DNA from: Raoultibacter timonensis
GTDB taxonomy: Bacteria > Actinomycetota > Coriobacteriia > Coriobacteriales > Eggerthellaceae
DNA: 64,000 nt
Assembly: GCF_900240215.1 (NCBI RefSeq)
Contig: NZ_LT964679.1
Span: forward strand, 2,391,942 to 2,455,941
Direction: 5' to 3'
Shown here: in pieces, positions 1 to 64,000 of the stretch
Position numbering within the stretch: the first letter of the stretch is position 1
How the letters are laid out: each line of letters opens with the position of its first letter
Notes under the pieces: generated by a model
What the model saw: the letters and a program-made list of their open reading frames with translations, nothing else
The model's database searches: none
What the model was told of the DNA's origin: nothing
Made by a program: the position numbers and the translations under genes

Positions 1-2685
1 CCACCGCGGCCGCCGTGGCGTAGCGGTGGGGGCCGAAGAGGCGCGCGACCGAGAGGATGCTCTCCTGATCGACGACGGTAACCTCAATCGTCGTTTCCAC
101 GCCGCCCGGCGAAGCGAACGACAGATAGTAGATGCCCGCGGAAGCCGGTATGGCGGCGATGCCCGATGCGCTCGGCGTAGCTTCAAGCGCCGTGTTGTTG
201 CCATCGGTTGTCCACGCGACCGCCTGCGCCTCACGCGTGTAATCGTCGGCCGTAAACGCCCCCACATCGGCCGTCGATATGGTGATGTTGTTGGCAGCTA
301 CCGCCTCGCCTACGGTCAGATCGACCTCGAGCGCGTCGCGATCGTTGACGGTGAGCTTCGCCGTGGCCTCAAGCCCCTGGTTGGGCGTCGTGAACGCAAG
401 CCCGTAGGTGCCGATGCCGGCATAGGGGGTCGACAAGGCGAGCGATGCGAAATCGATCTCGGACGGATCCTCGATGTCTTTGTCTTTATGGTAGCCGTAC
501 TGCCAGTTGACCGCTCCGACCGCATCGGCGTACCCGCTTATATCACCCGATGCGCGAAGATCCTCGAAGCCCTGCGCCTCGGTCGGCGAAACGACAACGT
601 GCTCCTCGGCGACCTCGGGCGCCTCGTAGGCCCACACGCCGACGCCGATGGTGATTTCGGGATAGCTGGGCTGCGTGTAGTCGTAGGTCGTATAGGTTTC
701 GTAATAGGGGTACAACCCGTTGGGGTATGTGCCGTTCGGCAGCATCTTGAAGCACGCGATCTCGTCTTCGGTCACATCGCCGTAGCCCCATGTTTCGAGC
801 GTGTCCTTCTGCACGAATATCTTGCCGTGGATGCCGCCGGGCATCACCTGGTTGTTCGTCTGTATGTACTCATAGTAGATCGCGCCCGTCAACGGGTCGC
901 CCGCGCTGTTGATGTTCGTTACGGCGTCGCCAGCATGAACCGCAATGCCGCCGCCGAGATCAGGATCGCCTATTTCGACATTGCCCGAAACCCAGAAGTA
1001 GCCACCGTGCTTGAATATCTCGTTGCCGTAGAATCCGCAGGTAAAATCGTGGCTATCGGTCATGCCGAGGTCGGTGTGCGGCGAGGGCAGCGCACCCTCG
1101 GCAACGTTGCCCTTGATGGTGGCGTCTTCGAGGACAAACCAGCTGTAGGTCGAACCGTACACCCAGCTTCCGTCCTGGTTGAGCACGCCGCCGCCGTAGC
1201 CGTGCGCCGTGTTGCCGGTGATGGATGCGTTCTTGATCTCGAGATGGGTGATCTCGTTGAACACGCCGCCGCCGTGGTCGGCGGTGTTGTTCGCGATGGT
1301 GCCACCGAGCAGGTACATATGGTTGTAGCCCGAACTCGCCATGGGCTTGCCCGCTCCGCCACCGCTACCGAAGGCAGTCAGCGTGCCAATGCCGCCGCCG
1401 TACGCGGCGCTGTTGCCCGAGATTTCTCCCCCATAGGTGTACAGATGGCCGATATAGGGGCTGTCGGAATACACGCCTATCTCGACACGCGTCGAAACCG
1501 AGATACCGCCGCCGCGCCCCGACGCCTCGTTATCAACGATCTTGCCGCCGTTGATGGTCGCTGTTGCGGCGTTCACATGAACGCCCGCGCCGTCGCCGTC
1601 GACGATGTTGCCCGCAATCTCTCCGTCTTCCATGGTGAGCAGCCCGTTGGGGTACGTGCTCGAATAGAAGGTGTTACCGTAGAGTGCATAGCCGTTCACC
1701 ATTACGCCCTGTACGGTGTTGTCCCTTATCTCGCCGCCGTTCATGGTGAAGGGACCTTCGGTCACCACCGCCGCATGCGCCGCATTGAATTCGAAGTTCG
1801 ATGCGCGCTGCGTGTCGCCCGCCATGCCGGTGATCAGTGCTCCGTCGTTCATGACGAGCTCGCCGTCGGCGTAGGTCATATGGCCACCCTGCACGAACAC
1901 GCCCGAGCCCTTCTGGAGGCTCTTGTCGATGGTCTGGTCGGCTGCGCCCGTCACGTCGTTGTTCTGGAGCACGGCACCTGCACCCAGCGTGAGCTTGGCG
2001 CCGTTCCACATCACCTTGACGAGCGCGTTCTCAGCAGTGACAGCTCCCTTGTTGCCGTCGATCACGATATCTTCGAGCACGAGGCTCGCGTTCTCGTCAA
2101 CTACGAGCAGGTACCCGGCGTATCCAGGATCGCGCGTAAGCTGTTGCGTGCTACGGAGTTGCAATTCGCTATCCGACTGCGCTTTGAGCACCACATGGCC
2201 GACAATCCGAAGTTCTCCGGTTACGGCAATGGAGCCCGACACCTCGACGGCAACCGGGTTGTCCTCGCTGGCAAGTGCGTTGTCGGGATCTTCGAGAGCC
2301 GCTTTCAGCTCGTCGAAGCTCGATACCGCCACGGACTCGTCGCTGGGATCGCCGGGTTCGACCGGCAGCTCGCCACCCTCGCCCCAATCGGAGAGGGGCG
2401 ATGCTTCGTGCACCCCGGTATCAAGCGCAACAATACCATCGCCTTCGGATAAAAGCACGCTGGAATCGTTCGAACCTGTGTCGGCACCCTCCCATGCTCC
2501 ACCATCGGTCTCGATCGGTGCGTCGGTTGAAGCGCCGCCTGCATCATTGGCAAGCGCACCATGCCCTGCACCCCCCCCGCAGAGTCGGCGGCATCTTCGC
2601 TGGGCAGCGCAAAGGCGACGCCGGGGACCATCGAGGTCGAGAGCGTCAGCGCTAGCAGCACTGTCAGCAACCGTTTTGTATTCAT
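1..2685 (-). CDS. Beta-helix cell-wall-binding surface protein, frame broken at a G8 tract; 3' end outside window
   Basis: A secreted surface protein that runs off the window at position 1. It starts at 2685 (AAGGAG upstream) with a signal peptide, MNTKRLLTVLLALTLSTSMV, ending near AFA. Directly after it a run of eight G on the coding strand (plus-strand C at 2571-2578) shifts the frame. Downstream of the tract a single open frame continues to position 1, rich in short Gly/Asn repeats such as GGEISGNSAAYGGGIG and GGTIANNTADHGGGVFN, typical of right-handed parallel beta-helices. The last visible residues, RLFGPHRYATAAAV, match the start of a cell-wall-binding repeat 2 (PF04122). Nine or six G would restore the frame; with eight, a 126-residue product is predicted. 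Either this is an OFF phase of a switchable gene or a homopolymer sequencing error. The ligand is unknown. Confidence 0.8.
2571..2578. repeat. Poly-G(8) homopolymer tract in adhesin coding region
   Basis: Eight consecutive C on the plus strand (G8 in the coding direction), about 36 codons after the start of the beta-helix surface gene. Position and frame effect are as expected for a slipped-strand contingency tract, but the copy number could also be a sequencing artefact. Confidence 0.75.
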
Positions 2686-2737
2686 AGCCTTGCTCCTTTC
2701 GATTGTTGTCACATGGGACTCGGATTGAGGACAGTCG

Positions 2738-3178
2738 TTATCTGCTCGCAAAAGCAGCTGAAGCCCATCTCTCGAAAAACATCGAGGCGTTGGTGATGAG
2801 CGCATCGGGGTGCTCTTCGATTGCCATAGCATGTTCGCCTTTATCCTCCGTCGGACAGAGCTCGACAAGCCGCTCCCCCTCTTCGGTAAGCGCTATGTCG
2901 ATGCGTCGCTTGTCGCCATCCTTCGGCTCGAACACGATGAGGTACCCCTCGTCTTGCAGAACGTTCACGAACGCCCGTGCCGCCTGGGTGGAACACTGGT
3001 TCGCATGAGCAACTTCGGTCAGCGTTGCCGATCCTCCCCTTGATGCGACGACATCGAGCACCAGGAACTGCCGTCCCGTCAGATGCCCGTACTTTGTTCT
3101 CAGGATGGTGTCGATGCTCTTTTTGAACGCGAGCAACTCATACATTTTTTCTCGTTGGGGCGGGTTTCGGCCACCCAT
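2738..3178 (-). CDS. MarR-family transcriptional regulator
   Basis: A cytoplasmic winged-helix regulator of 146 residues at most. The DNA-binding part is recognisable from LTEVAHANQCSTQAARAFVN (helix-turn-helix) followed by the wing VFEPKDGDKRRIDIALTEEG, where the DxRR pattern is typical of MarR proteins. A second methionine 11 residues in (MYELLAFKK, 3145) could be the true start; neither has a strong ribosome binding site. It lies 52 bp upstream of the beta-helix surface gene on the same strand, so it may be cotranscribed with it and may control it. The effector ligand cannot be told. Confidence 0.82.
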   Translation of the reverse strand: MGGRNPPQREKMYELLAFKKSIDTILRTKYGHLTGRQFLVLDVVASRGGSATLTEVAHANQCSTQAARAFVNVLQDEGYLIVFEPKDGDKRRIDIALTEEGERLVELCPTEDKGEHAMAIEEHPDALITNASMFFERWASAAFASR

Positions 3179-3428
3179 GCAGACGAGGCTGCTCCCTGCA
3201 TGCCACTCGTGCGTTTATCGCGTATGTTCTTTCCCATTATCTGAACGCTCCCTTGCTATCGGCGGTCCGGCAGCGTTGCAGCAAGGCCTTGCGGCCGCGC
3301 CGAAACACATGTCTTTTTTCGGGGATGAGGAGATGCGGGAAACTCGCACCCCGCGAGCACCGCATCTGTTGCCAAGATCGAGCGGATGCAACAAGACGCT
3401 GTTCCATCTGGCTGAGCGGGCGCAAAAC

Positions 3429-3469
3429 AATGCCGCCGTCGGCTCGACAAGCGAGCCGACGGCGGCATT
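3429..3469 (-). terminator. Long perfect hairpin, probable terminator
   Basis: Two 18-nt arms pair perfectly (3429-3446 with 3452-3469) around a five-base loop. On the minus strand the stem is followed by TTGTTTTG, a fair U-tract. It lies upstream of the MarR gene, so it could act as a barrier or attenuator for transcripts started further upstream. Confidence 0.6.
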
Positions 3470-3541
3470 TATGGTAATATATTTCCTTCTTACCTACGAA
3501 AGAGCGAAAAAGCGCGCAGAGAAGCGGGGTGGAATATTGCG

Positions 3542-3550
3542 CCCCCCCCC
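3542..3550. repeat. Poly-C(9) homopolymer tract, non-coding
   Basis: Nine consecutive C about 360 bp upstream of the MarR start. No supported gene crosses it. It is the second long G/C homopolymer within 1 kb. Confidence 0.8.
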
Positions 3551-3630
3551 GATATCTTCAGGGTTTCTTGCTGTTCGTCCCTGTATGGCGAAGCCGATTC
3601 TCAAGGCATTTTCCTTCGTAGATTACCAAT

Positions 3631-3658
3631 CTATTAATGCAATATATTACATTAATAG
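3631..3658. promoter_or_regulatory. 28-bp near-perfect palindrome, candidate operator
   Basis: Arms CTATTAATG (3631-3639) and CATTAATAG (3650-3658) are perfect inverted repeats; the ten bases between them contain the palindrome AATATATT, so only one base pair of 28 is unmatched. AT-rich palindromes of this kind are typical operators of MarR-type dimers, and a MarR gene lies downstream on the minus strand. The binding protein is an inference. Confidence 0.5.
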
Positions 3659-3798
3659 AAAAAATGAAAGAACTTTCTTAATTTGGCGCAGATGTGCGTC
3701 CTGTTCCACACAACTTCTTGCCGATCTGCCTTTTTTGTGCGGGCCAGGCACGCTTGCCCGCCCATCGGCATTCGTCGCATCCGCCAGATTCCATACGT

Positions 3799-3832
3799 AA
3801 AAAGGCCGCCTGCTCTAGGGAAGCAGACGGCC
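3799..3832 (-). terminator. Rho-independent terminator of the giant surface protein
   Basis: Eleven-base arms GGCCGCCTGCT and AGCAGACGGCC with one mismatch, followed on the minus strand by five T. It lies 60 bp after the stop codon of the 3893-8755 gene. Confidence 0.85.
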
Positions 3833-3892
3833 CGTATCAAAACCCGGGCGAAAGCAGCTGGGTGAGATGCCGCTTTCGCACCGGGGATTGAC

Positions 3893-6800
3893 CTACTGTG
3901 CGGCACGCTTTTTGCGACGCGACCGAACAACCAAGCTGACGATCGCGATTACCGCTGCGGCAATGCCTCCGACAACCGCCAAGGCGACGGCGATGAACGG
4001 TCCGTCTCCCGTTCTTACCAGATCGGAGAAGTAGCCGCCGAGCACCACAGAACCCGATTTTCCACTCGAGAACTCGAACGCCTCCCCGTCCTTCCAGTAA
4101 GAGAGCATGCCGACGTTGTTGAGCGTCTTCGAGGGCGGATTATCCCAGACCCTGAACTGCATGGTGATCTCGTTGCCCGTACCGAAACCCGCAGGCACGG
4201 TGCCGAAATCGACCACGAGACCGGTGATGTGCTCCCCTGCACTGAGCGAAGGGGCGTTGAAGCTGAACGGCTTGTTCGCATCGATGCCGGAATGAAGCAC
4301 CGTGCGTCCCTTGTGGTTGGTGTAATACACCACATCGTAGCTCACGTCGGCGGCGCCCGAGAAGGCAGGCAACGATGCCGATACGAAATCGAGTCCTTGA
4401 TCGGGCTTATCGGTTATGGCGTAACGGTCGAGCGAGGCGCCCCACTTGTTTTCGAAGCCCGTAAAGGTATAGGTGATCGTCTCGCCGGGCTTCACGCTCT
4501 TAACGTTGGGGGCCTTCACGAAGTTGTAGTTTTCCTCCTCGGGGCTTGGATCGGGTTTCGGACCCGGATCGGGATTCGATCCGCCGGACGCCTTGTAGAC
4601 CAACGTGATGGCATGAGGGCCCGTCACGTTCGGAATGCTCGGATTGCCCGACCCCTGATCGGCGCCATTGAGCGCCCAACCGCTGTAGGTGTAGCCGGTC
4701 ACCGCAGGCGGGGCGTACGAAAACGGATTGCGATGCGCAACCGTCGAGGTGGCTCCGCCCGGTATGGTCCTGCCCGCATCGTCGGCGTATGAGATCGTCA
4801 CGGTATGGTCCACCGGCTGCACCGTCGCAGTCGCAAGCGGGCTCGTCCGACCGAACGCATCAGTTTGCGTTGCCGAAACAGCATCGCCCCGCGTGAGTAT
4901 CACGCCAGCCGGCACATCGACTGACCAATAGCCGGTGGCAGCGAGAGGCGTCAAGGAGCTTGCCGATGAGGTTGCCGTCTGCCCGTTTGCGAACGTGACC
5001 GTAACCGAATTGCCCCGATCTGCCGACCCGGTGATCGTGAGCGCCGTCTCGAGCGGAGCCTCGATGCCCGGACCGTCGAGCGGAGCCGCGTATACGTAGG
5101 AGACAACACGGTCGCCGTTCGCAATGCTCGATTCGATGGCGGGGTCACCCGCATGGAGCGCATCTCCCGGCGCATCCTGGTCGGTCAGATAGCCTTGGTA
5201 TTCGTATCCAGCGAGGATCGCCGGCGCAGGCGCATCGTCGTGCCCGAGCTCGAACGAGGTCCCCACATTGAGGATTTGGACATCCCGGTCGGTCGAGGGC
5301 AGCGGGGCAAGCGCCCCATCAACGCCCCTTGTCACCCATTGCCGGGTAAACGAGAAGTCCTCGAACCCGTCGGGATCGACTCCTCCCCCGCCCGGACCCG
5401 GAGGCGTCGCGCCGCCGTTATCGGCTCCGTAGACGTACCACACCTCGGCATTCGATTCGACGCTCGCGATCTCAGGAGTCGCCCCGCCCTCAACCGTCGA
5501 ACGGTTCTCCTCCGAGGGGGTAGCGTAGTCGGCGCCGACGTACACCATACCGGTAAGGGTTTTGACGTTGGAGCCGTCATAGCGCTCGGCGTGCCCCAGC
5601 GTCTCGCTCGTATCCGCCGACACCATCTCGCCTGCACGGTCCACATGATGCTCGGTTACCGTATAGCTCGACTGCTCGTAGATGTAGTACACCTCGCGGT
5701 TGCCATCCGAAACCGATGCCGTAATGTCGGGCGCACCCGCATGGGGCGTGGTGCCCGCCGCATCCTGGTCGGTAAGATAGCCCGCATACGAGTACCCGGT
5801 CGGAATGCTCGGCACGGGGGCGTCGGTATCGGCGAGCGCGAAGGCGCTGCCTATGTTGACGATCTGGGTGTCGGACGACGTTGAAGGAAGCGCCGTGAAC
5901 GCACCGTCTTCAACGGTTCCCCAATGGCGCACGATATCGATGTCCTCGACGCCGTCGGGCTGCGTTCCGCCTCCCGAGGCGCCGGGGCTCTCGCCGCCGC
6001 CCGCATCGCGGCCGTAAATCAGGTACAGGTACGTATTGCCTTCAATCTCGTCGATATGGGGTTCGGCCTTGTCGGCGACCAGCGACGGGTTTCCCGACGT
6101 CGCCGACGCAAACTGGAAGCCCTGATAAACGTAGCCGGGAATGTCGGTCGGTTCGCCGTCATAGGAATCCCCGCCGTCGCCCCTGAACCACTCATCGCCG
6201 TATCCGGCGATCGGGGTGCCGTTGCGATCCTGGTGGACGTGGATGATGTTGTACTCGGTCGTGAACTCGAAGTGGATTTCGGTATCCTCGGTCAGCGCGG
6301 GAAGAATGTAGGTGGTCTCGTTTTCGATGGATAACGGCTCGACGACCTCGCCGTTGTAGGTTATCTCCTTCAGCTTGCTGTCGAAGTACGGAAACACGGT
6401 GAACCGCAGCTCCTTGCCCTCTTCGACGTAGCGCCAGCCGCTTGTGAGGTTGCCTTTGGCGATCTCGCGCTCGTTGATCCGATCGTTTACGAAAGGGTTG
6501 TAGACGTTGTACGTGTCCACCGTAGCCGCACCTTCACCGCTCGACGTTATCTTGGTTTCGAGGTAGTAGTTGATCGCCTGGTATTCGGCATTCTCAACCG
6601 ATGTGGGGGAGGTGGCCTCGGGGCCGCGTACGTAGAACTTGCTCGCCTTGGGCGTTGCGCTGAACGCTACCGAATCGATGGTCTCGGGCACGAACGCGGT
6701 ATCGCTTCCCAGCGAGTAATTGGGAAACGACATCCCGTCAGCACCCACGTACACGATCGCGTTAGAAGCACCGTTGAACTGCCAGCCACCGCTCGGGAAC

Positions 6801-8755
6801 GTCATGGGGGAGAGCTTCTCGAAATCGATGAATCCGCGTGAAGCCTGCGCGTTGAGGGCCGTGTCGCTCAAGGAGTGCATCGACAGGCAACCGGTGAACA
6901 CGTAGGGGGGAAGCACGGTGATATCGATCCCCAAAGCAACGGTTGTGATGTTCCAGCAATTGGCGAACTGCCAGCCGCTCTCGTCGAGAGATGCGACCGC
7001 CGTCTTTTCGAGATCGATCACGTTCGGATTGGCCGTCGCGTTGATGAGCGAGTCGCTGAGCGTCCGCAGAGCCTTGCAGCCGGCGAACACGTTGCCGGGC
7101 AGCTGCTTTATGTCCGGTCCGAGCGTGACGGTTGTGAAGGCTTCGTTGTTCGCGAACTGCCGACCAGCCGCGTCGAGCGTTGTGACGCCCGTTTTCTCGA
7201 GATCGATGACCTTCGAATTGGCAAGCGCATGCTCGGGCGTATCGCTCACCGAGGAGAGGGCTTTCGAGTCGGTGAAGAGGTTTCCGGGAAGCACCTCGAT
7301 GTTCTTGCCGAGCGCGACGGTCGTGATGGAGGAGCACTGGCTGAACGCGCTTTGTCCGAGCGCCGTCAGGTTGGTGCTCGAAAAATCGAGGACGCCCGGA
7401 TACGCCCGCACATCGGCTACCGAACCCCCGAACGTCGTGAGCGAGCTGCATGCGCCGAACACGTCGTAGTTGAGCGACGAAACATCCGGCCCTACGGTAA
7501 CCGCCGTGATGGAGGAGCACCCCCGAAACGACTGCATGCCCGAGAACTGCGTCACGCCTGTCGAGGCAAGATCGACGATGCCGGGATTCGCCGCCGCGTT
7601 GCCGAGCGTATCGCTCACTGTCGTAAGCGATGTGCAGCCCGCAAACGCCGACGCAGGAATTGCCGTGATGTTTGTGCCGAGGGCCACCGTCGTGATATTC
7701 TTCGCATTGGCAAGCGCGTACGCGTAGAACTCGCCGGTAAACGTCGACAGGTCGATCGTGGTGATGTTGAGGCTGTTGAGATAGGTCATCGAGGGAGTCG
7801 TCGACGAACCGCTTAATTGGAACCTGTTTTGGCCGCCGACTATCTTGAGCGTCGTTGCCGAGGCGATGTCCTCCTCGGAGAAGAGGCTCTTGAGCACGGT
7901 CTCGAGATTCGCCCAGTTGATCGGGTTATCCCCCATATCCACGATAAGCTCATCGAGCGCAAGCGGCCCAACAAGCGCTTCGTCCTCGACCGAACGCACG
8001 CCTGCGCCAAGCGCCGTGATGGCCGCGTCGGCCTCGACTTCGATCAGCTTGGTGTAGGCGATGGACTCTTCGTTTTCGGGATCGGCTTCGAACTTGTTGT
8101 CGCGCTCGGTATCGGCATCGGGAAGCGGCGGAAGGTATTCGGTTCCGTCGATCGTCTGCGCTTCGGCCTTCACGCGATAGGCGCCCGGCTCCACCTCGGA
8201 AAAGGAATAGGTTCCGTCCGACTCGGTGCGAGTCTCGGCAATAGGCTGCTCGCTATCGTCGCACAGGGTAACGGCGAACCCGGGAACAACCGCTTCATCG
8301 GCGGTGCGAACACCGTCCTCGTTTTCGTCGTGCCACACGAGTCCCGATATCGAAGCTGCGCCGTTCGCCTCCTCGCCTCCGCCGGCATCGGCTGGCGAAG
8401 GCGTATCCGTTTCAGGAGCAAGGTCGTCAGGGGCATCGCTGTCGGAAGCCGGCGCAGAGCCCCCGCCCGAAGGCGGCTGCGCACCGGAGCCAGGCGCCTG
8501 CTCGGAGGACAAATCGCCTGAGGCTCCATCCTGCTCCGCTCCCTCTTCGCCCTGCCCGGGATCCGAGGTTGCTTCCCCGGGTTCCTGCAGCGTCCCGTCG
8601 AGCATCGTCTCGGTGTACTCGAACGACTGGGCTGCCTCGGGCGACGGTCTCGCATTATTGTTATCGGCCGATGCCAGCGGGATCAGCGCCATGCTCGCCA
8701 CCAGAAGCGCCGCGAGCGCCGCGCCCACTACCTTGCGTTTTCTCGTCTTTAGCAT
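3893..8755 (-). CDS. Giant secreted surface protein: SdrD-like B domain, BspA-type leucine-rich repeats, MucBP-like repeats, C-terminal anchor
   Basis: About 1,620 residues. The start at 8755 has AGGAGGTG upstream and gives a clean signal peptide (MLKTRKRKVVGAALAALLVA). An upstream in-frame ATG at 8830 overlaps the stop of the sigma gene (ATGA), so a longer form is possible. Order of parts: acidic Ser/Gly/Pro-rich stretch; an SdrD B-like domain (SISGLVWHDENEDGVRTADE); BspA-type leucine-rich repeats of about 45 residues with patterns such as NITTVALGTNITAIPASAFA, roughly residues 270-660; several bacterial-repeat or MucBP-like units (HVHQDRNGTPIAGYG, TEHHVDRAGEMV, ISYADDAGRTIPGG); a conserved-looking C-terminal domain; then DLVRTGDGP, one membrane helix and RRKKRAAQ. 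The tail resembles a sortase signal with V in place of the LPxTG proline. Likely an adhesin; the ligand is unknown. Confidence 0.85.
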   Translation of the reverse strand: MLKTRKRKVVGAALAALLVASMALIPLASADNNNARPSPEAAQSFEYTETMLDGTLQEPGEATSDPGQGEEGAEQDGASGDLSSEQAPGSGAQPPSGGGSAPASDSDAPDDLAPETDTPSPADAGGGEEANGAASISGLVWHDENEDGVRTADEAVVPGFAVTLCDDSEQPIAETRTESDGTYSFSEVEPGAYRVKAEAQTIDGTEYLPPLPDADTERDNKFEADPENEESIAYTKLIEVEADAAITALGAGVRSVEDEALVGPLALDELIVDMGDNPINWANLETVLKSLFSEEDIASATTLKIVGGQNRFQLSGSSTTPSMTYLNSLNITTIDLSTFTGEFYAYALANAKNITTVALGTNITAIPASAFAGCTSLTTVSDTLGNAAANPGIVDLASTGVTQFSGMQSFRGCSSITAVTVGPDVSSLNYDVFGACSSLTTFGGSVADVRAYPGVLDFSSTNLTALGQSAFSQCSSITTVALGKNIEVLPGNLFTDSKALSSVSDTPEHALANSKVIDLEKTGVTTLDAAGRQFANNEAFTTVTLGPDIKQLPGNVFAGCKALRTLSDSLINATANPNVIDLEKTAVASLDESGWQFANCWNITTVALGIDITVLPPYVFTGCLSMHSLSDTALNAQASRGFIDFEKLSPMTFPSGGWQFNGASNAIVYVGADGMSFPNYSLGSDTAFVPETIDSVAFSATPKASKFYVRGPEATSPTSVENAEYQAINYYLETKITSSGEGAATVDTYNVYNPFVNDRINEREIAKGNLTSGWRYVEEGKELRFTVFPYFDSKLKEITYNGEVVEPLSIENETTYILPALTEDTEIHFEFTTEYNIIHVHQDRNGTPIAGYGDEWFRGDGGDSYDGEPTDIPGYVYQGFQFASATSGNPSLVADKAEPHIDEIEGNTYLYLIYGRDAGGGESPGASGGGTQPDGVEDIDIVRHWGTVEDGAFTALPSTSSDTQIVNIGSAFALADTDAPVPSIPTGYSYAGYLTDQDAAGTTPHAGAPDITASVSDGNREVYYIYEQSSYTVTEHHVDRAGEMVSADTSETLGHAERYDGSNVKTLTGMVYVGADYATPSEENRSTVEGGATPEIASVESNAEVWYVYGADNGGATPPGPGGGGVDPDGFEDFSFTRQWVTRGVDGALAPLPSTDRDVQILNVGTSFELGHDDAPAPAILAGYEYQGYLTDQDAPGDALHAGDPAIESSIANGDRVVSYVYAAPLDGPGIEAPLETALTITGSADRGNSVTVTFANGQTATSSASSLTPLAATGYWSVDVPAGVILTRGDAVSATQTDAFGRTSPLATATVQPVDHTVTISYADDAGRTIPGGATSTVAHRNPFSYAPPAVTGYTYSGWALNGADQGSGNPSIPNVTGPHAITLVYKASGGSNPDPGPKPDPSPEEENYNFVKAPNVKSVKPGETITYTFTGFENKWGASLDRYAITDKPDQGLDFVSASLPAFSGAADVSYDVVYYTNHKGRTVLHSGIDANKPFSFNAPSLSAGEHITGLVVDFGTVPAGFGTGNEITMQFRVWDNPPSKTLNNVGMLSYWKDGEAFEFSSGKSGSVVLGGYFSDLVRTGDGPFIAVALAVVGGIAAAVIAIVSLVVRSRRKKRAAQ

Positions 8756-8826
8756 CGTTTCACCTCCTGCTTCGGATTGGTCTTCATGTAAAAGGTCGTT
8801 ACTCTTCGGCTTTCCCATAGCGAACC

Positions 8827-10098
8827 TCATCTATCGAACATCGAGACGAACTCGAACATGTCGGGTACGGGACCTGTGCCCCCGAAGCGATACGCCACTT
8901 CGACGGCCTCGGTTCCCGGAATCGCCTTAACGATCACGAACAACTGCTTGTCCTGCTTGATGAGCTCGTAGACCGCAAACAGCGACCCTTCGAGCGTTTC
9001 GGCGTATCCTTGCTGCGCCGCGCCGAGCGATTCAACGAACGAGGCGACGTCCGGACCGCTGCCTCCCTGACTCGCCAAGGCGAGCAGCCGCTCTTCCCCG
9101 TCGCTCCCGATCATGTCGGCCAGCGTTGCGATAGGCGCTTCAGCGGGAGGCTCGTCGACGACGGGCTCGGGTTCTCGTTCGGGAGGCTCGGTCGGCTCTT
9201 CAACCGGTTGGACGAGCGCAGGCGTATCGGCCACCGACTCCGCGGGCTCGCCGGATACGACGACGCCCGTCGCAATACCGGCGACGAGCAAGACCGACGC
9301 TCCACCGATGGCAAGCTTTGCCGCGACCCCCTGGCCTGCGGCAGCAGCGGCGCCGACGCCGGCTACCGAAGTAACGGCGCATACGGAACCCGCATACTCC
9401 ATAAGCCGCCGCTCCATATCAACCGTTACCAGGTGCGAGCAATCGAGTTCGTAGATGCGCGCGAGCGTCGGCATGGCCCCCGTCGGAAGCATGGCCGACG
9501 CCAGGACGGCACCGCCGTTGGCCTCCTCGATCTTCTTCCTGAGAGCCTGACGCGCTCGCTTGAGATCGTTCGTCACCTTGTTGGCGTTGACGCCGAGCGT
9601 AGCGGCGATCTCCTTGTAGGAGAACCCCTCGAAATAGAACAAGAGCAGCGCTTCTTGGTAGTTCTCGTTGAGCTCTTTGATGCGCTCGAGAACGAACGAC
9701 CGCTTTTCCGCATCTTCGGCATATTCGGCAGGCAAGAACTCCGTACGCGCTTCTTCGATCGACATGATCGCATCGTTTGCCCCGGGATCGCCGCCGATCA
9801 GTATCGTATCTCGCTCCATCGCGCCGTTTCTCCGATAGCACGTGTACTTGACGATGCTGTGGAGCCACGAATCGAACGCATCGAGATCCTTGAGCTTCCC
9901 GATCCCCCGATACGCCTTGAGCACGGCTTCCTGTGCGCAATCCTCCGCATCGTCGGCATTTCCGGCATAGTGCAGCGCCAGATACAGTATCTTGGAGCGG
10001 CACGAGCCGATGAGCGCTTCAAAGGCTTCGCTATCGCCTCGCCGCGCTCTGTCAACCAGCTTTCGCACGTCTGAACGACGTGCCTTCTTCTCACCCAT
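8827..10098 (-). CDS. ECF sigma factor with membrane-anchored extracytoplasmic C-terminal extension
   Basis: The first 195 residues (of 423) form an ECF-type RNA polymerase sigma factor. Region 2 contains NADDAEDCAQEAVLKAYRGI, and region 4 contains EGFSYKEIAATLGVNANKVT. A Gly/Ala-rich hydrophobic helix (about residues 255-280, GGASVLLVAGIATGVVVSG) follows, then a Pro/Glu-rich linker and a C-terminal domain of about 90 residues that would lie outside the membrane. I do not recognise that last domain. ECF factors are usually near 190 residues, so this one is probably tethered and may be released or gated by an envelope signal. The start at 10098 has AGGG seven bases upstream. Its stop overlaps an ATG of the giant surface gene (ATGA), suggesting that gene is its partner or target. 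Confidence 0.85.
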   Translation of the reverse strand: MGEKKARRSDVRKLVDRARRGDSEAFEALIGSCRSKILYLALHYAGNADDAEDCAQEAVLKAYRGIGKLKDLDAFDSWLHSIVKYTCYRRNGAMERDTILIGGDPGANDAIMSIEEARTEFLPAEYAEDAEKRSFVLERIKELNENYQEALLLFYFEGFSYKEIAATLGVNANKVTNDLKRARQALRKKIEEANGGAVLASAMLPTGAMPTLARIYELDCSHLVTVDMERRLMEYAGSVCAVTSVAGVGAAAAAGQGVAAKLAIGGASVLLVAGIATGVVVSGEPAESVADTPALVQPVEEPTEPPEREPEPVVDEPPAEAPIATLADMIGSDGEERLLALASQGGSGPDVASFVESLGAAQQGYAETLEGSLFAVYELIKQDKQLFVIVKAIPGTEAVEVAYRFGGTGPVPDMFEFVSMFDR

Positions 10099-10603
10099 AT
10101 GCATTCCCTAGTCCGTTCTATGCTCTCGAACGCGAGCGTGATTTGCGCGCGTTCTATAGGTATAGTTCCCGGGCTGTACAAACATCTGTCACTAAAATGG
10201 TAGAAAATCGCAAAATTTGTAATTCATTCCATAAACTCTGATAGATATACCGTAAATCCTAGTTATTACCTATTATTTTTAAAGGGATCATAGTAACTAC
10301 ATAATATATTACCTGTTAGCGGACCCGGGAAGCGGGCGCCGATCATCGGAATCGCCGCATGTCGAACGACTTGTCGGCCCTGCTTCATACCAAACCGCCC
10401 ACATGTTGCATAGGGTTAATAATTTAGGTACTAAAATAATTCTGAGAATGCCCATATCTGATTCACACGCTCATGGTAACTAAGCCGTAAAATAGTCAAG
10501 TTTCACAAAAATGAAAAACAACGCACAGAGGTTCTTCGGCACCGGGCGCGCAAGCGCTTTTTTTACGGCCGGAGCACCAAAGCACAGGCACAAAGGAGCG
10601 CAT
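10099..10603. other. Divergent AT-rich promoter region between sigma factor and MFS-CBS genes
   Basis: About 500 bp, with a distinctly AT-rich block at about 10195-10320 and 10410-10510. No gene is supported. A GGAACT element (10164-10169 on the minus strand), about 65 bp before the sigma start, resembles an ECF -35 box and could allow autoregulation, but no clear -10 is seen. A vegetative-type promoter for the MFS gene is listed separately. Confidence 0.5.
10406..10434 (+). promoter_or_regulatory. Candidate promoter and operator of the MFS-CBS gene
   Basis: TTGCAT (10406-10411), a 17-bp spacer and TACTAA (10429-10434) form a plausible sigma-70 promoter 170 bp before the gene. The -10 overlaps a small palindrome, TTTAG-GTA-CTAAA, which could bind a repressor. 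Confidence 0.45.
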
Positions 10604-12496
10604 ATGGGATTGAGCCGTAAACAGATCATGATGCTGGCCGTTTTGATGTTCGGAACGTTCGTCACCGTCCTCAACCAAACCGTCGTCACGCCGGCACTCC
10701 CCTCGGTCATGACCGAGATGAGCGTCGATGCCGCCACCGCCCAGTGGCTCACCACCGGCTTCACGCTCGTGAACGCCATCATGATTCCCATCACGGCCTA
10801 CCTGACCGACCGCTATTCCACGCGCAACCTGTTCGTGGTCGCGATGGGCATCTTCACGGCAGGCAGCCTGCTTGCCGGCTGGGGGCCGTCGTTTCCCGTG
10901 CTGCTCGCCGGCCGTTTGCTGCAGGCGGCGGGCGCAGGCATCCTCATGCCGATGGTTATGACCGTGCTCATGCTCACCTTCCCCGTCGACAAGCGCGGTA
11001 GCGCGATGGGCCTGTTCGGCGTGGTCATCGCGTTCGCGCCCGCAATCGGCCCGACCGTCGCCGGTCTCATCATCGACAATGCGAGCTGGCACGACATGTT
11101 CTTCATCATCGCCGGACTCTCGGCGCTCGTTATCGCGTGCTCGCTGTTCGTGCTCGAGCGCACCTCCGCACCCGATAAGCAGACTTCGCTCGACAAGCCC
11201 TCGGTCGTATCTTCGTCCCTCGGTTTCGGCTGCCTGCTGTACGGGTTCAGCGTGATCGGATCGTACGGGATCAGCGTGCAGGCCGCCATCGCAACCGTCG
11301 TTGGCATCGTAGCGCTCGTGTACTTCTTCCGCCGTCAGCTCAAAATGGAAAACCCCATGCTGCAGGTGCGCGTGCTTTTGAATCGGAAGTTCCTCATCGG
11401 CACCATCATCGGCATGCTCGTACAGGCATCGCTTCTAGCTGCAGGCATCCTGCTGCCCATCTACCTGCAATCGCTGATGGGTTACTCGGCGACGGTTTCC
11501 GGCCTCGTCATCCTCCCCGGCGCCATCGTCATGGGTGCCATGGGGCCGATAGCCGGGCGCCTGTTCGATAAGCATGGGCCGCGCGTTTTGAGCCTGGTCG
11601 GCCTCTCGATGCTCACGATCACCACATTCGCCATGGCGTTTCTTGGAGACGGAACCGGCATCGCCTACCTGACCATCCTCTACACCGTCCGCCTGTTCTC
11701 GCTCTCGCTTGTGAACATGCCCATCACCACCTGGGCCATGAACGCACTCGACAACACGCTCATCAATCACGGCACCTCGGTGAACAACACCTTCAGGCAG
11801 GTTGCCGGCTCGCTCGGTACCGCCGTGCTCGTCTCGATCATGACCATCGCCACCAACGCAGGCAGCAGCTCGATGGATTACGTGCATGCGAACATCTTCG
11901 GCATCAACATGGCGTTCGCCGCTGCCGGCATCCTGTGCGTAGTCGGTCTCGGACTCACGATCGCGTTCGTGAAGGACAAGCCCGGCGAGACGGCGAAGAC
12001 CGATGTCGACAACGCACGCCGCAGCGTGCTCGAAAGCATCATGAAGCGCGACGTGTACGTGCTCGACGCCGATGCGACGGTCATCGACGCCATGAAGCTG
12101 CTTGTCGACAAGCACATCAGCGCCGCCCCCCTCGTCGACAACGCCGGCAACGCCGTCGGCTTCGTATCGGACGGCGACATCATGCGCCACCTCTCGAAAC
12201 GCAGCCAGATGTACGTGGATCCCGTCGTCATGATCATGCAGATGGGGCGCGACAGCACCGATTTCGACGATAAGCTGCGCGACCTCATGCAGATGCAGGC
12301 GAAAGACATCGGCGCAAAGGGCATCATCGGCGTCGACATCCACGCCGACCTGCCCGAAGTGTGCCGCGTGCTCGGAGAAAACCACCTCAAGAAAGTGCCC
12401 GTCCTCGACGACGGCCATATCGTCGGCGTCATCAACCGATCGGACGTCACGCAGTACTCGATGAAATCGTACCTCGAAAGCGAGCAACCCGCGTAA
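10604..12496 (+). CDS. MFS (DHA2/EmrB-like) transporter fused to a C-terminal CBS-domain pair
   Basis: 630 residues; ATG at 10604 with AAAGGAG six bases upstream. Residues 1-460 are a 14-helix-type major facilitator of the DHA2 drug:proton antiporter family (TVLNQTVVTPALPSVMTEM in helix 1, YLTDRYSTRNLF in the 2-3 loop, GAGILMPMVMTVLMLTFP). Residues about 475-625 hold two CBS motifs (VLDADATVIDAMKLLVDKHI with AAPLVDNAGNAVGFVSDGDI, and LKKVPVLDDGHIVGVINRSD). CBS pairs usually bind adenine nucleotides and gate the attached protein, so transport may respond to ATP/AMP or a related ligand; that is inference. DHA2 proteins normally end after the last helix. The substrate is unknown. Confidence 0.88.
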   Translation: MGLSRKQIMMLAVLMFGTFVTVLNQTVVTPALPSVMTEMSVDAATAQWLTTGFTLVNAIMIPITAYLTDRYSTRNLFVVAMGIFTAGSLLAGWGPSFPVLLAGRLLQAAGAGILMPMVMTVLMLTFPVDKRGSAMGLFGVVIAFAPAIGPTVAGLIIDNASWHDMFFIIAGLSALVIACSLFVLERTSAPDKQTSLDKPSVVSSSLGFGCLLYGFSVIGSYGISVQAAIATVVGIVALVYFFRRQLKMENPMLQVRVLLNRKFLIGTIIGMLVQASLLAAGILLPIYLQSLMGYSATVSGLVILPGAIVMGAMGPIAGRLFDKHGPRVLSLVGLSMLTITTFAMAFLGDGTGIAYLTILYTVRLFSLSLVNMPITTWAMNALDNTLINHGTSVNNTFRQVAGSLGTAVLVSIMTIATNAGSSSMDYVHANIFGINMAFAAAGILCVVGLGLTIAFVKDKPGETAKTDVDNARRSVLESIMKRDVYVLDADATVIDAMKLLVDKHISAAPLVDNAGNAVGFVSDGDIMRHLSKRSQMYVDPVVMIMQMGRDSTDFDDKLRDLMQMQAKDIGAKGIIGVDIHADLPEVCRVLGENHLKKVPVLDDGHIVGVINRSDVTQYSMKSYLESEQPA

Positions 12497-12522
12497 AGCT
12501 ATATCGCCGAAGCGCTTCGGCG

Positions 12523-12560
12523 AAAAATCGAGCACTGCCGCACGAACGGCAGTGCTCGAT
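12523..12560 (-). terminator. Hairpin terminator reading on the minus strand
   Basis: Perfect 14-bp stem (12527-12540 with 12547-12560), loop CACGAA. The plus strand has AAAAA before the stem, so on the minus strand the stem is followed by T5. It would stop transcripts coming from the small gene at 12841-13023. Confidence 0.6.
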
Positions 12561-12631
12561 AGCGCACAGCGGCACGCAACCCAAACGATGGCGGCCAACC
12601 ATAGTGCAATTCTCCAAAATGAGGCCCAATC

Positions 12632-12772
12632 TGGCAGAGATTTTCGATCGTGACCCCAAAAACTGCAATTTGCGCGCTTTCTGAGTTGATAGTTTTATGC
12701 ATCTGCACGAGAGGCGCAGGTCAAGAACGTCGCTTCTTACCTTCAGGGGGTCAGAATCGTAAATCTCTGCCA
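12632..12772. repeat. Imperfect 26-bp inverted repeat pair, possible miniature element
   Basis: TGGCAGAGATTTTCGATCGT plus GACCCC (12632-12657) matches the reverse complement of 12747-12772 at 23 of 26 bases. The 89 bp between the arms have no gene. No target duplication was noticed. Confidence 0.5.
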
Positions 12773-12840
12773 AAGTTGTACGGTTTTACCGAAAACCCTA
12801 CCAGCAGCGCACATCTATGACAGCTTATGCGGGACTCCGC

Positions 12841-13023
12841 CTATTTCTCCGCCCGTTCGGGATGCCCGTGATCCTTTTGCCACGAATCCCATTGACGGTA
12901 GCAAACAGCAGCGCGCTGCTTTTGGTCGGGCCACTTCTCGCGATCTTCGGTTGTAACCTCTTCCATGCAACGTGATACGAACGTTTCCTTCTTCTCGTTC
13001 GCCCTCGGTTCCGGTAACGGCAT
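12841..13023 (-). CDS. 60-residue protein related to a short phage-associated motif
   Basis: A small protein with AGGAGG eight bases before its ATG. Its sequence follows a pattern I know from short phage proteins and from the ends of some prohead proteases: a PLPxPR start, then ETFVSRCM, then WPDQKQRAAVCYRQW. The Cys-Met and PDxxQRxAVC positions are the conserved ones. Here it stands alone with no capsid, portal or terminase gene nearby, so it is probably a domesticated or leftover copy. The function of this motif is not known to me. The C-terminal third is charged and probably flexible. Confidence 0.7.
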   Translation of the reverse strand: MPLPEPRANEKKETFVSRCMEEVTTEDREKWPDQKQRAAVCYRQWDSWQKDHGHPERAEK

Positions 13024-13275
13024 GATACGCGCCTCCTATGTTCGCCTTCAGCCCGCTTCGGGCATTCATCGAGCATACCCGCGCGATATGGCGAGCGGGT
13101 TACGAGACGGGAAAACCTCTGATGCAGTTTGGCGACCAGCACCCAGCGCAAAGGATTTGCAGCAGCAACCTACCGCACCCGAATGCATCCGAACCAAAAC
13201 GACGCGTCAGCTCAAGCCGCACATCCCGGCCCCGAACAGCGACACCCTGCCCCCGCCCTGTCCCGATCCCCGCCT

Positions 13276-13887
13276 CTACCCCTTGGCCCAAAACGCCTTC
13301 CCCAGCGGAAGGAATTCTTCTCCAAAATGGCGATTGAGCACGTTAGCGCCTGCTCCATAAAAACTCAGAAGCGAGATGACCAACTCGCTTACCGCTGCAA
13401 GCATGTGCGTTACCTCGGTAGCGATGCCAAACGAGCTCAACGCAAGGCCGATGAACAGGAAATCGATGGCAAGGAATATCAAGAAAAGCACCTTGGTCGT
13501 GCGCAATGCACCGATCGTCATGAAGGCGGTGAGAATCAGATACGCCAGAAACGCAACGCCGGTCTGCTTCGGATCGAATGCCAGAGCAGCCTGCTCGCCG
13601 AATATGCCGCTCGTAACCGCCCAGGAAAACGCCATTGCGCACCAGAAGAACCCGTAGGCGATAAACGCCGTACCGCCGAATACGTTGTTCTTCTTGAAAT
13701 CGAAAACGCCCGCAATGAGCTGCATGCAGCCGCCCAGAAAGATCGCCCAGCTCATCACCCCAGTCACGCCTTCGGTGATGCCGAACTTCTGCGTGCATGC
13801 CACCAGCGTGATCACCGCAAGCCCGAACAGACCCAACGCGCTCGGATCGGCCAGTCGATCCACGGATTGCGCTTTTTCCTCACCCAT
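13276..13887 (-). CDS. Acetate/succinate uptake transporter (GPR1/FUN34/YaaH family)
   Basis: 203 residues, six predicted membrane helices. The family signature near the N-terminus, ADPSALGLFGLAV, corresponds to the NPxPLGL motif, and helix 3 contains the FWCAMAFSW stretch typical of YaaH/SatP proteins. Known members are proton-coupled or channel-like carriers of acetate and succinate. ATG at 13887 is preferred over 13905 because AGGGGG lies upstream only of the former. It has no operon partner: the gene before it on the same strand lies more than 4 kb away and the next one is the small orphan. Confidence 0.88.
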   Translation of the reverse strand: MGEEKAQSVDRLADPSALGLFGLAVITLVACTQKFGITEGVTGVMSWAIFLGGCMQLIAGVFDFKKNNVFGGTAFIAYGFFWCAMAFSWAVTSGIFGEQAALAFDPKQTGVAFLAYLILTAFMTIGALRTTKVLFLIFLAIDFLFIGLALSSFGIATEVTHMLAAVSELVISLLSFYGAGANVLNRHFGEEFLPLGKAFWAKG

Positions 13888-14050
13888 CGCAATACCCCCT
13901 GTCATAATTCATAGTGAACTTCTCGAAAAAGTTTCCGCAATGATACTGGCTTTTCCTCAAAAAAGTATGACAATACCTGTTTTGTCAACGAACGTGCCGG
14001 ATTGTCGGTAACGGCCCCGAAGCGAAACCGCCATTCGAACGGAGTCGCCC

Positions 14051-14182
14051 ATGTCCGCCAACCGCCTCCGTGCGACGTTTTTTCCAAGAAAAAACGCAAG
14101 GGCAATTATCTGAACTGGGAAAATATAAAATTTACCATGGAAAAACCGTCCAAAACGTCGCACGGAGGCGGTTGGCGGACAT
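14051..14182. repeat. Perfect 31-bp inverted repeat
   Basis: The arm at 14051-14081, beginning ATGTCCGCCAACCGCC, is the exact reverse complement of 14152-14182. The 70 bp between the arms are AT-rich with no gene. Confidence 0.85.
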
Positions 14183-14267
14183 CGCGGGACGGGGGGAGTG
14201 CCTTCTGCCCGAATGGCGGCGGTTGGCGGACATCGCGGGACGGGGGAATGCCTCCCGCCCGAATGGC
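14167..14267. repeat. Two tandem copies of a 50-51 bp unit
   Basis: Copies at 14167-14217 and 14218-14267 both begin GGCGGTTGGCGGACATCGCG and end CCCGAATGGC, with a few differences. The first 16 bases are also the inner part of the 31-bp inverted repeat, so a single motif occurs three times here in two orientations. Confidence 0.8.
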
Positions 14268-14451
14268 GGCGAACCCGCATGCCGAAGGTGCATGCTTCCT
14301 TGTCCATTGTGTGAACAATATAGGTAATGCCTTTCTAATCTGATATCTTCTTATAAAAGCTTTTACTAGAAGCATTATGAACCGAATCGACCGAGCGGAA
14401 CGTTTGCATGACCAAAGCTCGGGCTGAGACTGCCGAATCGAGGATCTGAAA

Positions 14452-14958
14452 ATGAACGGCCCCCATGCTGCAGAATCGATCGAATCGCGCTACGCCGATC
14501 TCGTTCCCGAATGGCTCGACGCGCTCAAGTTGATGGCTGCGCAAAGCGAAGCGTTCGACTCGCTGAACCACGGCGAAGGCCCCGCCCTGCTTTTGCTGCT
14601 CAAGGCCGATGCCGGGCTTTCCGCAGGTGCCATGAGCGAGACGATGGGCATCACAACGGGACGGATGGCGAACATCCTGCGCAGGCTCGAGGAGAAGAAG
14701 CTCGTCGATCGCACCGTCGTGCCCTCGAATCGCCGAAAGGCGAGCATCACGTTGACCGACGAGGGTCGCGCATACGCTCGCGGTCTGCACGACCATATCA
14801 GACGACGGGCGATCTCGGTGCTCGACGTGCTCGGCCGCGACGATGCGGAAACGCTGATTCGCATACTGCGAAAACTCGCCGACAACGTCGGCTCCGAACG
14901 CACCCCCGCCCTCGCCGAAGCCGACGACGCCGAGCACCCCGGCATCCGCAAGCCCTAG
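14452..14958 (+). CDS. MarR-family transcriptional regulator
   Basis: 168 residues. The helix-turn-helix LSAGAMSETMGITTGRMANI is followed by RRLEEKKLVDR and the wing NRRKASITLTDEG, a textbook MarR arrangement. The C-terminal 25 residues are acidic and probably disordered. AGGATC lies six bases before the ATG. It is followed after 27 bp by the antiporter gene, so the two are very likely cotranscribed and the regulator probably controls the antiporter. Confidence 0.9.
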   Translation: MNGPHAAESIESRYADLVPEWLDALKLMAAQSEAFDSLNHGEGPALLLLLKADAGLSAGAMSETMGITTGRMANILRRLEEKKLVDRTVVPSNRRKASITLTDEGRAYARGLHDHIRRRAISVLDVLGRDDAETLIRILRKLADNVGSERTPALAEADDAEHPGIRKP

Positions 14959-14985
14959 CCGAAGAACCCGCACGAAAGGATCCGC

Positions 14986-17385
14986 ATGGAGCACATCCCG
15001 CAACTCGTCACCGATCTCGCCCTGCTGCTGGCGGTGGCCGCCGTAGTCACCATCGTCTGCAAGAAGCTCAAGCAGCCCCTCGTGCTCGGCTACGTCATCG
15101 CCGGCTTCCTCATCAGCCCGGCCATCGGCTGGATACCCAACATCTCCGACACCGAGAACATCTCCACCTGGTCGGAGATCGGCGTCATCTTCCTCATGTT
15201 CGGCCTCGGCCTCGAGTTCAGCATCGTGAAGCTTTCGACCGTTGGAAAACCCGCCATCATCACGGCGCTTGTCGAGATGGCGCTCATGATTGCTGCAGGC
15301 ATGGCGTGCGGCACGCTGCTCGGATGGTCGTTCTATACGAGCCTGTTCCTCGGCGGCATGCTCGCCATCTCGTCCACCACCATCATCGTGAAAGCGTTCG
15401 ACGAGCTGGGACTCAAGGGGAAGAAGTTCACCGAGCTCGTATTCGGGGCGCTCGTCATCGAGGACATCGTGGGCATCTTCCTCATGGTGTTCCTCTCCAC
15501 CATCGCCGTAGGATCTGCGGTCGATGGCGGCGAAGTTGCGCTTAAAATCAGCCAGATGGCCCTTTATCTGGTTATCTGGTTCGTTCTGAGCATCATCATC
15601 GTGCCCACCGTGCTCAAGAAGGTCGCGAACGCGCTCAACGACGAGATCATGCTCATCGTGTCGATTGCGCTGTGCCTCGGCATGGTCGTGCTCGCCAACG
15701 CCATCGGTTTTTCGGCGGCGCTCGGCGCCTTCCTTGCGGGATCGATCCTCGCAGGCACCGTGCAGGCCCCTCGTATCGAGGAGCTGTTCAAGCCGATCAA
15801 AGATCTGTTCGGTGCCGTGTTCTTCGTGTCGGTCGGCATGCTCGTATCGCCTTCCATGATCATGCAGAACATCGGCCCCATCATCGCCATCACGCTTGTC
15901 ACGCTCATCGGCAAACCCATCTTCAGCGGCCTGGGCGCCCTGCTCTCGGGCCAATCGCTCAAAACATCGCTCAAAACCGGCATGAGCCTCTCGCAGATCG
16001 GCGAGTTCTCGTTCATCATCGCCGCGCTCGGCGTATCGCTCGGCGTGACGGCCGACTTCCTCTACCCCGTCATCGTCGCGGTATCGGTCGTCACCACGCT
16101 CACGACGCCGTTCTACATCAAGAACTCCGAGCGCGCGTACCGCTTGCTCGTCAGGATACTGCCGCAATCGCTGCTCGATCGCCTCGCGAAGCGCGAGGAG
16201 AAGGCCGACGAGGACAAAGACGGCAACGTATGGATCGACTATCTCAAGCGATGGGGCATGAAGGTCGGCCTGGTCGTCATCGCGGCAGTCGCCTCCGCCG
16301 AGCTGCTCAACGCCGTGAAACCGATGCTTTCGGGGTTTGTGCCGGAGCCGGCGCTCAGCATCGGATTGTCGACCGCCGGCATCCTTATCACGGGGCTCTT
16401 CATGTCGAATCTGTTCTACAGCGGAAGAAAGGGCGAGTTCTGGATACTCTGGGTCGAGAACAGAAAGAACCACGTGCCGCTGCTCGCCTTGGCCGCAATC
16501 GGGCTCGCCGTCTCGTGCGCCATGGTAATGTACCTCGTGTTCGTGCTCGGAGGAGCGCGCACGCTTTGGTTCCTCGCGCTCGCCTTCGCCCTCACGTTCG
16601 CGCTTGCGCGGTCGAAGAGGATCCATTCGGGCTTCCTCAAGCTCGAAACGAGCTTCATCGGCAATCTCAACGAGAGCATCCTCGCCGAGCGGCAGGCCGA
16701 ACTCGATGACGAGGAACGCGCCTTCTGGGTGGAGCGGCAGCTCTACGTGGTCGAAGTCGAGACGACGCGGACCTTCACGCGCAACGGCACCGAAAACTCA
16801 GCCGACTACCTGTTCGGAATCGCCTACAACCTCGATCTCATCGCCATCGAGCGCAACGGCACCATGATCGGCTCGAAGCTGCTGCCCACGCTCACCAAGG
16901 AAGATCTGCGCCGCCGCATCAGCGATCCGCACGACGAGCTCGGCATTCGCAAGGGCGATTTGCTCACCTTCCTCGGAACCGAGGACGAAGTCGATGCCTA
17001 CCTGCAGAAGCTCTTCAAGGAAGACCTGATCGAGGAGGACGAGGCCGCGAGCATCACCCTCGACGAATACCTCGCCGGCGAAGACTCGAAGGTGGACGCA
17101 TCCTGCTTCTCGTTCACCGTCGGTCCTGCCGCCGAGTTCAGGGGGCGCTCTATTGCTTCGGTCGACCTGCGGGGTTCCTACGGTTCGCTCGTCGTCGCCA
17201 TCGAGCACAACGCGCTCATCAAGATAAAGCCGAGCCGCAACACGCGCTTCTCGGCAGGTGACCGCGTATGGGTGCTCGCCGACGATGCGCTTTCGCGACC
17301 GCTCGTCGAGAAGATCGACGAGATCGAGGCGGATGCTACCCTTCGAGAAACTTTGTCCGCAGCGCTTCCGCTTTCTCGGGCGTAA
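14986..17385 (+). CDS. CPA2-family monovalent cation:proton antiporter (KefB-like) with C-terminal RCK_C/TrkA-C domain
   Basis: 799 residues. The first 390 are a Na+/H+ exchanger-type membrane domain: VLGYVIAGFLISP, IGVIFLMFGLGLEFSI, and VIEDIVGIFLMVF, where the Glu-Asp pair is the family's ion-binding site. A hydrophilic loop is followed by further membrane helices (about 415-535), so the topology is longer than KefB. Two cytoplasmic segments end the protein; the last, GRSIASVDLRGSYGSLVVAI with FSAGDRVWVLAD, matches a TrkA-C (RCK_C) ligand-binding domain. It probably exports K+ or Na+ in exchange for protons. AAAGGA precedes the start. The 3' end overlaps the convergent phosphatase gene by 50 bp. 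Confidence 0.88.
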   Translation: MEHIPQLVTDLALLLAVAAVVTIVCKKLKQPLVLGYVIAGFLISPAIGWIPNISDTENISTWSEIGVIFLMFGLGLEFSIVKLSTVGKPAIITALVEMALMIAAGMACGTLLGWSFYTSLFLGGMLAISSTTIIVKAFDELGLKGKKFTELVFGALVIEDIVGIFLMVFLSTIAVGSAVDGGEVALKISQMALYLVIWFVLSIIIVPTVLKKVANALNDEIMLIVSIALCLGMVVLANAIGFSAALGAFLAGSILAGTVQAPRIEELFKPIKDLFGAVFFVSVGMLVSPSMIMQNIGPIIAITLVTLIGKPIFSGLGALLSGQSLKTSLKTGMSLSQIGEFSFIIAALGVSLGVTADFLYPVIVAVSVVTTLTTPFYIKNSERAYRLLVRILPQSLLDRLAKREEKADEDKDGNVWIDYLKRWGMKVGLVVIAAVASAELLNAVKPMLSGFVPEPALSIGLSTAGILITGLFMSNLFYSGRKGEFWILWVENRKNHVPLLALAAIGLAVSCAMVMYLVFVLGGARTLWFLALAFALTFALARSKRIHSGFLKLETSFIGNLNESILAERQAELDDEERAFWVERQLYVVEVETTRTFTRNGTENSADYLFGIAYNLDLIAIERNGTMIGSKLLPTLTKEDLRRRISDPHDELGIRKGDLLTFLGTEDEVDAYLQKLFKEDLIEEDEAASITLDEYLAGEDSKVDASCFSFTVGPAAEFRGRSIASVDLRGSYGSLVVAIEHNALIKIKPSRNTRFSAGDRVWVLADDALSRPLVEKIDEIEADATLRETLSAALPLSRA

Positions 17386-18253
17386 CCCCGAGCACCTGGC
17401 AAAGGTACTCGTCAAGGCTGCCGTAGCGCTCGTCGACGGCATCGAGCGCCGCCCGCAAGAACCGCTCATCAGCCGAATTGAGCACACGCACGCCTTCATC
17501 GAGCTTGCCGGCCATACCGTAAGCGGAAAGGGAGTCGAGCACCTCCTGCGTACGCGTTTCCATGTACTTGTTCGTGGCCAGGTAATCGGCGAGAATTGCC
17601 TCGTAGGGCACGCCGAGCACGTGGAGCAGCAGCACAGCGGCAAGACCTGCGCGGTCCTTGCCCGCCGAGCAATGCCAAAGCACCGATCCGGGCTGCGCGG
17701 ACTCTTCGTCCTCCGCAACCGGGTCGGCACCGACGGGCGGCTCGTTTTCCAGCAGCTCATCGAAGAATTGCGCATAACCCTTGCTGCTCGTCTCGTCGAG
17801 CAGCATACTCGGGTATATCTCGATCATGAGATCCGCAGGGTTCTTCTCGATGGTCTTTACAGCTTTGAGCAAGCCTTTGATGCCGCCTTCGCGCGTGATG
17901 CCGAGCGCCTGGGTATTGAGGATCGGTATATCGACGAACTTCACGCCGTCGAACAGATCCTCGGGATCGGGGCTTTTCAGACGCTCTTCTTCGGTGCGGA
18001 AATCGAGCACTTTCGCAAGCCGGTACTCGTCGATGAGCGCCGCCGCATCGTGTTCGGTAGCGCCCGAAAGCGCGCCGGAGCGCAGCAGCATCTTAGGGCG
18101 GATCGACCTGCCGTCACGAGTCTTGATCCCGCCGAGATCGCGCGTGTTCGCAAGGCCTTCGAGCTCGATGTGCCCGTCGCCGTCGACGATCGCGCCGTCG
18201 GGCAGAGCGTCTTCTTCCAGTGCGATGCCCGGCATCGTGGGTATCAGATCCAT
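17336..18253 (-). CDS. Tyrosine-type protein phosphatase (DSP/PTP superfamily, Y_phosphatase3)
   Basis: 305 residues, cytoplasmic (no signal peptide). The catalytic loop WHCSAGKDRAGLAAVLLL contains the Cx5R signature (C around residue 193), and the N-terminal LEGLANTRDLGGIKTRDG is the usual entry motif of the PF13350 family. Members include lipid and tyrosine phosphatases, so the substrate is open. The start at 18253 was chosen because the family match begins about 30 residues later and GAAGGGA lies upstream; the open frame upstream is not similar to anything. It follows the dipeptidase gene by 98 bp. Its 3' end overlaps the antiporter 3' end on the other strand. Confidence 0.87.
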   Translation of the reverse strand: MDLIPTMPGIALEEDALPDGAIVDGDGHIELEGLANTRDLGGIKTRDGRSIRPKMLLRSGALSGATEHDAAALIDEYRLAKVLDFRTEEERLKSPDPEDLFDGVKFVDIPILNTQALGITREGGIKGLLKAVKTIEKNPADLMIEIYPSMLLDETSSKGYAQFFDELLENEPPVGADPVAEDEESAQPGSVLWHCSAGKDRAGLAAVLLLHVLGVPYEAILADYLATNKYMETRTQEVLDSLSAYGMAGKLDEGVRVLNSADERFLRAALDAVDERYGSLDEYLCQVLGVTPEKAEALRTKFLEG

Positions 18254-18351
18254 GGGGTATCCCTTCTCGTAAACTGCGCGCCTACGCCGCCGAAACGGCA
18301 AAGGCGCGCAGCTCTCAATACGTTCGGACCGCGATCGCGCAGCCCGCGTTC

Positions 18352-19758
18352 CTATGCGAAGTCGAGCTGCATGAGCCGATCGATCGTAAGGATGTAGATC
18401 TTGAGCGCGGTCTTGAGCATGTCCTCGCTCACACCCTCGTTCGCACTGTGCTCGCCCGCAATCCAATCGGGATGGGAAAGCCACGGCATGTTCGGCCCGA
18501 AGCTCGCACCCGAAGCGAATTCGCGCGCGTACGTGCCGCCGCCGATGGTAAACGGCTTCTCGTGCATACCCGTCGCATCGTTGAACGAATCAAGCAGCGC
18601 CTGAATCATCGGCGAGTCGGGTTCGACCAAGAACGGCACCATCAGAAGCGTGTTCTCGAAGGTCGCCCCGATGGCGTCGGCGCAAGCGCCGAGCTTCTCG
18701 ATGAGCTCGTCTGAAGTGATCGAAGTGGGATAGCGGATGTCGATGGTCTGCACGATGCGCCCGTCGTCCATGTGCACGGTGCCGCCGATGAGCGTCAGCG
18801 GGCCGAAGTACTCGTCGGAGGTCTTCACGCCGACGCCGCTGCCGTCGCTCGCCGAAAGCAGTTTATGCTGCAGTTCGAGGAAGGTCCGCTCGTCGGTCGA
18901 GCACAAGTCGTTCTCGAGCAGATAGTCCACGATGAGCCCGATCGCATTGATGGTACCCTCGGGCTTGGAAGCATGGCCGCCGATGCCCTGGGCGTCGAGG
19001 CGCGCATAGCCGTCTGCGTCGGATACGGTGATGCGGTCGGTTTCCTTCAGATCGGCTGCATCCGCTTTGACGACGGCGAAAGCCTGGGCGGCAACGGCGT
19101 TGGTGGCATCGCCCCCTTGGAAGTCGAAGATCACCGCATCGTCGCCCATCTTCTTGCTCGTATAGCGTCCGTCGAAGCCGCCTTTCTCGCCGTAGCACAC
19201 AGGGAAATCGGCATCGGGCGTGAATATGAACGCGGGGTCGTCATAGCGTTCGCGGTAATAGGCCACATCGCGCATGCCGCTTTCCTCGTTGCCGCCCATG
19301 ATCATGCGGATCGTGTAGGGCAGCTCGATGTTGTGCTGCGGGAAGAACTTCATGGCGTACATGGCAACGACGCTCGGACCTTTGTCGTCGAGGACGCCGC
19401 GTCCGATCAGATACCCGTCTTTGCGGGTAACTTGGAACGGCTCGAAGTTCCATCCGGAGCCGGCCGGCACCACATCGAGATGGCCGATGATGCCGATCTG
19501 GGTTTCGCTCTTGCCCGGCAAATCGGCGTACGCAATGTGGCCGTCGCAGTTATGGGCGTCGTAGCCGAGCTTTTCGGCAAGCGCAACGCCCGCCTTGAGC
19601 GCCTCGGCGGGGCCCGGGCCGTACGGAGCTCCCGGCGCAGCGTTGTCCAAATCCTCGGTGCTCGGTATGCGCACCAGGGTATCGATATCCTCGACGACCT
19701 GTTCCCAGACCTCGTCGATGTACGCGTCGATCTTCATGCTCAGCTCTTCGTGCTCCAT
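18352..19758 (-). CDS. pepV: M20-family dipeptidase (PepV/Sapep-like)
   Basis: 468 residues, cytoplasmic zinc metallopeptidase that releases the N-terminal residue of dipeptides. All metal-site motifs are visible: GHLDVVPAG (first His and catalytic Asp), GRGVLDDKGP (bridging Asp), GGNEESGM (catalytic Glu and metal Glu), FTPDADFPVCYGEKG, and near the end GGGTYAREFASGASFGPNMP with PWLSHPDWIAGEHSANE carrying the last His. Length fits PepV (about 470). AGGAGG lies six bases before the ATG. The phosphatase gene follows on the same strand. Confidence 0.92.
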   Translation of the reverse strand: MEHEELSMKIDAYIDEVWEQVVEDIDTLVRIPSTEDLDNAAPGAPYGPGPAEALKAGVALAEKLGYDAHNCDGHIAYADLPGKSETQIGIIGHLDVVPAGSGWNFEPFQVTRKDGYLIGRGVLDDKGPSVVAMYAMKFFPQHNIELPYTIRMIMGGNEESGMRDVAYYRERYDDPAFIFTPDADFPVCYGEKGGFDGRYTSKKMGDDAVIFDFQGGDATNAVAAQAFAVVKADAADLKETDRITVSDADGYARLDAQGIGGHASKPEGTINAIGLIVDYLLENDLCSTDERTFLELQHKLLSASDGSGVGVKTSDEYFGPLTLIGGTVHMDDGRIVQTIDIRYPTSITSDELIEKLGACADAIGATFENTLLMVPFLVEPDSPMIQALLDSFNDATGMHEKPFTIGGGTYAREFASGASFGPNMPWLSHPDWIAGEHSANEGVSEDMLKTALKIYILTIDRLMQLDFA

Positions 19759-19821
19759 GCCAGCCTCCTGTCATGTTCCTGCACGAATATCGGGGATAAA
19801 CCGTGCAGGTCTCGATTCTTC

Positions 19822-19850
19822 TTGGCGGTAGCTCCGCTATCCGCTATAAT
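19822..19850 (+). promoter_or_regulatory. Promoter of tRNA-Leu
   Basis: TTGGCG (19822-19827), a 17-bp spacer and a perfect TATAAT (19845-19850), ten bases before the tRNA. The best-matching sigma-70 promoter in the window. Confidence 0.85.
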
Positions 19851-19860
19851 TTCTGCTTGC

Positions 19861-19944
19861 GCCCGAGTGGCGGAATGGCAGACGCGGCGGTCTCAAAAAC
19901 CGTTGTCGAAAGACGTGCGAGTTCGACTCTCGCCTCGGGCACCA
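19861..19944 (+). tRNA. tRNA-Leu (anticodon CAA)
   Basis: Acceptor arms GCCCGAG (19861-19867) and CTCGGGC (19934-19940) pair fully; discriminator A and an encoded CCA end follow. The anticodon loop CTCAAAA closed by GCGGT/ACCGT gives CAA, which reads UUG. A long variable arm and the T loop GTTCGACTC complete a class II tRNA. Confidence 0.96.
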
Positions 19945-19957
19945 TACCGCAAACGCA

Positions 19958-19985
19958 AGCAGCCCCGCAACGGGGCTGCTTTTAT
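19958..19985 (+). terminator. Rho-independent terminator of tRNA-Leu
   Basis: Perfect 10-bp stem AGCAGCCCCG / CGGGGCTGCT with loop CAA, followed by TTTATT. Confidence 0.92.
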
Positions 19986-20176
19986 TATGCGACGAGCGCT
20001 GTTCGAGCGCATCTTTTGTTGCCGAGATGCAACGAGCCGTCACCGACGCGCACCGAAGGCTCGCACGATGACTCGTCCGCACAGGTGCCGCTCGCGTCGT
20101 CTGCGGGGGTGCAACCGTCCGCCGCATGTGGGCGCTTAGTTCGAACCGCGCAGGCATCCCGAGTGCGAACCGGATC

Positions 20177-21514
20177 CTAAGCGTTCGCTTCCGGGTTTTC
20201 GCATACGCCTATGAAGAGCGGTACGCCTTGCGACGAACGAATCTCGAACAGGAACGGTCGGTCGAGTGTGAACTCTATCTCCTTGAGGTTATCGGGGGCG
20301 GCCGACATCTCCGAAATGCCGATATCGGTGTATGCGCTCGCCTCGGCGCCGTTCTCATCCCACATGATGTAGCTTTCCTGCTTGATGTGGGAGATGTAGG
20401 CGGGCGTTGAAGTCAGCTTCGAAAAATCGGCTTCGTCGGAAAACGCCGTCTTCATGCCGAGCGATTCGAGCGGCGGAATCAGGTCGAACGAGCTTGCAAA
20501 CGTCGTCTTGGGCACCGTGTAGGTGATGTAGGCCGCATCGTCGGGATCTGCGGTGAACGCCTCTTCGAGGAGCGCTTCGTCGGAGATGATGTCGTGCGCG
20601 CTCACGCCCTCGGCCGGCAGCACGAACGACATCGTGGCCCCGCCGACGAAATCGAGGCTGGCCCGCGTATAGGTATCGGTCTGTACGAAATCGCGCGGCT
20701 TGTCGAGCCGCTGCATCATGAACTCGACCGTCACATCGCCGCTCGCGGTATGAAACGTATCCTCCCTGGTGCTGGCAGCATCGAACTGGTCCGACCAGCT
20801 GCCCTTGAAATACACCGTGTTGATGATCGACATGAGCTGATCGCTCGTCGTCTGCACCTCGGGCTCGATCGTACCGTTCGTGTTCGCGGAAATCCAATCG
20901 GCAATCGCCGCATCGGCTTCGGGCGTGCCGAACTCGACCGAGAACGGCGTCGCGTAGAACTGCTGGGTGGCAACGTCGACGAAATCCTGCTCGAACGAAT
21001 CGCCCTCGCGCATCCAGATGGAGTTGGCAAGATCGATCTTCGAGAACGGATCGCCGTAGAAGACGCGGTAGAGGTTGCCCGCCTCGAGGGGAACCTCCGA
21101 GGGGTCGGGCGCTTTGAGCACCGCGTTCATCTCGTCGGCCGTCTGCCCCGCCGCTCCCTGCGTAGCGAGTGCTAAAGCATAGTAGAGGCTGATGGGCGAA
21201 TAGGTGCTGTTCTCGGATTCTTCCCCGAGCACCGCGCTCGCGGTCTTGTACGAAAAACCCGAAAGCGATTCGACGAACTCCTCGTCGAGTGGGTTTTCGT
21301 CAAGCGTTTTCATCCACGCTTCGCCGTCGTCCTCCGATGGCGTTTGTGGAAAGGCGGGCGACGCCACGGCATACGCATCCGCCGTAGAGGCGGACGCGCC
21401 GCCGGGCGCTTCGCCGCCCGATGGGGCATCGTTCGTACCGCCCGAACACGCAGCGAGCGCCAGCGCACCTGCTAAACAGGCGATCGCGCCGATCGCGATC
21501 AAGTGTCGTTTCAT
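20177..21514 (-). CDS. Serpin-family protease inhibitor, predicted lipoprotein
   Basis: 445 residues. The N-terminus is a lipoprotein signal (MKRHLIAIGAIACLAGALAL, lipobox LAAC), so it should be anchored on the outer face of the membrane. The serpin fold is clear: NSTYSPISLYYALALATQGA, INTVYFKGSWSDQFDAAST, the breach/gate strands, and the signature LDRPFLFEIRSSQGVPLFIG at the C-terminus. The reactive-centre loop lies in DENGAEASAYTDIGISEMSA; the hinge Gly-Ala-Glu-Ala-Ser-Ala fits an inhibitory serpin, but the scissile bond and thus the target protease cannot be fixed. TATACT (21603-21608, minus strand) is a possible -10. Two genes upstream lies a secreted papain-like peptidase, which may be a partner or target. 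Confidence 0.92.
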   Translation of the reverse strand: MKRHLIAIGAIACLAGALALAACSGGTNDAPSGGEAPGGASASTADAYAVASPAFPQTPSEDDGEAWMKTLDENPLDEEFVESLSGFSYKTASAVLGEESENSTYSPISLYYALALATQGAAGQTADEMNAVLKAPDPSEVPLEAGNLYRVFYGDPFSKIDLANSIWMREGDSFEQDFVDVATQQFYATPFSVEFGTPEADAAIADWISANTNGTIEPEVQTTSDQLMSIINTVYFKGSWSDQFDAASTREDTFHTASGDVTVEFMMQRLDKPRDFVQTDTYTRASLDFVGGATMSFVLPAEGVSAHDIISDEALLEEAFTADPDDAAYITYTVPKTTFASSFDLIPPLESLGMKTAFSDEADFSKLTSTPAYISHIKQESYIMWDENGAEASAYTDIGISEMSAAPDNLKEIEFTLDRPFLFEIRSSQGVPLFIGVCENPEANA

Positions 21515-21695
21515 ATCGATTCTTCCCTTCGACCTGCAGGATGCTGGATACGCAGCCTGCCGTGCCGCACGGCAGACGCTCGTGCCGCACGCATTGCCTA
21601 TGCAGTATAGCGACGCTTAACCGGCTCGACAATCGCAACCGCCGAAACGTTGCTGCTACGAATACGAATCGGGCCCGCCGATTGTCGGATCTTTT

Positions 21696-22451
21696 TCAGC
21701 ATGTTTCGAATACGAAGGTATCGTCGGTTGAAAGATCGGCGCAGAAGCGGTAGCCCATGACGTCGAACGCCCGCAGATCGGCGCTGTCCTCGATGCCGTT
21801 TTCGGCACACCAGCGCGCCATCGAACCGCGCGCCGCTTTCGCAGCCGTGGCCCGCTGTACGAGCCTGCCGCCCTGCATGCGGCCGAACAAGCACGTTACC
21901 ACATCCATGCCGAGCCGATCGACATACGGCAGCACCGCCTTGGCGTACTCGACCGACGCGAGGTTGACGATGAGGTCGGTCTCCTCGGCAAGCGCCCGAG
22001 CAAGCGTGTCGCCCCAATAGCCGTACACGTCCTTCGCGCCACCCACCGCCAGCTTCGCCTGCATCTCGAGCCGATACGGCACCACGGCATCGAACGGGCG
22101 CACCACGCCGTAGAACCCCGAGAGGATGCGCAGGTGTTCCTGCAGGTATTCGAGGTGGGACTCCTCCATCACCGTCGGCGCCAGATGCTGGTACTGGATG
22201 CCCTCGTACGAGAACACCGCAGGCGAGAGCGGCGCGCCTGCACCCCGCAGATCCATCGTGCGAAAGCGCTGGTAGTTGAGCTCGGTCAGCGCATCGCTCG
22301 TCTTCCAGAGCCGCTGCGCTTCGGCGTAGTCGAGCTTTCGGATCGCCCGCATGAGGACCTCCGCATGCTCGGTGAAGCGGGGCAGATCGCGCCACGCGAA
22401 CCCGTCATCGACGACGTTCATCTTCTTTGCGGGAGAAACGATGATTTTCAT
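21696..22451 (-). CDS. yaaA: YaaA-family peroxide stress protein
   Basis: 251 residues, full length for the family (UPF0246). Recognised by MKIIVSPAKKMNVVDD, the central SGFYGVVRPFDAVVPYRLEM and the C-terminal KAARGSMARWC. The E. coli member binds DNA and lowers free iron during hydrogen peroxide stress. Its ATG overlaps the stop of the upstream peptidase gene (ATGA), so it is probably translated by coupling, an unexpected pairing of a cytoplasmic stress protein with a secreted enzyme. Confidence 0.92.
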   Translation of the reverse strand: MKIIVSPAKKMNVVDDGFAWRDLPRFTEHAEVLMRAIRKLDYAEAQRLWKTSDALTELNYQRFRTMDLRGAGAPLSPAVFSYEGIQYQHLAPTVMEESHLEYLQEHLRILSGFYGVVRPFDAVVPYRLEMQAKLAVGGAKDVYGYWGDTLARALAEETDLIVNLASVEYAKAVLPYVDRLGMDVVTCLFGRMQGGRLVQRATAAKAARGSMARWCAENGIEDSADLRAFDVMGYRFCADLSTDDTFVFETC

Positions 22452-25054
22452 CGAGAGCGCTTCGCCCCCGAGCTCCGACGAACCGCATACGAGGTGATCG
22501 CCGCAGCGAAAGCCAGCCCCGCCGCAGAACCCACGACCGCCATCGGCACCGCCGCGCGATCTCCCGCCGCCGCCAAGCTTCCCACCTGGCGGTCGGGCTG
22601 ATCGACATTCGGGGTGGGCAGCGGCTCGACACCCTGGCTACCGCCGCTCGAAATCGTTACGACGCACTGAGCCGCAACGCTCATGTCGGCATCGCTTTCG
22701 GCGCGCACGGTTACGGTGCCCGGCTTGAGCGCCGTGAGCACCGTGACGGCTTCGCCGCTCGTGCTCCGGCCTGTTTCAAGTCGAACGCTCCCGACGTCTC
22801 CGGTCACCGACCAGGCCACCGTCGAAAGCGGCAGATTCTCGCTGCCTTCGAGCACGGCCGTCAATTCGACGGGCGCTTCCTCGCCCGCCGAGAGATCGAG
22901 GGAAACCTTGTTTCTGCTGAGCGAAAGCGAACGGGGATACCCCGTCACATTGGCATCCGTTCGGGCCAAATAGTTTTCGGCGCAGGCCATGGCGGCAAAA
23001 GTCCAACACGACCCGAGATCGCCCTGGTTCCTCACCGGCGTGAGCGTTCCCTCTCGGCGCAGATCGAACGAGGAAGGCAGATCGGCCGCAAGGCTCAACG
23101 GGTCGATAGCCGAATCCCCCGCCGAACCGTCGATGCGCACGCCGATGCCGCCGTAGAGCTCGGGGTTGACGGACGTTACCGCGATGCTGTCTTCGGTCCT
23201 CTCGCGCACCTCGTCTTCGCCGAGCGGATCGCGCTGGCGAAGTCCGACCTCTGCGCACGCCTCAACCTGCGCGTCGACCCCGTCGGCCACGGGGGAAGCG
23301 GCGCGTCCGTACAAGGCATCTTGTCCGCCGCCACCCGAAGCCGGATCGTCGGTATAGGCGCGAATACTCGGGTAGAATCCCTGCTCGCCCACATCGGTAA
23401 CCGTCCCGCCCTCGTCGATGAACGCCCGTCCGCTCACCTCGACGATACCGCTGATCTCGCCGGGCACGTTCGCGGATACGCCCATCCGAACCTTGTCGCC
23501 CTGCGCTGCGGGCCGCACGGTCACGTCGATGCGAAACGCATCCCCCGGCTCGATGGCCGCGGCATCGCCGAGATGGACGGTGTAGTAGCCGCCATAGCGT
23601 TTCTCGCCGGTGGCCACGGTTTCGGTCTGCCCGTTCGTCGTGACCGCTATCTCGTAGCGCGCCGCCGATCCGATCGAAAACGAAACGGCCCTGAGCGTTT
23701 CGCGTTCCGATTGCCGGTTCACGAAAACCTCCGACGCAGTGAATGCTTCGTCGCTGGTCCAGAACAGGTTCGTTCCGTACGGGTCGTTGAGGTACTGATG
23801 GTTGTAGCTTTCGGATGAATCCCCTGCCATGAACACCGTCGGATTGTTCGTGCCGATAAAGGCGTCTTCGTACGAAACGTAAAAGTACCCGCCCTCCCCG
23901 GCATCGTCGCCCCACGAGTTCTTGCAGATGAGCGCGCCGTCGTTGTGCGGCTTAGGAGTGGATGCGCCGGTATACCCGAAGCGGTCCAGCGCATAGGGAT
24001 TGCCCTCGAAGCGATCTTTGGAATACGTATCGTCCCATCCGACCACCGTGACGATGTGGCCGCCGTCGTACGATACGCCGTCCTCTACAGCCTGGTACTC
24101 GAAATCCCGCTTGTCGACGAACAGATGCGTGTTGTCCTGCGTAGCGTAGCAGAGCGCCCACAGCACGTAGATGTCGGCAGCGCCGTACGTCATGACGGCC
24201 GCTTTCAAATCATCGAGGAAGCTCGCGCTCTGCCCCGAAGGCAGATACAGCGCATTCTGCACATGGTAGGGCGATTGCGTGCCCAGATCGCGGTATTCGA
24301 AAGGACCGGCAGCGCTATACGGATCGTCGGATTCCGCTACAGGGCCCGCCCACTGCGAGAAATACGCCTGCGACATGAGAAAATGACCGCCTCCGTTAAC
24401 GCCGTAATCCCATGCAAAGCCCGAAGCGGAGTCGTTGAGCGCCGTAAGCATGTTCATTTCCGAAAGGTCGAGAGACGACACGGAGGCGGGTTCCATATGG
24501 CGCTGCATATCGAGCGTATAGGGGTTCGCCGGGTCGAACGCCCCGTCTAGGCTTTCGACTACCACGTAGTAGCGGCCGTCACCGACGGCGCAGCGAATGC
24601 TCTGCAAGCCCGATTCGAACGACGATTCGCGCAGCGTCACACCGCTTTCGTCGCAGAGCCGCATCCGATAGGCGGCTTGAACCGGCGAGGTAAGCATCAA
24701 AGCCACCTCACCCGTATCTTCGGGGTCGATCGCGTACCAATCGACATCGTCGGCCGAATGGACGGTCGCCTCCACCCGGGCGGGAAATCCCGTATCGGTA
24801 GCCTGCGCAGCCGTATCGTTCGGCTCGAAACGGTCGGGCGCTGCAGCATGCCCCCCTTCGGCCAAGCGGGTTTCTTCCAGCGGCGCAACGGGTTTCAGGG
24901 CATCTTGCGGAAGATCTTCCCCGCTCGACGGCTCATCGGCAAAGGCGCCCCTGGGGCCAACGCCCGCGACGGGACACGCCAGCAGAAATGCGAGGGCAAG
25001 CGCCAGCAGCAAGACGAGGGAGCGCCTGGCAGCCCCGATACGCATCGTAGTCAT
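22448..25054 (-). CDS. Secreted papain-like (C1) cysteine peptidase with permuted catalytic order
   Basis: 868 residues, exported and membrane-anchored: signal peptide at 1-40, C-terminal helix (PMAVVGSAAGLAFAAAITSY) and basic tail. Parts in order: PPC-like domain starting DRFEPNDTAAQATD; the segment that normally follows the catalytic cysteine (SSLDLSEMNML, GGGHFLMSQAYFSQWAGPV); catalytic His333 (DGGHIVTVVGWDD) and Asn379 (ICKNSWG); a lectin-like beta domain; then, at residues about 665-715, the segment that normally comes first, LPSSFDLRREGTLTPVRNQG with Cys683 (GSCWTFA); a Big2-like domain; the membrane helix. All catalytic residues are present but the Cys half lies 350 residues after the His half. 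GGAGG precedes the ATG at 25054 by nine bases. Confidence 0.85.
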   Translation of the reverse strand: MTTMRIGAARRSLVLLLALALAFLLACPVAGVGPRGAFADEPSSGEDLPQDALKPVAPLEETRLAEGGHAAAPDRFEPNDTAAQATDTGFPARVEATVHSADDVDWYAIDPEDTGEVALMLTSPVQAAYRMRLCDESGVTLRESSFESGLQSIRCAVGDGRYYVVVESLDGAFDPANPYTLDMQRHMEPASVSSLDLSEMNMLTALNDSASGFAWDYGVNGGGHFLMSQAYFSQWAGPVAESDDPYSAAGPFEYRDLGTQSPYHVQNALYLPSGQSASFLDDLKAAVMTYGAADIYVLWALCYATQDNTHLFVDKRDFEYQAVEDGVSYDGGHIVTVVGWDDTYSKDRFEGNPYALDRFGYTGASTPKPHNDGALICKNSWGDDAGEGGYFYVSYEDAFIGTNNPTVFMAGDSSESYNHQYLNDPYGTNLFWTSDEAFTASEVFVNRQSERETLRAVSFSIGSAARYEIAVTTNGQTETVATGEKRYGGYYTVHLGDAAAIEPGDAFRIDVTVRPAAQGDKVRMGVSANVPGEISGIVEVSGRAFIDEGGTVTDVGEQGFYPSIRAYTDDPASGGGGQDALYGRAASPVADGVDAQVEACAEVGLRQRDPLGEDEVRERTEDSIAVTSVNPELYGGIGVRIDGSAGDSAIDPLSLAADLPSSFDLRREGTLTPVRNQGDLGSCWTFAAMACAENYLARTDANVTGYPRSLSLSRNKVSLDLSAGEEAPVELTAVLEGSENLPLSTVAWSVTGDVGSVRLETGRSTSGEAVTVLTALKPGTVTVRAESDADMSVAAQCVVTISSGGSQGVEPLPTPNVDQPDRQVGSLAAAGDRAAVPMAVVGSAAGLAFAAAITSYAVRRSSGAKRSR

Positions 25055-25136
25055 GATCACGAACCTCCAGCCTTTCGCGGTCTTCGGTGCGCATCAGTAT
25101 ACCAAGCCAAGCGCTGCGCGCAATCGCCCGAAACCC

Positions 25137-26330
25137 CTACTGGTACCTGAGCGACTCGACCGGATCGAGCTTTGCCGCACGGCGCGCCGGATAATACCCG
25201 AACACGACGCCGATGAGCACGCAGACGCCGACGGCTCCGAGGATGACGGGCAGCGATATGGCCGGCACGACCGTCATGCCGGGCTGCATCGCACCGACCG
25301 CCGCACCGAGGCCCCATGCGCCGAGCAGCCCCATGACGATGCCGATGACGCCCCCCATCACGCACAGCATGATCGCCTCGAGCAAAAACTGCTTCGTGAT
25401 GTCGCGCCGCCTGGCACCGAGCGATTTACGCAGACCGATCTCGCGAATGCGCTCCGTCACGTTGGTCAGCATCATGTTCATGATACCCACACCGCCGACG
25501 AAGAGCGAGATGGACGCCACCGATCCCATAAGCAGCGAGAACGAAGCCATGGTCGTCTCCATCTCCTTGATGATAGAGTCGAAGGAGAACACGTACACAT
25601 CGTCTTCGCCCGCCAAACCGAAGTAACGCGCCACCGTAGAAGTGGTGGTGGCAACGACCGATTCGATATCGGCACCCTCTCGAACAAAGCCGGTGATCTG
25701 CAGGTAGCCGTCCGTGACGCCGAGGCGCTGCACGGCCGTCGAATACGGAACGTAGATCATCGTCCCGTAGGACACGAGCGTCGACGACTGGAGCACGCCG
25801 ATGATCTGGTAGTCGTCGTTTCCGATATGGATGGTCTGCCCGACCGCCTGCGCATCGACGCTGCCGAACACCTCTTTGACCGAGTTCTGATCGATCACCG
25901 CGTAGCGGGCGCCGTTCTTCTCCTCGCTCTCGGTAAACAGCCTGCCCGATTCGAGGTTCGAGCCGTTTGCGATAAAATACTCGGGCTTCGCGCAGAAGAT
26001 CGTGGCGTTTTCAACGGTGGTGGTCCCCGTGCCGACCGAAGTGCCGATCTGCGTCGACCCCGTGATGAACTCGTAATCGGGCATCATCTGCTCAAGTGCA
26101 TCGAGATCGTCGAACGTGATCCCCTGCGGTGCATTCACGCTGATCGCAACCTGACGGGCCTGAGCGAATCCCAGCTCGCCCATGAGCGTGTTCTGTATGC
26201 CCCCGATGAGCGAAGTCATGGCGATAACGGCCGATATGCCGATCACGATGCCGAGGATCGTAAGAAACGACCGCCCCTTGTTCGCCGCAAGCGCATACCA
26301 CGTTTCGTAGAGGAGATCGCCGAGCTTCAT
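25137..26330 (-). CDS. MacB-like ABC transporter permease
   Basis: 397 residues. One helix near the N-terminus (FLTILGIVIGISAVIAMTSL), a large extracytoplasmic MacB_PCD domain (about 45-270), then three C-terminal helices with the FtsX-family core GGVGIMNMMLTNVTERIREI and GLRKSLGARRRDI. Together with the ATPase and the adaptor upstream it forms a tripartite-type exporter as in Gram-positive YknXYZ; such systems move peptides, antibiotics or lipids, and the cargo here is unknown. The start at 26330 overlaps the ATPase stop (ATGA). Confidence 0.92.
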   Translation of the reverse strand: MKLGDLLYETWYALAANKGRSFLTILGIVIGISAVIAMTSLIGGIQNTLMGELGFAQARQVAISVNAPQGITFDDLDALEQMMPDYEFITGSTQIGTSVGTGTTTVENATIFCAKPEYFIANGSNLESGRLFTESEEKNGARYAVIDQNSVKEVFGSVDAQAVGQTIHIGNDDYQIIGVLQSSTLVSYGTMIYVPYSTAVQRLGVTDGYLQITGFVREGADIESVVATTTSTVARYFGLAGEDDVYVFSFDSIIKEMETTMASFSLLMGSVASISLFVGGVGIMNMMLTNVTERIREIGLRKSLGARRRDITKQFLLEAIMLCVMGGVIGIVMGLLGAWGLGAAVGAMQPGMTVVPAISLPVILGAVGVCVLIGVVFGYYPARRAAKLDPVESLRYQ

Positions 26331-27124
26331 CGCACACCGCCTCGCTGATGGCCGGCCTGTCCACAAGGAGACGCCCCGGGTCCTGCTATGCTGTCGTGCC
26401 CGACGGAGGCCGGCATCGGGTCGGTATCTCGGGTATGCACCGGACAGTCTTTCCCCGCAAGCTTTCCGTCACGTATGTGGATGGCGCGGTCGGCATGGGC
26501 CGCCACATCCGGCTCGTGCGTGATGAGGACGATGGTCTTGCCCTGATCGCGCAGCCCTTTGAACGTCGCAAGCACCATCTCGCCCGTGGCCGTATCGAGG
26601 TTGCCCGTCGGCTCGTCGGCCAGAATGAGAGCAGGATCGTTGACGAGCGCCCGAGCGATGGCGACGCGTTGCATTTGGCCGCCCGACAGCTCGTTGCTGC
26701 GATGGTCGAACAAGGCTTCGTCGAGGTATACGCTCCTCAGCGCGGATCGCGCCCGCTCGGCACGCTCCTTCTTCGGGCATGCGGTGTACATGAGCGGCAT
26801 CATCGCGTTGCGCAGCACCGTCGAACGCGGCAGCAGGTTGAACGACTGGAACACGAACCCGATGCGCGTTGCGCGAATTTCCGCGAGTTCGTCTTCATTG
26901 TAGGCCGCCACATCGACCCCCTCGAGAAAATACGATCCCGTCGTGGGCGTGTCGAGGCAGCCCAGGATGTTCATGAGCGTCGATTTGCCCGACCCCGAGG
27001 GGCCCATGATGGCAAGGAACTCCCCTTGCTCAACCGAGAACGAGACGCCTCGCAAGGCATGGGTCAACCCCGATGCCCCCTCGTATATCTTGTGGATGTC
27101 GCGTGCTTCGAGGACGAGAGCCAT
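26327..27124 (-). CDS. MacB/LolD-type ABC transporter ATP-binding protein
   Basis: 265 residues. Walker [11 protein letters not shown]-loop [14 protein letters not shown], signature [19 protein letters not shown], Walker [14 protein letters not shown] and H-loop IVLITHEPD are all intact. The last 40 residues after the H-loop region ([17 protein letters not shown] onward) go beyond the usual 225-residue core and look unstructured. The gene starts five bases after the adaptor stop and is coupled to the permease. Confidence 0.94.
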
Positions 27125-27129
27125 AGCCG

Positions 27130-28566
27130 CTACCCCACGACTGTTTCAGCGGTAGCCTCCATCGAACCGGATGCGCTCCCACCCGCATCGGCCCCGTATC
27201 CCATCGATCCGCTCGCGCCAACGTCGCCGACCATCATGATCTCGTCGCCTTCCGCAAGAGCACCCTTGACGGCCATGGTCAGCCCGTTCGAAGCGAGTAT
27301 CTCAACGGCGCGCTCCTCCATGTTCGCAGGATCTTCGGGATCGACCACGTAAACGAACCCCTCGGTTGCCGACATGGTCTGCACGGCCGATACCGGCACC
27401 ATCAAGGCGTTCTCGATTTTCTGGGATTCGATCGATGCCTTCGCCGTCATGCCCGGTTTCAAACGCGGATCGGGCTCGGTTATGAGCAGATCGACCGCAT
27501 ACGTAACCGTACCCGTATACCCCATGTTCGCGCCGTCCGACGCCCCGGTGTTCATCGTGGCGATGCGGCTCACCGTACCCGTCAGCGAAAGATCGGGGAT
27601 GGCCGAAAACGTGAGCACGGCTTCCTGCCCTGTCTCGATTTTGAGAATGTCGATCTCGTTAACCTCGACGGACACCGTCATCTGAGAAAGGTCGGCGATC
27701 TGCATCGGCGACGCCGCACCTGACGCATTCGCCAGCGCCTTGCCCGGTTCGATGTTGACCGACACGACGCTTCCGTCTATCGCAGCGACCACCGTGCGCT
27801 TTTCCGCCTTGGCAACCGCATCGTCGTAGGCCGATTGCGCGTTCGCGAGAGCGGTTTGGGCGCTTGCAAGCGAAAGCTCCGCCTGTTTGATGGCGGAATC
27901 GGCTTGGGCGACATCGAACGTCGGAGCAGCGGAACCCCCTACCGCTTCGGCTTCATCGGCAACCGCCGAAGCCGATGCTGCTGCGTTGAGGCCCGCCTGC
28001 TTCGAGCGGTACGCCTCATCAACCGCCAGCTGCGCCTGGGAAACGCCGTTGCTCGCCTCGTTGATGCCCTGCTGCGCCTGGACGACCGCCTTGTCGAGAT
28101 CGTCGTTAACGATCGTGTACAGCGTTTGGCCTGCGGTTACCGTATCGCCTTCCGAGACAAACACTTCACCGACCAGCCCGTCCACCTCAGGCGTCGCGCT
28201 CACCGACGAAACCGGCGTGAGCTTGCCTGAAGCCGATACGGCATCGGAAAACGTACCCCTCTCGACGAACGCGGTCGGAAGCGGCGCATCATCGGTCGGA
28301 CCCGCGGCCGACGAAGCGAAAAACCAGGTAAGACCGCCCGCGATGGCGATCACGAGAACCGTGCATACGATAGCGATGGTGATGGCCTTCTTGCGCTTCG
28401 CCTTCTTGCGCTTCTCCTTCAGGCTGCTGTACGCCCGCATATCGGCGAGAGCATCCGCATCGACGGCTGCTGGGACGATGGGATCGTATGCGTTGTATCC
28501 GTACCCCGCCGCCGGCATCCGATGCGGATCGGCTGAGTCGTTCGGGATTTCCTCATTGCGCGTCAC
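27130..28566 (-). CDS. MacA/HlyD-type efflux adaptor (membrane fusion protein)
   Basis: 478 residues, starting at a GTG (28566) with GGAGG five bases upstream; the longer open frame upstream has no matching sequence. The N-terminus is cytoplasmic, with a Lys/Arg-rich block (KEKRKKAKRKKA) before a single helix (ITIAIVCTVLVIAIAGGLTW). Outside follow a biotinyl-lipoyl-like half (VDGLVGEVFVSEGDTVTAGQ), an Ala-rich coiled-coil hairpin (about 215-320), the second lipoyl half (AIDGSVVSVNIEPGKAL) and beta-barrel domains (RLKPGMTAKASIES). The tail is rich in Gly, Ser and Met. It links the ABC pair to the exterior. Confidence 0.9.
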   Translation of the reverse strand: MTRNEEIPNDSADPHRMPAAGYGYNAYDPIVPAAVDADALADMRAYSSLKEKRKKAKRKKAITIAIVCTVLVIAIAGGLTWFFASSAAGPTDDAPLPTAFVERGTFSDAVSASGKLTPVSSVSATPEVDGLVGEVFVSEGDTVTAGQTLYTIVNDDLDKAVVQAQQGINEASNGVSQAQLAVDEAYRSKQAGLNAAASASAVADEAEAVGGSAAPTFDVAQADSAIKQAELSLASAQTALANAQSAYDDAVAKAEKRTVVAAIDGSVVSVNIEPGKALANASGAASPMQIADLSQMTVSVEVNEIDILKIETGQEAVLTFSAIPDLSLTGTVSRIATMNTGASDGANMGYTGTVTYAVDLLITEPDPRLKPGMTAKASIESQKIENALMVPVSAVQTMSATEGFVYVVDPEDPANMEERAVEILASNGLTMAVKGALAEGDEIMMVGDVGASGSMGYGADAGGSASGSMEATAETVVG

Positions 28567-28668
28567 AGCGGCCTCCAATTCTCTCGGAAACCAGCATACG
28601 GGGTGAGCGGTCAAAAGTACAGCACGACGATCAGGTATCGCAAGCTTGGAAAGAATACGGTCGCAGAA

Positions 28669-28701
28669 AAGCCCCTCGCGGTAAGGATCGGCGAGGGGCT
28701 T
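28669..28701 (-). terminator. Rho-independent terminator of the catalase gene
   Basis: Eleven-base arms AAGCCCCTCGC and GCGAGGGGCTT; on the minus strand the stem is followed by TTTTCT. It lies about 140 bp past the catalase stop. Confidence 0.8.
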
Positions 28702-28843
28702 ATCGGAAAGGAGGCCTTTGGGAAGAGAAGGCCCGAATCGGCTAGCGGCGGCCGAACCGAGGGAGTCGAGTTCGGCCGCGTATCGAGATGGTGCTGCGCG
28801 GTTGCCGGAAGCCGCCGGCAAACACGCGCAGCAGCGGTTTCGG

Positions 28844-30388
28844 CTACTTCATCGCGCCGCCCTTTTTGAGGGCCGGAACGTTTTGCCCGGTTGCGGCCAT
28901 GCGCTCTTCATGCGACATGCCCGCAAGTTCGATCACCCGGTCGACCGGCAATCCGAGCGCCTCGGCCAAGCGGGTTCCGTACTCCGGATCGGCCTTGTAG
29001 CAGTGCGCCGCATGGCGCAGCTTGATGTTATCGGTGCACGGGGCAATGTCGACAGCCGTATTGGAAACGAGCAACGCACGCTTGTCTTCGGTCATGAGGC
29101 GGTACAGATCGCCCGGCTGGTAAAAGGTATCGTCGGTCGGATCGTCCTTCGGATCCCACGCATCCATCGGACCGAACAGATCAAGCGGCGGTTCGGCCGC
29201 ATCGGCCTGCTGCTGCCATTGCCCGTAGGAGTTCGGCTCGTAGCCGATCGTGCCGCCGAAGTTGCCATCGGTGCGCATCTGGCCATCGCGATGGAATTCC
29301 GCATAGGGGCATTGCGGTCGATTGACCGGAATATGGTTATGATTCACGCCGAGACGGTAGCGCTGCGCATCGCCGTAAGCGAACAGGCGGCCTTGGAGCA
29401 GCTTGTCGGGCGAAAGCCCGATGCCCGGCACGAGGTGCGTCGGCGCAAAAGCCGCCTGCTCTACTTCCGCAAAGTAGTTCTCGGGATTACGGTTGAGCTC
29501 GAGGGTGCCCACCTCGATGAGCGGGAACTCCTTCTGGCTCCACGTTTTCGTGATGTCAAACGGGTTTTCCTTGTAGTTCTTGGCCGTTTCCTCATCCATA
29601 ACCTGAATGCAAAACTTCCATTGGGGAAAGTCGCCCTGGGCGATGGCGTTGAACAGATCGCGTTGATGGCTCTCGCGGTCCTTGGCTATGATGGCCTCGG
29701 CTTCTTCGTTCGAAAGGTTCTCGATGCCCTGCTGGGTCTTGAGGTGGAACTTCACCCACGTGCGCTTGTTGTCTTTGTCGAGGAAGCTGTAGGTATGGCT
29801 GCCGAACCCGTGCATGTGGCGGTAGCTCTTCGGGATGCCGCGATCCGACATGACGATGGTCACCTGGTGGAGCGCCTCGGGCAAGCTCGACCAGAAATCC
29901 CAGTTTGACTGCGGCGAGTGCATGTTCGTATGGGGATCGCGCTTGACAACGTGGTTGAGGTCGATGAACTTCTTGGGATCGCGCAGGAAGAACACTGGCG
30001 TGTTGTTGCCGACAAGATCCCAGTTACCCTCAGAGGTGTAGAACTTGATGGCGAAACCGCGGATATCGCGCTCGGCATCCGCCGCACCGCGCTCGCCCGC
30101 CACGGTGGAGAAGCGAACGAATACCTCGGTTTCGGTTCCGGGCTGAAACACCGCGGCCTTCGTGTACCGGCTGACGTCGCCCGTTACCCTGAATGTGCCG
30201 TACGCGCCCGAACCCTTCGCATGCATACGGCGTTCGGGAATGACCTCGCGATCGAAGTGCGCGAGCTTCTCGATCATCCAGTTATCTTGGAGCATCATGG
30301 GGCCGCGTTCGCCTGCGGTCAACGTGTTCTGGTTATCGGCGACGGGCGCGCCGTTTTCGCTGTAGAGTTTGGTGGTGTCCTGATCCAT
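28844..30388 (-). CDS. katA: Monofunctional heme catalase
   Basis: 514 residues, a clade 3-size catalase. The distal site is visible in [15 protein letters not shown] (active-site His) with [13 protein letters not shown] (Asn), and the proximal heme ligand in [14 protein letters not shown] (Tyr). It dismutates hydrogen peroxide in the cytoplasm, protecting an anaerobe during oxygen exposure. AAGGAGGT precedes the ATG at 30388; a Met 12 residues upstream lacks a binding site. The gene stands alone between two terminators. An AT-rich partial palindrome 120 bp upstream could be a peroxide-responsive operator. Confidence 0.96.
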
Positions 30389-30506
30389 GGGTTGGACCTC
30401 CTTGTTGCCAGTCGGCTTGCGCAACGCGGCTCGTGCCGTTTTGTCGACGCAGCCTCTAACCGTCCTTTGGTTGCTTGGTCCAGTGTATCAGGATTGATGC
30501 CTCTTA

Positions 30507-30523
30507 TTAGTATTAATTATCAA
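30507..30523. promoter_or_regulatory. Possible PerR/Fur-like operator upstream of catalase
   Basis: TTAGTATTAATTATCAA is a partly palindromic AT-rich 17-mer resembling the PerR/Fur box family, in the catalase promoter region. The match is loose. Confidence 0.3.
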
Positions 30524-30601
30524 TAAAGATTGAGTACTCATAAAATGCACATCGACGGGAGCGCGCCGAGCTGCGAGCGATACCGAGCGAATCGGCCGCA
30601 A

Positions 30602-30697
30602 TGCGATGCAGGGCGGGCGCGATGCAGGGCGGGCGCGATGCAAGGCGGGCGCGACGCAGGACGAGTGCGATGCAGGACGAGTGCGATGCAGAGGCGC
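30602..30697. repeat. Six tandem copies of a 16-bp unit
   Basis: Units run head to tail from 30602; the first is TGCGATGCAGGGCGGG, the last three vary (CGCGACGCAGGACGAG, TGCGATGCAGGACGAG, TGCGATGCAGAGGCGC). A minisatellite-type array between convergent-free genes; copy number may vary between strains. Confidence 0.85.
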
Positions 30698-30876
30698 AAA
30701 CGGAACGGCTCACGATCGACCACTCGTCGTCTGCCCTGATGCGCCGAAATCTACCCAACCCTCGAATCGTCCGGTAGCGTCCCGCCCGAACACACCCGCA
30801 CGCGCACCACGTCTTCCGCATCTGACGGTCATCCAAAACGGCGGTCTAGCGAAAACGGCAGCAGCCTCACGAAAAA

Positions 30877-30900
30877 CGGGGCCTCCCGAAGGAGGCCCCG
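30877..30900 (-). terminator. Rho-independent terminator of the aldolase gene
   Basis: Perfect 10-bp stem CGGGGCCTCC / GGAGGCCCCG with a four-base loop; followed on the minus strand by T5. Confidence 0.92.
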
Positions 30901-30928
30901 CAAGCTGCGCACTATCGAGACGAACGTT

Positions 30929-31867
30929 TTACAGTGAGAAATCCTCGTCGCCGTTGAAGATGTCGAGCGCATCCTCCACCGACATGTCGGCAAGCGTGAT
31001 GGCGGAAATGGCCTTGGTCAGGCGCACGGCTTCGTCGAGCGAACGCTGATGGATGTTGCGGCCGGTTGCGTTGCCGCATGCGCCGCCCACGTGAATCTGG
31101 TCGTAGAGCTGCGTGAGGAACGTCTCGGCATCGACGGTCGAGCCGCCGGCGCACACAAGCCCGCAGCGGCCGGAGGCCATCGAAGCGATCTTGAGGGCCT
31201 CGGCAGGCGAGGTGCCGTCTTCGGGCTTCGGAGGATTGACTTTCACGAAGTCGGCGCCGAGGCAGAGCGCAACACCGGCAGCGCCGGCGATGAGCGCGGG
31301 ATCCTTCTCAGCCGTGACGGCCTTGCCACGCGGATAGATCCACAAGACGACGATGAGGCCGTTGGCATGGGCCTGGGCGATCAGTTCGCCCGCTTCGGCC
31401 ATCATGGTGGATTCGAACTCGGAGCCCAGGTAGATGGTGTAGCCGATGCCCACGATGTTCACGCCTGCCTCGCGCATGGCGAGCACGGCATCGAGATCGT
31501 AGAGCTGCGGAGAATAGGGATCTTCCTGCTTGGTACCGACGATGTTTGTCTTGGAGTTCATCTTCACGAGGTAGTTGATCTCCGGATAATCGGCTGCATA
31601 CTGGGCGATCAGGCCACGCTGGCCTGCCAGCACACCGCACACGCCCTGGCTCCCGATCTTGAACAGATGCTCGGGCTCGGCATCGGCGATGTCGATGCCT
31701 TCGCCGTAGAAGTCGGCATTCAGATGCTCGATCTTCTGGTCGCATGCAAACAGCATGAGGCGACCCGTTCCACGCGTTGCCAACATGTAGTTGTCAATGT
31801 ACTCTTCCCGCGATTCCGGCATCACGTCGACCGGCACCTTCACCTGATCACGAGTGATTTTGGGCAT
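30929..31867 (-). CDS. Class I (DhnA-type) fructose-bisphosphate aldolase family protein
   Basis: 312 residues, TIM barrel of the DeoC/FbaB (DhnA) group. The substrate-side FACDQKIEHLNADFYG, the Schiff-base lysine region LGADFVKVNPPKP, and the phosphate-binding CGLVCAGGSTVDAETFLTQL are in the expected order. It probably splits fructose 1,6-bisphosphate or a related sugar phosphate; close relatives also act in aromatic amino acid precursor synthesis. AAGGAGG precedes the ATG. It is a single-gene unit with its own terminator. Confidence 0.88.
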   Translation of the reverse strand: MPKITRDQVKVPVDVMPESREEYIDNYMLATRGTGRLMLFACDQKIEHLNADFYGEGIDIADAEPEHLFKIGSQGVCGVLAGQRGLIAQYAADYPEINYLVKMNSKTNIVGTKQEDPYSPQLYDLDAVLAMREAGVNIVGIGYTIYLGSEFESTMMAEAGELIAQAHANGLIVVLWIYPRGKAVTAEKDPALIAGAAGVALCLGADFVKVNPPKPEDGTSPAEALKIASMASGRCGLVCAGGSTVDAETFLTQLYDQIHVGGACGNATGRNIHQRSLDEAVRLTKAISAITLADMSVEDALDIFNGDEDFSL

Positions 31868-31928
31868 GTCTTCCTCCTTTATAGGAATTCCCTTGTAGGA
31901 ACTAAAACCATGGGCTCAATTCTATAGG

Positions 31929-31956
31929 AAAAGCCCTCGGGACGAAGGCTTTTCAC
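31929..31956 (-). terminator. Terminator between TM2 protein and aldolase genes
   Basis: AAAAGCC (31929-31935) and GGCTTTT (31947-31953) form a short stem with U-runs on both strands; on the minus strand it ends the TM2 gene transcript. Confidence 0.55.
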
Positions 31957-32004
31957 AAGAAATATCGGGGATAGGCCCGAAGCGCTTACGCGCCCAGCGT
32001 ACGC

Positions 32005-32862
32005 CTAGAACCATTCCCTCTTATTGAACACGTAAATCTGCTCGAACTCGCTTTGGGACTTCACGAGATAGAGAATGCCCTCGATGAACGCGATCACTCC
32101 CATCACGGCAGCGGCCAGTCCAAGCGTAATCAGACCGCCAAGAATGGTGACGGCGAGCATGATGAAGCCGGCCGTATTGTACCCGAGGTAGAACTTGTGG
32201 ATGCCGAGCGATCCGAGAAAGATGGCGAGCAAACCGGCGGCAACATGGTCTTTCGAAGCCACCACGGGAGCGTACGGTTGCTGGTAATACTGCTGTTGCG
32301 GAGGTACGGAATAGGGATTCTGCGGCTGTCCGTACTGGTTGTACTGCGTGTTGTAGGCGCTGTAGGCGTCTTGCTGGGGCTGTTGCCAGTAGTAGCCGCT
32401 CTGCGGCTGGGCCGCATCCTGCTGGGGGCCGGCATACGGATTGACGGGCTCTTGCGGGGCGGCCTGTCCGGGATAAGAATAGGCAGAGCCTTGCGATGCC
32501 CCCTGATCGGCATACGAGCTTGCAGAATCCGGCGACGTGGCCTGCGCCTGCTCGGCTGCAGGCGCGTACGGTACCCAGTTGGGATCCTGCTCGTTTGCTT
32601 CAGGAACCGACACCGGCTCGGCCTCGAGCTCGATAGGACTGCTCGTCACAGCCACGGCCTCGACAAACGAGCCGTCCGCCGCCTCGGCGGACGCGGCGGA
32701 GCCGCCATCGGAAGGCCGCTCTGCTCCAGGGGCAGGCACCTCTTCGAGCGAGGCTTTGGCCTTCGCTGCATCGAGCTTTTCCTGTGCGGCTCTCAACTCG
32801 GCTTCGGCAGCCGCTATCTCATCGGAAATCGATGCTTTCGCATCGTTATCTTTGGTATCCAT
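32005..32862 (-). CDS. TM2-domain membrane protein with long Gln/Pro/Tyr-rich N-terminus
   Basis: 285 residues. The first 200 are low-complexity: an Ala/Glu coiled-coil start (ISDEIAAAEAELRAAQEKLD), then a Pro/Gln/Tyr-rich stretch (YYWQQPQQDAYSAYNTQYNQ). The C-terminal 80 residues are a TM2 domain, two helices with the signature LGSLGIHKFYLGYNTAGF. TM2 proteins are common and of poorly known function. The start at 32862 has AAAGAGGT upstream. Confidence 0.88.
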   Translation of the reverse strand: MDTKDNDAKASISDEIAAAEAELRAAQEKLDAAKAKASLEEVPAPGAERPSDGGSAASAEAADGSFVEAVAVTSSPIELEAEPVSVPEANEQDPNWVPYAPAAEQAQATSPDSASSYADQGASQGSAYSYPGQAAPQEPVNPYAGPQQDAAQPQSGYYWQQPQQDAYSAYNTQYNQYGQPQNPYSVPPQQQYYQQPYAPVVASKDHVAAGLLAIFLGSLGIHKFYLGYNTAGFIMLAVTILGGLITLGLAAAVMGVIAFIEGILYLVKSQSEFEQIYVFNKREWF

Positions 32863-33038
32863 GATGACCTCTTTCGGTTGGATTGTTGCCACCATGATAC
32901 CGAGCAGTATACGTGGTGAGTTGTTCCGTCATAGTTTCGTAAACCATGTTCCATGCCCGACATAGTGATTAACGCAATCGCGGTATTTCTTAAGGTTTGT
33001 GTGCGATTCCGATGGCAAGAATCACGCATCCGCACGGA

Positions 33039-33908
33039 TCAATCGTCTTTGTGCTTGGTCGCCTTGCCCACGACATCCATGATCTTATCCTTGAACACGA
33101 TGCCGAGAACGGCAATCAGCGCCGCTGCAACGAATATGATGACGCTCTCCCAAATACGCCCGTCAACCAACCCGTCGGCTGCGTAGGTCGAAACGATTAC
33201 CCCAGGAATGCGGCCGATGTTGGAGAGCAGCACGAAATCGCGCATGCGCATATCGGTGAGCGGCACCAGGTACGTGAACACGTCCTTCGGCAAACCGGGA
33301 ATGAGGAACAGGATAAACACGATCATGTTGAGCTTGCCCGACTTTTCGAACGCTCGGAACTTGTCGAGATACTTGGTCGGCACCATGCTCTGCACGAACG
33401 GCGCCCCGAGCTTGTGCACCAACGCGAAGATGAATGCGCTCGAGATGATGCACCCGATAAGAATGATGAGCGCCCCGAACCACGGCCCGTACAGCATGCC
33501 TGCGGCTACCTGGGTAACCTCACCGGGGATGAACGCAACCACAATCTGCAAGAACTGGAGGCCGAGCAGGATGAACACGCCGACCGGACCGGCATCCCGA
33601 ACCTTGTCGATGACGCGCTCGACGCCGCCGGGTTCGAACAGCTCCTTGATGTAGGGGAAAATAAGCGCGCAGATCAAAAGCATTACCAAGAAAAACGCAA
33701 TGAGTCCGGCGAACTTGATGATGTCGCCCTTCTCGAACGACTTGCCGCCGATCTTCACTCGCTGATGCGAGCGCTCGGCAAGCTCCTCTTTCTTCTCGTG
33801 GAGCTCCTCGCGCTTTTCGTGGACGTCTTCCTTTATGGCGTGAAACTTTCCCGTATTGCCGGTCGAGCCGTGTCCCGCTGGTTCGTTGCTGCTGCGTTTC
33901 TGCGTCAT
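33039..33908 (-). CDS. VTT-domain (TVP38/TMEM64, DedA-like) membrane protein
   Basis: 289 residues. The first 55 are hydrophilic and highly charged, with a short Glu/Lys coiled coil (EDVHEKREELHEKKEELAE). Five or six membrane helices follow. The VTT core is seen in AFIPGEVTQVAAGMLYGPWF and ILFLIPGLPKDVFTYL. DedA/TVP38 relatives act as lipid or undecaprenyl-phosphate carriers or scramblases and support envelope integrity. It lies 24 bp after the PRC-barrel protein gene on the same strand. Confidence 0.88.
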   Translation of the reverse strand: MTQKRSSNEPAGHGSTGNTGKFHAIKEDVHEKREELHEKKEELAERSHQRVKIGGKSFEKGDIIKFAGLIAFFLVMLLICALIFPYIKELFEPGGVERVIDKVRDAGPVGVFILLGLQFLQIVVAFIPGEVTQVAAGMLYGPWFGALIILIGCIISSAFIFALVHKLGAPFVQSMVPTKYLDKFRAFEKSGKLNMIVFILFLIPGLPKDVFTYLVPLTDMRMRDFVLLSNIGRIPGVIVSTYAADGLVDGRIWESVIIFVAAALIAVLGIVFKDKIMDVVGKATKHKDD

Positions 33909-33932
33909 ATACCTGGTTCTTTTCCGACTGGA

Positions 33933-34871
33933 TCAGTCGTCGTGGCGTGCTTTGTTGTATTCCTCTTTAAAGGCGGAGAACATGCCCTTTGATTTCTTGA
34001 TCTGCTTGCCGACCGCTTTCGCCCCCTGATTGACCGCTTTGCCGATCTGCTCGCCCGTGGACTCGGTTTCTTCGACCTCGCCTTCGAGGGCCTTCTTCTT
34101 ATCGGCGGTACCGCTTTCCTTCTGGAATTCCTCCTTGAATCCGACAAAACCCTCTTTGGTCGCCTCGGCGCGCTCGCCTACCGCTTTCGCGCCCTTGTTG
34201 ACCGCCTCGCCCGTCTTCTTTACCGCTTTGCCAGCTTTGTCTGCCGCAACCGCCGTTGCCGCTCCTGCCTTTTCGGCAAGACCGCCTTCGGCGACGATCT
34301 CTTTGGCTTCGTCGGAAATCAGAATCGCTCCGTACTCGACGTTGTCGGTCTGCACGCCCTCTTTGCCCGTCTGCGCGATGGCTGCACCGACACCGCGCTT
34401 GAAGCCGGTGATCAGCTCGACGGGAATCAGACGCTTGCCCAAAAGAGCGTTCGACGTTGCACCGGCATCGGTTTCGACCATCTCCACGGCACCAGTCAGG
34501 CGATTGAACGTCACATTGCCCACGAAACCGAACTCGGTACCGTCTTCGGTCAGGATCGGCAATCCGATCCAAAGAACGCAATCGTCCCATTCGACGCCGA
34601 GTTTCTTGCAGGCGGCTCGATCGGTTGCATCCGCATCGAGGCGAATGCAGATGCGCCCGTCGATAAGGTCGTATCCGTCGATGGCGACGAACTTGTCTTT
34701 GCGATGGAACATCCACAGCAAATCGGGCCTCTTGACAATGAATCCGACAACCCGCTTCTCCTTGGGATGAAACACGATACGGCGCACCTTGCCGATACGC
34801 CGCGTTCCCCGTTTGCCCCCGATAACGCGGGTGCCGATTATTTCGTTCGTGGTAATGGAGTTTTTAGCCAT
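33933..34871 (-). CDS. PRC-barrel domain protein with repetitive Lys/Glu/Ala tail
   Basis: 312 residues, no signal peptide. Two PRC-barrel-like parts: residues 5-75 (NEIIGTRVIGGKRGTRRIGK, RRIVFHPKEKRVVGFIVKRP) and about 110-190 (GTEFGFVGNVTFNRLTGAVE). The C-terminal 110 residues contain a repeated GKAV...KGAKAVGER pattern, charged and probably helical, as in stress-related LEA-like proteins. PRC barrels often bind RNA, photosynthetic reaction centres or partner proteins; the role here is unknown. Neighbours (VTT, YtxH, TM2) suggest an envelope-stress cluster. Confidence 0.82.
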   Translation of the reverse strand: MAKNSITTNEIIGTRVIGGKRGTRRIGKVRRIVFHPKEKRVVGFIVKRPDLLWMFHRKDKFVAIDGYDLIDGRICIRLDADATDRAACKKLGVEWDDCVLWIGLPILTEDGTEFGFVGNVTFNRLTGAVEMVETDAGATSNALLGKRLIPVELITGFKRGVGAAIAQTGKEGVQTDNVEYGAILISDEAKEIVAEGGLAEKAGAATAVAADKAGKAVKKTGEAVNKGAKAVGERAEATKEGFVGFKEEFQKESGTADKKKALEGEVEETESTGEQIGKAVNQGAKAVGKQIKKSKGMFSAFKEEYNKARHDD

Positions 34872-34884
34872 GCTTCAGTTTCCA

Positions 34885-34909
34885 AGGGCACCCGAATATC
34901 GGGTGCCCT
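34885..34909 (-). terminator. Hairpin between YtxH and PRC-barrel genes
   Basis: AGGGCACCCGA and TCGGGTGCCCT form a perfect 11-bp stem with loop ATA. The following T-run on the minus strand is poor (TTGG), so it may be a weak terminator or an mRNA-stability element. Confidence 0.5.
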
Positions 34910-34988
34910 ATTCTCTCGTGATCTGACAGGATCATAGAATGCCAAGCTGCCTTGGTGCCCGAAAGGCACCGCGAGGCGCATGCCCAGC

Positions 34989-35594
34989 TTACTTGTCGTC
35001 GGCGTTTTTCGCCGCGTCAGCTATGGCATCGGCTACCTTGTCGACGGTTTCTTCCGCAGCATCGGCAACCTTATCCTGCACGGGCTCGTCGGCCTCGCTG
35101 CCGGAAATCTTGACGGCAACGGAATCGAGCGCGTCATGCGCCTTTTCGGCGACGTTCTTTGCGGCGTCGGCCGCAACGGGAATCTTCTCGTTGACCGCAT
35201 CGTGAGCCGCCTCGGCGTTCTTGGCAACCTGCGAGGCGATGCGCTGGCGCGCCGCTTCGATCTTCTCGCGCAGTTCGTCGTTCTTCTCGGAGAAGACCGG
35301 CTTGACGTTGCTGGCAGCTTCCTGCACCTTCGAGGTGGCCACATTCACAACCTCGGAGCCCTTAGCGGCAGCGTTCTGATACACTTCCTGGCCCTTAGCG
35401 GTTGCATCCTGGTAGAACTGCTGGACGTTCTCGGAAGCCTGGGCACCGAATTCCTGAGCTTCGCCCCAAGCTGCGCCGACCTTATCGGATACTATCGCAC
35501 GGGTCTCGGAACCGCTGCGGGGAGCGTACAGAAGCGCGATGATCGCGCCGATGGCACCGCCTGCGAGAAACGCCCCGAATCCTTTGTTACCCAT
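34989..35594 (-). CDS. YtxH-domain protein
   Basis: 201 residues. The N-terminal FLAGGAIGAIIALLYAPRSG with SETR is the hallmark of YtxH/gas-vesicle GvpP-like proteins: one membrane helix followed by an APxSG motif. The rest is a long Ala/Glu/Lys/Asp helix of apolipoprotein- or LEA-like character (EEKRIASQVAKNAEAAHDAV-like register), ending acidic. Members in Bacillus are general stress proteins of unknown mechanism. AAGGAGG precedes the start. Confidence 0.88.
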   Translation of the reverse strand: MGNKGFGAFLAGGAIGAIIALLYAPRSGSETRAIVSDKVGAAWGEAQEFGAQASENVQQFYQDATAKGQEVYQNAAAKGSEVVNVATSKVQEAASNVKPVFSEKNDELREKIEAARQRIASQVAKNAEAAHDAVNEKIPVAADAAKNVAEKAHDALDSVAVKISGSEADEPVQDKVADAAEETVDKVADAIADAAKNADDK

Positions 35595-35780
35595 AACTGC
35601 CTCCTTTGGGATTGCTTTCGATGAGCCACATTATAGGGCATCGCACCTAGCGGCCCTGCCAAAACATCCTTCGCCCACGAAACAGTTGCTTTTCCGTAAC
35701 CGATGCGACCATGGGTAAACAGGCGACACGCCGTGCCTATCGTTGCGCGGGCGGCCTGCTGTCCCACCAAAAAAAGAAAA

Positions 35781-35803
35781 CGGGGTCGGAAGCTCCGACC
35801 CCG
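35781..35803 (-). terminator. Rho-independent terminator after ddl
   Basis: Stem CGGGGTCGGA / TCCGACCCCG with loop AGC; on the minus strand followed by TTTTCTTTTTTTT, the strongest U-tract in the window. Confidence 0.95.
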
Positions 35804-35842
35804 TCACCGTTTCATCAATTCCTCAGCCGATCCCCGACAGGC

Positions 35843-36826
35843 CTATGCGTACTGGCTGACCAACCGATCGAGCACGCCCGAAAGCGAGAGGCCCGCCGCC
35901 GCACACGCCGCCGGGAACAGCGAGAGCTCGGTCATGCCGGGCGATACGTTGGTCTCGATCACGCGTGCCTGCGCACCATCCCAGATGACGTCGATACGGC
36001 CCAGATCGTGCAGGTCATAGGCGCGGTATACCTCGAGCGCCGCACGCTCGATCTCGGCGCGGATCGCCTGAGCCTGAGCCTCGTCAGGGGAAAGCGATTC
36101 GAGCCGCACGGGCGTGTAATATTCGACGGCATCGGCATCGAGGCGGGCGGCGGTGTCGTACAGCCCCGACTTCGGCACGATCTCAACCGGCGGAAGCGCG
36201 TGAGCGTCCCATCCGTCGCCGAGAATCGATACGGCCATCTCGACGCCCTCGATCCACTGTTCGATCACCACATGCTCGTCGAAGGAAAGCGCATCGAGGA
36301 TAGCCTCGCCTAGGTCCTCGACGCGATCGACGCGGTGGACGCCGAGCGCGGAACCGCCATGAGCGGGCTTGACCGCAACGGGATAACCGCCGATCACGCG
36401 ATCCTCGACTAAATCGAGCGCCGTCGCGGCACCCATATCCTTGAAGGCATCGCGCGCGATGCTGATCCCCTGGGGCCACGATGCAATGGGCGCATCGCCG
36501 GTCATTGCACGGTACGCCGCCATGGTGGTATGAAGCGAATCTTTGTTCCAGGTGCTGCGGCACACGCTCGCAGGCGATCCCACGAAGGGAATGCCGAGGA
36601 ACTCGAGAAGGCTCTGAATGGTGCCGTCCTCGCCGTGCTTGCCGTGCAGCGCACTGTACGCCACATCGGGGCGCTCGCTCCTGAGCGTCGGTACGAGATC
36701 GGATGTAGTGTCGAGCGGCACGACCTTGTGGCCGGCCTCTTCGAGCGCCTCGCACACCTGCTTGCCGCTCGCCAAGGAGAATTCACGTTCGAACGAGCTT
36801 CCGCCCATCAAAACTGCTACCTTCAT
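35843..36826 (-). CDS. ddl: D-alanine--D-alanine ligase
   Basis: 327 residues, ATP-grasp enzyme that joins two D-Ala for peptidoglycan. Seen: VAVLMGGSSFEREFSLASG at the N-terminus, ALHGKHGEDGTIQSLLEFLG, VGSPASVCRSTWNKD, the lysine region YPVAVKPAHGGSALGV, and the metal site RIDVIWDGAQARVIETNVSP with GMTELSLFP. Length is slightly short of E. coli DdlB plus linker but complete. It is the last gene of the serS-to-ddl string, 75 bp after the aminotransferase, and is followed by a strong terminator. Confidence 0.93.
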   Translation of the reverse strand: MKVAVLMGGSSFEREFSLASGKQVCEALEEAGHKVVPLDTTSDLVPTLRSERPDVAYSALHGKHGEDGTIQSLLEFLGIPFVGSPASVCRSTWNKDSLHTTMAAYRAMTGDAPIASWPQGISIARDAFKDMGAATALDLVEDRVIGGYPVAVKPAHGGSALGVHRVDRVEDLGEAILDALSFDEHVVIEQWIEGVEMAVSILGDGWDAHALPPVEIVPKSGLYDTAARLDADAVEYYTPVRLESLSPDEAQAQAIRAEIERAALEVYRAYDLHDLGRIDVIWDGAQARVIETNVSPGMTELSLFPAACAAAGLSLSGVLDRLVSQYA

Positions 36827-36901
36827 GCTGCTTCCTTATCGTCTCGTTTCGGCGTACGCCGCGCGCCGCCGAATCGGGTGTACATCCAACGTGCGCCGAA
36901 C

Positions 36902-38182
36902 TTACCGCTGTGCCGCCTCCGGGCTTGTTGCCTTAATGGCTCCCGCCTCGATAAACGCGCGGTACAGCTCGAGCTGGTCTTCGATAACGGCGGCAAGGCG
37001 GCGAATCGCCTCGTCGAGGTTTTCGGGACTCTCGAAGCAGAATGCGAGCCGCATGCAGTTCTGCCCAGCCGATGCATTCGGGAAGAAACCGTCTCCGGGC
37101 GTATACGTCACGCCCTTGTCGAGCGCCACCGACAGCATCGAGCCGGTATCCACATAATCGGGCAGCGTCACCCACACGAAGAAGCCCCCTTCGGGATGGG
37201 TCCACGTCGCCTCGGGCGGGAAGTATTTTTCAAGCGCTGCGAGCATGGCATCGCGACGGGTCTTGTAGGTATCGACGAACTTTTGCAGCGTCTTCTGCCA
37301 CGGCGTGTCGGTGAAGTAGTGCTGCACCACAACCTGGTTGAACGCGCTGCCGCACAGATCGGTGCCCTGCTTGACCAAGTTGAGCTTGGCCAAGAAGCTC
37401 TTCGGCGCGACAACCCAGCCGGTGCGCAGCCCCGGCGCGAACACCTTCGACACCGTACCGAGGTAGACGACCTGATCGTTCAAGGCGCGCAGCGGCTTCA
37501 CATGTCCGCCATCGTAGCGAAGGCGCCCGTACGGATCGTCTTCGACCACGAAGAAATCGTATGCTTCGGCAAGTTCGAGCAGCCGCTTGCGACGGGCGGG
37601 CGACATGGTCACGCCACCCGGATTCTGGAAGTTCGGAATCGTGTAGAGGAACTTCGCCTTGCCCTTGCCGATCTTCTCAAGCTCGGCTTCGAGCAGATCC
37701 ATCCTCATACCCTCGTGATCGAAGGGAATGCAGCGCACATCGGGCTCGTACGCAGAAAACGCCTGCAGCGCACCCAGGTACGTGGGGCCTTCGGCCAAGA
37801 TGATATCGCCGGGATCGATGAACGCCTTCGCGATAAGATCGAGCGCTTCCTGCGCACCGCTCGTAATCATGACTTCGGCGGGCTTACAGCGCACCCCGAT
37901 ATCGCGCATGAGATCGCAGAACACCTGCTTCGTCTCCACGCGGCCATCGGTCGAACCGTACTGAAGGGCAACGGCGCGATCGTCTTCGGCTGCCGCCCTC
38001 ATGGCCTTCTTGATGGCGCTCGGTGGAAGCAGCGACACATCGGGCATGCCGCCTGAGAGCGAGATGATATCGGAACGGGAGGCCGCCGCGAACAGATCGC
38101 GCACGGCCGAAGTCCGCATCTTGATGACGCGGTGAGCGACTTTGTCGCCCGTTTTGTCGAATATGATGTGTGCGGATGACAT
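36902..38182 (-). CDS. PLP-dependent aminotransferase (class I/II, 2-aminoadipate-type)
   Basis: 426 residues, fold type I. Markers: DIISLSGGMPDVSLLPPSAI at the N-terminus, SGAQEALDLIAKAF, YTIPNFQNPGGVTMS, VVEDDPYGRLRYDG, and the cofactor lysine in VYLGTVSKVFAPGLRTGW. The pattern fits the LysN/aromatic aminotransferase group related to MocR C-terminal domains; the amino donor cannot be fixed from sequence. No helix-turn-helix is present. It begins four bases after the stop of the upstream gene with no good ribosome binding site, so it is probably translated by coupling. Confidence 0.9.
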   Translation of the reverse strand: MSSAHIIFDKTGDKVAHRVIKMRTSAVRDLFAAASRSDIISLSGGMPDVSLLPPSAIKKAMRAAAEDDRAVALQYGSTDGRVETKQVFCDLMRDIGVRCKPAEVMITSGAQEALDLIAKAFIDPGDIILAEGPTYLGALQAFSAYEPDVRCIPFDHEGMRMDLLEAELEKIGKGKAKFLYTIPNFQNPGGVTMSPARRKRLLELAEAYDFFVVEDDPYGRLRYDGGHVKPLRALNDQVVYLGTVSKVFAPGLRTGWVVAPKSFLAKLNLVKQGTDLCGSAFNQVVVQHYFTDTPWQKTLQKFVDTYKTRRDAMLAALEKYFPPEATWTHPEGGFFVWVTLPDYVDTGSMLSVALDKGVTYTPGDGFFPNASAGQNCMRLAFCFESPENLDEAIRRLAAVIEDQLELYRAFIEAGAIKATSPEAAQR

Positions 38183-38186
38183 TTTT

Positions 38187-38597
38187 TTACTTTAGCATTG
38201 CGGCGATGATTTTTTCCGATGCATCACGAAAAGCCCGTAAGGCAACCAAATCGTCGGTGAAACTCACCTGCACAGTCGCCCGGCCCCTTGCCTCATCGAC
38301 CCACTCCGTCGTTCCGACGAACGTATCGTCGGGACGCCCGCCCGAACGCGCCTGCAGATCGATAACAAGATGCTCGAGCAGATGCGGAACCGGCGTACGC
38401 TCGATAACGCACCCGAACGTATCTCCCACCTCGTTCACGCACGCATGACCCGCAAGCGTCGGATGCTCCCCGAGCAGCGTCGCCGCAAGGCGCGGCGTGG
38501 TATAGCGCTGTGAGGGATCGACGGCCACCTCGCACACGATACGACCGGGCTGCACCACCAGCGATTCGATGCGCAGCGGATCGGGCGCTTCGGTCAT
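38187..38597 (-). CDS. Stand-alone cyanophycin-synthetase-like N-terminal domain protein
   Basis: 136 residues. Recognisable stretch: TPVPHLLEHLVIDLQARSGG, then DDTFVGTTEWVD and FTDDLVALRAFRDA. The HLLEHLVIDLQ motif with a later T-W pair is that of the small N-terminal domain of cyanophycin synthetases, which is normally joined to ATP-grasp and Mur-ligase domains. Those domains are absent here. Its ATG overlaps the stop of the preceding gene (ATGA), and the aminotransferase starts four bases after its own stop. The function of the free domain is not known to me. Confidence 0.65.
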   Translation of the reverse strand: MTEAPDPLRIESLVVQPGRIVCEVAVDPSQRYTTPRLAATLLGEHPTLAGHACVNEVGDTFGCVIERTPVPHLLEHLVIDLQARSGGRPDDTFVGTTEWVDEARGRATVQVSFTDDLVALRAFRDASEKIIAAMLK

Positions 38598-39412
38598 GAT
38601 GAAACGCCCCGATCGTTGATCTCGTCGAACAGGATAGCGCCGCCGCCCGAGCCGCTACCGTCCCCCGAGGCGGCATCGTCTGTGCCACCCGAAGAACCCG
38701 CATCCGATCCGTCTTCGGGAGCGGACTCTCCCCCATCCGCTCCCTCGCCGTCGGTATCGCCGCCATCGGAAGGGCCTCCCGCATCGGCACCTGCGGAATC
38801 GCCGTCAGACGAATCGTCGCCATCCGGATTCTCCCCAGCGGGTTCGCCGGTTTCGGAGCCGAGCGCAGCGGCGTCGTCCGCCGCTTTCGCGAAAGTGGTT
38901 GCCGGCAGATCGCTCTCGTTTTCGGCGCCGATATCGAGACCGAACATCCTCAGGAAATCACGGAGCAGATCGGAGTTGCCGCCCTCGATTATCGTCAGGG
39001 TGCGCCGATCGTCGGAGAAGCGGTAGGTGCCCGACCCCGACAGCTTGCCGAACGAGAAATCGATGGTCTTCGCCCAGGTATCGAGCGTGTAATCGTAGGC
39101 GACCTCATCGGTCAGGTGCATCTGCTTGCCGTCGATCACCACAACGGCCGCCTGGCCCGACGCCTGCCAATTACCCTGAAAGTCGGCAGCATCGTCAAAG
39201 CGGAGCCATCGATTCCAGGAGAACGCGGCAACCACGACGAGAACGGCTGCGACGAGCAACCCTATGGCAACGCGAAGCCACCGATGCCTTTTCGGTTGCT
39301 TCGCGTCTTTTTTTCGAGTCCGGCCCGACGAAACCGCCTTCGGGCTTTTCGCCTTCGAACTGCGAGGCGCTCCCTTGACGCTCTTGCGCTGTGCCGATTG
39401 TTTTGCAGCCAC
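38594..39412 (-). CDS. Single-pass membrane protein with basic N-terminus and acidic Gly/Ser-rich tail
   Basis: 272 residues from a GTG at 39412, 19 bp after serS. No family recognised. Residues 1-45 are Lys/Arg/Ser-rich and cytoplasmic; one helix (WLRVAIGLLVAAVLVVVAAF) follows; residues about 75-150 look like a folded beta domain (DFQGNWQASGQAAVVVIDGK, LSGSGTYRFSDDRRTLTIIE), similar in style to lipocalin-like or DUF-type extracytoplasmic domains. The last 90 residues are Asp/Gly/Ser repeats with no fold. It is coupled to the next gene by ATGA. The start is uncertain because no strong binding site precedes it. Confidence 0.7.
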   Translation of the reverse strand: MAAKQSAQRKSVKGAPRSSKAKSPKAVSSGRTRKKDAKQPKRHRWLRVAIGLLVAAVLVVVAAFSWNRWLRFDDAADFQGNWQASGQAAVVVIDGKQMHLTDEVAYDYTLDTWAKTIDFSFGKLSGSGTYRFSDDRRTLTIIEGGNSDLLRDFLRMFGLDIGAENESDLPATTFAKAADDAAALGSETGEPAGENPDGDDSSDGDSAGADAGGPSDGGDTDGEGADGGESAPEDGSDAGSSGGTDDAASGDGSGSGGGAILFDEINDRGVSS

Positions 39413-39431
39413 GTCTTTGGTCCGTCGACCC

Positions 39432-40712
39432 TTACGCCTTCTCGATGACTTCCACGCCGCCCATGTAGGGCACGAGCACATCGGGCACCTTGATGGAGCC
39501 GTCCGCCTGCTGGTAGTTCTCGATGACGGCGGCCATCGTACGGCCGACTGCGAGGCCGGAACCGTTCAGCGTATGGACGAAACGCGAACCCTTGAAGTTT
39601 TCGGGATCGCGGTACTTGATGTTCGCGCGGCGCGCCTGGAAATCGGTGCAGTTCGAGCAGGACGAAATCTCCTTGTACCCGTTATAGGAAGGCAGCCACA
39701 CCTCCAGATCGTACGTTTTCGCCGCCGAGAACCCGATATCGCCCGTGCAGAGCGAAATCACGCGGTAGGGCAACCCCAGAAGCTGCAGGATGTTCTCCGC
39801 ATCTTCGACCATCGACTCAAGATCGTCGTAGCTTTCTTCGGGCTTGGCGTACTTGACCATCTCGACCTTGTCGAACTGGTGCACGCGGATGAGGCCGCGC
39901 GTGTCGCGTCCCGCGCTGCCCGCTTCCTCGCGGAAGCAGGGGGTGAAGGCGCAGTACTTGAGCGGAAGCTGCTCGGCGTCGAGCACTTCCCCGGAATGAA
40001 TGTTGGTAAGCTGCACTTCGGCCGTCGGAATGAGGTAGAGGCCCTCGGAGGTCTTGAACAGATCCTCCTCGAACTTCGGAAGCTGACCGGTACCGGTAAG
40101 AGTCTCGGCGTTTGCCATGGCAGGGCACCACCACTCCTTGTACCCGCGCGAAGTGTGCGTATCCGCCATGAAATTGATGAGGGCGCGCTCAAGACGGGCC
40201 CCCAAGCCACCGAGCAGGATGAAACGGCTCTTGGCGAGCTTCACGGCGCGCTCGAAATCAATGATCCCCAGCTCGGGTCCAAGATCCCAATGCGCTTTGA
40301 ACTCGAAGTCGAACTCGGGCGGCGTGCCCCAGCGGCGAACCTCGGGGTTATCGTTCTCGTCGGCGCCGACAGGCGTCGAGTCAGCCGGCATATTCGGCGT
40401 AGCGAGCAGCATCGCGCTCAGGGCGCTTTCCGCCTCGTCGCGCTTTTCCGACAGAGCAGCAATTTTCTCGTTGATGGCGCGAACCTGCTCTTTGGCAGCT
40501 TCGGCCTCGTCGTTGTTGCCCTGCGCCATCATCTGCCCGATGGCCTTCGACGCGGCGTTGCGCTCGGCCTGCAACGATTCTTCCTCGGTGATGGCGGTAC
40601 GGCGCGCCTCGTCAAGCTCCGAGAAGCGCGAGGAATCCCATGAAGCGTTGCGGTTCTTCATCGCAGTAGCGACGGCCTCTTGGTTTTCTCGGACAAATCG
40701 AATGTCTAGCAT
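39432..40712 (-). CDS. serS: Seryl-tRNA synthetase
   Basis: 426 residues, class II synthetase of normal length. The N-terminal coiled-coil arm that holds tRNA-Ser spans about 25-105 ([20 protein letters not shown]). Motif 2 is in [20 protein letters not shown], motif 3 in [20 protein letters not shown], and the serine-binding TAEVQLTN is present. It heads a run of five genes on the minus strand ending with ddl; the spacing is compatible with one transcript. Confidence 0.96.
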
Positions 40713-40932
40713 ACGACTGCGCTCCTTAGGTCTCGGACGGATTCAGTAGACGGTTTTTCCAGTATAACGCAGACGAATTGTCGGCGGGATGCGTTTTCGC
40801 CAACAGCACGGCTTCACCAATTCGGGTGGTCGCAAGCGCATCATGCGGGCGGTTCTGCGAACAGCGATTCGCCGCTCAAGCACCAGTGCCCAAACGAGCC
40901 GAGTACGCGAACCCGCCTCGCGCACTCGCACG

Positions 40933-43560
40933 TCAGGCAGACTCGCCACCCGAATCCCCATTTCGCGCACGCTCGACCTGCTCGGATATGGTTGCGAGCA
41001 CCTGAGCCATATCGATCGGTTTCGAGAGGTGCGCGTTCATTCCGCATCTGAGCGATTCTTCGACATCCTCCATAAACGCATTGGCCGACATCGCGATGAT
41101 CGGCACGGTTACGGCATCTTCGCGCTCCAGAGAGCGGATCGTCCGCGCCGCTTCGTAGCCGTTCATGATCGGCATCTGGATGTCCATGAGCACCACATCG
41201 TAAGCACGCGGCTCGGAATCCTCGAACAGCTCGCACGCCTGCTCTCCGTTTTCGGCCCAATCAACCTCAAGGCCGGCATCCGCGAGCAGCTCTTTGGCAA
41301 TCTCGGCATTCAACTCGTTGTCTTCGGCAAGCAGCACCTTAAGACCCACGAGCCTATCCTTGTCGCTCGGTTTCAGCGCCTCCCGCGTACGGGGAATTTT
41401 CGAAGCCGGCGCATCGGTGACCAGGAGGTTCTTCTCGTCCTCGGTCGCACGCGGAAGGGCTATCGAAACCGTGAAGGTCGTTCCTTTGTCAAGCTCGCTC
41501 TCGACGCGGATTTCGCCGTTGAGCATGGTGACGATGTTCTTCACGATGGGCATGCCGAGCCCGGTGCCCTGCACCGACGAGCGCCCCTCCATGACGAATG
41601 GCTCGAACAGGTGCTCGAGGTACTCTTCGCTCATGCCGATACCGTCGTCGGAGACGACGAAGGTTACGTGCGTGTATTTCTTCACGTTGCTCGGCTTCTC
41701 TGAGACCTCGAGGCGTATATGCCCGCCCGCGGGCGTGTACTTCGACGCGTTGACCAGCAGATTGAGCAGCATCTGCCGCAGCCTGACCTGATCGCCCACG
41801 AACGCATCGGTATCGATGTTGCGCCATTCGACCGTCATCGTCTGGCCGCGGGTTTCGCACTGCCCCCTCATGCTGGCAGCCACGCGATCGATCACGTCCG
41901 ACAGGCTGAATACTTCGCTCGCAAGGATCATCTTGCCGCTTTCGATCTTGGAGATGTCGAGCACGTCGTTGATGATGGTAAGCAGATGGTCGGATGCCAG
42001 ATCGATCTTGTCGAGGCTCTCTTTGAGCTTCTCGTTGTCGCCGAGGTTTTTTCGCGCTATCTGAGCCATGCCGACGATCGCGTTCATGGGCGTGCGGATC
42101 TCATGGCTCATGTTCGACAGGAAATCGGATTTCGCCTTGTTCGCAGTTTCGGCGGCCACCATCGCATCGCTCATGGAGACCTGCAGCGTCTTTTCGTCGG
42201 TTACATCGCGAAACACGATGAGCAGCTGCAGCTTGCCTTCATACTCGAACGGAGTCACCGAGTAGAACACCCAGCTCGGTCTGCCGCTCCACGGCTCACG
42301 GAAAGCGAACTCCCCCTGCTCGAGGCTTTCTATTGCACCGCTGCGTATGCGGTCGAGCAGGTCGCGGCCCTCTTTCGAAAGCGCGATCTCGTCGGGGACG
42401 CTGCTCTTGCCCATGATATCGGACATGGGATAGCCGAATATCTCGCTCGCTTTCGCCACGATGGGCGTTACGATCGCGTCGTCGGGCGAATACATGTTCA
42501 CCGCCATATCGAGGCTCTCGGATAGCGCACCGTACAGACGCGTCTTCATCTCGACGCCCCGCTCCTGCATGCGCTTGCGGTAGAACAGATACGATACGAC
42601 GAGCACGATGAGCAGGCAGCTTATGGAGAGGGCGAACACAACCTGAAAAGCCGCCATGACCGCGCTTCCCTCGGCCCTCACGTTTTCGACGGGGATGACG
42701 TTGCACACGAACCAATCGCCCGCATGGACGGGAGCCACGCACACGTAGCTCTCCTTCCCGTCGATAACTCCTGTGAACAGGTCGCAGCGCTCATCGGCAA
42801 CGGCGCGCTGCAGCAGGGCGATATAGTTTTTCTCCTGCGCGTAACGATCGTTTTGGAACAGCGCGTCGTCGGATTCGCCGGTTCGCTGAGATTCGTAGAG
42901 AAAATCGTAGATCAGCGTATCGGAGGTGATGGGCACCTGGGTTTGCTCGGTTGGCGCCACGATGATTTCCTGTGTATCGGCATCGAAGAGGATGAAGTAG
43001 CCGCGTCCGTCGAACATATCGAGGCTGCGCTCCATGGAGAACATGCTGCACGGAATCTCGACGTAGAGCGCCCCCACCAGTTCCCCGTCGATGTAGAGCG
43101 GGTTCTGCGCGAGCTTTCCCCGCTGGCCGTCTCCTACGTCGTAGTTGGCCGAATACGTGGCTTTTTCCATGGAGAGGGCGGTTTCGGGAACTGCAAGCTG
43201 ATCGGTGGAAAACGGCTCTCCGTCGGAATAGAGGCCCACGCCGTCCAACCCGGCGAATGCCACCGACGAAAAACCGAACCGCTCTTTGAACACCTCCATC
43301 ATGGGGCGGACCCGCTCAGGATCGGGATTCTCTACCGTAAAGGCGCCGATCGCATCCTGTACGTAGCCCATGCGATCGCTCACGTTGCTGGCAGCCTGCT
43401 CGGTGAACGTCATGACCTGCTGTTCGGCACCTTGGCGAAGCTTCTGATCGATGTGGACGAGCAACGTGACGGACGCCGCCAGAACGGCGAGCACCACCAC
43501 CACGGATATGACGACGAACAGCATCTGGCTGCTATGCAGTTTTCGATTCCGAGGCCGCAC
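40933..43560 (-). CDS. Hybrid sensor histidine kinase with extracytoplasmic Cache-like sensor, PAS, HisKA, HATPase and receiver domains
   Basis: 875 residues from a GTG at 43560. Helix 1 (about 13-35), a 270-residue extracytoplasmic sensor resembling double-Cache domains (SNVSDRMGYVQDAIGAFTVE, QNPLYIDGELVGALYVEIPC), helix 2 (about 305-328), a PAS domain, the phospho-acceptor FLSNMSHEIRTPMNAIVG, ATP-binding boxes NLLVNASKYTPAGG, DDGIGMSEE and GTGLGMPIV, and a receiver domain with DVVLMDIQMPIMNGYEAART (Asp near residue 800) and LSKPIDMAQ. No Hpt domain and no neighbouring response regulator, so the phosphorelay partner must lie elsewhere. The signal is probably a small molecule. Confidence 0.93.
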   Translation of the reverse strand: MRPRNRKLHSSQMLFVVISVVVVLAVLAASVTLLVHIDQKLRQGAEQQVMTFTEQAASNVSDRMGYVQDAIGAFTVENPDPERVRPMMEVFKERFGFSSVAFAGLDGVGLYSDGEPFSTDQLAVPETALSMEKATYSANYDVGDGQRGKLAQNPLYIDGELVGALYVEIPCSMFSMERSLDMFDGRGYFILFDADTQEIIVAPTEQTQVPITSDTLIYDFLYESQRTGESDDALFQNDRYAQEKNYIALLQRAVADERCDLFTGVIDGKESYVCVAPVHAGDWFVCNVIPVENVRAEGSAVMAAFQVVFALSISCLLIVLVVSYLFYRKRMQERGVEMKTRLYGALSESLDMAVNMYSPDDAIVTPIVAKASEIFGYPMSDIMGKSSVPDEIALSKEGRDLLDRIRSGAIESLEQGEFAFREPWSGRPSWVFYSVTPFEYEGKLQLLIVFRDVTDEKTLQVSMSDAMVAAETANKAKSDFLSNMSHEIRTPMNAIVGMAQIARKNLGDNEKLKESLDKIDLASDHLLTIINDVLDISKIESGKMILASEVFSLSDVIDRVAASMRGQCETRGQTMTVEWRNIDTDAFVGDQVRLRQMLLNLLVNASKYTPAGGHIRLEVSEKPSNVKKYTHVTFVVSDDGIGMSEEYLEHLFEPFVMEGRSSVQGTGLGMPIVKNIVTMLNGEIRVESELDKGTTFTVSIALPRATEDEKNLLVTDAPASKIPRTREALKPSDKDRLVGLKVLLAEDNELNAEIAKELLADAGLEVDWAENGEQACELFEDSEPRAYDVVLMDIQMPIMNGYEAARTIRSLEREDAVTVPIIAMSANAFMEDVEESLRCGMNAHLSKPIDMAQVLATISEQVERARNGDSGGESA

Positions 43561-43741
43561 GTTTTCTACTCCCGCTCGTCGCCTTAGTGACTGTTCCTAA
43601 ACCAAACGGAGGATTTATGGTGTCACGTCATACCTGCTCTTGATCGGGCATAGTATACTCTACTAAAATATGTTTCTATGTGAACGGGCTCGTTCGATGA
43701 CAATTTGTTGATCAGCCCTTATGTAAATCGGAAAGGCACTC

Positions 43742-43945
43742 ATGGATCTCGGAGAACTCTATCATTTCTTGTTTGAGACCATCCCGGGCATCGGCGTGCT
43801 CATCGGGGTCGGTTTGGTGCTGAGCATTCTTGCAAGCGTCATCATGGAGCGCAGAACACGCAAACGCTTCGCAAACCACGAGCCTGCCGAAGACGACTGG
43901 TCGTTCTTCGACGACGAAGAAGACGAGGACGAAGACTCGAAATAG
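43742..43945 (+). CDS. Small single-pass membrane protein with acidic tail
   Basis: 67 residues. One helix, GIGVLIGVGLVLSILASVIM, then a basic patch (ERRTRKRF) and a very acidic end (DDEEDEDEDSK). GGAAAGG precedes the ATG. The charge pattern puts the C-terminus inside. No family recognised; a membrane adaptor or a small regulator are possibilities only. The preceding promoter region contains TATACT near 43658. Confidence 0.6.
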   Translation: MDLGELYHFLFETIPGIGVLIGVGLVLSILASVIMERRTRKRFANHEPAEDDWSFFDDEEDEDEDSK

Positions 43946-44082
43946 TCGAGCACTTCCTTCGATAACGAATCGGTAGCACTTAGCGCCGCTTTTTCTTTGC
44001 GCGCGATATCGTGTTATCCGTTACCCACCCTGATGCCGTACAGCGCAACGGCGCAAACGATACGAGAAGAAGGCGACTTTCG

Positions 44083-44955
44083 ATGGAAAACCAAGAACTG
44101 CATCTTTACCAGCGCGAGGGCGATTACATTCCCCGCGTAGCCGCCGTGCATGACCTGTGCGGGTACGGCAAGTGCTCGCTCGGCGTGGCGATACCCGTCC
44201 TTTCAGCAGCGGGCTGCGACGTGTGTCCCGTTCCCACCGGCTTGTTCTCCTCGCACACCGCTTATCCCGGCTGGTACATGCACGACACCACCGACATGCT
44301 GTCCGATTATCTGGCAGCCTGGAAGAACATCGGCGTCGAGATCGACGCAGTATACTCGGGCTTTCTCGGGGCGCCCGAACAAGTCGACCGCATCCGCGAC
44401 CTCTACAACATGTATCCCAGCGCCCTGCGCGTGGTCGATCCCGTCATGGCCGATCATGGCAAGGTGTACCCCACCTACACCCCCGAGCTCTGCGACGCCA
44501 TGGCCGAACTCGCCTGCGGTGCCGACATCCTCACGCCCAACCTCACCGAAGCGTCCATCATCCTCGGCCAGGACTGGCCCGGCACCGACATCGATGACGA
44601 CACCGCCAAGCGCATGATCGAGGGCCTGCTCGAGAAGGGCGCTAAGAACGTCGTGCTCAAGGGCATCCAACGCGAAGGCGAATCCTGCATCCGCAACTTC
44701 GTAGCGGGCCAGGACTGCGAGCTGTTCGAAGCGAAGAACGAATACCTCCCCTACATGCTCCACGGCACCGGCGACCTGTACTGCTCGTGTCTGCTCGCCG
44801 CCATCATGGCGGGCAAGAGCCTGCAGGAGGCGGTCGTGTTCGCAGGCAATTTCGTGCACGACGCCATGATCGTCTCGGCCAAGCAACCCGATTTCAAAGA
44901 GCGCGGCGTCAGCTTCGAGCTTATCATCGGGAAAATCGCCGACCTGCTGAAGTAA
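44083..44955 (+). CDS. Pyridoxamine/pyridoxal kinase (PdxY/PdxK-like, ribokinase superfamily)
   Basis: 290 residues. The entry motif VAAVHDLCGYGKCSLGVAIP, the HTAYPGW substrate loop, VVDPVMADHGK, DILTPNLTEASIILG and the ATP/anion-hole region LHGTGDLYCSCLLAA (catalytic Asp in GTGD) are in the order expected for B6-vitamer kinases. Here it would supply pyridoxal phosphate in a cell rich in PLP enzymes. ATG at 44083 is favoured over 44011 because the family match starts soon after and AAGAAGG lies upstream. A strong hairpin follows. Confidence 0.9.
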   Translation: MENQELHLYQREGDYIPRVAAVHDLCGYGKCSLGVAIPVLSAAGCDVCPVPTGLFSSHTAYPGWYMHDTTDMLSDYLAAWKNIGVEIDAVYSGFLGAPEQVDRIRDLYNMYPSALRVVDPVMADHGKVYPTYTPELCDAMAELACGADILTPNLTEASIILGQDWPGTDIDDDTAKRMIEGLLEKGAKNVVLKGIQREGESCIRNFVAGQDCELFEAKNEYLPYMLHGTGDLYCSCLLAAIMAGKSLQEAVVFAGNFVHDAMIVSAKQPDFKERGVSFELIIGKIADLLK

Positions 44956-44979
44956 CGCTCGATCGACTTTGCTTCCATC

Positions 44980-45010
44980 GCAGCCCGCCGTACGTACGGC
45001 GGGCTGCTTT
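44980..45010 (+). terminator. Terminator of the pyridoxamine kinase gene
   Basis: Stem GCAGCCCGCCGT / ACGGCGGGCTGC around ACGT, followed by only three T. Confidence 0.75.
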
Positions 45011-45110
45011 GCTATAGGACCCATCTGAGCCGATCGCATAGTATACTGAACAAGCTCCTTTCACCGCGTCGCGCGGCAACACGGCACCGCTTCGTTTACC
45101 ACGGAGGCCC

Positions 45111-46556
45111 ATGAACGAACAAGCAACCATATCGCGCAAAACGATCGTCCTGATGGCGCTTAGCGTTGTCGGATTCGGTTTTCTGCAAGGGGCAAGGCTG
45201 ATCGATCTCGGAACGGGGCCGTACTCGCCCGAGCCGTTCGCCATAGCCGGAATCGCCACCGGAGGAGCAACCTACCTGCTTCTCGCATTGCTCTCGTATT
45301 TCGGACGCCTGGAAGAAACGCGCCCCGTGTTCATCGCAAGCCTGGTGACCATGGCGCTGCGCTTCGCCCTCTCGTTTGTGCCGGCAACCTCCGATGCCAT
45401 GATCTTGGTCTCCCAGGTTATCGCCGGCATAGGCTGGGCGCTCATCATCTTGTGCTGGATGCAGGTTTTCACGAGTTATCGGCCGGTCTACTCGCTTCCC
45501 ATGATCGCAGGCGGCTACATCGTCGACATGCTTTTGGTTCCCCTCACCAGCACCCTGTTTTCGGGGGATCGCCACATAGCGCTGCTCGTCGTCGTCGCCC
45601 TCTCGCTCGTCGCGCTGGGGGCATGCCTCAAAAACAACGAAACCGTCGCCAAGAGCATGATCGACGATGCCGCGCCGAAAACATCGATGGCCGAGCTCAC
45701 CGCCCGCACCAAGCGGACGATCATCGGCACGCTCGTATTCTCCGCATCGTGCGGTTTCATCGTGCAGATGGATATAGTCAGGAACATCGAATACGCCCAA
45801 ACCGATCTGACCGCCGTTATCGGGTTGGGCGTGGCTTGCATCATGTGCATCGCACTCGTGATCGCAAAGCCGCAGAAGGCGAACATCGACATGGCGTATC
45901 CCCTCGCAACCGCCTGCCTCGTCGGCGTGCTCCTGTACCGCAGCATCGCACCGTCGGGCGACACGTTGTCGGGAAGCCTCATGGTCGTGCTGCTCATCAC
46001 CTTCTTCGCCATGCTGTGGATGACGTTCGTCAGCGAGGCCCACGAGCGCAAGCTGCCCGCCTTTTTCCTGCTGGGCCTCGCAGTCGGCACCGCCCAGCTC
46101 TCGATTGCCGCAGGTCGCACGCTTGCGCTCTCACCTCTAAGCGCTCCGCTCGTCGCGCAGCCGCAGCTGACGCTCACCTGCGTAATCGCCGTACTCGCAA
46201 TCTCGCTTGCGATCATCTTCGTAAGCTATCTGCGCTTCTTCACCAAAAGCAAGGAGCTGCGCTACGCGGACGCACCCGACGAGATGGGCGATTCGATCAC
46301 CACCTCGGTGGGCATCAACGACGCCTCGCTTGAGCTGCTGAGAGAAACCTACGGCCTAACCGAGCGCGAGTTCCAGATAATCGGAGAGTTCTCGACCGGC
46401 CGCAGCGCCCGCTACATCGCCGATTACTACATGCTCTCGGAGCACACCATCAAATCGCACCTGCGCCGCGCGTACGCGAAGATGGAAATCCATTCGAGGC
46501 AGGAGCTTTTGAATCTCCTCGATCACATGGAACTTTCGATTCACCAGCGCTCCTGA
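45111..46556 (+). CDS. LuxR-family regulator with N-terminal multi-pass membrane domain
   Basis: 481 residues. Residues 10-385 hold about ten to twelve hydrophobic helices of MFS-like layout; residues about 408-472 are a LuxR/GerE helix-turn-helix (LTEREFQIIGEFSTGRSARY, LSEHTIKSHLRRAYAKMEIH). This arrangement is characteristic of Eggerthellaceae, where many such genes sit beside Tat-exported reductases; the membrane part presumably senses the substrate. It converges on the reductase gene at 46633-48225. TATACT (45042-45047) is a likely -10. Confidence 0.92.
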   Translation: MNEQATISRKTIVLMALSVVGFGFLQGARLIDLGTGPYSPEPFAIAGIATGGATYLLLALLSYFGRLEETRPVFIASLVTMALRFALSFVPATSDAMILVSQVIAGIGWALIILCWMQVFTSYRPVYSLPMIAGGYIVDMLLVPLTSTLFSGDRHIALLVVVALSLVALGACLKNNETVAKSMIDDAAPKTSMAELTARTKRTIIGTLVFSASCGFIVQMDIVRNIEYAQTDLTAVIGLGVACIMCIALVIAKPQKANIDMAYPLATACLVGVLLYRSIAPSGDTLSGSLMVVLLITFFAMLWMTFVSEAHERKLPAFFLLGLAVGTAQLSIAAGRTLALSPLSAPLVAQPQLTLTCVIAVLAISLAIIFVSYLRFFTKSKELRYADAPDEMGDSITTSVGINDASLELLRETYGLTEREFQIIGEFSTGRSARYIADYYMLSEHTIKSHLRRAYAKMEIHSRQELLNLLDHMELSIHQRS

Positions 46557-46581
46557 TCTCAAATAATGCCTCGCATAACGA

Positions 46582-46611
46582 CGAAGGCCGCCGAAGTTTC
46601 GGCGGCCTTCG
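46582..46611. terminator. Bidirectional hairpin between converging LuxR and reductase genes
   Basis: Perfect 14-bp stem, CGAAGGCCGCCGAA with TTCGGCGGCCTTCG, two-base centre. No T-run on either side, so it is a weak or factor-dependent terminator. Confidence 0.6.
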
Positions 46612-46632
46612 CAGGCAACGGGAAACGCAAGG

Positions 46633-48225
46633 CTATTCGGCGACAGCTTCTGCAGCGACGTTCTCGCCTGCGATGCGCCCGAACACAAGCGAGCTCATCT
46701 GCCAGTTGCCCGATATCGTGATGTATCCGAGCGGTCCGCCCGTGCACATGCCCGCAGCGTACAGCCCGGGAATGACCGCACCGTCCAAATCGACGACATG
46801 GGCGCCCTCGTCGGTCTCAAGACCGCCATGGGTGTACATGACGCGGCACGTCTCAGCGGGACCTGCGTAGAACGGGGGCTCATCGATCGGGGTCATATGG
46901 TGGGGGTCCTTGCCGAAATCGGCATCTTCGCCTGCAGCGCAGAAACCGTTGTAGCGGTTGATCGTCTCAAGAGCGGCGCTTTGCGGAATGCCGAGGTTCG
47001 CCTCCATCGAAGCAGCAAGCTCCTCGAGCGTCTCGCCCTTGGCCATGATGCCCATCTCGACCCACTCGTCGAGCTTCTCTTCGGGGAATTTGATCGACCC
47101 GGTCGGATCGGGAAGATGGCGCTTGTCGATCACGGGATAGTACACGTTGCCTTCGAGCTTGAGGATGTCGATGGCGATATCGCCGCGCGACTTGCCCTCG
47201 TCGGTAAAGCGCTCGCCTTCGGGCGTGATAAGGATCTGGTTGACGGCGCGCGTAAGGCCCGCGGGGGCGATGCGCTGCTCCATGATCTCGGGGACAGAAT
47301 AGTACGGGTCGAACATGACGTACTCCATGTGGCGCGTAGCGGCGCCGACACTCTGGGCGCTGCGGATGGCTTCGCCGGTGTAGGGGCCGTACGGCATGCC
47401 GAACGCCGCCAGCGTCTCGGCGCATTGCTTGACGATCTCGGGGGTCTCGGGCACATGGCGCGGGATGAGAACCTCGTCGTCAGACCACGGGCCCGTGCAG
47501 ATGACGACGCCTTTACGGGCCCTGATGTGCTTTTCACCCTCGTCGCACTCGACGCCGATGACCCTTCCGCTTTCCTCATCGCGCACGAGGCCGGTTAGGG
47601 GCGTATCGGTCATGGTCTTGCCGCCTGCCGCCTCGATATCGGCGGTGAACTTGACGGTCAGATCGCCTGCCGCCTTGAGGATGTACTTGCCCTGGCCATG
47701 GCGGCCGTCGGACACGCGCAACGTATCCTTGAACTCGCAGCCGTGCTCGAGCATCCAGTCGATGGTTTCTGCGGAACGGTCGCAGTAGATTTTTGCTAGT
47801 TCCCGGTCGGCGGTACCGCGCGACACGCGCAGGGCGTCTTCGAGCATGATCTCGGCGCTGTCCTCGACATCGTCGAAGTTCTGGGGAAGATGCAGCGACG
47901 AATCGTATGCGCAGTACTGCTCGCACACGCTCGTGATTCCGCCGAGCGCGGCGCCTTTGTCGATCATGATGACCTCGGCGCCTCCGTCGAGCGCGGCCAT
48001 TGCCGCTGCGACGCCCGCGGCCCCGGAGCCGACGACGACAACGTCGGTTTCCTCGTCCCACGTTATGTCGGCGGAACCTGCCGCATTCGCCGACGAAGCG
48101 GAAGCGCCCGAAGCGCATGCGCTCAAAGCGGTTGCACCGAGCAGACCTGCTGCGCCGATGCCCGCGCCCTTGAGGAAGCTTCTCCGCGAAAGCCCGTCTT
48201 TACTGATGGATACCGATTCTCCCAT
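46633..48225 (-). CDS. Tat-exported FAD-dependent reductase (fumarate/urocanate reductase-like flavoprotein)
   Basis: 530 residues. Tat signal with SRRSFLKGAGIGAAGLLGAT and lipobox-like LSAC, so an extracytoplasmic, probably lipid-anchored enzyme. FAD site: DVVVVGSGAAGVAAAMAALD with DKGAALGG. The C-terminal YTHGGLETDEGAHVVDLDGA, IPGLYAAGMCTGGPLGY and GRIAGENVAAEA are the usual flavin and substrate end of the fumarate reductase flavoprotein group. No heme (CxxCH) or FMN-attachment domain, so electrons must come from a separate carrier. The substrate is not predictable. The start at 48225 is chosen by ribosome-site spacing. Confidence 0.9.
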   Translation of the reverse strand: MGESVSISKDGLSRRSFLKGAGIGAAGLLGATALSACASGASASSANAAGSADITWDEETDVVVVGSGAAGVAAAMAALDGGAEVIMIDKGAALGGITSVCEQYCAYDSSLHLPQNFDDVEDSAEIMLEDALRVSRGTADRELAKIYCDRSAETIDWMLEHGCEFKDTLRVSDGRHGQGKYILKAAGDLTVKFTADIEAAGGKTMTDTPLTGLVRDEESGRVIGVECDEGEKHIRARKGVVICTGPWSDDEVLIPRHVPETPEIVKQCAETLAAFGMPYGPYTGEAIRSAQSVGAATRHMEYVMFDPYYSVPEIMEQRIAPAGLTRAVNQILITPEGERFTDEGKSRGDIAIDILKLEGNVYYPVIDKRHLPDPTGSIKFPEEKLDEWVEMGIMAKGETLEELAASMEANLGIPQSAALETINRYNGFCAAGEDADFGKDPHHMTPIDEPPFYAGPAETCRVMYTHGGLETDEGAHVVDLDGAVIPGLYAAGMCTGGPLGYITISGNWQMSSLVFGRIAGENVAAEAVAE

Positions 48226-48332
48226 GATGCTCATCCTTTCCTTTCGGTCCGTCGAAGCGGATCCCTTCACCGCCCGACCGCATGCCACTATGGGCCTTTG
48301 CAAAGCCGAGCTATCGCACGAAAGGAGTCAAC

Positions 48333-48343
48333 CGTGTGACACG
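48333..48343. promoter_or_regulatory. Small palindrome upstream of the reductase
   Basis: CGTGT-G-ACACG, a perfect 11-bp palindrome in the region between the LuxR stop and the reductase start (108 bp before it). A possible regulator half-site pair; weak evidence. Confidence 0.25.
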
Positions 48344-48482
48344 AAAAGGATGAATTAGAGTAAAGGTGCTGGTCAGCAATACCCGAAAAGAAAACCGAAT
48401 GCGAACCGTACGCCGCCGCGACCGAGCGCCATCCAAATCGCCAGCCGTTCCAGCAGCCCGCCGCATCGTCACCGCACTTCGC

Positions 48483-49934
48483 CTACCTCCCTTCGAACAG
48501 ATCGAGGAGCTCTTGGCGGGAATGCACGTTGAGCTTCTGGTAGATGTGCTTCACGTGCGTGGCCACCGTGTTCTTCGAGAGGATTAGCTCATCGCGGATG
48601 TAGGGCTGCGAGCGGCCTTTCGCAAGGTATTCGAGAATCTGCTGCTCGCGCGTCGACAAACCGAACCGCTCGGCAAGCCGTGCGCACTGGTTCTTGGTTT
48701 CCCATTCGTCATCAGGCGCATCGGGGCGATCGCGTACGAACGGCTTTTTCGCACCCTGCGGCACGAGCATCGTCGCAAACGAAATAAGGCAGATGAGTCC
48801 GAGTGCCAGCACGAACACGCTGAGCGTTCCTTCAAAAACCGCATGCCCGGCCCACACTCCGAGCAGATTGCCCACAAGCACCCCAAGCTGCACGAACCCC
48901 TGCGTAAGGCCGATGCCCAAAACCGGCGACATCGCTTTGCGTTTGGCGAGGCCGATCACGTAGATATAGGCGATGACCTGCATAGAAGTATCGGCAATAC
49001 AGATTATCGTGGTCGAGATGAAGTTCGGCGCAACCTCCTGCCACGGAAAAAGCGCCACCGACAGCACGAGCAGCGGCGCCAGCCATCTGAACAACGAAGA
49101 GAAATCGATGCGCACCGAGAACATGATGAAGCAGATGGCGAGCACGAGTCCAAAGCCCGATCCGATGAGCGTCGGGACATCGACGCCTGAAACCTGCTGG
49201 ACGAGATCCTCAGATTCGCTCATGGCGCCGAGGCATCCAACAAGCAGGTACGCCGCGAACAGCACGACCGCGATACGAACGAGGTCGAGCACGATCCCCC
49301 GCTCCGGCCTATCGACGATGCGGGCGGCAACGGGCTTTCCCTCCCGTTCGCGGTAGAAAAGCTTAAGCAGTGCGCCCGATATGAGGGGAAGCGAGGCAAC
49401 GGCGAGAATACCGGGTACCCCCTGGATGTAGGGAAAAACGAGACAGCACAAAAGCGTAACGAGAGAGGCGGCCGGAACCGCGATCTCCATCTGCTCGATC
49501 TCCAACCTTGAAAGGGCATCGCCCCACATGAGACAGATGAGCGCCGTACCGATGCCCGTCGTAATCCCGCTTGTGCAGTACAGCAGCCACGGCTCGATTC
49601 CGATCAGGGGAACAATGCCCGAGAGAACGGTGCCGAACGCCACGAGCACGGGAGCCGCAACACGCATGCACTTCGACGTCGAGAGGTCCGTTTTCCGCAG
49701 CACGATACCGCCGATTATCATGGCGGCGACCACCACAGTAGCCGAAACCAACCACGAAGGATCCGCATTGATGCTGATGCCGTCCCTGTCGGGATAAACC
49801 GCCGAGGTTTCGAACGAGCAGTAGATCCACGCCCATACAAACCCGATGCCCAAGTAACGAACCTTCAGGTTCTCCTCGATCTTAGCGAATGCCGTCGCCA
49901 GACTGTTTCTCTTGACCGTAGTCGAATGCCGCAT
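48483..49934 (-). CDS. LuxR-family regulator with N-terminal multi-pass membrane domain
   Basis: 483 residues, same plan as the regulator at 45111: about twelve hydrophobic helices (residues 20-395), then LuxR helix-turn-helix at about 415-480 (LSTREQQILEYLAKGRSQPY, LSKNTVATHVKHIYQKLNVH). AGGAGG precedes the ATG at 49934. It is divergent from the reductase at 50196 and upstream of the reductase at 46633, so it could control either. A group of TCACCTA/TAGGTGA elements in the divergent promoter is a candidate binding site. Confidence 0.92.
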   Translation of the reverse strand: MRHSTTVKRNSLATAFAKIEENLKVRYLGIGFVWAWIYCSFETSAVYPDRDGISINADPSWLVSATVVVAAMIIGGIVLRKTDLSTSKCMRVAAPVLVAFGTVLSGIVPLIGIEPWLLYCTSGITTGIGTALICLMWGDALSRLEIEQMEIAVPAASLVTLLCCLVFPYIQGVPGILAVASLPLISGALLKLFYREREGKPVAARIVDRPERGIVLDLVRIAVVLFAAYLLVGCLGAMSESEDLVQQVSGVDVPTLIGSGFGLVLAICFIMFSVRIDFSSLFRWLAPLLVLSVALFPWQEVAPNFISTTIICIADTSMQVIAYIYVIGLAKRKAMSPVLGIGLTQGFVQLGVLVGNLLGVWAGHAVFEGTLSVFVLALGLICLISFATMLVPQGAKKPFVRDRPDAPDDEWETKNQCARLAERFGLSTREQQILEYLAKGRSQPYIRDELILSKNTVATHVKHIYQKLNVHSRQELLDLFEGR

Positions 49935-50048
49935 CGATCCTCCTGATACGGGCGCGTGCTGCGATGTGCTCCAATATGATCGCGCCGCACGATGCGGCTC
50001 GCACAAAGCCCGAGCAACCATTCCTCTTCCCTTGTGCCATCATAGGGA

Positions 50049-50111
50049 TCACCTACGAGATTTCCGTCACCTATTCTAGGTGAAAACCCAACAATCCAGC
50101 TTTCAGGTGAT
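50049..50111. promoter_or_regulatory. Candidate operator cluster, TCACCTA / TAGGTGA elements
   Basis: TCACCTA at 50049-50055, a palindrome TCACCTA-TTC-TAGGTGA at 50067-50083, and a further inverse half-site AGGTGA at 50105-50110, all in the 260-bp divergent promoter between a LuxR-type regulator and a reductase. Four half-sites in 63 bp is unlikely to be chance; the binding protein is inferred. Confidence 0.6.
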
Positions 50112-50195
50112 GCCTTGCGCCCCCATTCGATGCATGCTCGTTTGGTCGAAACGACAGCAGGGAATCGCAACACACAAGCACAGGAGGGATCAACC

Positions 50196-51929
50196 ATGGA
50201 ACAAGAAACGCAAGCACCGAAAGCCATCGTGAGCCGCCGCACCTTTTTGTCGGGAGCCGCAGCCGCGGGAGCCTTGGCGGCGCTCGGTGTCATGACCGGC
50301 TGTTCGCCGAAAGCAAAAGGCGAAGCGAAAGCCGAGACCGTTGCCAACGCAAACGCCCCGACCTCGCAGGCGGATTGGCTCGGGGAAGCACCGCAAACGA
50401 GCGATGCCGACTGCACCGAAATACTCGACTTCGACGTGCTCGTTATCGGCGCAGGCACTTCGGGATATTTCGCCGCAGCATCCGCTGCCGAGAGCGGCCT
50501 CAAGACCTTGCTTATCGAAAAGTCGACGGCGGGCAACTCGGTCAGATCTTCGGCTCTCGGCGCCGTGAACTCGAAACAGCAGCAAGAGCATGGCGTATCG
50601 ATCGAGCCTGCCGATATCGTAAACGACATGGACCACTACGCGCTCGGCCAAATCGACGCGCGCCTCGTGCGGAAATGGGCCGAAAACTCCGGCGAGGCCA
50701 TCGACTGGTACACCGATCTCATGACTGAAAACGGTATGGAAGTACAGCTCGAATGGAACATGCCCGAAGGCACGCTATACAAAGAATGGGCGACCGGTCA
50801 CGGCACCAACGGCGAATACCCCTCCCGAGAGCAGGATGTCGCCCGAATCCTCGACGCTTACATCACCTCCTTCCCAGGATGCGAAGAGCGCTTCGAAACG
50901 CCGATGGAATCGCTGATCGTGGAGGACGGCAAGGTTGTAGGAGCCTACGCGAAAAGCAAGGACGGCTCCATCCGCATCAACGCCTTGCGAGGCGTCGTTG
51001 TCGCCACCGGCGGCTACGCATACAACCAGGATATGTACGCCGCGCTCCAGCCCACGCGCCTCTCGTGCCTCGGCACGTTCGACGCCTTCCCTACCTGCAC
51101 AGGCGACGGCATCAAGGCGCTCATGCGCATTGGCGCACAGATGGATGCCGTGCATACGTCGCTCACGTTCAACCGCTGCCTGCTCGCGCAGGATCAGGAG
51201 GTTGGCGATGCCTATACGACGGGTGCAAACTATGGGTACTACTTCTTTAGCTCGCAGCCGTTTTTGCGCGTCGACCATGCGGGAAACCGCTTCCACAACG
51301 AAAGCGCACCCTACGATTTCGTGATGAACGCCTCATCGAAGCGTGCAGTGGGCGACCGCTTCTGGCATCAGATCTGGGATTCCAATTGGCAGGACGACAT
51401 CTACCGCCTGCACACCACAGGCTGCTCGACCATCTGCTACCACGAAGGAGCCGACCACGACGCTTGGCCCGAAATGGTTGACGAGTGGATTGCGCCCGAA
51501 ATGGAAAGCTTCGTCGAGGCCGGCTACATCCAGAAGGCTGACACGCTTGAGGAGCTCGCTGAAAAGATCGGCATCACTGACAAGGAAACGTTCCTCGCAA
51601 CATGCGAACGCCAGAACGAGAACTTCGACAACCAGCAAGACCCCGATTTCGGCAAAGAACCGTTCCGTTTGACCGAACTGCGCAACCCCCCATTCTACGG
51701 CACCGTGAAATCGTGCGGCCTCACCCTGTGTACGCTCGACGGCATCATGGTGAACGAAAGCCTCCAGCCCCTCGGCGAAGACGGCGCGCCCATCGAGGGC
51801 GTCTACGTCATCGGCAACGACCAGGGCGGCTTCTACGCGGGAACCTATCCGAACCTCGCTGTGGGCATCAACGCCGGCAGATGCGCCACCTTCGGTCGCA
51901 TGGTGGGCAAAGCGCTCGCCGAGAAGTAA
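50196..51929 (+). CDS. Tat-exported FAD-dependent reductase (fumarate/urocanate reductase-like flavoprotein)
   Basis: 577 residues. Tat signal SRRTFLSGAAAAGALAALGV ending in a lipobox-like MTGC. FAD-binding DVLVIGAGTSGYFAAASAAE, then EKSTAGNSVRSSALGAVNSK; C-terminal YGTVKSCGLTLCTLDGIMVN and VYVIGNDQGGFYAGTYPNLA with GINAGRCATFGRM. It differs clearly from the 46633 paralogue, so the substrates are probably different. No heme or covalent-FMN domain. AGGAGGG lies upstream of the ATG at 50196. Divergent from a LuxR-type regulator, which is the likely controller. Confidence 0.9.
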   Translation: MEQETQAPKAIVSRRTFLSGAAAAGALAALGVMTGCSPKAKGEAKAETVANANAPTSQADWLGEAPQTSDADCTEILDFDVLVIGAGTSGYFAAASAAESGLKTLLIEKSTAGNSVRSSALGAVNSKQQQEHGVSIEPADIVNDMDHYALGQIDARLVRKWAENSGEAIDWYTDLMTENGMEVQLEWNMPEGTLYKEWATGHGTNGEYPSREQDVARILDAYITSFPGCEERFETPMESLIVEDGKVVGAYAKSKDGSIRINALRGVVVATGGYAYNQDMYAALQPTRLSCLGTFDAFPTCTGDGIKALMRIGAQMDAVHTSLTFNRCLLAQDQEVGDAYTTGANYGYYFFSSQPFLRVDHAGNRFHNESAPYDFVMNASSKRAVGDRFWHQIWDSNWQDDIYRLHTTGCSTICYHEGADHDAWPEMVDEWIAPEMESFVEAGYIQKADTLEELAEKIGITDKETFLATCERQNENFDNQQDPDFGKEPFRLTELRNPPFYGTVKSCGLTLCTLDGIMVNESLQPLGEDGAPIEGVYVIGNDQGGFYAGTYPNLAVGINAGRCATFGRMVGKALAEK

Positions 51930-51979
51930 GGGCAGGGCATCGAGCGCGCATATTCGCCAAGCTTCACGAATGCTGTTTA

Positions 51980-52022
51980 GCAAGCAGGCCGTTCGAGAGC
52001 AAATCTCGGACGGCCTGCTTGC
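51980..52022 (+). terminator. Long hairpin after the reductase gene
   Basis: Arms 51980-51998 and 52004-52022 pair over 19 positions with one mismatch, loop GCAAA. No U-run follows. Confidence 0.6.
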
Positions 52023-52058
52023 CCAGGGATGCCATATGCGGGCAAAGCGCTCCCAAGT

Positions 52059-52219
52059 TGGCAGAAAAACGGACTTTTTCGTCGCAGCGCAAGCAGGCTC
52101 AACGGCTCGCTCGAGAAGGCATGCCAACAACCAGGCAAAACGTAGCCGCTTGCGTGCTAACGGTCTCCTTAGAAGATGCTCGGCGCCTTCTGGCGACGAA
52201 AAAGTCCGTTTTTCTGCCA
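52059..52219. repeat. Miniature element: perfect 27-bp terminal inverted repeats, 161 bp overall
   Basis: TGGCAGAAAAACGGACTTTT plus TCGTCGC at 52059-52085 is the exact reverse complement of 52193-52219. The inner 107 bp have no gene. Size and terminal repeats are those of a MITE, though no target duplication was recognised; a long foldback acting as a terminator is the alternative. Confidence 0.65.
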
Positions 52220-52295
52220 TAAACTAGAAGCGGCTGCCGCCGAACCGATCTACCAGCGCGTCTCGATGGCTCTCAGCGGCAATGAGCCGACTTTT

Positions 52296-54152
52296 TTATT
52301 CCCAATCTTCTTCTCCCGCACGGATCGGCACGCCGAATGCGCAGGCCACAGTCATGACCACACCGGCTCCAACCGTCGGAAGCGCATACTGCCAAGCGGG
52401 AATCCACGAGACCATGCCCGAGGAAAACCACGCGCCGAGGCACAGCGCAACGATCATGAGCGCCGAAGCCAGCACGACGCCGAGGCCCGCCGAGAAGCGC
52501 GTCTGCCTACGGCACAGCAAAGCGAGGATCGCCGCTCCCCCGAGCCAGCTTGCGAGCATGCACCACGTAAGGGGCTGCTGCAAAAGCACGGCCATGTTGT
52601 GCTGTACATCAAGCGATCCGAAATCCCAAAATGCCAGCGCATTCCATCCGAGCAAGCTGTTGGAGCCAAAGCCCGCAAGCACGATGCTCAAAACGAACGC
52701 CATCGCCGCTGTGATGACGGCTTCTTTCACGGAAAGGAAGAACCCCGCAACGAGCGGCGAGACGGGATTGAAGCCAAACGAGCCGAACAGCACGGGGGAA
52801 AGCACGGCGTTCGGAGCCTCGTCTCCCATACGACCGACGAAGAACCACCAGGCTATCACGCACACTGGTAGCAGAATACCCACCACAAACGCCTCGTTGA
52901 ACAAAAGAGCCACCGAAAGCGAGAGCAGCGAGAGCAGCGCGCCCAAGTGGGGCTTCAGCACCCCCGCAAGCACGAACAGCGCAAACAGACCCCAGAACAC
53001 AGGATTCGCCCATCCGCCGACCGCTTCGATGTTCGAAAGCGATACGAAGCTTAAGAGTCCGACGCCAAGCGCCGCCCACACACGGACAAAGATGGATTGG
53101 AGCCTTCCGGTGCCGATGCGGTCGAACAGGCTGATGCGCTCGACGACCTCTTCCTCCTCTTCGAACTCCTCGATGGCCGCTTGGCCCACCAACACGGCAA
53201 GCTCCTTGTGGCCGCGCGCGGAGTTTCCGAAAAAGCGACTCATCTCCTCGGCGAAATCTTCGACGTTGTCGTAGCGCTCCTCGCGGTCGGGGTCGAGCGC
53301 GTAGAACAGCACGTCGTCGGCTTCCGGATCGAGCCCGTCATAGCACAGCGACGGCAGCAGCAGTTCCGCATCCTCGATAGCCGCCTCGGCCTTTACCAGA
53401 TCGGGCGCGAGGAAGGGATTCGTGCCGGTGAGCATCTCGTAGGTCATGCTCGCAAGCGCCCATTCATCGCAGCGAGCATCGAGCGCCTCTTGGCGCATCT
53501 GCTCGAGCGGCATGTAGCCGATCGTGCCGCCGCCTGCCGTGCCGAAACCCGAAGCATCGGAGAGCGTGGCCAGACCGAAGTCGGTCACCTTCACCTGCCC
53601 CTGATGGTTGATAAGCACGTTATCGGGCTTGATATCGAGGTGGAGCACCTGATTACCATGGGCGACCTCAAGCGCATGGGCGACCGAGGAGAAGATGGCG
53701 GCAACCACGTCGAGCGACAGCTGGTCGCCGTACTGCTGAAGCAGGCCCGTCAGCGTGGTGCCGTCGACGTATTCCATGATGAGGTACGCGGTTGCACCCT
53801 GCACCTCGAAATCGTATACACCCACGATGTTCGGATCGGAGAGCATTGCCGCCGTTCGAGCCTCGTCGAGTCCAGGAAGGTTCTCAAGGGAAACGGCGTA
53901 CGGGTCGAGAGGCTCGTCGTAGCCGTACGGGTCGCCGCCGTAGGGGTCGGCACTGCCGTACGAGTCGCCGTATGCGGCGCGCGCCTCGACCTGCAGGGCG
54001 CGAAACGCCTGGCTTTCATCGAGCTGGATGCACTTGATGGCAACGCGGCGCTGGATGCGCGTGTCCCACGCAACCTGGACCGTGCCGAACCCGCCCGATC
54101 CCGCTTCGGCGATCGGTCGATACCGGTTCAGTATGAGCTGTTCGTTTGCCAT
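52296..54152 (-). CDS. Hanks-type Ser/Thr protein kinase with polytopic membrane C-terminus
   Basis: 618 residues. The kinase domain occupies about 1-315: AEAGSGGFGTVQVAWD (P-loop), RRVAIK (ATP lysine), LHLDIKPDNVLI (catalytic loop), VTDFGLA and GTIGYMPLEQ in the activation segment. The catalytic loop reads HLD where most have HRD. A Gly/Tyr/Asp/Pro-rich insert (DSYGSADPYGGDPYGYDEP) sits between the lysine strand and helix C. After an acidic linker (EEFEEEEEVVE) the remaining 270 residues form about nine membrane helices and no PASTA or other extracellular sensor. Autophosphorylation targets are unknown. The gene is alone, opposite in direction to the reductase gene. Confidence 0.9.
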   Translation of the reverse strand: MANEQLILNRYRPIAEAGSGGFGTVQVAWDTRIQRRVAIKCIQLDESQAFRALQVEARAAYGDSYGSADPYGGDPYGYDEPLDPYAVSLENLPGLDEARTAAMLSDPNIVGVYDFEVQGATAYLIMEYVDGTTLTGLLQQYGDQLSLDVVAAIFSSVAHALEVAHGNQVLHLDIKPDNVLINHQGQVKVTDFGLATLSDASGFGTAGGGTIGYMPLEQMRQEALDARCDEWALASMTYEMLTGTNPFLAPDLVKAEAAIEDAELLLPSLCYDGLDPEADDVLFYALDPDREERYDNVEDFAEEMSRFFGNSARGHKELAVLVGQAAIEEFEEEEEVVERISLFDRIGTGRLQSIFVRVWAALGVGLLSFVSLSNIEAVGGWANPVFWGLFALFVLAGVLKPHLGALLSLLSLSVALLFNEAFVVGILLPVCVIAWWFFVGRMGDEAPNAVLSPVLFGSFGFNPVSPLVAGFFLSVKEAVITAAMAFVLSIVLAGFGSNSLLGWNALAFWDFGSLDVQHNMAVLLQQPLTWCMLASWLGGAAILALLCRRQTRFSAGLGVVLASALMIVALCLGAWFSSGMVSWIPAWQYALPTVGAGVVMTVACAFGVPIRAGEEDWE

Positions 54153-54464
54153 GCGCCTTCCGTGCTGCGGTTGTATCGGGTTCAGAAAGCCTTCACGTCA
54201 TGGGTTGTCTGCGCCTATGATAGCGCATTCGAGTGCGAGGTGCACCTGCCGAGAAAGACAACGGAACGGAAGGAGAACTCGGTATCCGATGACCCCAACG
54301 GAAAGAAACCAGCTGCATGCCGCGCGTCCCCGCCCGGCCCCGCGCTCAAACCGTCTCGGGTCGAATCGAAGCGGACGTACAGCACAGGCTTACAACCATA
54401 TCCACGAACAGCCCTTCGAGGCCGTTGAGCTTTCTATCTTTCTTCCAGAACAGCGAGAGGGATC
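54153..54464. other. Region upstream of the reductase remnant; nothing recognised
   Basis: 312 bp between the kinase start and the reductase remnant. No domain, hairpin or repeat stands out. The short plus-strand open frames do not resemble the missing reductase N-terminus, which points to a deletion rather than point decay. Confidence 0.45.
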
Positions 54465-54713
54465 GCGAGAACCCCGTTCTACGTGGCGAAGCTTTGGCCG
54501 AAGGTCCATCACACCATGGACGGCCTCGTAACGAACCTGCAAGCGCAGGTCATGGGCCAGGACTACCAGCCGATTCCCGGCCTGTACGCTGCGGGTGAAA
54601 TCGCCGGCGGAACACATGGGGCCGTGCGTCTCGGCAGTTGCGCGATCACCGACTGCGTCGTGTTCGGACGAATCGCCGGGCAGGAAGTAGCGAAAGAGGA
54701 AGCGTCGGCGTAA
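54465..54713 (+). pseudogene. 3' remnant of a fumarate-reductase-like flavoprotein gene
   Basis: About 83 codons, ending at TAA 54711-54713. The visible sequence, RTPFYVAKLWPKVHHTMDGL followed by GLYAAGEIAGGTHGAVRLGS and FGRIAGQEVAKEEA, is the C-terminal flavin and substrate end of fumarate/urocanate reductase-like proteins. FAD domain, Tat signal and start codon are missing, so it cannot be an active enzyme. Similarity stops near 54465. The family motif is normally TMGG; here it is TMDG. A terminator hairpin follows. Confidence 0.8.
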
Positions 54714-54743
54714 ACGAAGGCCGACCGAAGCCGCAAGCCATGC

Positions 54744-54777
54744 GGGGACTGTATCGTTTCGATACAGTCCCCGTTTC
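54744..54777. terminator. Bidirectional terminator
   Basis: Perfect 14-bp stem CGGGGACTGTATCG / CGATACAGTCCCCG with loop TTT, between the reductase remnant and the converging MFS gene; on the plus strand followed by TTTCACTT. Confidence 0.7.
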
Positions 54778-54779
54778 AC

Positions 54780-56813
54780 TTAGCCGTTTTCAGAACTTCT
54801 TGGCGCGGCACAGGGGCTTGCGGAAAGCTGAAAGGGTATGCGGCGGTCGCGTACCACCTTCTTGGCGAAAACGGTGAACGCCGTAGTGGTCGTCATGCCG
54901 ATTTCTTGGCATACGGATTCCATATCGCGCATCGCATCGGAGTCCAGCACCAAGGTCACCACGACCGTATCCCTTGGGATGTCAGCCAGAGCCGACGCAG
55001 CGGCAGAGGCATGTGCGGCGGGATTCGGCGCATCTTCAATCGGGCATATGGCAGCGGGATTCGGCGCATCGACAACCGAGTCCAGCGCACCGGCAGCAGG
55101 TTCTGCGGCAACAGCTACAACCGGCACATCCCCAACCGACAAGATTGCAGGCGCGGCGGCAGCCGGCGCGGCAACGGGCACCTGCGGCTGCGCAGAGGGC
55201 GCAAGTTCGGGTTCAACAGGGGGAACAACCGTCGCGCCGCCATCCGCTTCCCCGGCCGAAGCCCCCTCTGCCGGCTCCTCGCTCTCGGCAATGCTCATTC
55301 CTTTCGGGATAAGCGCCCACACGATAACGGCTACCACTATCGTCAGGACACCGCCGATAATGGCAGTGGTGACGATGGAGTCGTCAAACGCCGCAGCACC
55401 CAGATCATGCAGCTTGTCCAAACCGGTCTGTTTGGCGATTTCCGCAGTAACGGCGAACGATTGCTCGCAGAGGTCGATTGTTTTGCCGTCCAAGCCCAAA
55501 GCCGCCAGCTTGCCCGTGCTCAAACCTCCGCGGTAGATGATAGACGCGACGCTTCCCAAGATGGCGACACCCAGCACATTGCCCATATCGTAGGATACTT
55601 CCTGCAGGCTGCCGGCACTCGATGCCTTCTCCGCAGGCGTTTCCTGCATCATGAGCGTCGCACCGAGAGCCAGCGATCCCGAGCCGAGACCCACGAGGCA
55701 CGTAGAAGCGATGACGGGAACAAGCTCCAGGTTGTCGCGGAAGAACGCGAGCATGATCATACCGAAGGCTGCGACGATCAGGCCGCCTGCCACCACGTTG
55801 CGCGGACCCATCTTTTGCGCAAGCACCGGTGCCAACATGCAGCCGATCAGGCTGGCGATGGCCATGGGCACGAGCTTGATGCCCGCTTCAAGCGGATTGT
55901 CGCCGTTCACCAGCTGGAACCACTGCGCCAACAGATACAGCAGCACGGCCATGGCGAACGTGGAGAACAGCGTGGCAACAACGCCCGCAGAAAACGGCTT
56001 ACTGCGAAACAGGGAGAAATCGACGAGGGGATTCTTCGATTTTATGCAGCGGAACACGAACAGCGCCATGAGAACCAATCCGACAGCAAGCGCGATAATA
56101 CCTGCGCGATCGAACTCGAGCTCGGCCGCCACATGCTTGATGCCCCACAGCAGCGCCACCATGCCCACAAGGAACATGACCGATCCCAGAAGGTCGAAGC
56201 TGCCGGGATTTTTCAGCTTCACCTCGGGAAGGATGAGAATGCCCGCAACAAACGCCACACCCATCAGCGGCACGTTCATGAGAAACGCCGCGTGCCACGA
56301 AAAGCTATCGAGCAGCAGGCCGCCCACCAACGGTCCGAACGCCATGCCGAGGGCACTCACGGCCGACCACACAGCGATGGCGACGGCGCGTTCCTTCGCA
56401 TCGGTGAAGATGCTGCGAATCATGGCGATAGTGACGGGCATGATGGCGGCACCGCCGATACCCAACAGGGCACGCAAAGCAATGAGCTGCTCGGGGTCTT
56501 CCACCAGCAACGCGCCAGCAGATACACCGCCGAAGATCAGAAAGCCCATAAGCAGCATGCGCTTTCTTCCGAAGCGATCGGAAAGCGAGCTGGTTGCCAC
56601 GATAAGGCCCGCCAAGACAAGCGAATAGGAATCGACGATCCAAAGCAGCTGTTCAGAAGTCGGTTTCAGGTCTTTCGTGATATCCGGCAGTGCGATGTTG
56701 AGCACCGTAAGGTCGATGGTAACGACGAACTGCCCCAGTAAAATGACGGCAAGCGACGCCCACAGCAACTTTTTGGGTATAGCGGACGGCTTCATGATGA
56801 TGTTGTTGTCCAT
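54780..56813 (-). CDS. MFS (DHA2/EmrB-QacA) transporter fused to a C-terminal RelB/DinJ antitoxin-like domain
   Basis: 677 residues. Residues about 15-500 are a 14-helix drug:proton antiporter-type MFS protein (TIDLTVLNIALPDITKDLKP, SDRFGRKRMLLMGF, GIGGAAIMPVTIAMIRSIF). A Pro/Ala/Glu-rich linker of about 105 residues with a repeated DAPNPAA follows. The last 65 residues contain TVVVTLVLDSDAMRDMESVC, QEIGMTTTTAFTVFAKKVVR and DRRIPFQLS, which is the RelB/DinJ antitoxin pattern (ribbon-helix-helix plus RIPFxxS). I know of no MFS protein that normally has this. The open frame is continuous, so it is not two genes. It is the last gene of a TetR-lipoprotein-MFS set, and no RelE/YafQ-type toxin gene is near. 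Confidence 0.88.
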   Translation of the reverse strand: MDNNIIMKPSAIPKKLLWASLAVILLGQFVVTIDLTVLNIALPDITKDLKPTSEQLLWIVDSYSLVLAGLIVATSSLSDRFGRKRMLLMGFLIFGGVSAGALLVEDPEQLIALRALLGIGGAAIMPVTIAMIRSIFTDAKERAVAIAVWSAVSALGMAFGPLVGGLLLDSFSWHAAFLMNVPLMGVAFVAGILILPEVKLKNPGSFDLLGSVMFLVGMVALLWGIKHVAAELEFDRAGIIALAVGLVLMALFVFRCIKSKNPLVDFSLFRSKPFSAGVVATLFSTFAMAVLLYLLAQWFQLVNGDNPLEAGIKLVPMAIASLIGCMLAPVLAQKMGPRNVVAGGLIVAAFGMIMLAFFRDNLELVPVIASTCLVGLGSGSLALGATLMMQETPAEKASSAGSLQEVSYDMGNVLGVAILGSVASIIYRGGLSTGKLAALGLDGKTIDLCEQSFAVTAEIAKQTGLDKLHDLGAAAFDDSIVTTAIIGGVLTIVVAVIVWALIPKGMSIAESEEPAEGASAGEADGGATVVPPVEPELAPSAQPQVPVAAPAAAAPAILSVGDVPVVAVAAEPAAGALDSVVDAPNPAAICPIEDAPNPAAHASAAASALADIPRDTVVVTLVLDSDAMRDMESVCQEIGMTTTTAFTVFAKKVVRDRRIPFQLSASPCAAPRSSENG

Positions 56814-56842
56814 AAGTGATCAGCCTTTCCTCGACACCGACA

Positions 56843-57373
56843 TTACGCCAGCTCGACGCTGTCAACGATGCCGTCAAGCGAGGCCGCACTGCCGATCACG
56901 CGAATCTGGTAATGGGCGGTTTCGCTGTACACGTAGGCGACGGCGTACTCGTATTTGCGCGAAACATCGTCGATCTCCTTTTCGAAGCTGTATTCGTACA
57001 CGGAGGCCTGCGCGCCGTCGATGACCATGCTGCGCACCTCTTCATCTTCCCATTCGGTGGCGCCCAACTCGCCTTCAGCCCACACGCGCTTGGCCATAAT
57101 GTCCTGTTCGGCGGTCTCTTCCCCGCTTTCGGGCCTCAGATCGTAGGTAACCACCACAACGTTGCTCTCGTCCTCGTCGGTGTCGACGTAGCGCATAGTG
57201 CCGGCAAGGTCGTCGTTATCCTTGCCGGTGACCTCGAGCCAATCGGAAGGAACCTTCAGAGTCATCCCCTGCACTTCCACTTCGCGATCAAGACTTGCAC
57301 CACAACCGGCCAGCACACCGCCAATGGCCAAGAACAAAGCAAGCAGGGCTGCAACGCGCACTTTCTTTCTCAT
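56843..57373 (-). CDS. Predicted lipoprotein of unknown function
   Basis: 176 residues. Lipoprotein signal MRKKVRVAALLALFLAIGGV with lipobox LAGC. The mature part begins with VEVQGMTLKVPSDWLEVTGK, a fold cue seen in small bacterial lipoproteins of the PsbP/MOG1-like type, and alternates beta strands and charged loops. AAAGGA precedes the ATG at 57373. Lies between the TetR and MFS genes on the same strand, 30 bp before the MFS start, so it is probably a partner of the transporter at the membrane surface. Confidence 0.75.
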   Translation of the reverse strand: MRKKVRVAALLALFLAIGGVLAGCGASLDREVEVQGMTLKVPSDWLEVTGKDNDDLAGTMRYVDTDEDESNVVVVTYDLRPESGEETAEQDIMAKRVWAEGELGATEWEDEEVRSMVIDGAQASVYEYSFEKEIDDVSRKYEYAVAYVYSETAHYQIRVIGSAASLDGIVDSVELA

Positions 57374-57396
57374 GTTTCGTCCTTTCATTTATTTAT

Positions 57397-57410
57397 TGTA
57401 CATTTGTACA
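57397..57410. promoter_or_regulatory. TetR operator candidate 1
   Basis: TGTACA-TT-TGTACA, a direct double of a perfect 6-bp palindrome, just upstream of the lipoprotein gene. Confidence 0.65.
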
Positions 57411-57437
57411 TTAGGAAGATACCAGAAAGTGCGCATT

Positions 57438-57453
57438 ATGTACATCTGTACAT
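57438..57453. promoter_or_regulatory. TetR operator candidate 2
   Basis: ATGTACATCTGTACAT, a near-perfect 16-bp palindrome in the same gap, 41 bp from the first copy. Confidence 0.65.
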
Positions 57454-57475
57454 TAAAGTTTTTTGAAAATGTTTT

Positions 57476-58066
57476 CTACTCGTCTTCACCCACAAGCGCA
57501 ACGATGGCGGCGCGGATGGTATCGGAATCGTAGGACGCGCCGTAGATGGCCGTGTCAATGATCAGGCCCGTAAGAAAGGTTGACAAGATTTGCAGCCTCT
57601 CGAGACCGATGAGCGGGGCGTAATCTTGCGCATTTTCCACCAGCGCGCGCTTCCATAGCCCACCGACCTCCGGGTCGCTGACGGCGGCGGCATAGAACAT
57701 GGCGTCGGTACTCACTTGCCGTTCGTCGGCAAGATAGGCAACGACGAAGTCGCACAGCATCTCAACGCCCATCTTTCGACTTCCCACCTGCGCAAGCATC
57801 TCTTGGTTGCGCAGGGCGATCTGCTCTGCAAGCAGCGCAAGACCGGCATGGCGCAAGTCGTCGATGCTCTTGAAGTACTGGGTGGTGGATCCCAGCGGCA
57901 CGCCCGCATGCTCGGCGACGCGGCGATGCGTGAGGTGCCGGGTTCCCTCTTGGGAGATCAGTTCTGCAGCAGCTTCTGCAATCTGCCGCTTGCGACGCTC
58001 CGGGTCGCGCGGTGCCCGCGCCTTCTTCCGCTCCTCCGCCTGTTCCTTGCGGCTCTCTTCGCCCAT
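57476..58066 (-). CDS. TetR-family transcriptional repressor
   Basis: 196 residues. The helix-turn-helix is RHLTHRRVAEHAGVPLGSTT followed by YFKSIDDL, normal for TetR. The N-terminal 20 residues are charged (SRKEQAEERKKARAPRDPER). The ligand domain is not further classified. Its target is probably the same operon: TGTACA-type palindromes occur upstream of it (58082-58103) and twice between it and the lipoprotein gene, so it would repress both itself and the downstream transporter genes. Confidence 0.92.
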   Translation of the reverse strand: MGEESRKEQAEERKKARAPRDPERRKRQIAEAAAELISQEGTRHLTHRRVAEHAGVPLGSTTQYFKSIDDLRHAGLALLAEQIALRNQEMLAQVGSRKMGVEMLCDFVVAYLADERQVSTDAMFYAAAVSDPEVGGLWKRALVENAQDYAPLIGLERLQILSTFLTGLIIDTAIYGASYDSDTIRAAIVALVGEDE

Positions 58067-58081
58067 TGCGTCCTCCTCGTA

Positions 58082-58103
58082 CTAATGTTCAAATGTACAT
58101 TAG
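58082..58103. promoter_or_regulatory. TetR operator candidate 3
   Basis: The 22-bp element running from CTAATGTTC to GTACATTAG is palindromic except for one pair, centred 26 bp upstream of the TetR ATG, and shares the TGT(A/T)CA-AA-TGTACA core with the two other sites. Confidence 0.65.
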
Positions 58104-58194
58104 TGTAGCACGAAACGGGGTCGGCTATCGACACGAAACGGGGCTCGATGAGATACTATACTTTCTTGCCTCCCGATTGGTCCAAGGAGGCGCA

Positions 58195-59924
58195 TTGCAC
58201 CTGTCCGCTGCCCGCATGTCGAGGCGCTCGCACGCCGCACGCCTTGCCCTCGCCGTGATGATCGCCCTGCTCTTCCTCTTTTCGAGCGCACCGCGCGCTG
58301 CCTTTGCCGATTTGACGGGTGATCCCGCACGCGAACCAGCCCTGCCCTCTTCGTTCGATCTGCACGCCGTGCCCGCCGAGGATGGCGGCGCAGTCAACTA
58401 CCTCACACCCGTTCGCACCCAAACCGAGGACATCTGCTGGGCATACGCTTCGCTCGCCTCGCTCTAATCGTCCATCCTGCGCACCAGCGGCACCGCCGTC
58501 GAGTTTTCCCCGTGGCACCTTGCATACTTCACCGTTGCGGGCACCGAGGAGAAAGAAGCCGCCGGACTCTTTTTCATGGATCCCCCGCTGTACGCCGGGG
58601 GCACCGAGCCCCACCTCGTAGCCGCAAGCCTCGCTGCCGGCAAAGGAGCAGCCCCCGTTGCAGCGGGAACCGATGCGGCATACGATCCCATGGACGAAAG
58701 CCTGCGCTACCGAAGCGAATACCGCCTTACCGACGCCGCGTTCCTCTCGGCACGGGCGGGATCGTTCTGTGCGGGAGCCTCGGGCGATCAGGCCATGGCC
58801 GATGCCAAGCGCCGCATCATGGGTTCCGGGCCCATCGTGGCCGAATTTGCCAGTTCGATGTACAACGGATTTTACGACTTCGACTACGCATCGTATTGCA
58901 ACACGGCAGAGCCGTGGAACGCGCCCGACCACTACGTCAGCATCGTCGGCTGGGACGATGCGTTTCCCCGCGAGCACTTCAGCGCCGCACACCAACCGCA
59001 GGCAGACGGCGCATGGCTTGTGAAGAGCTCCTGGGGAACCGGCGTCCAGAACGATGGTTACTGCTGGATCTCCTACGAAGACGAGACGCTGCGCTTGGTA
59101 GCGGGATTCGACGGCGAACCGTCCCGCCAGGGAGAAACCGTCTACCAGTACGACGAACAGGGATGGCTCGATTCGGTCGCCCTCGGCAGCCAGACGACCG
59201 CTTACATGGCGAACGTGTTCACGGCAGACAGCGCCGAGCTGCTCGACCGCGCGATGCTCTGCACGACCGATCGGGGTACTGCCTGCGCCATCGAGGTCTA
59301 CCGCTCGGTCGACGAGGGAAATGCAGACCCGACGACGGGCGAGCTCGCCGCGCGCCAGACGGCAACGTTCGGATTGCCCGGCTACCACACGGTTTCGCTC
59401 GAAACCCCCGTGAAGCTCGACCCGAACGAGTGCTTTTCGATCGCGGTCAAGCTCGACAATCCGACGTACCGCTGCGCCATCCCCGTCGAAGGCATGGTGC
59501 TCACGGATCCCGAGCTGCCCGACGACACCGCGCCGCAGCATATGGGATACGACGCATCGGGAGCCCGCGAGATCAGCTACCTCCCGCCGATGGCGTAACG
59601 TGGAGCGATGCTGCGGGATCAACGTGGGAGGGCGTTGCCTCGCGCTGCTACAAGACAAACGTCTGCCTCAAAGCGCTCACAGTGCCGCGCGAAGCAGACG
59701 GCGGCAACAGCGAAGGCGGTGAGCCGAATCAGGATCACGATCAGCCGTCCGAGATGGACGGGAAGCCGACGTCCGGCGAGGGGTCGATCCGGGCAGGCGC
59801 CTCGCTTCCCGCAGTCGGCGACGAATCGCCTGCCGCTCTGGCGCTCGGAGCGGCGGCCGCAAGCGCGCTGCTTGCTCTCGTCGCACGATCGAAGGCGGCG
59901 AACCGCCGCTCTCATCGTGGCTAG
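58195..59924 (+). pseudogene. Secreted papain-like (C1) cysteine peptidase, disrupted by a stop codon and a frameshift
   Basis: Intact form would be about 575 residues. It begins with a TTG (58195, AAGGAGG four bases before) or ATG (58216) and a signal peptide. Order is the normal one: LPSSFDLHAVPA, Cys motif EDICWAYASLASL, then a TAA (58465-58467) where SLESSIL would be expected, i.e. GAA to TAA. The frame continues with His in NAPDHYVSIVGWDD and Asn in LVKSSWG (Ser in place of Asn in the usual KNSWG), through a beta domain. Near 59590 the frame shifts by one base, and the remainder, VTWSDAAGSTWEG onward, runs to a C-terminal membrane helix ending at 59924. Two lesions make a sequencing error unlikely. 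Confidence 0.8.
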
Positions 59925-60026
59925 CGTCAGTCGAACCGAGTCGCCATCGCCGGATGCCCCGAGCGGCTATCACCGTATAAACACCCGACCTTTTCGCTTC
60001 GCGGCCCCTTTCCTCACGCAACTTGC

Positions 60027-60061
60027 TATAATACCTTTGTCTAACTACATTGCGACAAAGG
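60027..60061. promoter_or_regulatory. Promoter -10 and overlapping inverted repeat before the NrfD-like gene
   Basis: TATAAT at 60027-60032 followed immediately by CCTTTGTC (60034-60041) and GACAAAGG (60054-60061), a perfect 8-bp inverted repeat spaced by 12 bp. Position right after the -10 suits a repressor site. The -35 is weak. Confidence 0.5.
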
Positions 60062-60133
60062 CAGCAAGGCAACCGGCCTTCGGCTGCCAGCCGCCAAAGG
60101 CTTTTCACCAGGGGATTGGAACACGGGGCCTGC

Positions 60134-61087
60134 ATGTTCAATATGCTCATAACATGCTATCTCTTTCTCGGCGGAGCAGGCGCCGGAGCGCTCACCGTCA
60201 TGGGGGCTCTCGAATGCGTCAACGCACAGCAGCGTTTCGGTGATCGCCCCGCCGAAACATCGACCGTCAGCCGAAGGCGGCGCATCCGCCAAGCTTTCAC
60301 CCTGCCCGACGAATTCTTCTCGCGCGGATGGTCGTTCTGCTTCGTGGCGCTTGCCACAGGCATGCTCTGCCTGTTCGCCGATTTGGGCAGACCCGACCGC
60401 ATCATCAATCTGCTGCTCTCCCCTGAGCTCTCGGCTATCGCCGTCGGTTCCTACGCACTCGTGCTTTCGCTCGCCTGCTCGGGCGCCTTCGCCCTCGCTT
60501 CCCTCCTCGAAACACCGCGCATCTCTCCCCGCGTCATACGCGTACTCGCAGCGCTTTCCATCGCTTTCGGCATTGCAACCATGGCATACACGGGAGTCCT
60601 CCTGCAAAACATGGCATCGATTCTTTTCTGGCAAACACCGCTGCTTCCGATCATTTTCGTTCTCTCGTCGTTTTCGTGCGGCATCGCGCTTCTGCTCTTT
60701 TCCACTTCGTTCGTCGAGGCGCGCTACTCGTTCGTTCGGCCGATCGTCTGGCTCTGCCGAGCCGACAGCATCGCCATCGTGCTCGAGGCGGCGTTTCTTG
60801 CCGCATACCTCGCTTGGGGATTCAACGCCGAAGGCACACGGCTCGCCGTTGAAGCGCTCGTTGCAGGGGATCTGCGCTGGCTTTTCTGGGCAGGCCTCGT
60901 CGTATGCGGCCTCGCGGTACCGTTCGCACTCGAGCGCTTCGTTACCCACGGCAACTATAGAACACAGCTTTTATGGATCGGCACGTTTCTCTTAGCAGGA
61001 GGCTTCGTGCTGAGATACTGCATCGTCGGCACCGCCGATTACGACGTGACCCAAATGCCCGACCTCTTGTACGGATTGGCTTTCTAG
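60134..61087 (+). CDS. NrfD/PsrC-family membrane subunit
   Basis: 317 residues with about eight to nine membrane helices. The start MFNMLITCYLFLGGAGAGAL shows the Gly-rich helix 1 of NrfD/PsrC/DmsC-type quinol-interacting subunits, and helix 3 follows LFADLGRPDRIINLL, the family signature. Such subunits pass electrons between the quinone pool and an iron-sulfur partner. No ferredoxin-like or catalytic subunit gene adjoins it; the nearest molybdoenzyme starts 1.7 kb downstream after two unrelated genes. The ribosome site is weak, so the start is uncertain. Confidence 0.82.
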   Translation: MFNMLITCYLFLGGAGAGALTVMGALECVNAQQRFGDRPAETSTVSRRRRIRQAFTLPDEFFSRGWSFCFVALATGMLCLFADLGRPDRIINLLLSPELSAIAVGSYALVLSLACSGAFALASLLETPRISPRVIRVLAALSIAFGIATMAYTGVLLQNMASILFWQTPLLPIIFVLSSFSCGIALLLFSTSFVEARYSFVRPIVWLCRADSIAIVLEAAFLAAYLAWGFNAEGTRLAVEALVAGDLRWLFWAGLVVCGLAVPFALERFVTHGNYRTQLLWIGTFLLAGGFVLRYCIVGTADYDVTQMPDLLYGLAF

Positions 61088-61105
61088 CAGATGAAAGGTA
61101 CTACT

Positions 61106-62080
61106 ATGGGACGACGCAATACCCGCATGATGAAGGACGCCCCCTACGACGTTCGCGACAAAGAAGCCGAAATCAGGGCAGCAACTTCGTACGTACCGCG
61201 CAAATCATCCCGAAACGGCGCGGTGATCTTCAACATCGCCGTATTCGTGGCGACGTGCGCGATCGTGCTCGGAATAGCTTGTGCCGTATCGGGATCGATC
61301 ACCCTCGAGGCGATCATCGCCATGCTGCTTGTCGCCGTGCTCGTGCTCTCGTCAACCCACATCGCGCTTTCCTGGGAGAAGGTCGTCGTGCTGCGCTTCG
61401 GCAACCTCAACCGCGTGGTGGGTCCGGGACTCTACTTCACCATCCCCATCATCGAACACGGTACGATACGCGTCGACCAGCGCATCATAGCCACCCCCTT
61501 CTATGCCGAAAAAACGCTCACCGCCGATCTTGTTCCCGTGAACATCGATGCCGTGCTGTTCTGGGTGGTATGGGATGCCGAAAAAGCCTGCACCGAGGTG
61601 GAGGACTACTACGCAGCCGTCTCGTTCCTCGCGCAGACCGCCATGCGCGAGGCAGTGGGGCGCTCGACGGTAGCCGAGGTTGCGCTGCGTCGCGATCAGC
61701 TCGACTTGGAGATCAAGGAGGATATCGAAAAAGAGGCTGCCGGCTGGGGAGTCGATATCATTTCAGTCAAGGTCCGCGATATCGTGATACCCGACGAGCT
61801 GCAAGAGGTGATGTCGCTCGAGGCGCAGGCCGACCGTGAGAAGAACGCACGCATGGCCGTTGCGGGCGTCGAGCGGGACTTGGCCGAGATGCTCGCCGAA
61901 GCAGCCGACGTGTACGGCGATCCGGAAGCCGCGCTCAAACTGCGCACCATGCTCATGCAATACGAAACCGTGAAGAAGTCGAAGGGAACCGTGGTCACCG
62001 TGCCGAGTGCCCTCAGCGACGGCTTCGTCGACGGCTCGGGCGACAAAACGGGCGATGCAGCGCGGAGTCCGCGTGGATAA
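61106..62080 (+). CDS. SPFH/Band 7 domain membrane protein
   Basis: 324 residues. Two hydrophobic helices near 45-90 then a prohibitin/stomatin-like domain: VVVLRFGNLNRVVGPGLYFT, VDQRIIATPFYAEKTLTADL, MREAVGRSTVAEVALRRDQL, and AAGWGVDIISVKVRDIVIPD. The C-terminal helix AQADREKNARMAVAGVERD is coiled-coil. Slipin-like members organise membrane microdomains and work with NfeD-type proteases, which are not seen here. Begins 18 bp after the NrfD-like gene with AAAGG upstream of the ATG at 61106, so probably cotranscribed with it. Confidence 0.9.
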   Translation: MGRRNTRMMKDAPYDVRDKEAEIRAATSYVPRKSSRNGAVIFNIAVFVATCAIVLGIACAVSGSITLEAIIAMLLVAVLVLSSTHIALSWEKVVVLRFGNLNRVVGPGLYFTIPIIEHGTIRVDQRIIATPFYAEKTLTADLVPVNIDAVLFWVVWDAEKACTEVEDYYAAVSFLAQTAMREAVGRSTVAEVALRRDQLDLEIKEDIEKEAAGWGVDIISVKVRDIVIPDELQEVMSLEAQADREKNARMAVAGVERDLAEMLAEAADVYGDPEAALKLRTMLMQYETVKKSKGTVVTVPSALSDGFVDGSGDKTGDAARSPRG

Positions 62081-62143
62081 ACGCCGATGGGAAAGCATGT
62101 CTGCTATGATGAACACCACTTACTACTCTGAAAGAACATCCTT

Positions 62144-62536
62144 ATGAGCGCACTCGAATCGTTTGAACTGGACTACAGCAGCGGCCTTCCCGTATGGATT
62201 CAGGTAAAGAACCGCATCGCCTACCTGATCGGATCAGGCGAATACAGCGCAGGCGACCGCCTGCCCACCGTGCGCGCGTTGGCGGTCGACCTCGACATCA
62301 GCTACAACACGGTGAACCGCGCTTACATGGATCTAGAACGCGAGGGGTACATCACCACGAGGAAGGGCCGCGGCACGTTCGTTGCCGAGCGCAACGACGT
62401 GGGCGCCGCACGGGCGACCGACAGCCCCGTCGAACTCTTGATCGACGATATGATCAACGCCTGCTCCCATGCGGGGCTGAACGAAGACGACATTCTCGCG
62501 ATGGTCAAGGCGCGGCTGGCGCATCGGAAGGGCTAG
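62144..62536 (+). CDS. GntR-family regulator, YtrA subfamily
   Basis: 130 residues: a GntR winged helix (GSGEYSAGDRLPTVRALAVD, ISYNTVNRAYMDLEREGYIT) and a short C-terminal helical part of about 50 residues with no large ligand domain, as in YtrA-type repressors. These usually control ABC transporters or envelope operons. It follows the SPFH gene by 63 bp. The wing sequence TRKGRGTFVAE is intact. Confidence 0.92.
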   Translation: MSALESFELDYSSGLPVWIQVKNRIAYLIGSGEYSAGDRLPTVRALAVDLDISYNTVNRAYMDLEREGYITTRKGRGTFVAERNDVGAARATDSPVELLIDDMINACSHAGLNEDDILAMVKARLAHRKG

Positions 62537-62643
62537 GCTCGCACCCATTCGGCAGCATCGCGTCTCTTAGAGGAGGTTCGCGGATTTGCCGACCAGCTTT
62601 ACTCATAAATTTATTCTCTAATTGGAATAGTTTGTCATATTGA

Positions 62644-62665
62644 TTGTCGCAATGGATTGCGATAA
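62644..62665. promoter_or_regulatory. Inverted repeat upstream of the molybdopterin oxidoreductase
   Basis: TTGTCGCAA (62644-62652) and TTGCGATAA (62657-62665) are inverted with one mismatch around TGGA. Candidate operator; the gene starts 148 bp further on. GATATCCTGA occurs twice between them (62713-62722, 62782-62791). Confidence 0.4.
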
Positions 62666-62812
62666 AGTGACAGCATGAGGATTTGGCCAATTCTTTACGA
62701 GGAGTATCAGGGGGATATCCTGAAGGATTGAGCTTGGGGGAAACCGGGAGTATGGGCTTCCAATCGAAGCATCCGACAGATGATATCCTGACACAATCTT
62801 TGAGGAGGAGAA

Positions 62813-64000
62813 ATGTCAGGAGCGAATAGTCCGCAAGGCGGGCTCACTCGTAGAAGCTTTCTCAAAACGACCGCTGCAGTTGCAGGGGCGGCCACCGTCG
62901 TTGGGGGCGCATCTTCGCTCACAGCTTTAGCGGAAAATTACAGTGCTGGTCAGGTAGAAGCGCAAGGCGAGCAAATCTTTCGCGGTGTGTGCCGCCCGAA
63001 CTGCTTTGGTTTTTGCCACATAAACGTCCATGTGCGCGATGGCAGAGTGACGAAAACCTCGCGGGCGGAATACAACGAAGAGTGCTACAACCGCATTTGC
63101 CAGCGCGGCCTATCTCACGTCCACCGAATCTACGATCCCGAACGCGTGCAGTACCCCATGCGCCGCGCGGAAGGAACCGAACGCGGCGCCGGCGAATGGG
63201 AGCGCATAAGCTGGGACGAAGCGCTTACCGAAATAGCCGACAAGATCAAAAGCATTCAAAGCGAATACGGCGAAGGTTCCGTAGCGTTCCTTACCGCCTC
63301 GGGCAATCAGGCATCCGGTATCACCAGCGCCTATGGCCGCTTGCAGGCCCTCCTGAATGCCAGCAGCATCGGCCCTTGCTTGGACATGGGCAGCTACTAC
63401 GGTATGCAGGCGGTAGCAGGTCTGTACATCAGCCCCTTAATGGGCTTGCAAATGTGGGAGGGCAACGAGCCCACCGATGCCAAAAACGCAAAAACCATCG
63501 TGGTATGGGGCGCCAACATCACCGACGCCCAAGTGCAGAATTGGCACTTGGTCAAGGAAGCCATGCAGAACGGCACCAAGCTGGTCGTCATCGACCCCGT
63601 ATTCACGCAAATCGCCTCCAAAGCCGACAAGTGGATACCTATTCGCCCAGGCAGCGATACGTTGCTTAAATACGCCCTCATGAACATCGTTCTTGAGAAA
63701 GAGGCTCAGGATATCGAGTTCCTGCAACAGCATACGGTCGCCCCGTTCCTCGTCCGTAGCGATACGGGCATGTTCGTACGCAGGAGCGATACCGGCGTCG
63801 AACCCACCGCAACCGGCGAGATGAACCCCACGACGGGTGAAGAGATCATGCTCGATCCGTACATGGTACTGGTTGACGGCGAGCTGGTCGAAGTGACCGA
63901 AGCTTTAGCCCCCGCCATCGAAGGAACCTACGACCTCGATGGTGTAGCATGCCGTACCGCCTACGAGCTGCTGAAAGAAGAGATCCTCTCGCACTCCCCC
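62813..64000 (+). CDS. Tat-exported molybdopterin oxidoreductase (DMSO reductase family), 3' end outside window
   Basis: 396 codons are visible; the frame stays open to the window end. ATG at 62813 with AGGAGGAG upstream. Tat signal LTRRSFLKTTAAVAGAATVV. The mature protein starts with four cysteines (60, 64, 68, 96) as CRPNCFGFC and RICQRG, ligands of the FS0 [4Fe-4S] cluster, followed by the usual YDPERVQYPMRR, WERISWDEAL and IVVWGANITDAQVQNWHLVK with the MGD-binding region VIDPVFTQIASKAD. It should be the catalytic subunit of an exported reductase or oxidase. Partners probably lie downstream, outside the window. The substrate cannot be told. Confidence 0.94.
   Translation, partial: MSGANSPQGGLTRRSFLKTTAAVAGAATVVGGASSLTALAENYSAGQVEAQGEQIFRGVCRPNCFGFCHINVHVRDGRVTKTSRAEYNEECYNRICQRGLSHVHRIYDPERVQYPMRRAEGTERGAGEWERISWDEALTEIADKIKSIQSEYGEGSVAFLTASGNQASGITSAYGRLQALLNASSIGPCLDMGSYYGMQAVAGLYISPLMGLQMWEGNEPTDAKNAKTIVVWGANITDAQVQNWHLVKEAMQNGTKLVVIDPVFTQIASKADKWIPIRPGSDTLLKYALMNIVLEKEAQDIEFLQQHTVAPFLVRSDTGMFVRRSDTGVEPTATGEMNPTTGEEIMLDPYMVLVDGELVEVTEALAPAIEGTYDLDGVACRTAYELLKEEILSHSP

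Follow-up and report, generated by a model that had tools for sequence, protein, structure and literature searches.

We assign a probability of roughly 0.7 to the reading that the run of eight G at positions 2571-2578 of the window, as we call the whole stretch of 64,000 nucleotides analysed here, is a phase-variation (contingency) locus that works by replication slippage and was sequenced in its OFF phase. According to this reading, replication slippage would add or remove G residues just behind a signal peptide. Tract lengths that bring the frames into register would lead to a secreted surface protein that is probably CWB2-anchored and beta-helical, and lengths out of register would end translation after 126 amino acids. 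The tract would belong to a genus-wide phasome of roughly 25 poly-G tracts, distributed over surface-protein genes, leaders and promoter spacers. We infer that the tract slips in living cells and that the ON phase yields the protein. The proposed switch site comprises the following features:

Positions 1 to 2578, minus strand: open second frame, encoding the body of a surface protein with parallel beta-helix-like repeats followed by a further region; CWB2-like sequence occurs near the left end and continues to the left of the window (translation, codon usage, repeats, alignment).
Positions 2571 to 2578, minus strand: G8 homopolymer (C8 on the plus strand), the proposed slippage switch, OFF as sequenced (sequence read).
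Positions 2608 to 2685, minus strand: part coding for the signal peptide, ATG at 2685, MNTKRLLTVLLALTLSTSMVPGVAFA (translation and hydropathy; cleavage point set by eye).
Positions 2692 to 2698, minus strand: Shine-Dalgarno sequence AAGGAGC, with a spacing of 6 to the ATG at 2685 (sequence read).
Positions 2305 to 2685, minus strand: OFF product of 126 amino acids in the frame as sequenced (translation).

The signal peptide runs into the G8 tract as the original prediction had stated. It is encoded on the minus strand and starts from the ATG at 2685 behind a strong ribosome-binding site, and the whole-genome copy of 2571-2578 is identical to the window (C8 on the plus strand). Translation as sequenced likewise yields the predicted 126-residue OFF product. 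The claim that 850 or more codons are open only in the next frame was also borne out: from 2578 the +1 frame of the minus strand stays open over no fewer than 856 codons and beyond the left edge of the window, and its codon-usage score over 2.57 kb is the best of all six frames (270 as compared to 133 for the next one), a rank that it keeps in each third of the region. Between the upstream stop at 2740 and the tract, the +1 frame has no ATG, GTG or TTG and only one CTG, so that the signal peptide can join this frame only if the sequence changes at or close to the tract. An alternative start in the open frame was considered and rejected, the single CTG being the sole candidate before the tract. 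A change in tract length would move the frame here, as it would alter promoter spacing at other loci. Strong start, signal peptide, tract and long open second frame match intragenic slippage switches, which supports the predicted anatomy of a phase-variable surface protein. For a gene of about 1,000 codons plus a 292-base N gap, the predicted 'giant' is generous.

The intact second frame bears on the possibility that the frameshift is fixed and the gene a pseudogene that no longer reverts. A long-dead gene would lose both its reading frame and its codon usage, whereas more than 850 codons are intact here and native codon usage prevails in all thirds. In favour of a pseudogene, there is no close relative of the gene that could show purifying selection, and a surface-protein gene at another locus (L041) carries several frame changes at G6/G7 runs. 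On balance, we consider a fixed frameshift distinctly unlikely.

What kind of protein the switch would control can be read in part from its repeats. GxI..NxA repeats occur in the protein body at a frequency matched by none of 5000 shuffles, and the body aligns with beta-helix-type wall proteins of two relatives at 32-34% identity over trimmed regions. One member of the alignment has a weak Chlam_PMP match (E 0.019). Structure models were poor, with a pLDDT of 38 from the single sequence and of 49 from a three-sequence alignment. Foldseek placed mostly right-handed beta-helix enzymes, tailspikes and pertactin on top for the latter model, none of them significant (best E 0.025). No significant match was returned by a Pfam and NCBIfam scan of the protein body and no match by a PDB sequence search with a profile of the protein. 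The predicted beta-helix is therefore likely as far as the repeat motifs go, and did not receive a confident model; that the protein is an adhesin is a guess. To the left of the window, the +1 frame continues with RLFGPHRYATAAAV, followed by the 292-base N gap and a piece matching CWB2 (PF04122). This match, situated beyond the gap, covers one partial repeat (E 1.4e-4; 22.8 bits as compared to a cut-off of 24.9), and the window protein is probably anchored through CWB2. No full-length homologue of the gene was found among 60 relatives or in the genome contigs, and its own tract therefore has no comparison.

The two long tracts of the window do not exceed chance when taken alone: as many G8 matches in 64 kb are reached by 27 of 100 dinucleotide shuffles. 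An argument from these two tracts was therefore rejected, and the case rests on the genome, where length distribution, strand polarity and frame-breaking go beyond chance. Exact runs of seven, eight, nine and ten G number 29, 12, 26 and 5 in this genome and 25, 5, 24 and 0 in the one congener genome. Whereas a steady fall with length is expected for such runs, both genomes display a second peak at nine G, and similar peaks were seen in several other genera of the same family. The excess of G9 over the extrapolation from shorter runs is significant in this genome (P about 3e-11) and in the congener (P 6e-25), and with a generous fixed ratio still amounts to P values of 6e-8 and 5e-8, respectively. 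Long G tracts are over-represented genome-wide in both species, as slipped-strand switching calls for; eight G, the length found at the proposed window switch, is not among the enriched lengths here. The sequence around a tract of contig 1, CCAAGAACCGACATGCCCCCCCCCGAAAG, recurs on the small contig C2 of 5,826 bases (loci L033, on C2, and L027), and the assembly may thus hold a redundant or duplicated piece.

Inspection of the surroundings of tracts of eight or more G in both genomes of the genus revealed many that lie within or close to the 5' ends of surface-protein genes, with several at signal peptides (from a gene list). The tract is in frame in L044, where a signal peptide is followed by SGGG in a protein of 1229 amino acids, and at the signal peptides of the giant DUF11 proteins L032 and L063, which are orthologues. 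The CWB2 protein L047 and its congener orthologue L056 carry the tract at the signal peptide as well, in frame in L047 and out of frame in L056, and a further signal-peptide tract (L073) is out of frame. C-runs within or adjoining the signal peptide are all in frame (L041, L022, L071). In five congener loci (L059, L060 (5742), L061, L070 and L064), coding sequence lies on both sides of a G9 in different frames, followed by BspA-type LRR repeats in L059, L061 and L070 and by RCC1/Cna_B domains in L064 (Pfam); the assignment of L060 (5742) as LRR-related depends solely on the reading frame and on the in-frame neighbour, L060 (11566), which is an LRR protein. Tracts are also found in genes for proteins other than surface proteins, namely a regulator of the PucR type, GGDEF proteins, a sigma-54 activator and a Cache-domain mechanosensitive channel. 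Several tract sites are common to both species. Both phases are present among the loci, in different genes or species rather than in one gene of two cells.

Strict frame breaks were found at 5 of 16 scorable tracts of at least eight G as compared to 5 of 79 G6/G7 control runs, and three of the five frame-breaking controls reside in one damaged surface gene of L041. A second surface-protein gene, at 11173-11940 of L041, changes frame several times at G7 and C6 runs; it may be a contingency gene that has decayed or been shortened, or may reflect an assembly error. An apparent 'break' was also noted at a T7 run at window position 38182.

The in-frame and out-of-frame tracts also speak to the possibility of a sequencing or assembly error at 2571-2578, in which case the true tract would be in frame and the gene always on. 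The assembly, a draft, contains many single Ns as well as a Nextera-like sequence next to a gap, and the 292-base N gap interrupts the gene itself. However, no N occurs near the tract within the window, and other tracts of this assembly with eight or nine G keep the frame (L044, L047), which argues against a systematic undercall. Moreover, the congener, assembled in two contigs, also has several out-of-frame G9 tracts. We therefore regard such an error as unlikely, and return to a switch caught in its OFF phase.

A second tract in the window lies further upstream of the same gene, within a recurring cassette:

Positions 2738 to 3178, minus strand: MarR-type regulator, 52 bases before the start of the putative adhesin (MarR_2, E 7.7e-6, marginally below the cut-off).
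Positions 3542 to 3550, minus strand: second window tract, G9, upstream of the MarR gene (sequence read).
Positions 3630 to 3659, no strand assigned: near-perfect palindrome with 15-base arms, TCTATTAATGCAATA/TATTACATTAATAGA, lying some 80 bases further upstream than the G9 tract (sequence read).

A MarR gene followed by a gene for a large secreted, often CWB2-containing protein recurs in L039, L053, L047 and L056, with the G-tract either upstream of the MarR gene or inside a preceding CWB2 gene; in L039 and L053, both MarR-CWB2 loci, its placement is similar to that of the window G9. The palindrome may serve as operator of the operon formed by the MarR and adhesin genes. Upstream of the MarR gene, the window also encodes an intact BspA-type LRR/SdrD_B surface protein of 1645 amino acids (3893-8830). 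No sigma-70-like promoter was found around the window G9 tract. At other loci, three intergenic G9 tracts (two in L030, one in L066) are located between TTGACA and a -10-like box, with 10-11 of 12 matches, a score of 10/12 being reached by 0.1% of random sites. Furthermore, an intergenic tract (L045/L065) is conserved between the two species, flanks included, and is nine G long in both. Tracts situated in leaders and in the spacers of promoters, at which a frameshift would be meaningless, argue against transcriptional slippage or programmed frameshifting through the tract, by which some full-length protein would always be made. Long G runs can make polymerase slip, which counts for this mechanism; all the same, we deem it very improbable, and slippage during replication the preferred explanation.

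The G9 tracts are also polar with respect to the DNA strand. All 24 congener G9 tracts fit two arcs of 1.98 and 1.88 Mb on opposite strands, provided that the assumed contig order holds, a replichore-like arrangement in that it corresponds to the pattern expected for two replichores. By the local measure, the G-rich strand of the locus carries 23 of 25 G9 tracts in this genome and 17 of 24 in the congener. The class of G8 runs, in contrast, shows no strand polarity (4 of 11 in this genome). Replichore polarity of G9/G10 tracts in two other genomes of the family (G004, G006) is weak or suggestive (P 0.02-0.10). In genes whose coding strand has the C-run (L016, L022, L041, L046, L057, L071, L072), the tracts appear to follow the strand rather than the direction of the gene.

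Polarity this strict, 24 of 24 in two nearly equal arcs of the congener and 23 of 25 here, would also suit a replication-polar chromosome motif, such as a guide for a DNA translocase, that hits genes by accident. Such a motif would be present at only about 25 sites per 3.9 Mb, and many of the tracts sit near the 5' parts of surface genes and break frames. The polarity is also compatible with strand-biased slippage, and we judge a chromosome motif to be extremely improbable. The polarity would instead reflect strand-biased slippage or survival of tracts. No match to MutS (PF00488) turned up in any of 41 genomes from the order, whereas the search was positive in 11 of 14 controls, and NucS (PF01939) had no match in this genus. 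Matches to NucS in seven other genomes were partial, spanning about 40 residues, and were not counted as NucS. Without mismatch repair, small slippage loops would stay uncorrected. Unequal slippage on the two strands has been raised as a possibility in Bifidobacterium (PMC9187656).

A broader proposal, made tentatively and at somewhat less than even odds, is that in these gut-type actinobacteria a genus-wide, perhaps family-wide, phasome of leading-strand-polar G9 tracts is kept in place by strand-biased slippage in the absence of MutS and NucS and switches dozens of large surface proteins as well as MarR-linked operons. If true, a little-studied bacterial group would diversify its surface from cell to cell by slippage, a mechanism for which Campylobacter, Helicobacter and Neisseria are the best-known examples. 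Annotations of single genomes would then overlook many such surface proteins because these were OFF at the time of sequencing. Strand polarity together with the lack of MutS and NucS matches offers a testable link between the direction of replication and the sites where contingency loci persist.

Our literature search, which was light on subscription papers, returned no report of homopolymer switching in Eggerthella or the Eggerthellaceae. The Pmp proteins of Chlamydia are beta-helix-type surface proteins with short glycine/asparagine repeats and are linked to poly-G variation. The protein described here may resemble them in its likely fold type and short repeats; the likeness was probed through the weak Chlam_PMP match mentioned above. 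Unlike it, they are Gram-negative autotransporters, and there is no sign of common descent. The poly-G loci of Campylobacter jejuni are mostly surface-modification genes. The phasome of C. jejuni NCTC11168 comprises 29 poly-G loci, with measured switching of 0.004 for G8 and 0.02 for G11 (PMC4965091). It is similar in having about 25-30 tracts, intragenic as well as intergenic and many at surface functions, and differs in that switching was measured; here, large wall proteins are prominent. Phase variation of the Eggerthella lenta capsule also concerns a gut actinobacterium, one that may be related, but it proceeds by large inversions, slipped-strand mispairing being brought up in the discussion only (PMC13174815). 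In the sortase-dependent pilus of Bifidobacterium breve, a G-tract switch (Penno et al. 2022, PMC9187656) operates in a gut actinobacterium as well, and an intragenic tract similarly separates a short ORF with a Sec signal from the main surface-protein ORF, which has no start signals of its own. In that case, length classes were determined by maximum-depth sequencing and pili were assayed (PMC9187656), whereas our evidence is confined to genome sequences; moreover, the B. breve switch controls pilins, while mostly CWB2, LRR and other wall proteins at many more loci are concerned here. The proposed window switch would belong to a known class, slipped-strand poly-G phase variation, and the G-tract switch of the Bifidobacterium pilus is its closest relative.

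Follow-up and report, generated by a model that had tools for sequence, protein, structure and literature searches.

The window, i.e., the whole stretch of 64,000 nucleotides of Raoultibacter timonensis considered here, carries on its reverse strand a gene whose product combines the two halves of a papain-like (C1) peptidase domain in an order opposite to the usual one (Table 1). The gene corresponds to a single uninterrupted open reading frame with two possible starts; because a GGAGG motif sits 9 nt before the ATG, the numbering based on this codon (His333, Cys683) is preferred to the one based on the GTG, where each residue number is higher by two. From the N-terminus onwards, the protein exhibits (i) a putative signal, (ii) a PPC-like domain, (iii) the His/Asn part of the papain domain, (iv) a lectin-like domain, (v) a linker of about 90 residues, (vi) the Gln/Cys segment of the papain domain, (vii) an Ig-like domain, and (viii) a likely C-terminal anchor. 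The lectin-like domain (PF18560, residues 423-570 in GTG numbering) directly follows the papain body. Pfam searches of this protein found neither the cell-wall repeat PF04122 nor the PPC family, the latter matching two of the relatives. All four residues expected in the active site, namely Gln, Cys, His and Asn, are present. The G+C content of the gene region (61-65%) is like that of the remainder of the window, and the repeats found at the junctions of the gene are only short and chance-like.

Table 1. Features of the protease gene and of its product in the window
Feature	Position	Strand	Basis and remarks
Permuted C1 protease gene	22448..25054	-	868 aa from ATG 25054; longer option from GTG at 25060
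N-terminal signal peptide region	24935..25054	-	Putative; by eye
PPC-like domain	24491..24847	-	HMM made from this segment
His/Asn part of papain domain	23795..24478	-	Starts SSLDLSEMNML; Pfam, phmmer, relatives, model comparison
Catalytic His333 codon	24056..24058	-	Reading of translated ORF; residue tally in aligned units
Catalytic Asn379 codon	23918..23920	-	Reading of translated ORF; residue tally in aligned units
Lectin-like domain PF18560	23351..23794	-	Pfam
Linker	23087..23350	-	About 88 residues; low confidence and probably disordered in model; candidate internal propeptide
Gln/Cys segment of papain domain	22946..23086	-	PF00112 positions 1-43; Pfam, segment-only sequence search
Oxyanion Gln677 codon	23024..23026	-	Reading of translated ORF; residue tally in aligned units
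Catalytic Cys683 codon	23006..23008	-	Reading of translated ORF; residue tally in aligned units
Ig-like domain after Cys segment	22643..22915	-	HMM made from it; weak Big_1 match
C-terminal hydrophobic stretch and basic tail	22451..22570	-	Likely surface anchor; by eye

Between the catalase and yaaA genes, the region 22448-30424 (-) holds HlyD-like, ABC ATPase and MacB-like genes together with the protease gene. In the sister species (genome G086), where a genome search returned no match to the protease, the catalase gene and the yaaA-serpin-M20 order are kept, other DNA lies in between, and MacAB is found elsewhere; this comparison shows a variable locus only. Two genes downstream of the protease gene, a serpin gene (20177-21514, -) encodes a lipoprotein-like protein (PF00079, E 5e-69). 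It was considered as a partner of the protease, but no such link is claimed because the serpin occurs in the sister species devoid of the protease and is absent from the six other genomes encoding a permuted protease.

Order of the papain halves

Peptidases of family C1A usually present their catalytic residues in the order Cys, His, Asn, which is not the order of the window protein. The sequence-only reading had placed His333 and Asn379 first and Gln677 and Cys683 later, and these positions are indeed found in the translated frame, with Pfam and phmmer in agreement. PF00112 is reported in two stretches (E 7e-15), the best one matching profile positions 1-43 to residues 661-702 (GTG numbering), and each papain half is present once, the split being located just past the Cys helix, at PF00112 positions 43-46. 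In a phmmer search against solved structures, the top match is Cwp84 of Clostridioides difficile: residues 196-499 align to PDB entry 4d59 (E 8e-16), and the Cys segment of Cwp84 aligns as a separate piece to residues 671-699, the pieces thus appearing in reversed order. Used as sole query, the Cys segment retrieves papains as well as cathepsins (E 2e-9 at best), a likeness which, judged from sequence, is not due to chance.

The displaced part, which may have been shifted in one piece or may stem from duplication followed by loss, amounts to about the first 45 positions of PF00112. For the permuted proteins described below, the best Pfam stretches covering the Cys piece (seven in all) span from positions 1-43 to positions 2-48, and a body piece reported by Pfam begins at position 46; in profile coordinates, the Cys pieces and the body piece are complementary halves. 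In canonical relatives, the Cys helix runs straight into a DLSE or DFSE motif. As had been noticed on first reading, the corresponding SSLDLSEMNML opens the body of the window protein right behind the PPC-like domain. A paralogue with the normal order had likewise been pointed out and does exist about 35 kb from the protease gene (58156-59598, +); it is broken by an in-frame stop within the Cys helix and exhibits Ser at the expected Asn position. Given the reversed order, the window protein is therefore described as a permuted derivative and not as an ordinary member of the C1A (Cwp84-type) peptidases.

Relatives with the permuted order and their descent

Searches were carried out in overlapping sets of 138, 397, 297, 295, 341 and 246 genomes, and the domain order was checked in the loci returned (up to 30 per search) as well as in regions fetched by hand. 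Eight further distinct proteins with the same order were found in six further genomes, i.e., nine proteins in seven genomes with the window included; considering the loci checked, the count of seven genomes is a minimum and provides no rate. In Claveliimonas bilis (complete-genome record), a protein of 1502 aa is colinear with residues 76-814 of the window protein at 42% identity. Acetanaerobacterium elongatum possesses two adjacent permuted genes, and the remaining proteins are encoded in genomes G340, G367 (two), G1169 and G1241. The six permuted relatives compared with the window protein are 25-47% identical to it. Matches were obtained in 186 of 397 genomes in the family of Claveliimonas and in 6 of 246 in the phylum of the window organism, with different cut-offs, from which we infer that the two organisms belong to different phyla. 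Viral contigs returned ten relatives with A5, none with P0001 and three with A6, none of them with the permuted order; three plasmid and four phage records showed partial matches, none reaching 80% coverage.

With HMMs built here, seven of the nine permuted proteins share the order PPC, body, lectin, Cys, Ig-like, and both Acetanaerobacterium proteins match neither the PPC nor the Ig HMM. None of the canonical units is matched by these two HMMs, the PPC one also matching a protein without papain domain (L043). Further domains vary: the G340 protein has a 5'-nucleotidase, those of C. bilis, G1169 and G1241 have chitobiase-like domains, and both G367 proteins end in choline-binding-type repeats. 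The permuted unit looks like a cassette that may move between surface proteins. Of note, the N-terminal part of the Claveliimonas protein (L032:4033-8538) contains an HELQH motif, zincin-like by eye, with no match to a Pfam metallopeptidase family, and two group II intron maturase genes (L032:9477-12582) lie close to its gene.

Once ten duplicate loci had been discarded, along with units that were cut off or missed a domain, the set comprised 170 distinct complete units, 161 canonical and 9 permuted. Gln, Cys and His are conserved in all nine permuted proteins and Asn in eight, the ninth having Asp, to be compared with 161, 160, 161 and 157 of the 161 canonical units for Gln, Cys, His and Asn, respectively. 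Scored against canonical profiles, the permuted proteins reach 62-72 bits for the Cys segment (canonical median 81), 103-170 bits for the body (median 193) and 47-110 bits for the lectin domain (median 128).

For phylogenetic analysis, every unit was rearranged to one common order, and the resulting trees are unrooted. The permuted group received SH-aLRT values of 82 with 7 permuted proteins among 105 rows and of 93 with 9 among 126 rows. A careful tree was then built from 66 rows, with roughly one in two canonical rows retained and seven long branches left out; here, the permuted proteins form one clade (97/96), recovered in 96% of 200 bootstrap trees. The permuted order is best read as derived, with a single origin; on an unrooted tree, it is taken as such because the canonical order is widely spread. 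Two tandem proteins of the window's own family (L205:3325-7116 and L206:3096-7844; 1264 and 1583 aa) carry two complete Cys-body-lectin units in one polypeptide. As such proteins exist, a permutation through duplication and loss is possible, where they would represent a plausible intermediate, although they are not the nearest relatives.

Predicted structure and competing explanations

Two AlphaFold models were considered. The first one (residues 65-812; 28-row alignment A4, where some fragment tails are probably misaligned) includes the flanking domains and leaves the Cys segment unplaced, most of it at a pLDDT of about 25-41. The second one covers the core alone, from residue 192 to 716 in GTG numbering; based on cleaned alignment rows, it reaches a pTM of 0.69 and a mean pLDDT of 63.2; a helix (494-509) begins exactly at the Cys, the blocks of the Cys segment have pLDDT values of 72-93, and the linker is of very low confidence, with weak stretches of the left half at 10-33 and 47-73. 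Residues 1-382 of this model match residues 133-497 of Cwp84 (Z 20.8, 311 residues, 3.6 A), the match starting after the Cys116 helix. Weaker matches, at Z 5.7-5.8, align the heavy chain of cathepsin B, from its residue 49/50 on, with the start of the model; they lie below Z 8, a range where, according to the tool, no more than a common arrangement may be involved. Foldseek matches to other beta-rich proteins reflect single-domain likeness and were set aside. The structural part of the sequence-only reading finds support in the core model, which folds the Cys helix and resembles Cwp84 elsewhere, but not in the longer construct; the modelling is supportive yet mixed, and the papain fold of the permuted protein is a predicted one.

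Considering these elements together, the window protein is probably a C1A protease of the Cwp84 type that carries a lectin-like domain and has undergone natural circular permutation; it would be exported, surface-anchored and probably active. The permutation had been proposed from the sequence and is supported by relatives with the same order. The new chain ends would lie in the loop past the Cys helix, and the old ones, one behind the lectin-like domain and the other ahead of the mature N-terminal strand, would be bridged by the flexible linker. The C-terminal Gln/Cys segment would then fold back to join the papain domain in its left half, placing Cys683 opposite His333 and Asn379 and Gln677 in the oxyanion hole. 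Peptide hydrolysis would presumably follow the ordinary thiol-imidazolium route, the substrate possibly being a protein of the cell surface, of the host or of the diet.

Two other explanations are unlikely, to a similar degree. In the first, molecules would form a swapped dimer or a chain in which the Cys segment of one completes the active site of the next. The long flexible linker would permit such swapping, and the structure prediction folded one chain only; nevertheless, the single-chain core model folds the Cys segment with fair confidence, and the linker has the length needed to connect both parts inside the same molecule. In the second, the protein would be a catalytically dead adhesin, whose role would rest with the PPC, lectin-like and Ig domains while the papain pieces are mere leftovers, in line with profile scores under those of canonical members, the Asp replacing Asn in one permuted protein and the unplaced Cys segment of the first model. 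The presence of Gln, Cys and His in nine out of nine proteins argues against such decay, even though six relatives are only 25-47% identical to the window protein. An ancestral permuted order from which the usual one derives, as an unrooted tree would allow, is very improbable, with 161 of the 170 units canonical and spread over several phyla and the permuted units in one clade. Misassembly, a chimera or a gene-prediction artefact, which the absence of the gene from the sister species and the nearby broken paralogue might suggest, is refuted by the same order in six other genomes, including the colinear C. bilis protein; the one open frame also speaks against it.

Known papain-like systems and significance

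Cwp84 (C1A with a lectin-like domain; PDB 4ci7 and 4d59) is the closest known enzyme, sharing with the window protein both papain halves, the lectin-like domain straight after the body, and Gln, Cys and His. Its order is propeptide, Cys, His, lectin-like domain and cell-wall repeats (PMC4089489), so that Cys precedes His in Cwp84 whereas Cys comes last in the window protein. In the permuted NlpC/P60-type families C92 and LRAT, in PPPDE (C97) and in LupA, all distinct from the family considered here, papain-like folds have their Cys helix shifted towards the C-terminus (PMC10318531; PMC3142127). The window protein is like C92, LRAT and PPPDE in that the Cys helix comes after the His strand, but its lectin-like domain lies between the halves, a feature not mentioned for C92, LRAT, PPPDE or LupA in the relevant portions of these two sources, and the Pfam models of C92, LRAT and PPPDE find no match in it at E up to 1. 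The 2023 classification reports helix permutations in C97, C92, LRAT, LupA and cluster VI and describes the papain/cathepsin cluster as retaining canonical structures (PMC10318531). No permuted C1 enzyme was found in the open-access literature searched, as judged from titles and abstract beginnings, and the text of PMC10380794, devoted to the origins of the papain family, does not contain "permut".

Mature cathepsin B exists in a two-chain form (PMC10082344), its natural chain break being located at roughly the position where the window protein is split. Unlike the window protein, it follows the usual gene order and has its light chain at the N-terminus. By analogy, the linker may take the place of the propeptide, and a cut there would yield a two-chain enzyme. 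That the linker is itself a propeptide is not claimed: it bears no clear resemblance to canonical pre-Cys regions, and the profile matches are weak and end in an LPxxFD stretch. When the linkers, with their last residues removed, were compared with six canonical pre-Cys regions, shuffled sequences attained the best score of seven of the nine linkers in 123-197 of 300 cases, that of L033_6169 in 28 and that of L108 in 2. A more far-reaching and tentative possibility is that this is the first natural circular permutation in the papain family proper, with the propeptide position turned into an internal linker: activation might cut the enzyme in two, so that a wall-anchored stub keeps the catalytic Cys while the PPC-lectin part retains His/Asn, and activity might be switched by release or re-pairing of the chains.

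In profile-based annotation, permuted proteins appear as two fragments, and more of them may thus be overlooked. Together with its unpermuted relatives, a permuted C1 clade would permit a direct comparison of the two topologies with respect to folding, zymogen control and the fixation of a permutation.

What the first reader, a model, noticed from the sequence alone, without database searches (positions are those of the whole stretch)
54780..56813. MFS efflux pump carrying a C-terminal RelB/DinJ antitoxin-like domain
Residues about 612-661 (TLVLDSDAMRDMESVC, EIGMTTTTAFTVFAKKVVR, DRRIPFQLS) follow the RelB/DinJ antitoxin consensus, in one open frame with a 14-helix transporter through a Pro/Ala linker. 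Antitoxins of this kind dimerise and bind DNA through a ribbon-helix-helix. No toxin gene is adjacent. This could be a membrane-tethered DNA-binding regulator that couples transport to transcription, or an antitoxin domain held at the membrane that titrates a distant RelE/YafQ-type toxin.
Basis: partly seen in the sequence, partly recalled or inferred. Interest (0 to 1): 0.82.

Follow-up and report, generated by a model that had tools for sequence, protein, structure and literature searches.

The report
Efflux pump with toxin-antitoxin-derived tail
A bacterial drug-efflux pump carries at its end a leftover piece of a toxin-antitoxin system; relatives still carry the toxin part too, apparently disarmed, so a poison-antidote pair seems to have been welded onto a transporter and then reused or slowly lost.

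Summary
Window 54780-56813(-) is one 677-aa frame: a QacA-like MFS pump, a Pro/Ala linker, and a RelB/DinJ ribbon-helix-helix (PF04221 above its cut-off). It is not an assembly error: orthologues in four other genomes of the family (three genera, two single-contig genomes) carry the fusion, and there the tail is longer: MFS + RelB + YoeB-like toxin in one chain. One fusion event is the simplest history; the window's copy lacks the YoeB part and the toxin-binding end of RelB, and several orthologues lack the whole tail.

Both proposed functions are disfavoured. The RHH has lost the DNA-contact residues (R7, K13 of E. coli RelB) in the MFS fusions, while most relatives keep them. The pump sits beside a TetR gene and conserved TetR-type operators, present with or without the tail. 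The toxin-binding segment is absent and the genome has no YoeB or YafQ above cut-off. In the longer relatives YoeB has lost essential catalytic residues.

Best reading: a domesticated, disarmed toxin-antitoxin module acting as a cytosolic dimerisation tail (function inferred, not shown), or, in this genome, a decaying remnant. A contrasting RHH-ABC fusion in related families does look DNA-binding.

The parts
54780..56813 (-). 677-aa fusion gene: MFS efflux pump + linker + RelB-type ribbon-helix-helix
   Evidence: single ATG-to-stop frame; Pfam MFS_1 and RelB above cut-off
55287..56777 (-). QacA-like MFS core, residues 13-509
   Evidence: phmmer to QacA structures 7y58/29om, 423-425 bits over residues 13-509; NCBIfam QacA/B model 434 bits but below its 900-bit exception cut-off
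54978..55286 (-). Pro/Ala-rich linker, residues 510-612
   Evidence: translation; low confidence in the model of the full protein
54822..54968 (-). RelB/DinJ ribbon-helix-helix, residues 616-664; positions R7 and K13 of E. coli RelB are V622 and M628
   Evidence: PF04221, alignments, models show helix-helix and strand-helix-helix (low confidence)
54783..54821 (-). 13-residue unrelated end (ASPCAAPRSSENG) where relatives continue with the toxin-binding segment and YoeB
   Evidence: alignment with three-domain orthologues
54744..54772 (.). perfect 13-bp inverted repeat just after the stop codon, possible terminator hairpin; the only copy in the genome
56843..57388 (-). small lipoprotein-like gene directly upstream, neighbour conserved in most fusion-bearing relatives
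   Evidence: tblastn matches beside the pump in G119, G041, G052, G074, G028, G088, G242; no Pfam match
57476..58066 (-). TetR-family regulator gene
   Evidence: PF00440 33 bits; neighbour conserved
57394..57455 (.). two TAATGTAC-N4-GTACATTA-like operators, starts 42 bp apart, before the lipoprotein-pump genes
   Evidence: 1 mismatch each at 57394 and 57436; 1 hit in five 64-kb shuffles at up to 3 mismatches
58083..58102 (.). third copy of the same operator before the tetR gene
   Evidence: 1 mismatch

Best explanation
A relB-yoeB toxin-antitoxin operon was once fused in frame behind a QacA-like efflux pump in an ancestor of part of the Eggerthellaceae. In the fusion the RelB ribbon-helix-helix lost its DNA contacts and the YoeB domain lost its active site, while the parts that make the RelB fold, and in the longer relatives the antitoxin segment that grips the toxin, stayed recognisable. 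The most likely working of the retained tail is protein-protein contact: two RHH tails pair in the cytosol and hold two pumps (or a pump and a partner) together, with the dead toxin domain as a folded cap in the longer relatives. The window's protein is the short form: pump, linker and RHH only. Shown: the fusion, the longer orthologues, the loss of DNA-contact and catalytic residues, the TetR gene and operators. Inferred: one fusion event (moderate tree support), dimerisation, and any effect on transport.
For: Three-domain orthologues of 786, 764, 764 and 730 aa with YoeB_toxin PF06769 at 60-72 bits; RelB over cut-off in one, weak in another, below reporting in two, where alignment shows it. 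The four fused RelB+YoeB parts form one group (88/92 support, 85% of bootstraps) within stand-alone operons; all tails lie in one 10-member pump clade with 100/99 support. R7/K13 lost in the 4 distinct fused RHH rows scored, kept in 40/45 and 43/45 others; the C, G, A and P core positions are unchanged in the fused rows. E. coli RelB R7A and K13A lose repression but still oligomerise (PMC2812701). YoeB essential residues E46, R65, H83, Y84 (PMC12620021): all four present in 27 of 31 stand-alone toxins, in none of the fused ones. Selection on the fused parts between G242 and G074: dN/dS 0.40/0.18 for RelB and 0.41/0.20 for YoeB (two methods), against 0.68/0.90 for the linker and 0.10/0.05 for the pump.
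Against: Dimerisation is not shown; no complex could be modelled. Among the ten pumps of the clade, four lack the tail, one keeps a fragment (G119) and the window's copy is cut short, so it is dispensable. G074-G028 differ too little for firm dN/dS. Window-G041 RelB dN/dS is 0.64, a sign of weak constraint in the short form. Residue counts are not corrected for relatedness.
Confidence: 0.47

Rival explanations
1. Evolutionary scar: the tail has no function in this genome and is being lost after the toxin-antitoxin fusion decayed.
For: Tail absent in G052a, G053 (Paraeggerthella hongkongensis, 87% identical pump), G088 and G338, a fragment in G119, truncated in the window; RelB dN/dS window-G041 0.64 against 0.23 for the pump.
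Against: The frame is open, and the RHH still scores above the Pfam cut-off with core residues kept; RelB and YoeB in G242/G074 look constrained.
Confidence: 0.35
2. Membrane-tethered DNA-binding regulator coupling transport to transcription.
For: RHH fold of a family that binds DNA; the C-terminus should be cytosolic by the positive-inside pattern (my reading).
Against: DNA-contact residues R7 and K13 replaced in the MFS fusions but kept in most homologues; TetR gene and paired operators occur in pumps with and without the tail; no palindrome found in the 90 bases directly before the window's pump start.
Confidence: 0.08
3. Antitoxin held at the membrane that titrates a distant RelE/YafQ/YoeB toxin.
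For: RelB family membership; a sub-threshold YoeB-like frame exists elsewhere in the genome (17.6 bits, cut-off 27).
Against: The toxin-binding half of RelB is absent; no YoeB above cut-off and no YafQ; the other RelB genes sit beside PIN genes or are fused to a nucleotidyltransferase-like domain. ParE/RelE families were not all searched, and the assembly is 93% complete.
Confidence: 0.04
4. Assembly or frameshift artefact joining two genes.
For: None found; the closest pump (Paraeggerthella) lacks the tail.
Against: The same order of domains in G041, G074, G028 and G242, of which G041 and G074 are single-contig genomes.
Confidence: 0.02

Closest known systems
Fused antitoxin-toxin single-gene modules (YefM-YoeB, RHH-YoeB) surveyed in PMC11980606
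   Same: RHH antitoxin followed by YoeB in one chain, as in the three-domain orthologues
   Different: Here the pair hangs on a 14-helix transporter and both activities look lost; the main text of that survey does not contain the words transporter or MFS (its supplements were not read)
[quoted passage not shown]
   Same: A RelE-superfamily toxin domain joined to a membrane part and placed in the cytosol
   Different: ToxM has its toxin domain at the N-terminus, a TM region and an extracellular domain, not an efflux pump
QacA-type DHA2 efflux pumps with a TetR-family regulator
   Same: Pump core 423-425 bits to QacA structures; neighbouring TetR gene
   Different: QacA (514 aa in 7y58) ends where the linker begins; no RHH tail
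MtvT/MtvA, an inactive plasmid TA pair reused as a regulator (PMC11826091)
   Same: A toxin-antitoxin pair without toxicity kept for another role
   Different: MtvTA acts by binding DNA; here the DNA-contact residues are gone
SulP/SLC26 transporters with a STAS tail (own knowledge, not checked here)
   Same: A cytosolic domain known from regulators fused to the C-terminus of a transporter
   Different: Different transporter fold and unrelated tail

Membership tests
RelB/DinJ antitoxin (PF04221) | Sequence match above the curated cut-off | tested here: met
   24.6 bits whole protein, 29.9 tail alone, cut-off 22.4; below the cut-off of TIGR02384
RelB/DinJ antitoxin (PF04221) | N-terminal RHH able to bind DNA (R7, K13) | tested here: not met
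   R7 to V and K13 to M in the window; by residues only, no binding assay
RelB/DinJ antitoxin (PF04221) | C-terminal toxin-binding segment | tested here: not met
   Profile matched only to position 49 of 82; sequence ends 13 residues later
Type II toxin-antitoxin module | Cognate toxin gene next to the antitoxin | tested here: not met
   None downstream in the window; fused YoeB domain only in G041, G074, G028, G242
YoeB/Txe toxin (PF06769), for the longer orthologues | Sequence match above cut-off | tested here: met
   59.8-72 bits, cut-off 27
YoeB/Txe toxin (PF06769), for the longer orthologues | Essential residues E46, R65, H83, Y84 | tested here: not met
   G041: E kept, R to K, H and Y lost; G074/G028/G242: R, L, H kept, Y lost; stand-alone: ERHY in 27/31
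QacA-like DHA2 MFS efflux pump | Full-length match to QacA | tested here: met
   423-425 bits over residues 13-509; D34 and D61 invariant in an alignment of seven pumps
QacA-like DHA2 MFS efflux pump | Drug export activity | not testable with these tools
   needs expression and efflux assays
RHH transcriptional repressor | Operator in its own promoter | tested here: inconclusive
   The palindromes found match a TetR-type operator present in tail-less pumps too; no separate RHH site seen

The most novel reading that the evidence does not exclude
A complete toxin-antitoxin pair was captured as a regulatory tail of an efflux pump: the disarmed YoeB and the DNA-blind RelB form an intramolecular or pump-to-pump clasp whose opening changes pump assembly or turnover, for example by making the tail a protease target as free RelB is, and the window's pump keeps a minimal, toxin-free version of that clasp.
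Probability: 0.25. Interest if true: 0.85.

Novelty: new variant of a known kind. Interest (0 to 1): 0.6.

Why it matters
Fused antitoxin-toxin genes are known, and inactive pairs reused as regulators are known; a toxin-antitoxin pair fused to a multidrug transporter, with both enzyme and DNA-binding sites lost, was not found in the papers searched here. If the tail works, toxin-antitoxin modules can supply assembly domains for unrelated membrane proteins, and the same family offers natural forms with the full tail, the half tail and no tail, so its role is directly testable. It also warns that a RelB or YoeB label on a genome annotation need not mean an active toxin-antitoxin system.

Tried and rejected
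Assembly error: rejected by independent genomes. YoeB remnant downstream of the window gene: none found by tblastn or in the three frames. Partner toxin elsewhere in the genome: no YoeB above cut-off, no YafQ. RHH-bound operator for the pump: the palindromes are shared with tail-less pumps. The repeat after the stop codon as a mobile repeat family: single copy in the genome. Wider spread of the three-domain fusion: in 396 genomes sampled across the phylum no new long fused frame was seen beyond G041 and the window. Structure of the full protein: mean pLDDT 46.5, too low to use beyond secondary structure. Literature: no paper on such a fusion found; only open-licence papers are held.

Full report
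What is there. The frame at 54780-56813(-) is 677 aa with an ATG start. Residues 13-509 are a QacA-like pump (423-425 bits to QacA chains; 434 bits to the QacA/B model). A Pro/Ala linker follows, then a RelB/DinJ ribbon-helix-helix at about residues 616-664 (PF04221 24.6 bits whole protein, 29.9 for the tail alone, cut-off 22.4; DinJ chain 9lew by phmmer). A predicted model of the tail shows two confident helices, and its first Foldseek matches are DinJ and RelB, with weak E-values. The model of the full protein is of low confidence but shows strand-helix-helix at 618-655. Fourteen of fifteen hydrophobic segments fall in the pump; basic loops alternate as expected for a cytosolic N-terminus and hence a cytosolic tail; the fifteenth, 551-569, is an Ala/Val/Pro stretch of the linker and is probably not a membrane helix (my reading).

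Relatives. Among 149 related genomes, 15 have the pump at E 1e-60 or better; the family-wide search of 138 genomes added G242 and G338. The nearest pump, 87% identical, is that of Paraeggerthella hongkongensis and has no tail. The pumps of G041, G074, G028 and G242 continue through RelB into a YoeB-like domain (786, 764, 764 and 730 aa), confirmed by PF06769 at 60-72 bits. PF04221 itself is over cut-off in G041, weak in G242 and not reported for G074 and G028, where the RelB part is seen by alignment. G119 keeps a fragment of the RHH; G052a, G088 and G338 have none. The window gene has no YoeB trace downstream.

History. All tails lie in one ten-member clade of pumps (100/99). The fused RelB+YoeB parts form one group (88/92; 85% of bootstraps) inside the stand-alone operons of the class, on long branches, which calls for caution. 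One fusion followed by several losses is the simplest reading; it is not proven.

Disarmed sites. In E. coli RelB, changing R7 or K13 abolishes most repression while the protein still oligomerises (PMC2812701). The window has V and M there; the other scored MFS fusions have P and L; 40/45 and 43/45 distinct non-MFS homologues have R and K, including the RHH-ABC rows. YoeB needs E46, R65, H83 and Y84 (PMC12620021); 27 of 31 stand-alone toxins have all four, none of the fused ones does. These are counts of related sequences, not independent events.

Selection. Between G242 and G074 dN/dS is 0.40 (NG86) or 0.18 (YN00) for RelB, 0.41 or 0.20 for YoeB, 0.68 or 0.90 for the linker, 0.10 or 0.05 for the pump. 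So the domains look constrained, less than the pump and more than the linker. For the window against G041 the RelB value is 0.64 by one method only, so constraint on the short form is unclear.

Regulation. A TetR gene and a small lipoprotein-like gene adjoin the pump in most relatives. Sites like TAATGTAC-N4-GTACATTA, usually two with starts about 42 bp apart, occur near the pump or tetR gene in 15 of the 18 pump loci scanned, with and without tails; not in G041, G052a or G104 (position relative to genes read). That points to TetR, not the tail, as the pump's regulator; binding itself is inferred.

Mechanism. I favour a cytosolic dimerisation tail made from a domesticated toxin-antitoxin pair (0.47), with a non-functional scar close behind (0.35). 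The regulator and titration readings are kept at 0.08 and 0.04. What is shown is the architecture and the loss of sites; dimerisation and any influence on transport are inferred from the RHH fold and its conserved core.

Contrast. In other families of the order the same RHH is fused in front of an ABC transporter ATPase, keeps R7 and K13 in the rows examined, and the motif AAAGACA-N-TGTCTTT lies in all eight loci fetched, just before the start codon in the seven that could be lined up.

Noticed in passing
L097 2583-3524, L098 1525-2412, L099 2195-3085, L100 2461-3483; also L136-L139: RelB-type RHH fused in front of a MacB/LolD-like ABC ATPase, followed in L097, L098 and L100 by a ~499-aa frame that looks like its permease; the motif AAAGACA-N-TGTCTTT lies just upstream of the start, a candidate operator.
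   Followed up: partly
L101 2411-2953, L102 2002-2616, L107 1932-2711, L047 1195-1659: RelB-type RHH fused to a nucleotidyltransferase-like domain; L047 is in the window's own genome.
   Followed up: partly
window 54483-54713: 76-aa frame on the + strand matching only the last positions (361-413 of 414) of FAD_binding_2, apparently the end of a broken flavoprotein gene converging on the pump gene.
   Followed up: no
window 54744-54772: Perfect 13-bp inverted repeat directly after the pump's stop codon, one copy in the genome, perhaps a terminator hairpin.
   Followed up: partly
window 57394-57455 and 58083-58102: Three TetR-type operators of the form TAATGTAC-N4-GTACATTA, the first two with starts 42 bp apart; the same pairs occur near the pump in most relatives.
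   Followed up: yes
L057 2632-4365: The G088 orthologue of the pump ends in a lysine-rich tail where others have the RHH.
   Followed up: no
L048 1456-2114, L050 893-1659: Two RelB genes next to PIN-domain genes in the window's genome, apparently ordinary toxin-antitoxin pairs.
   Followed up: no
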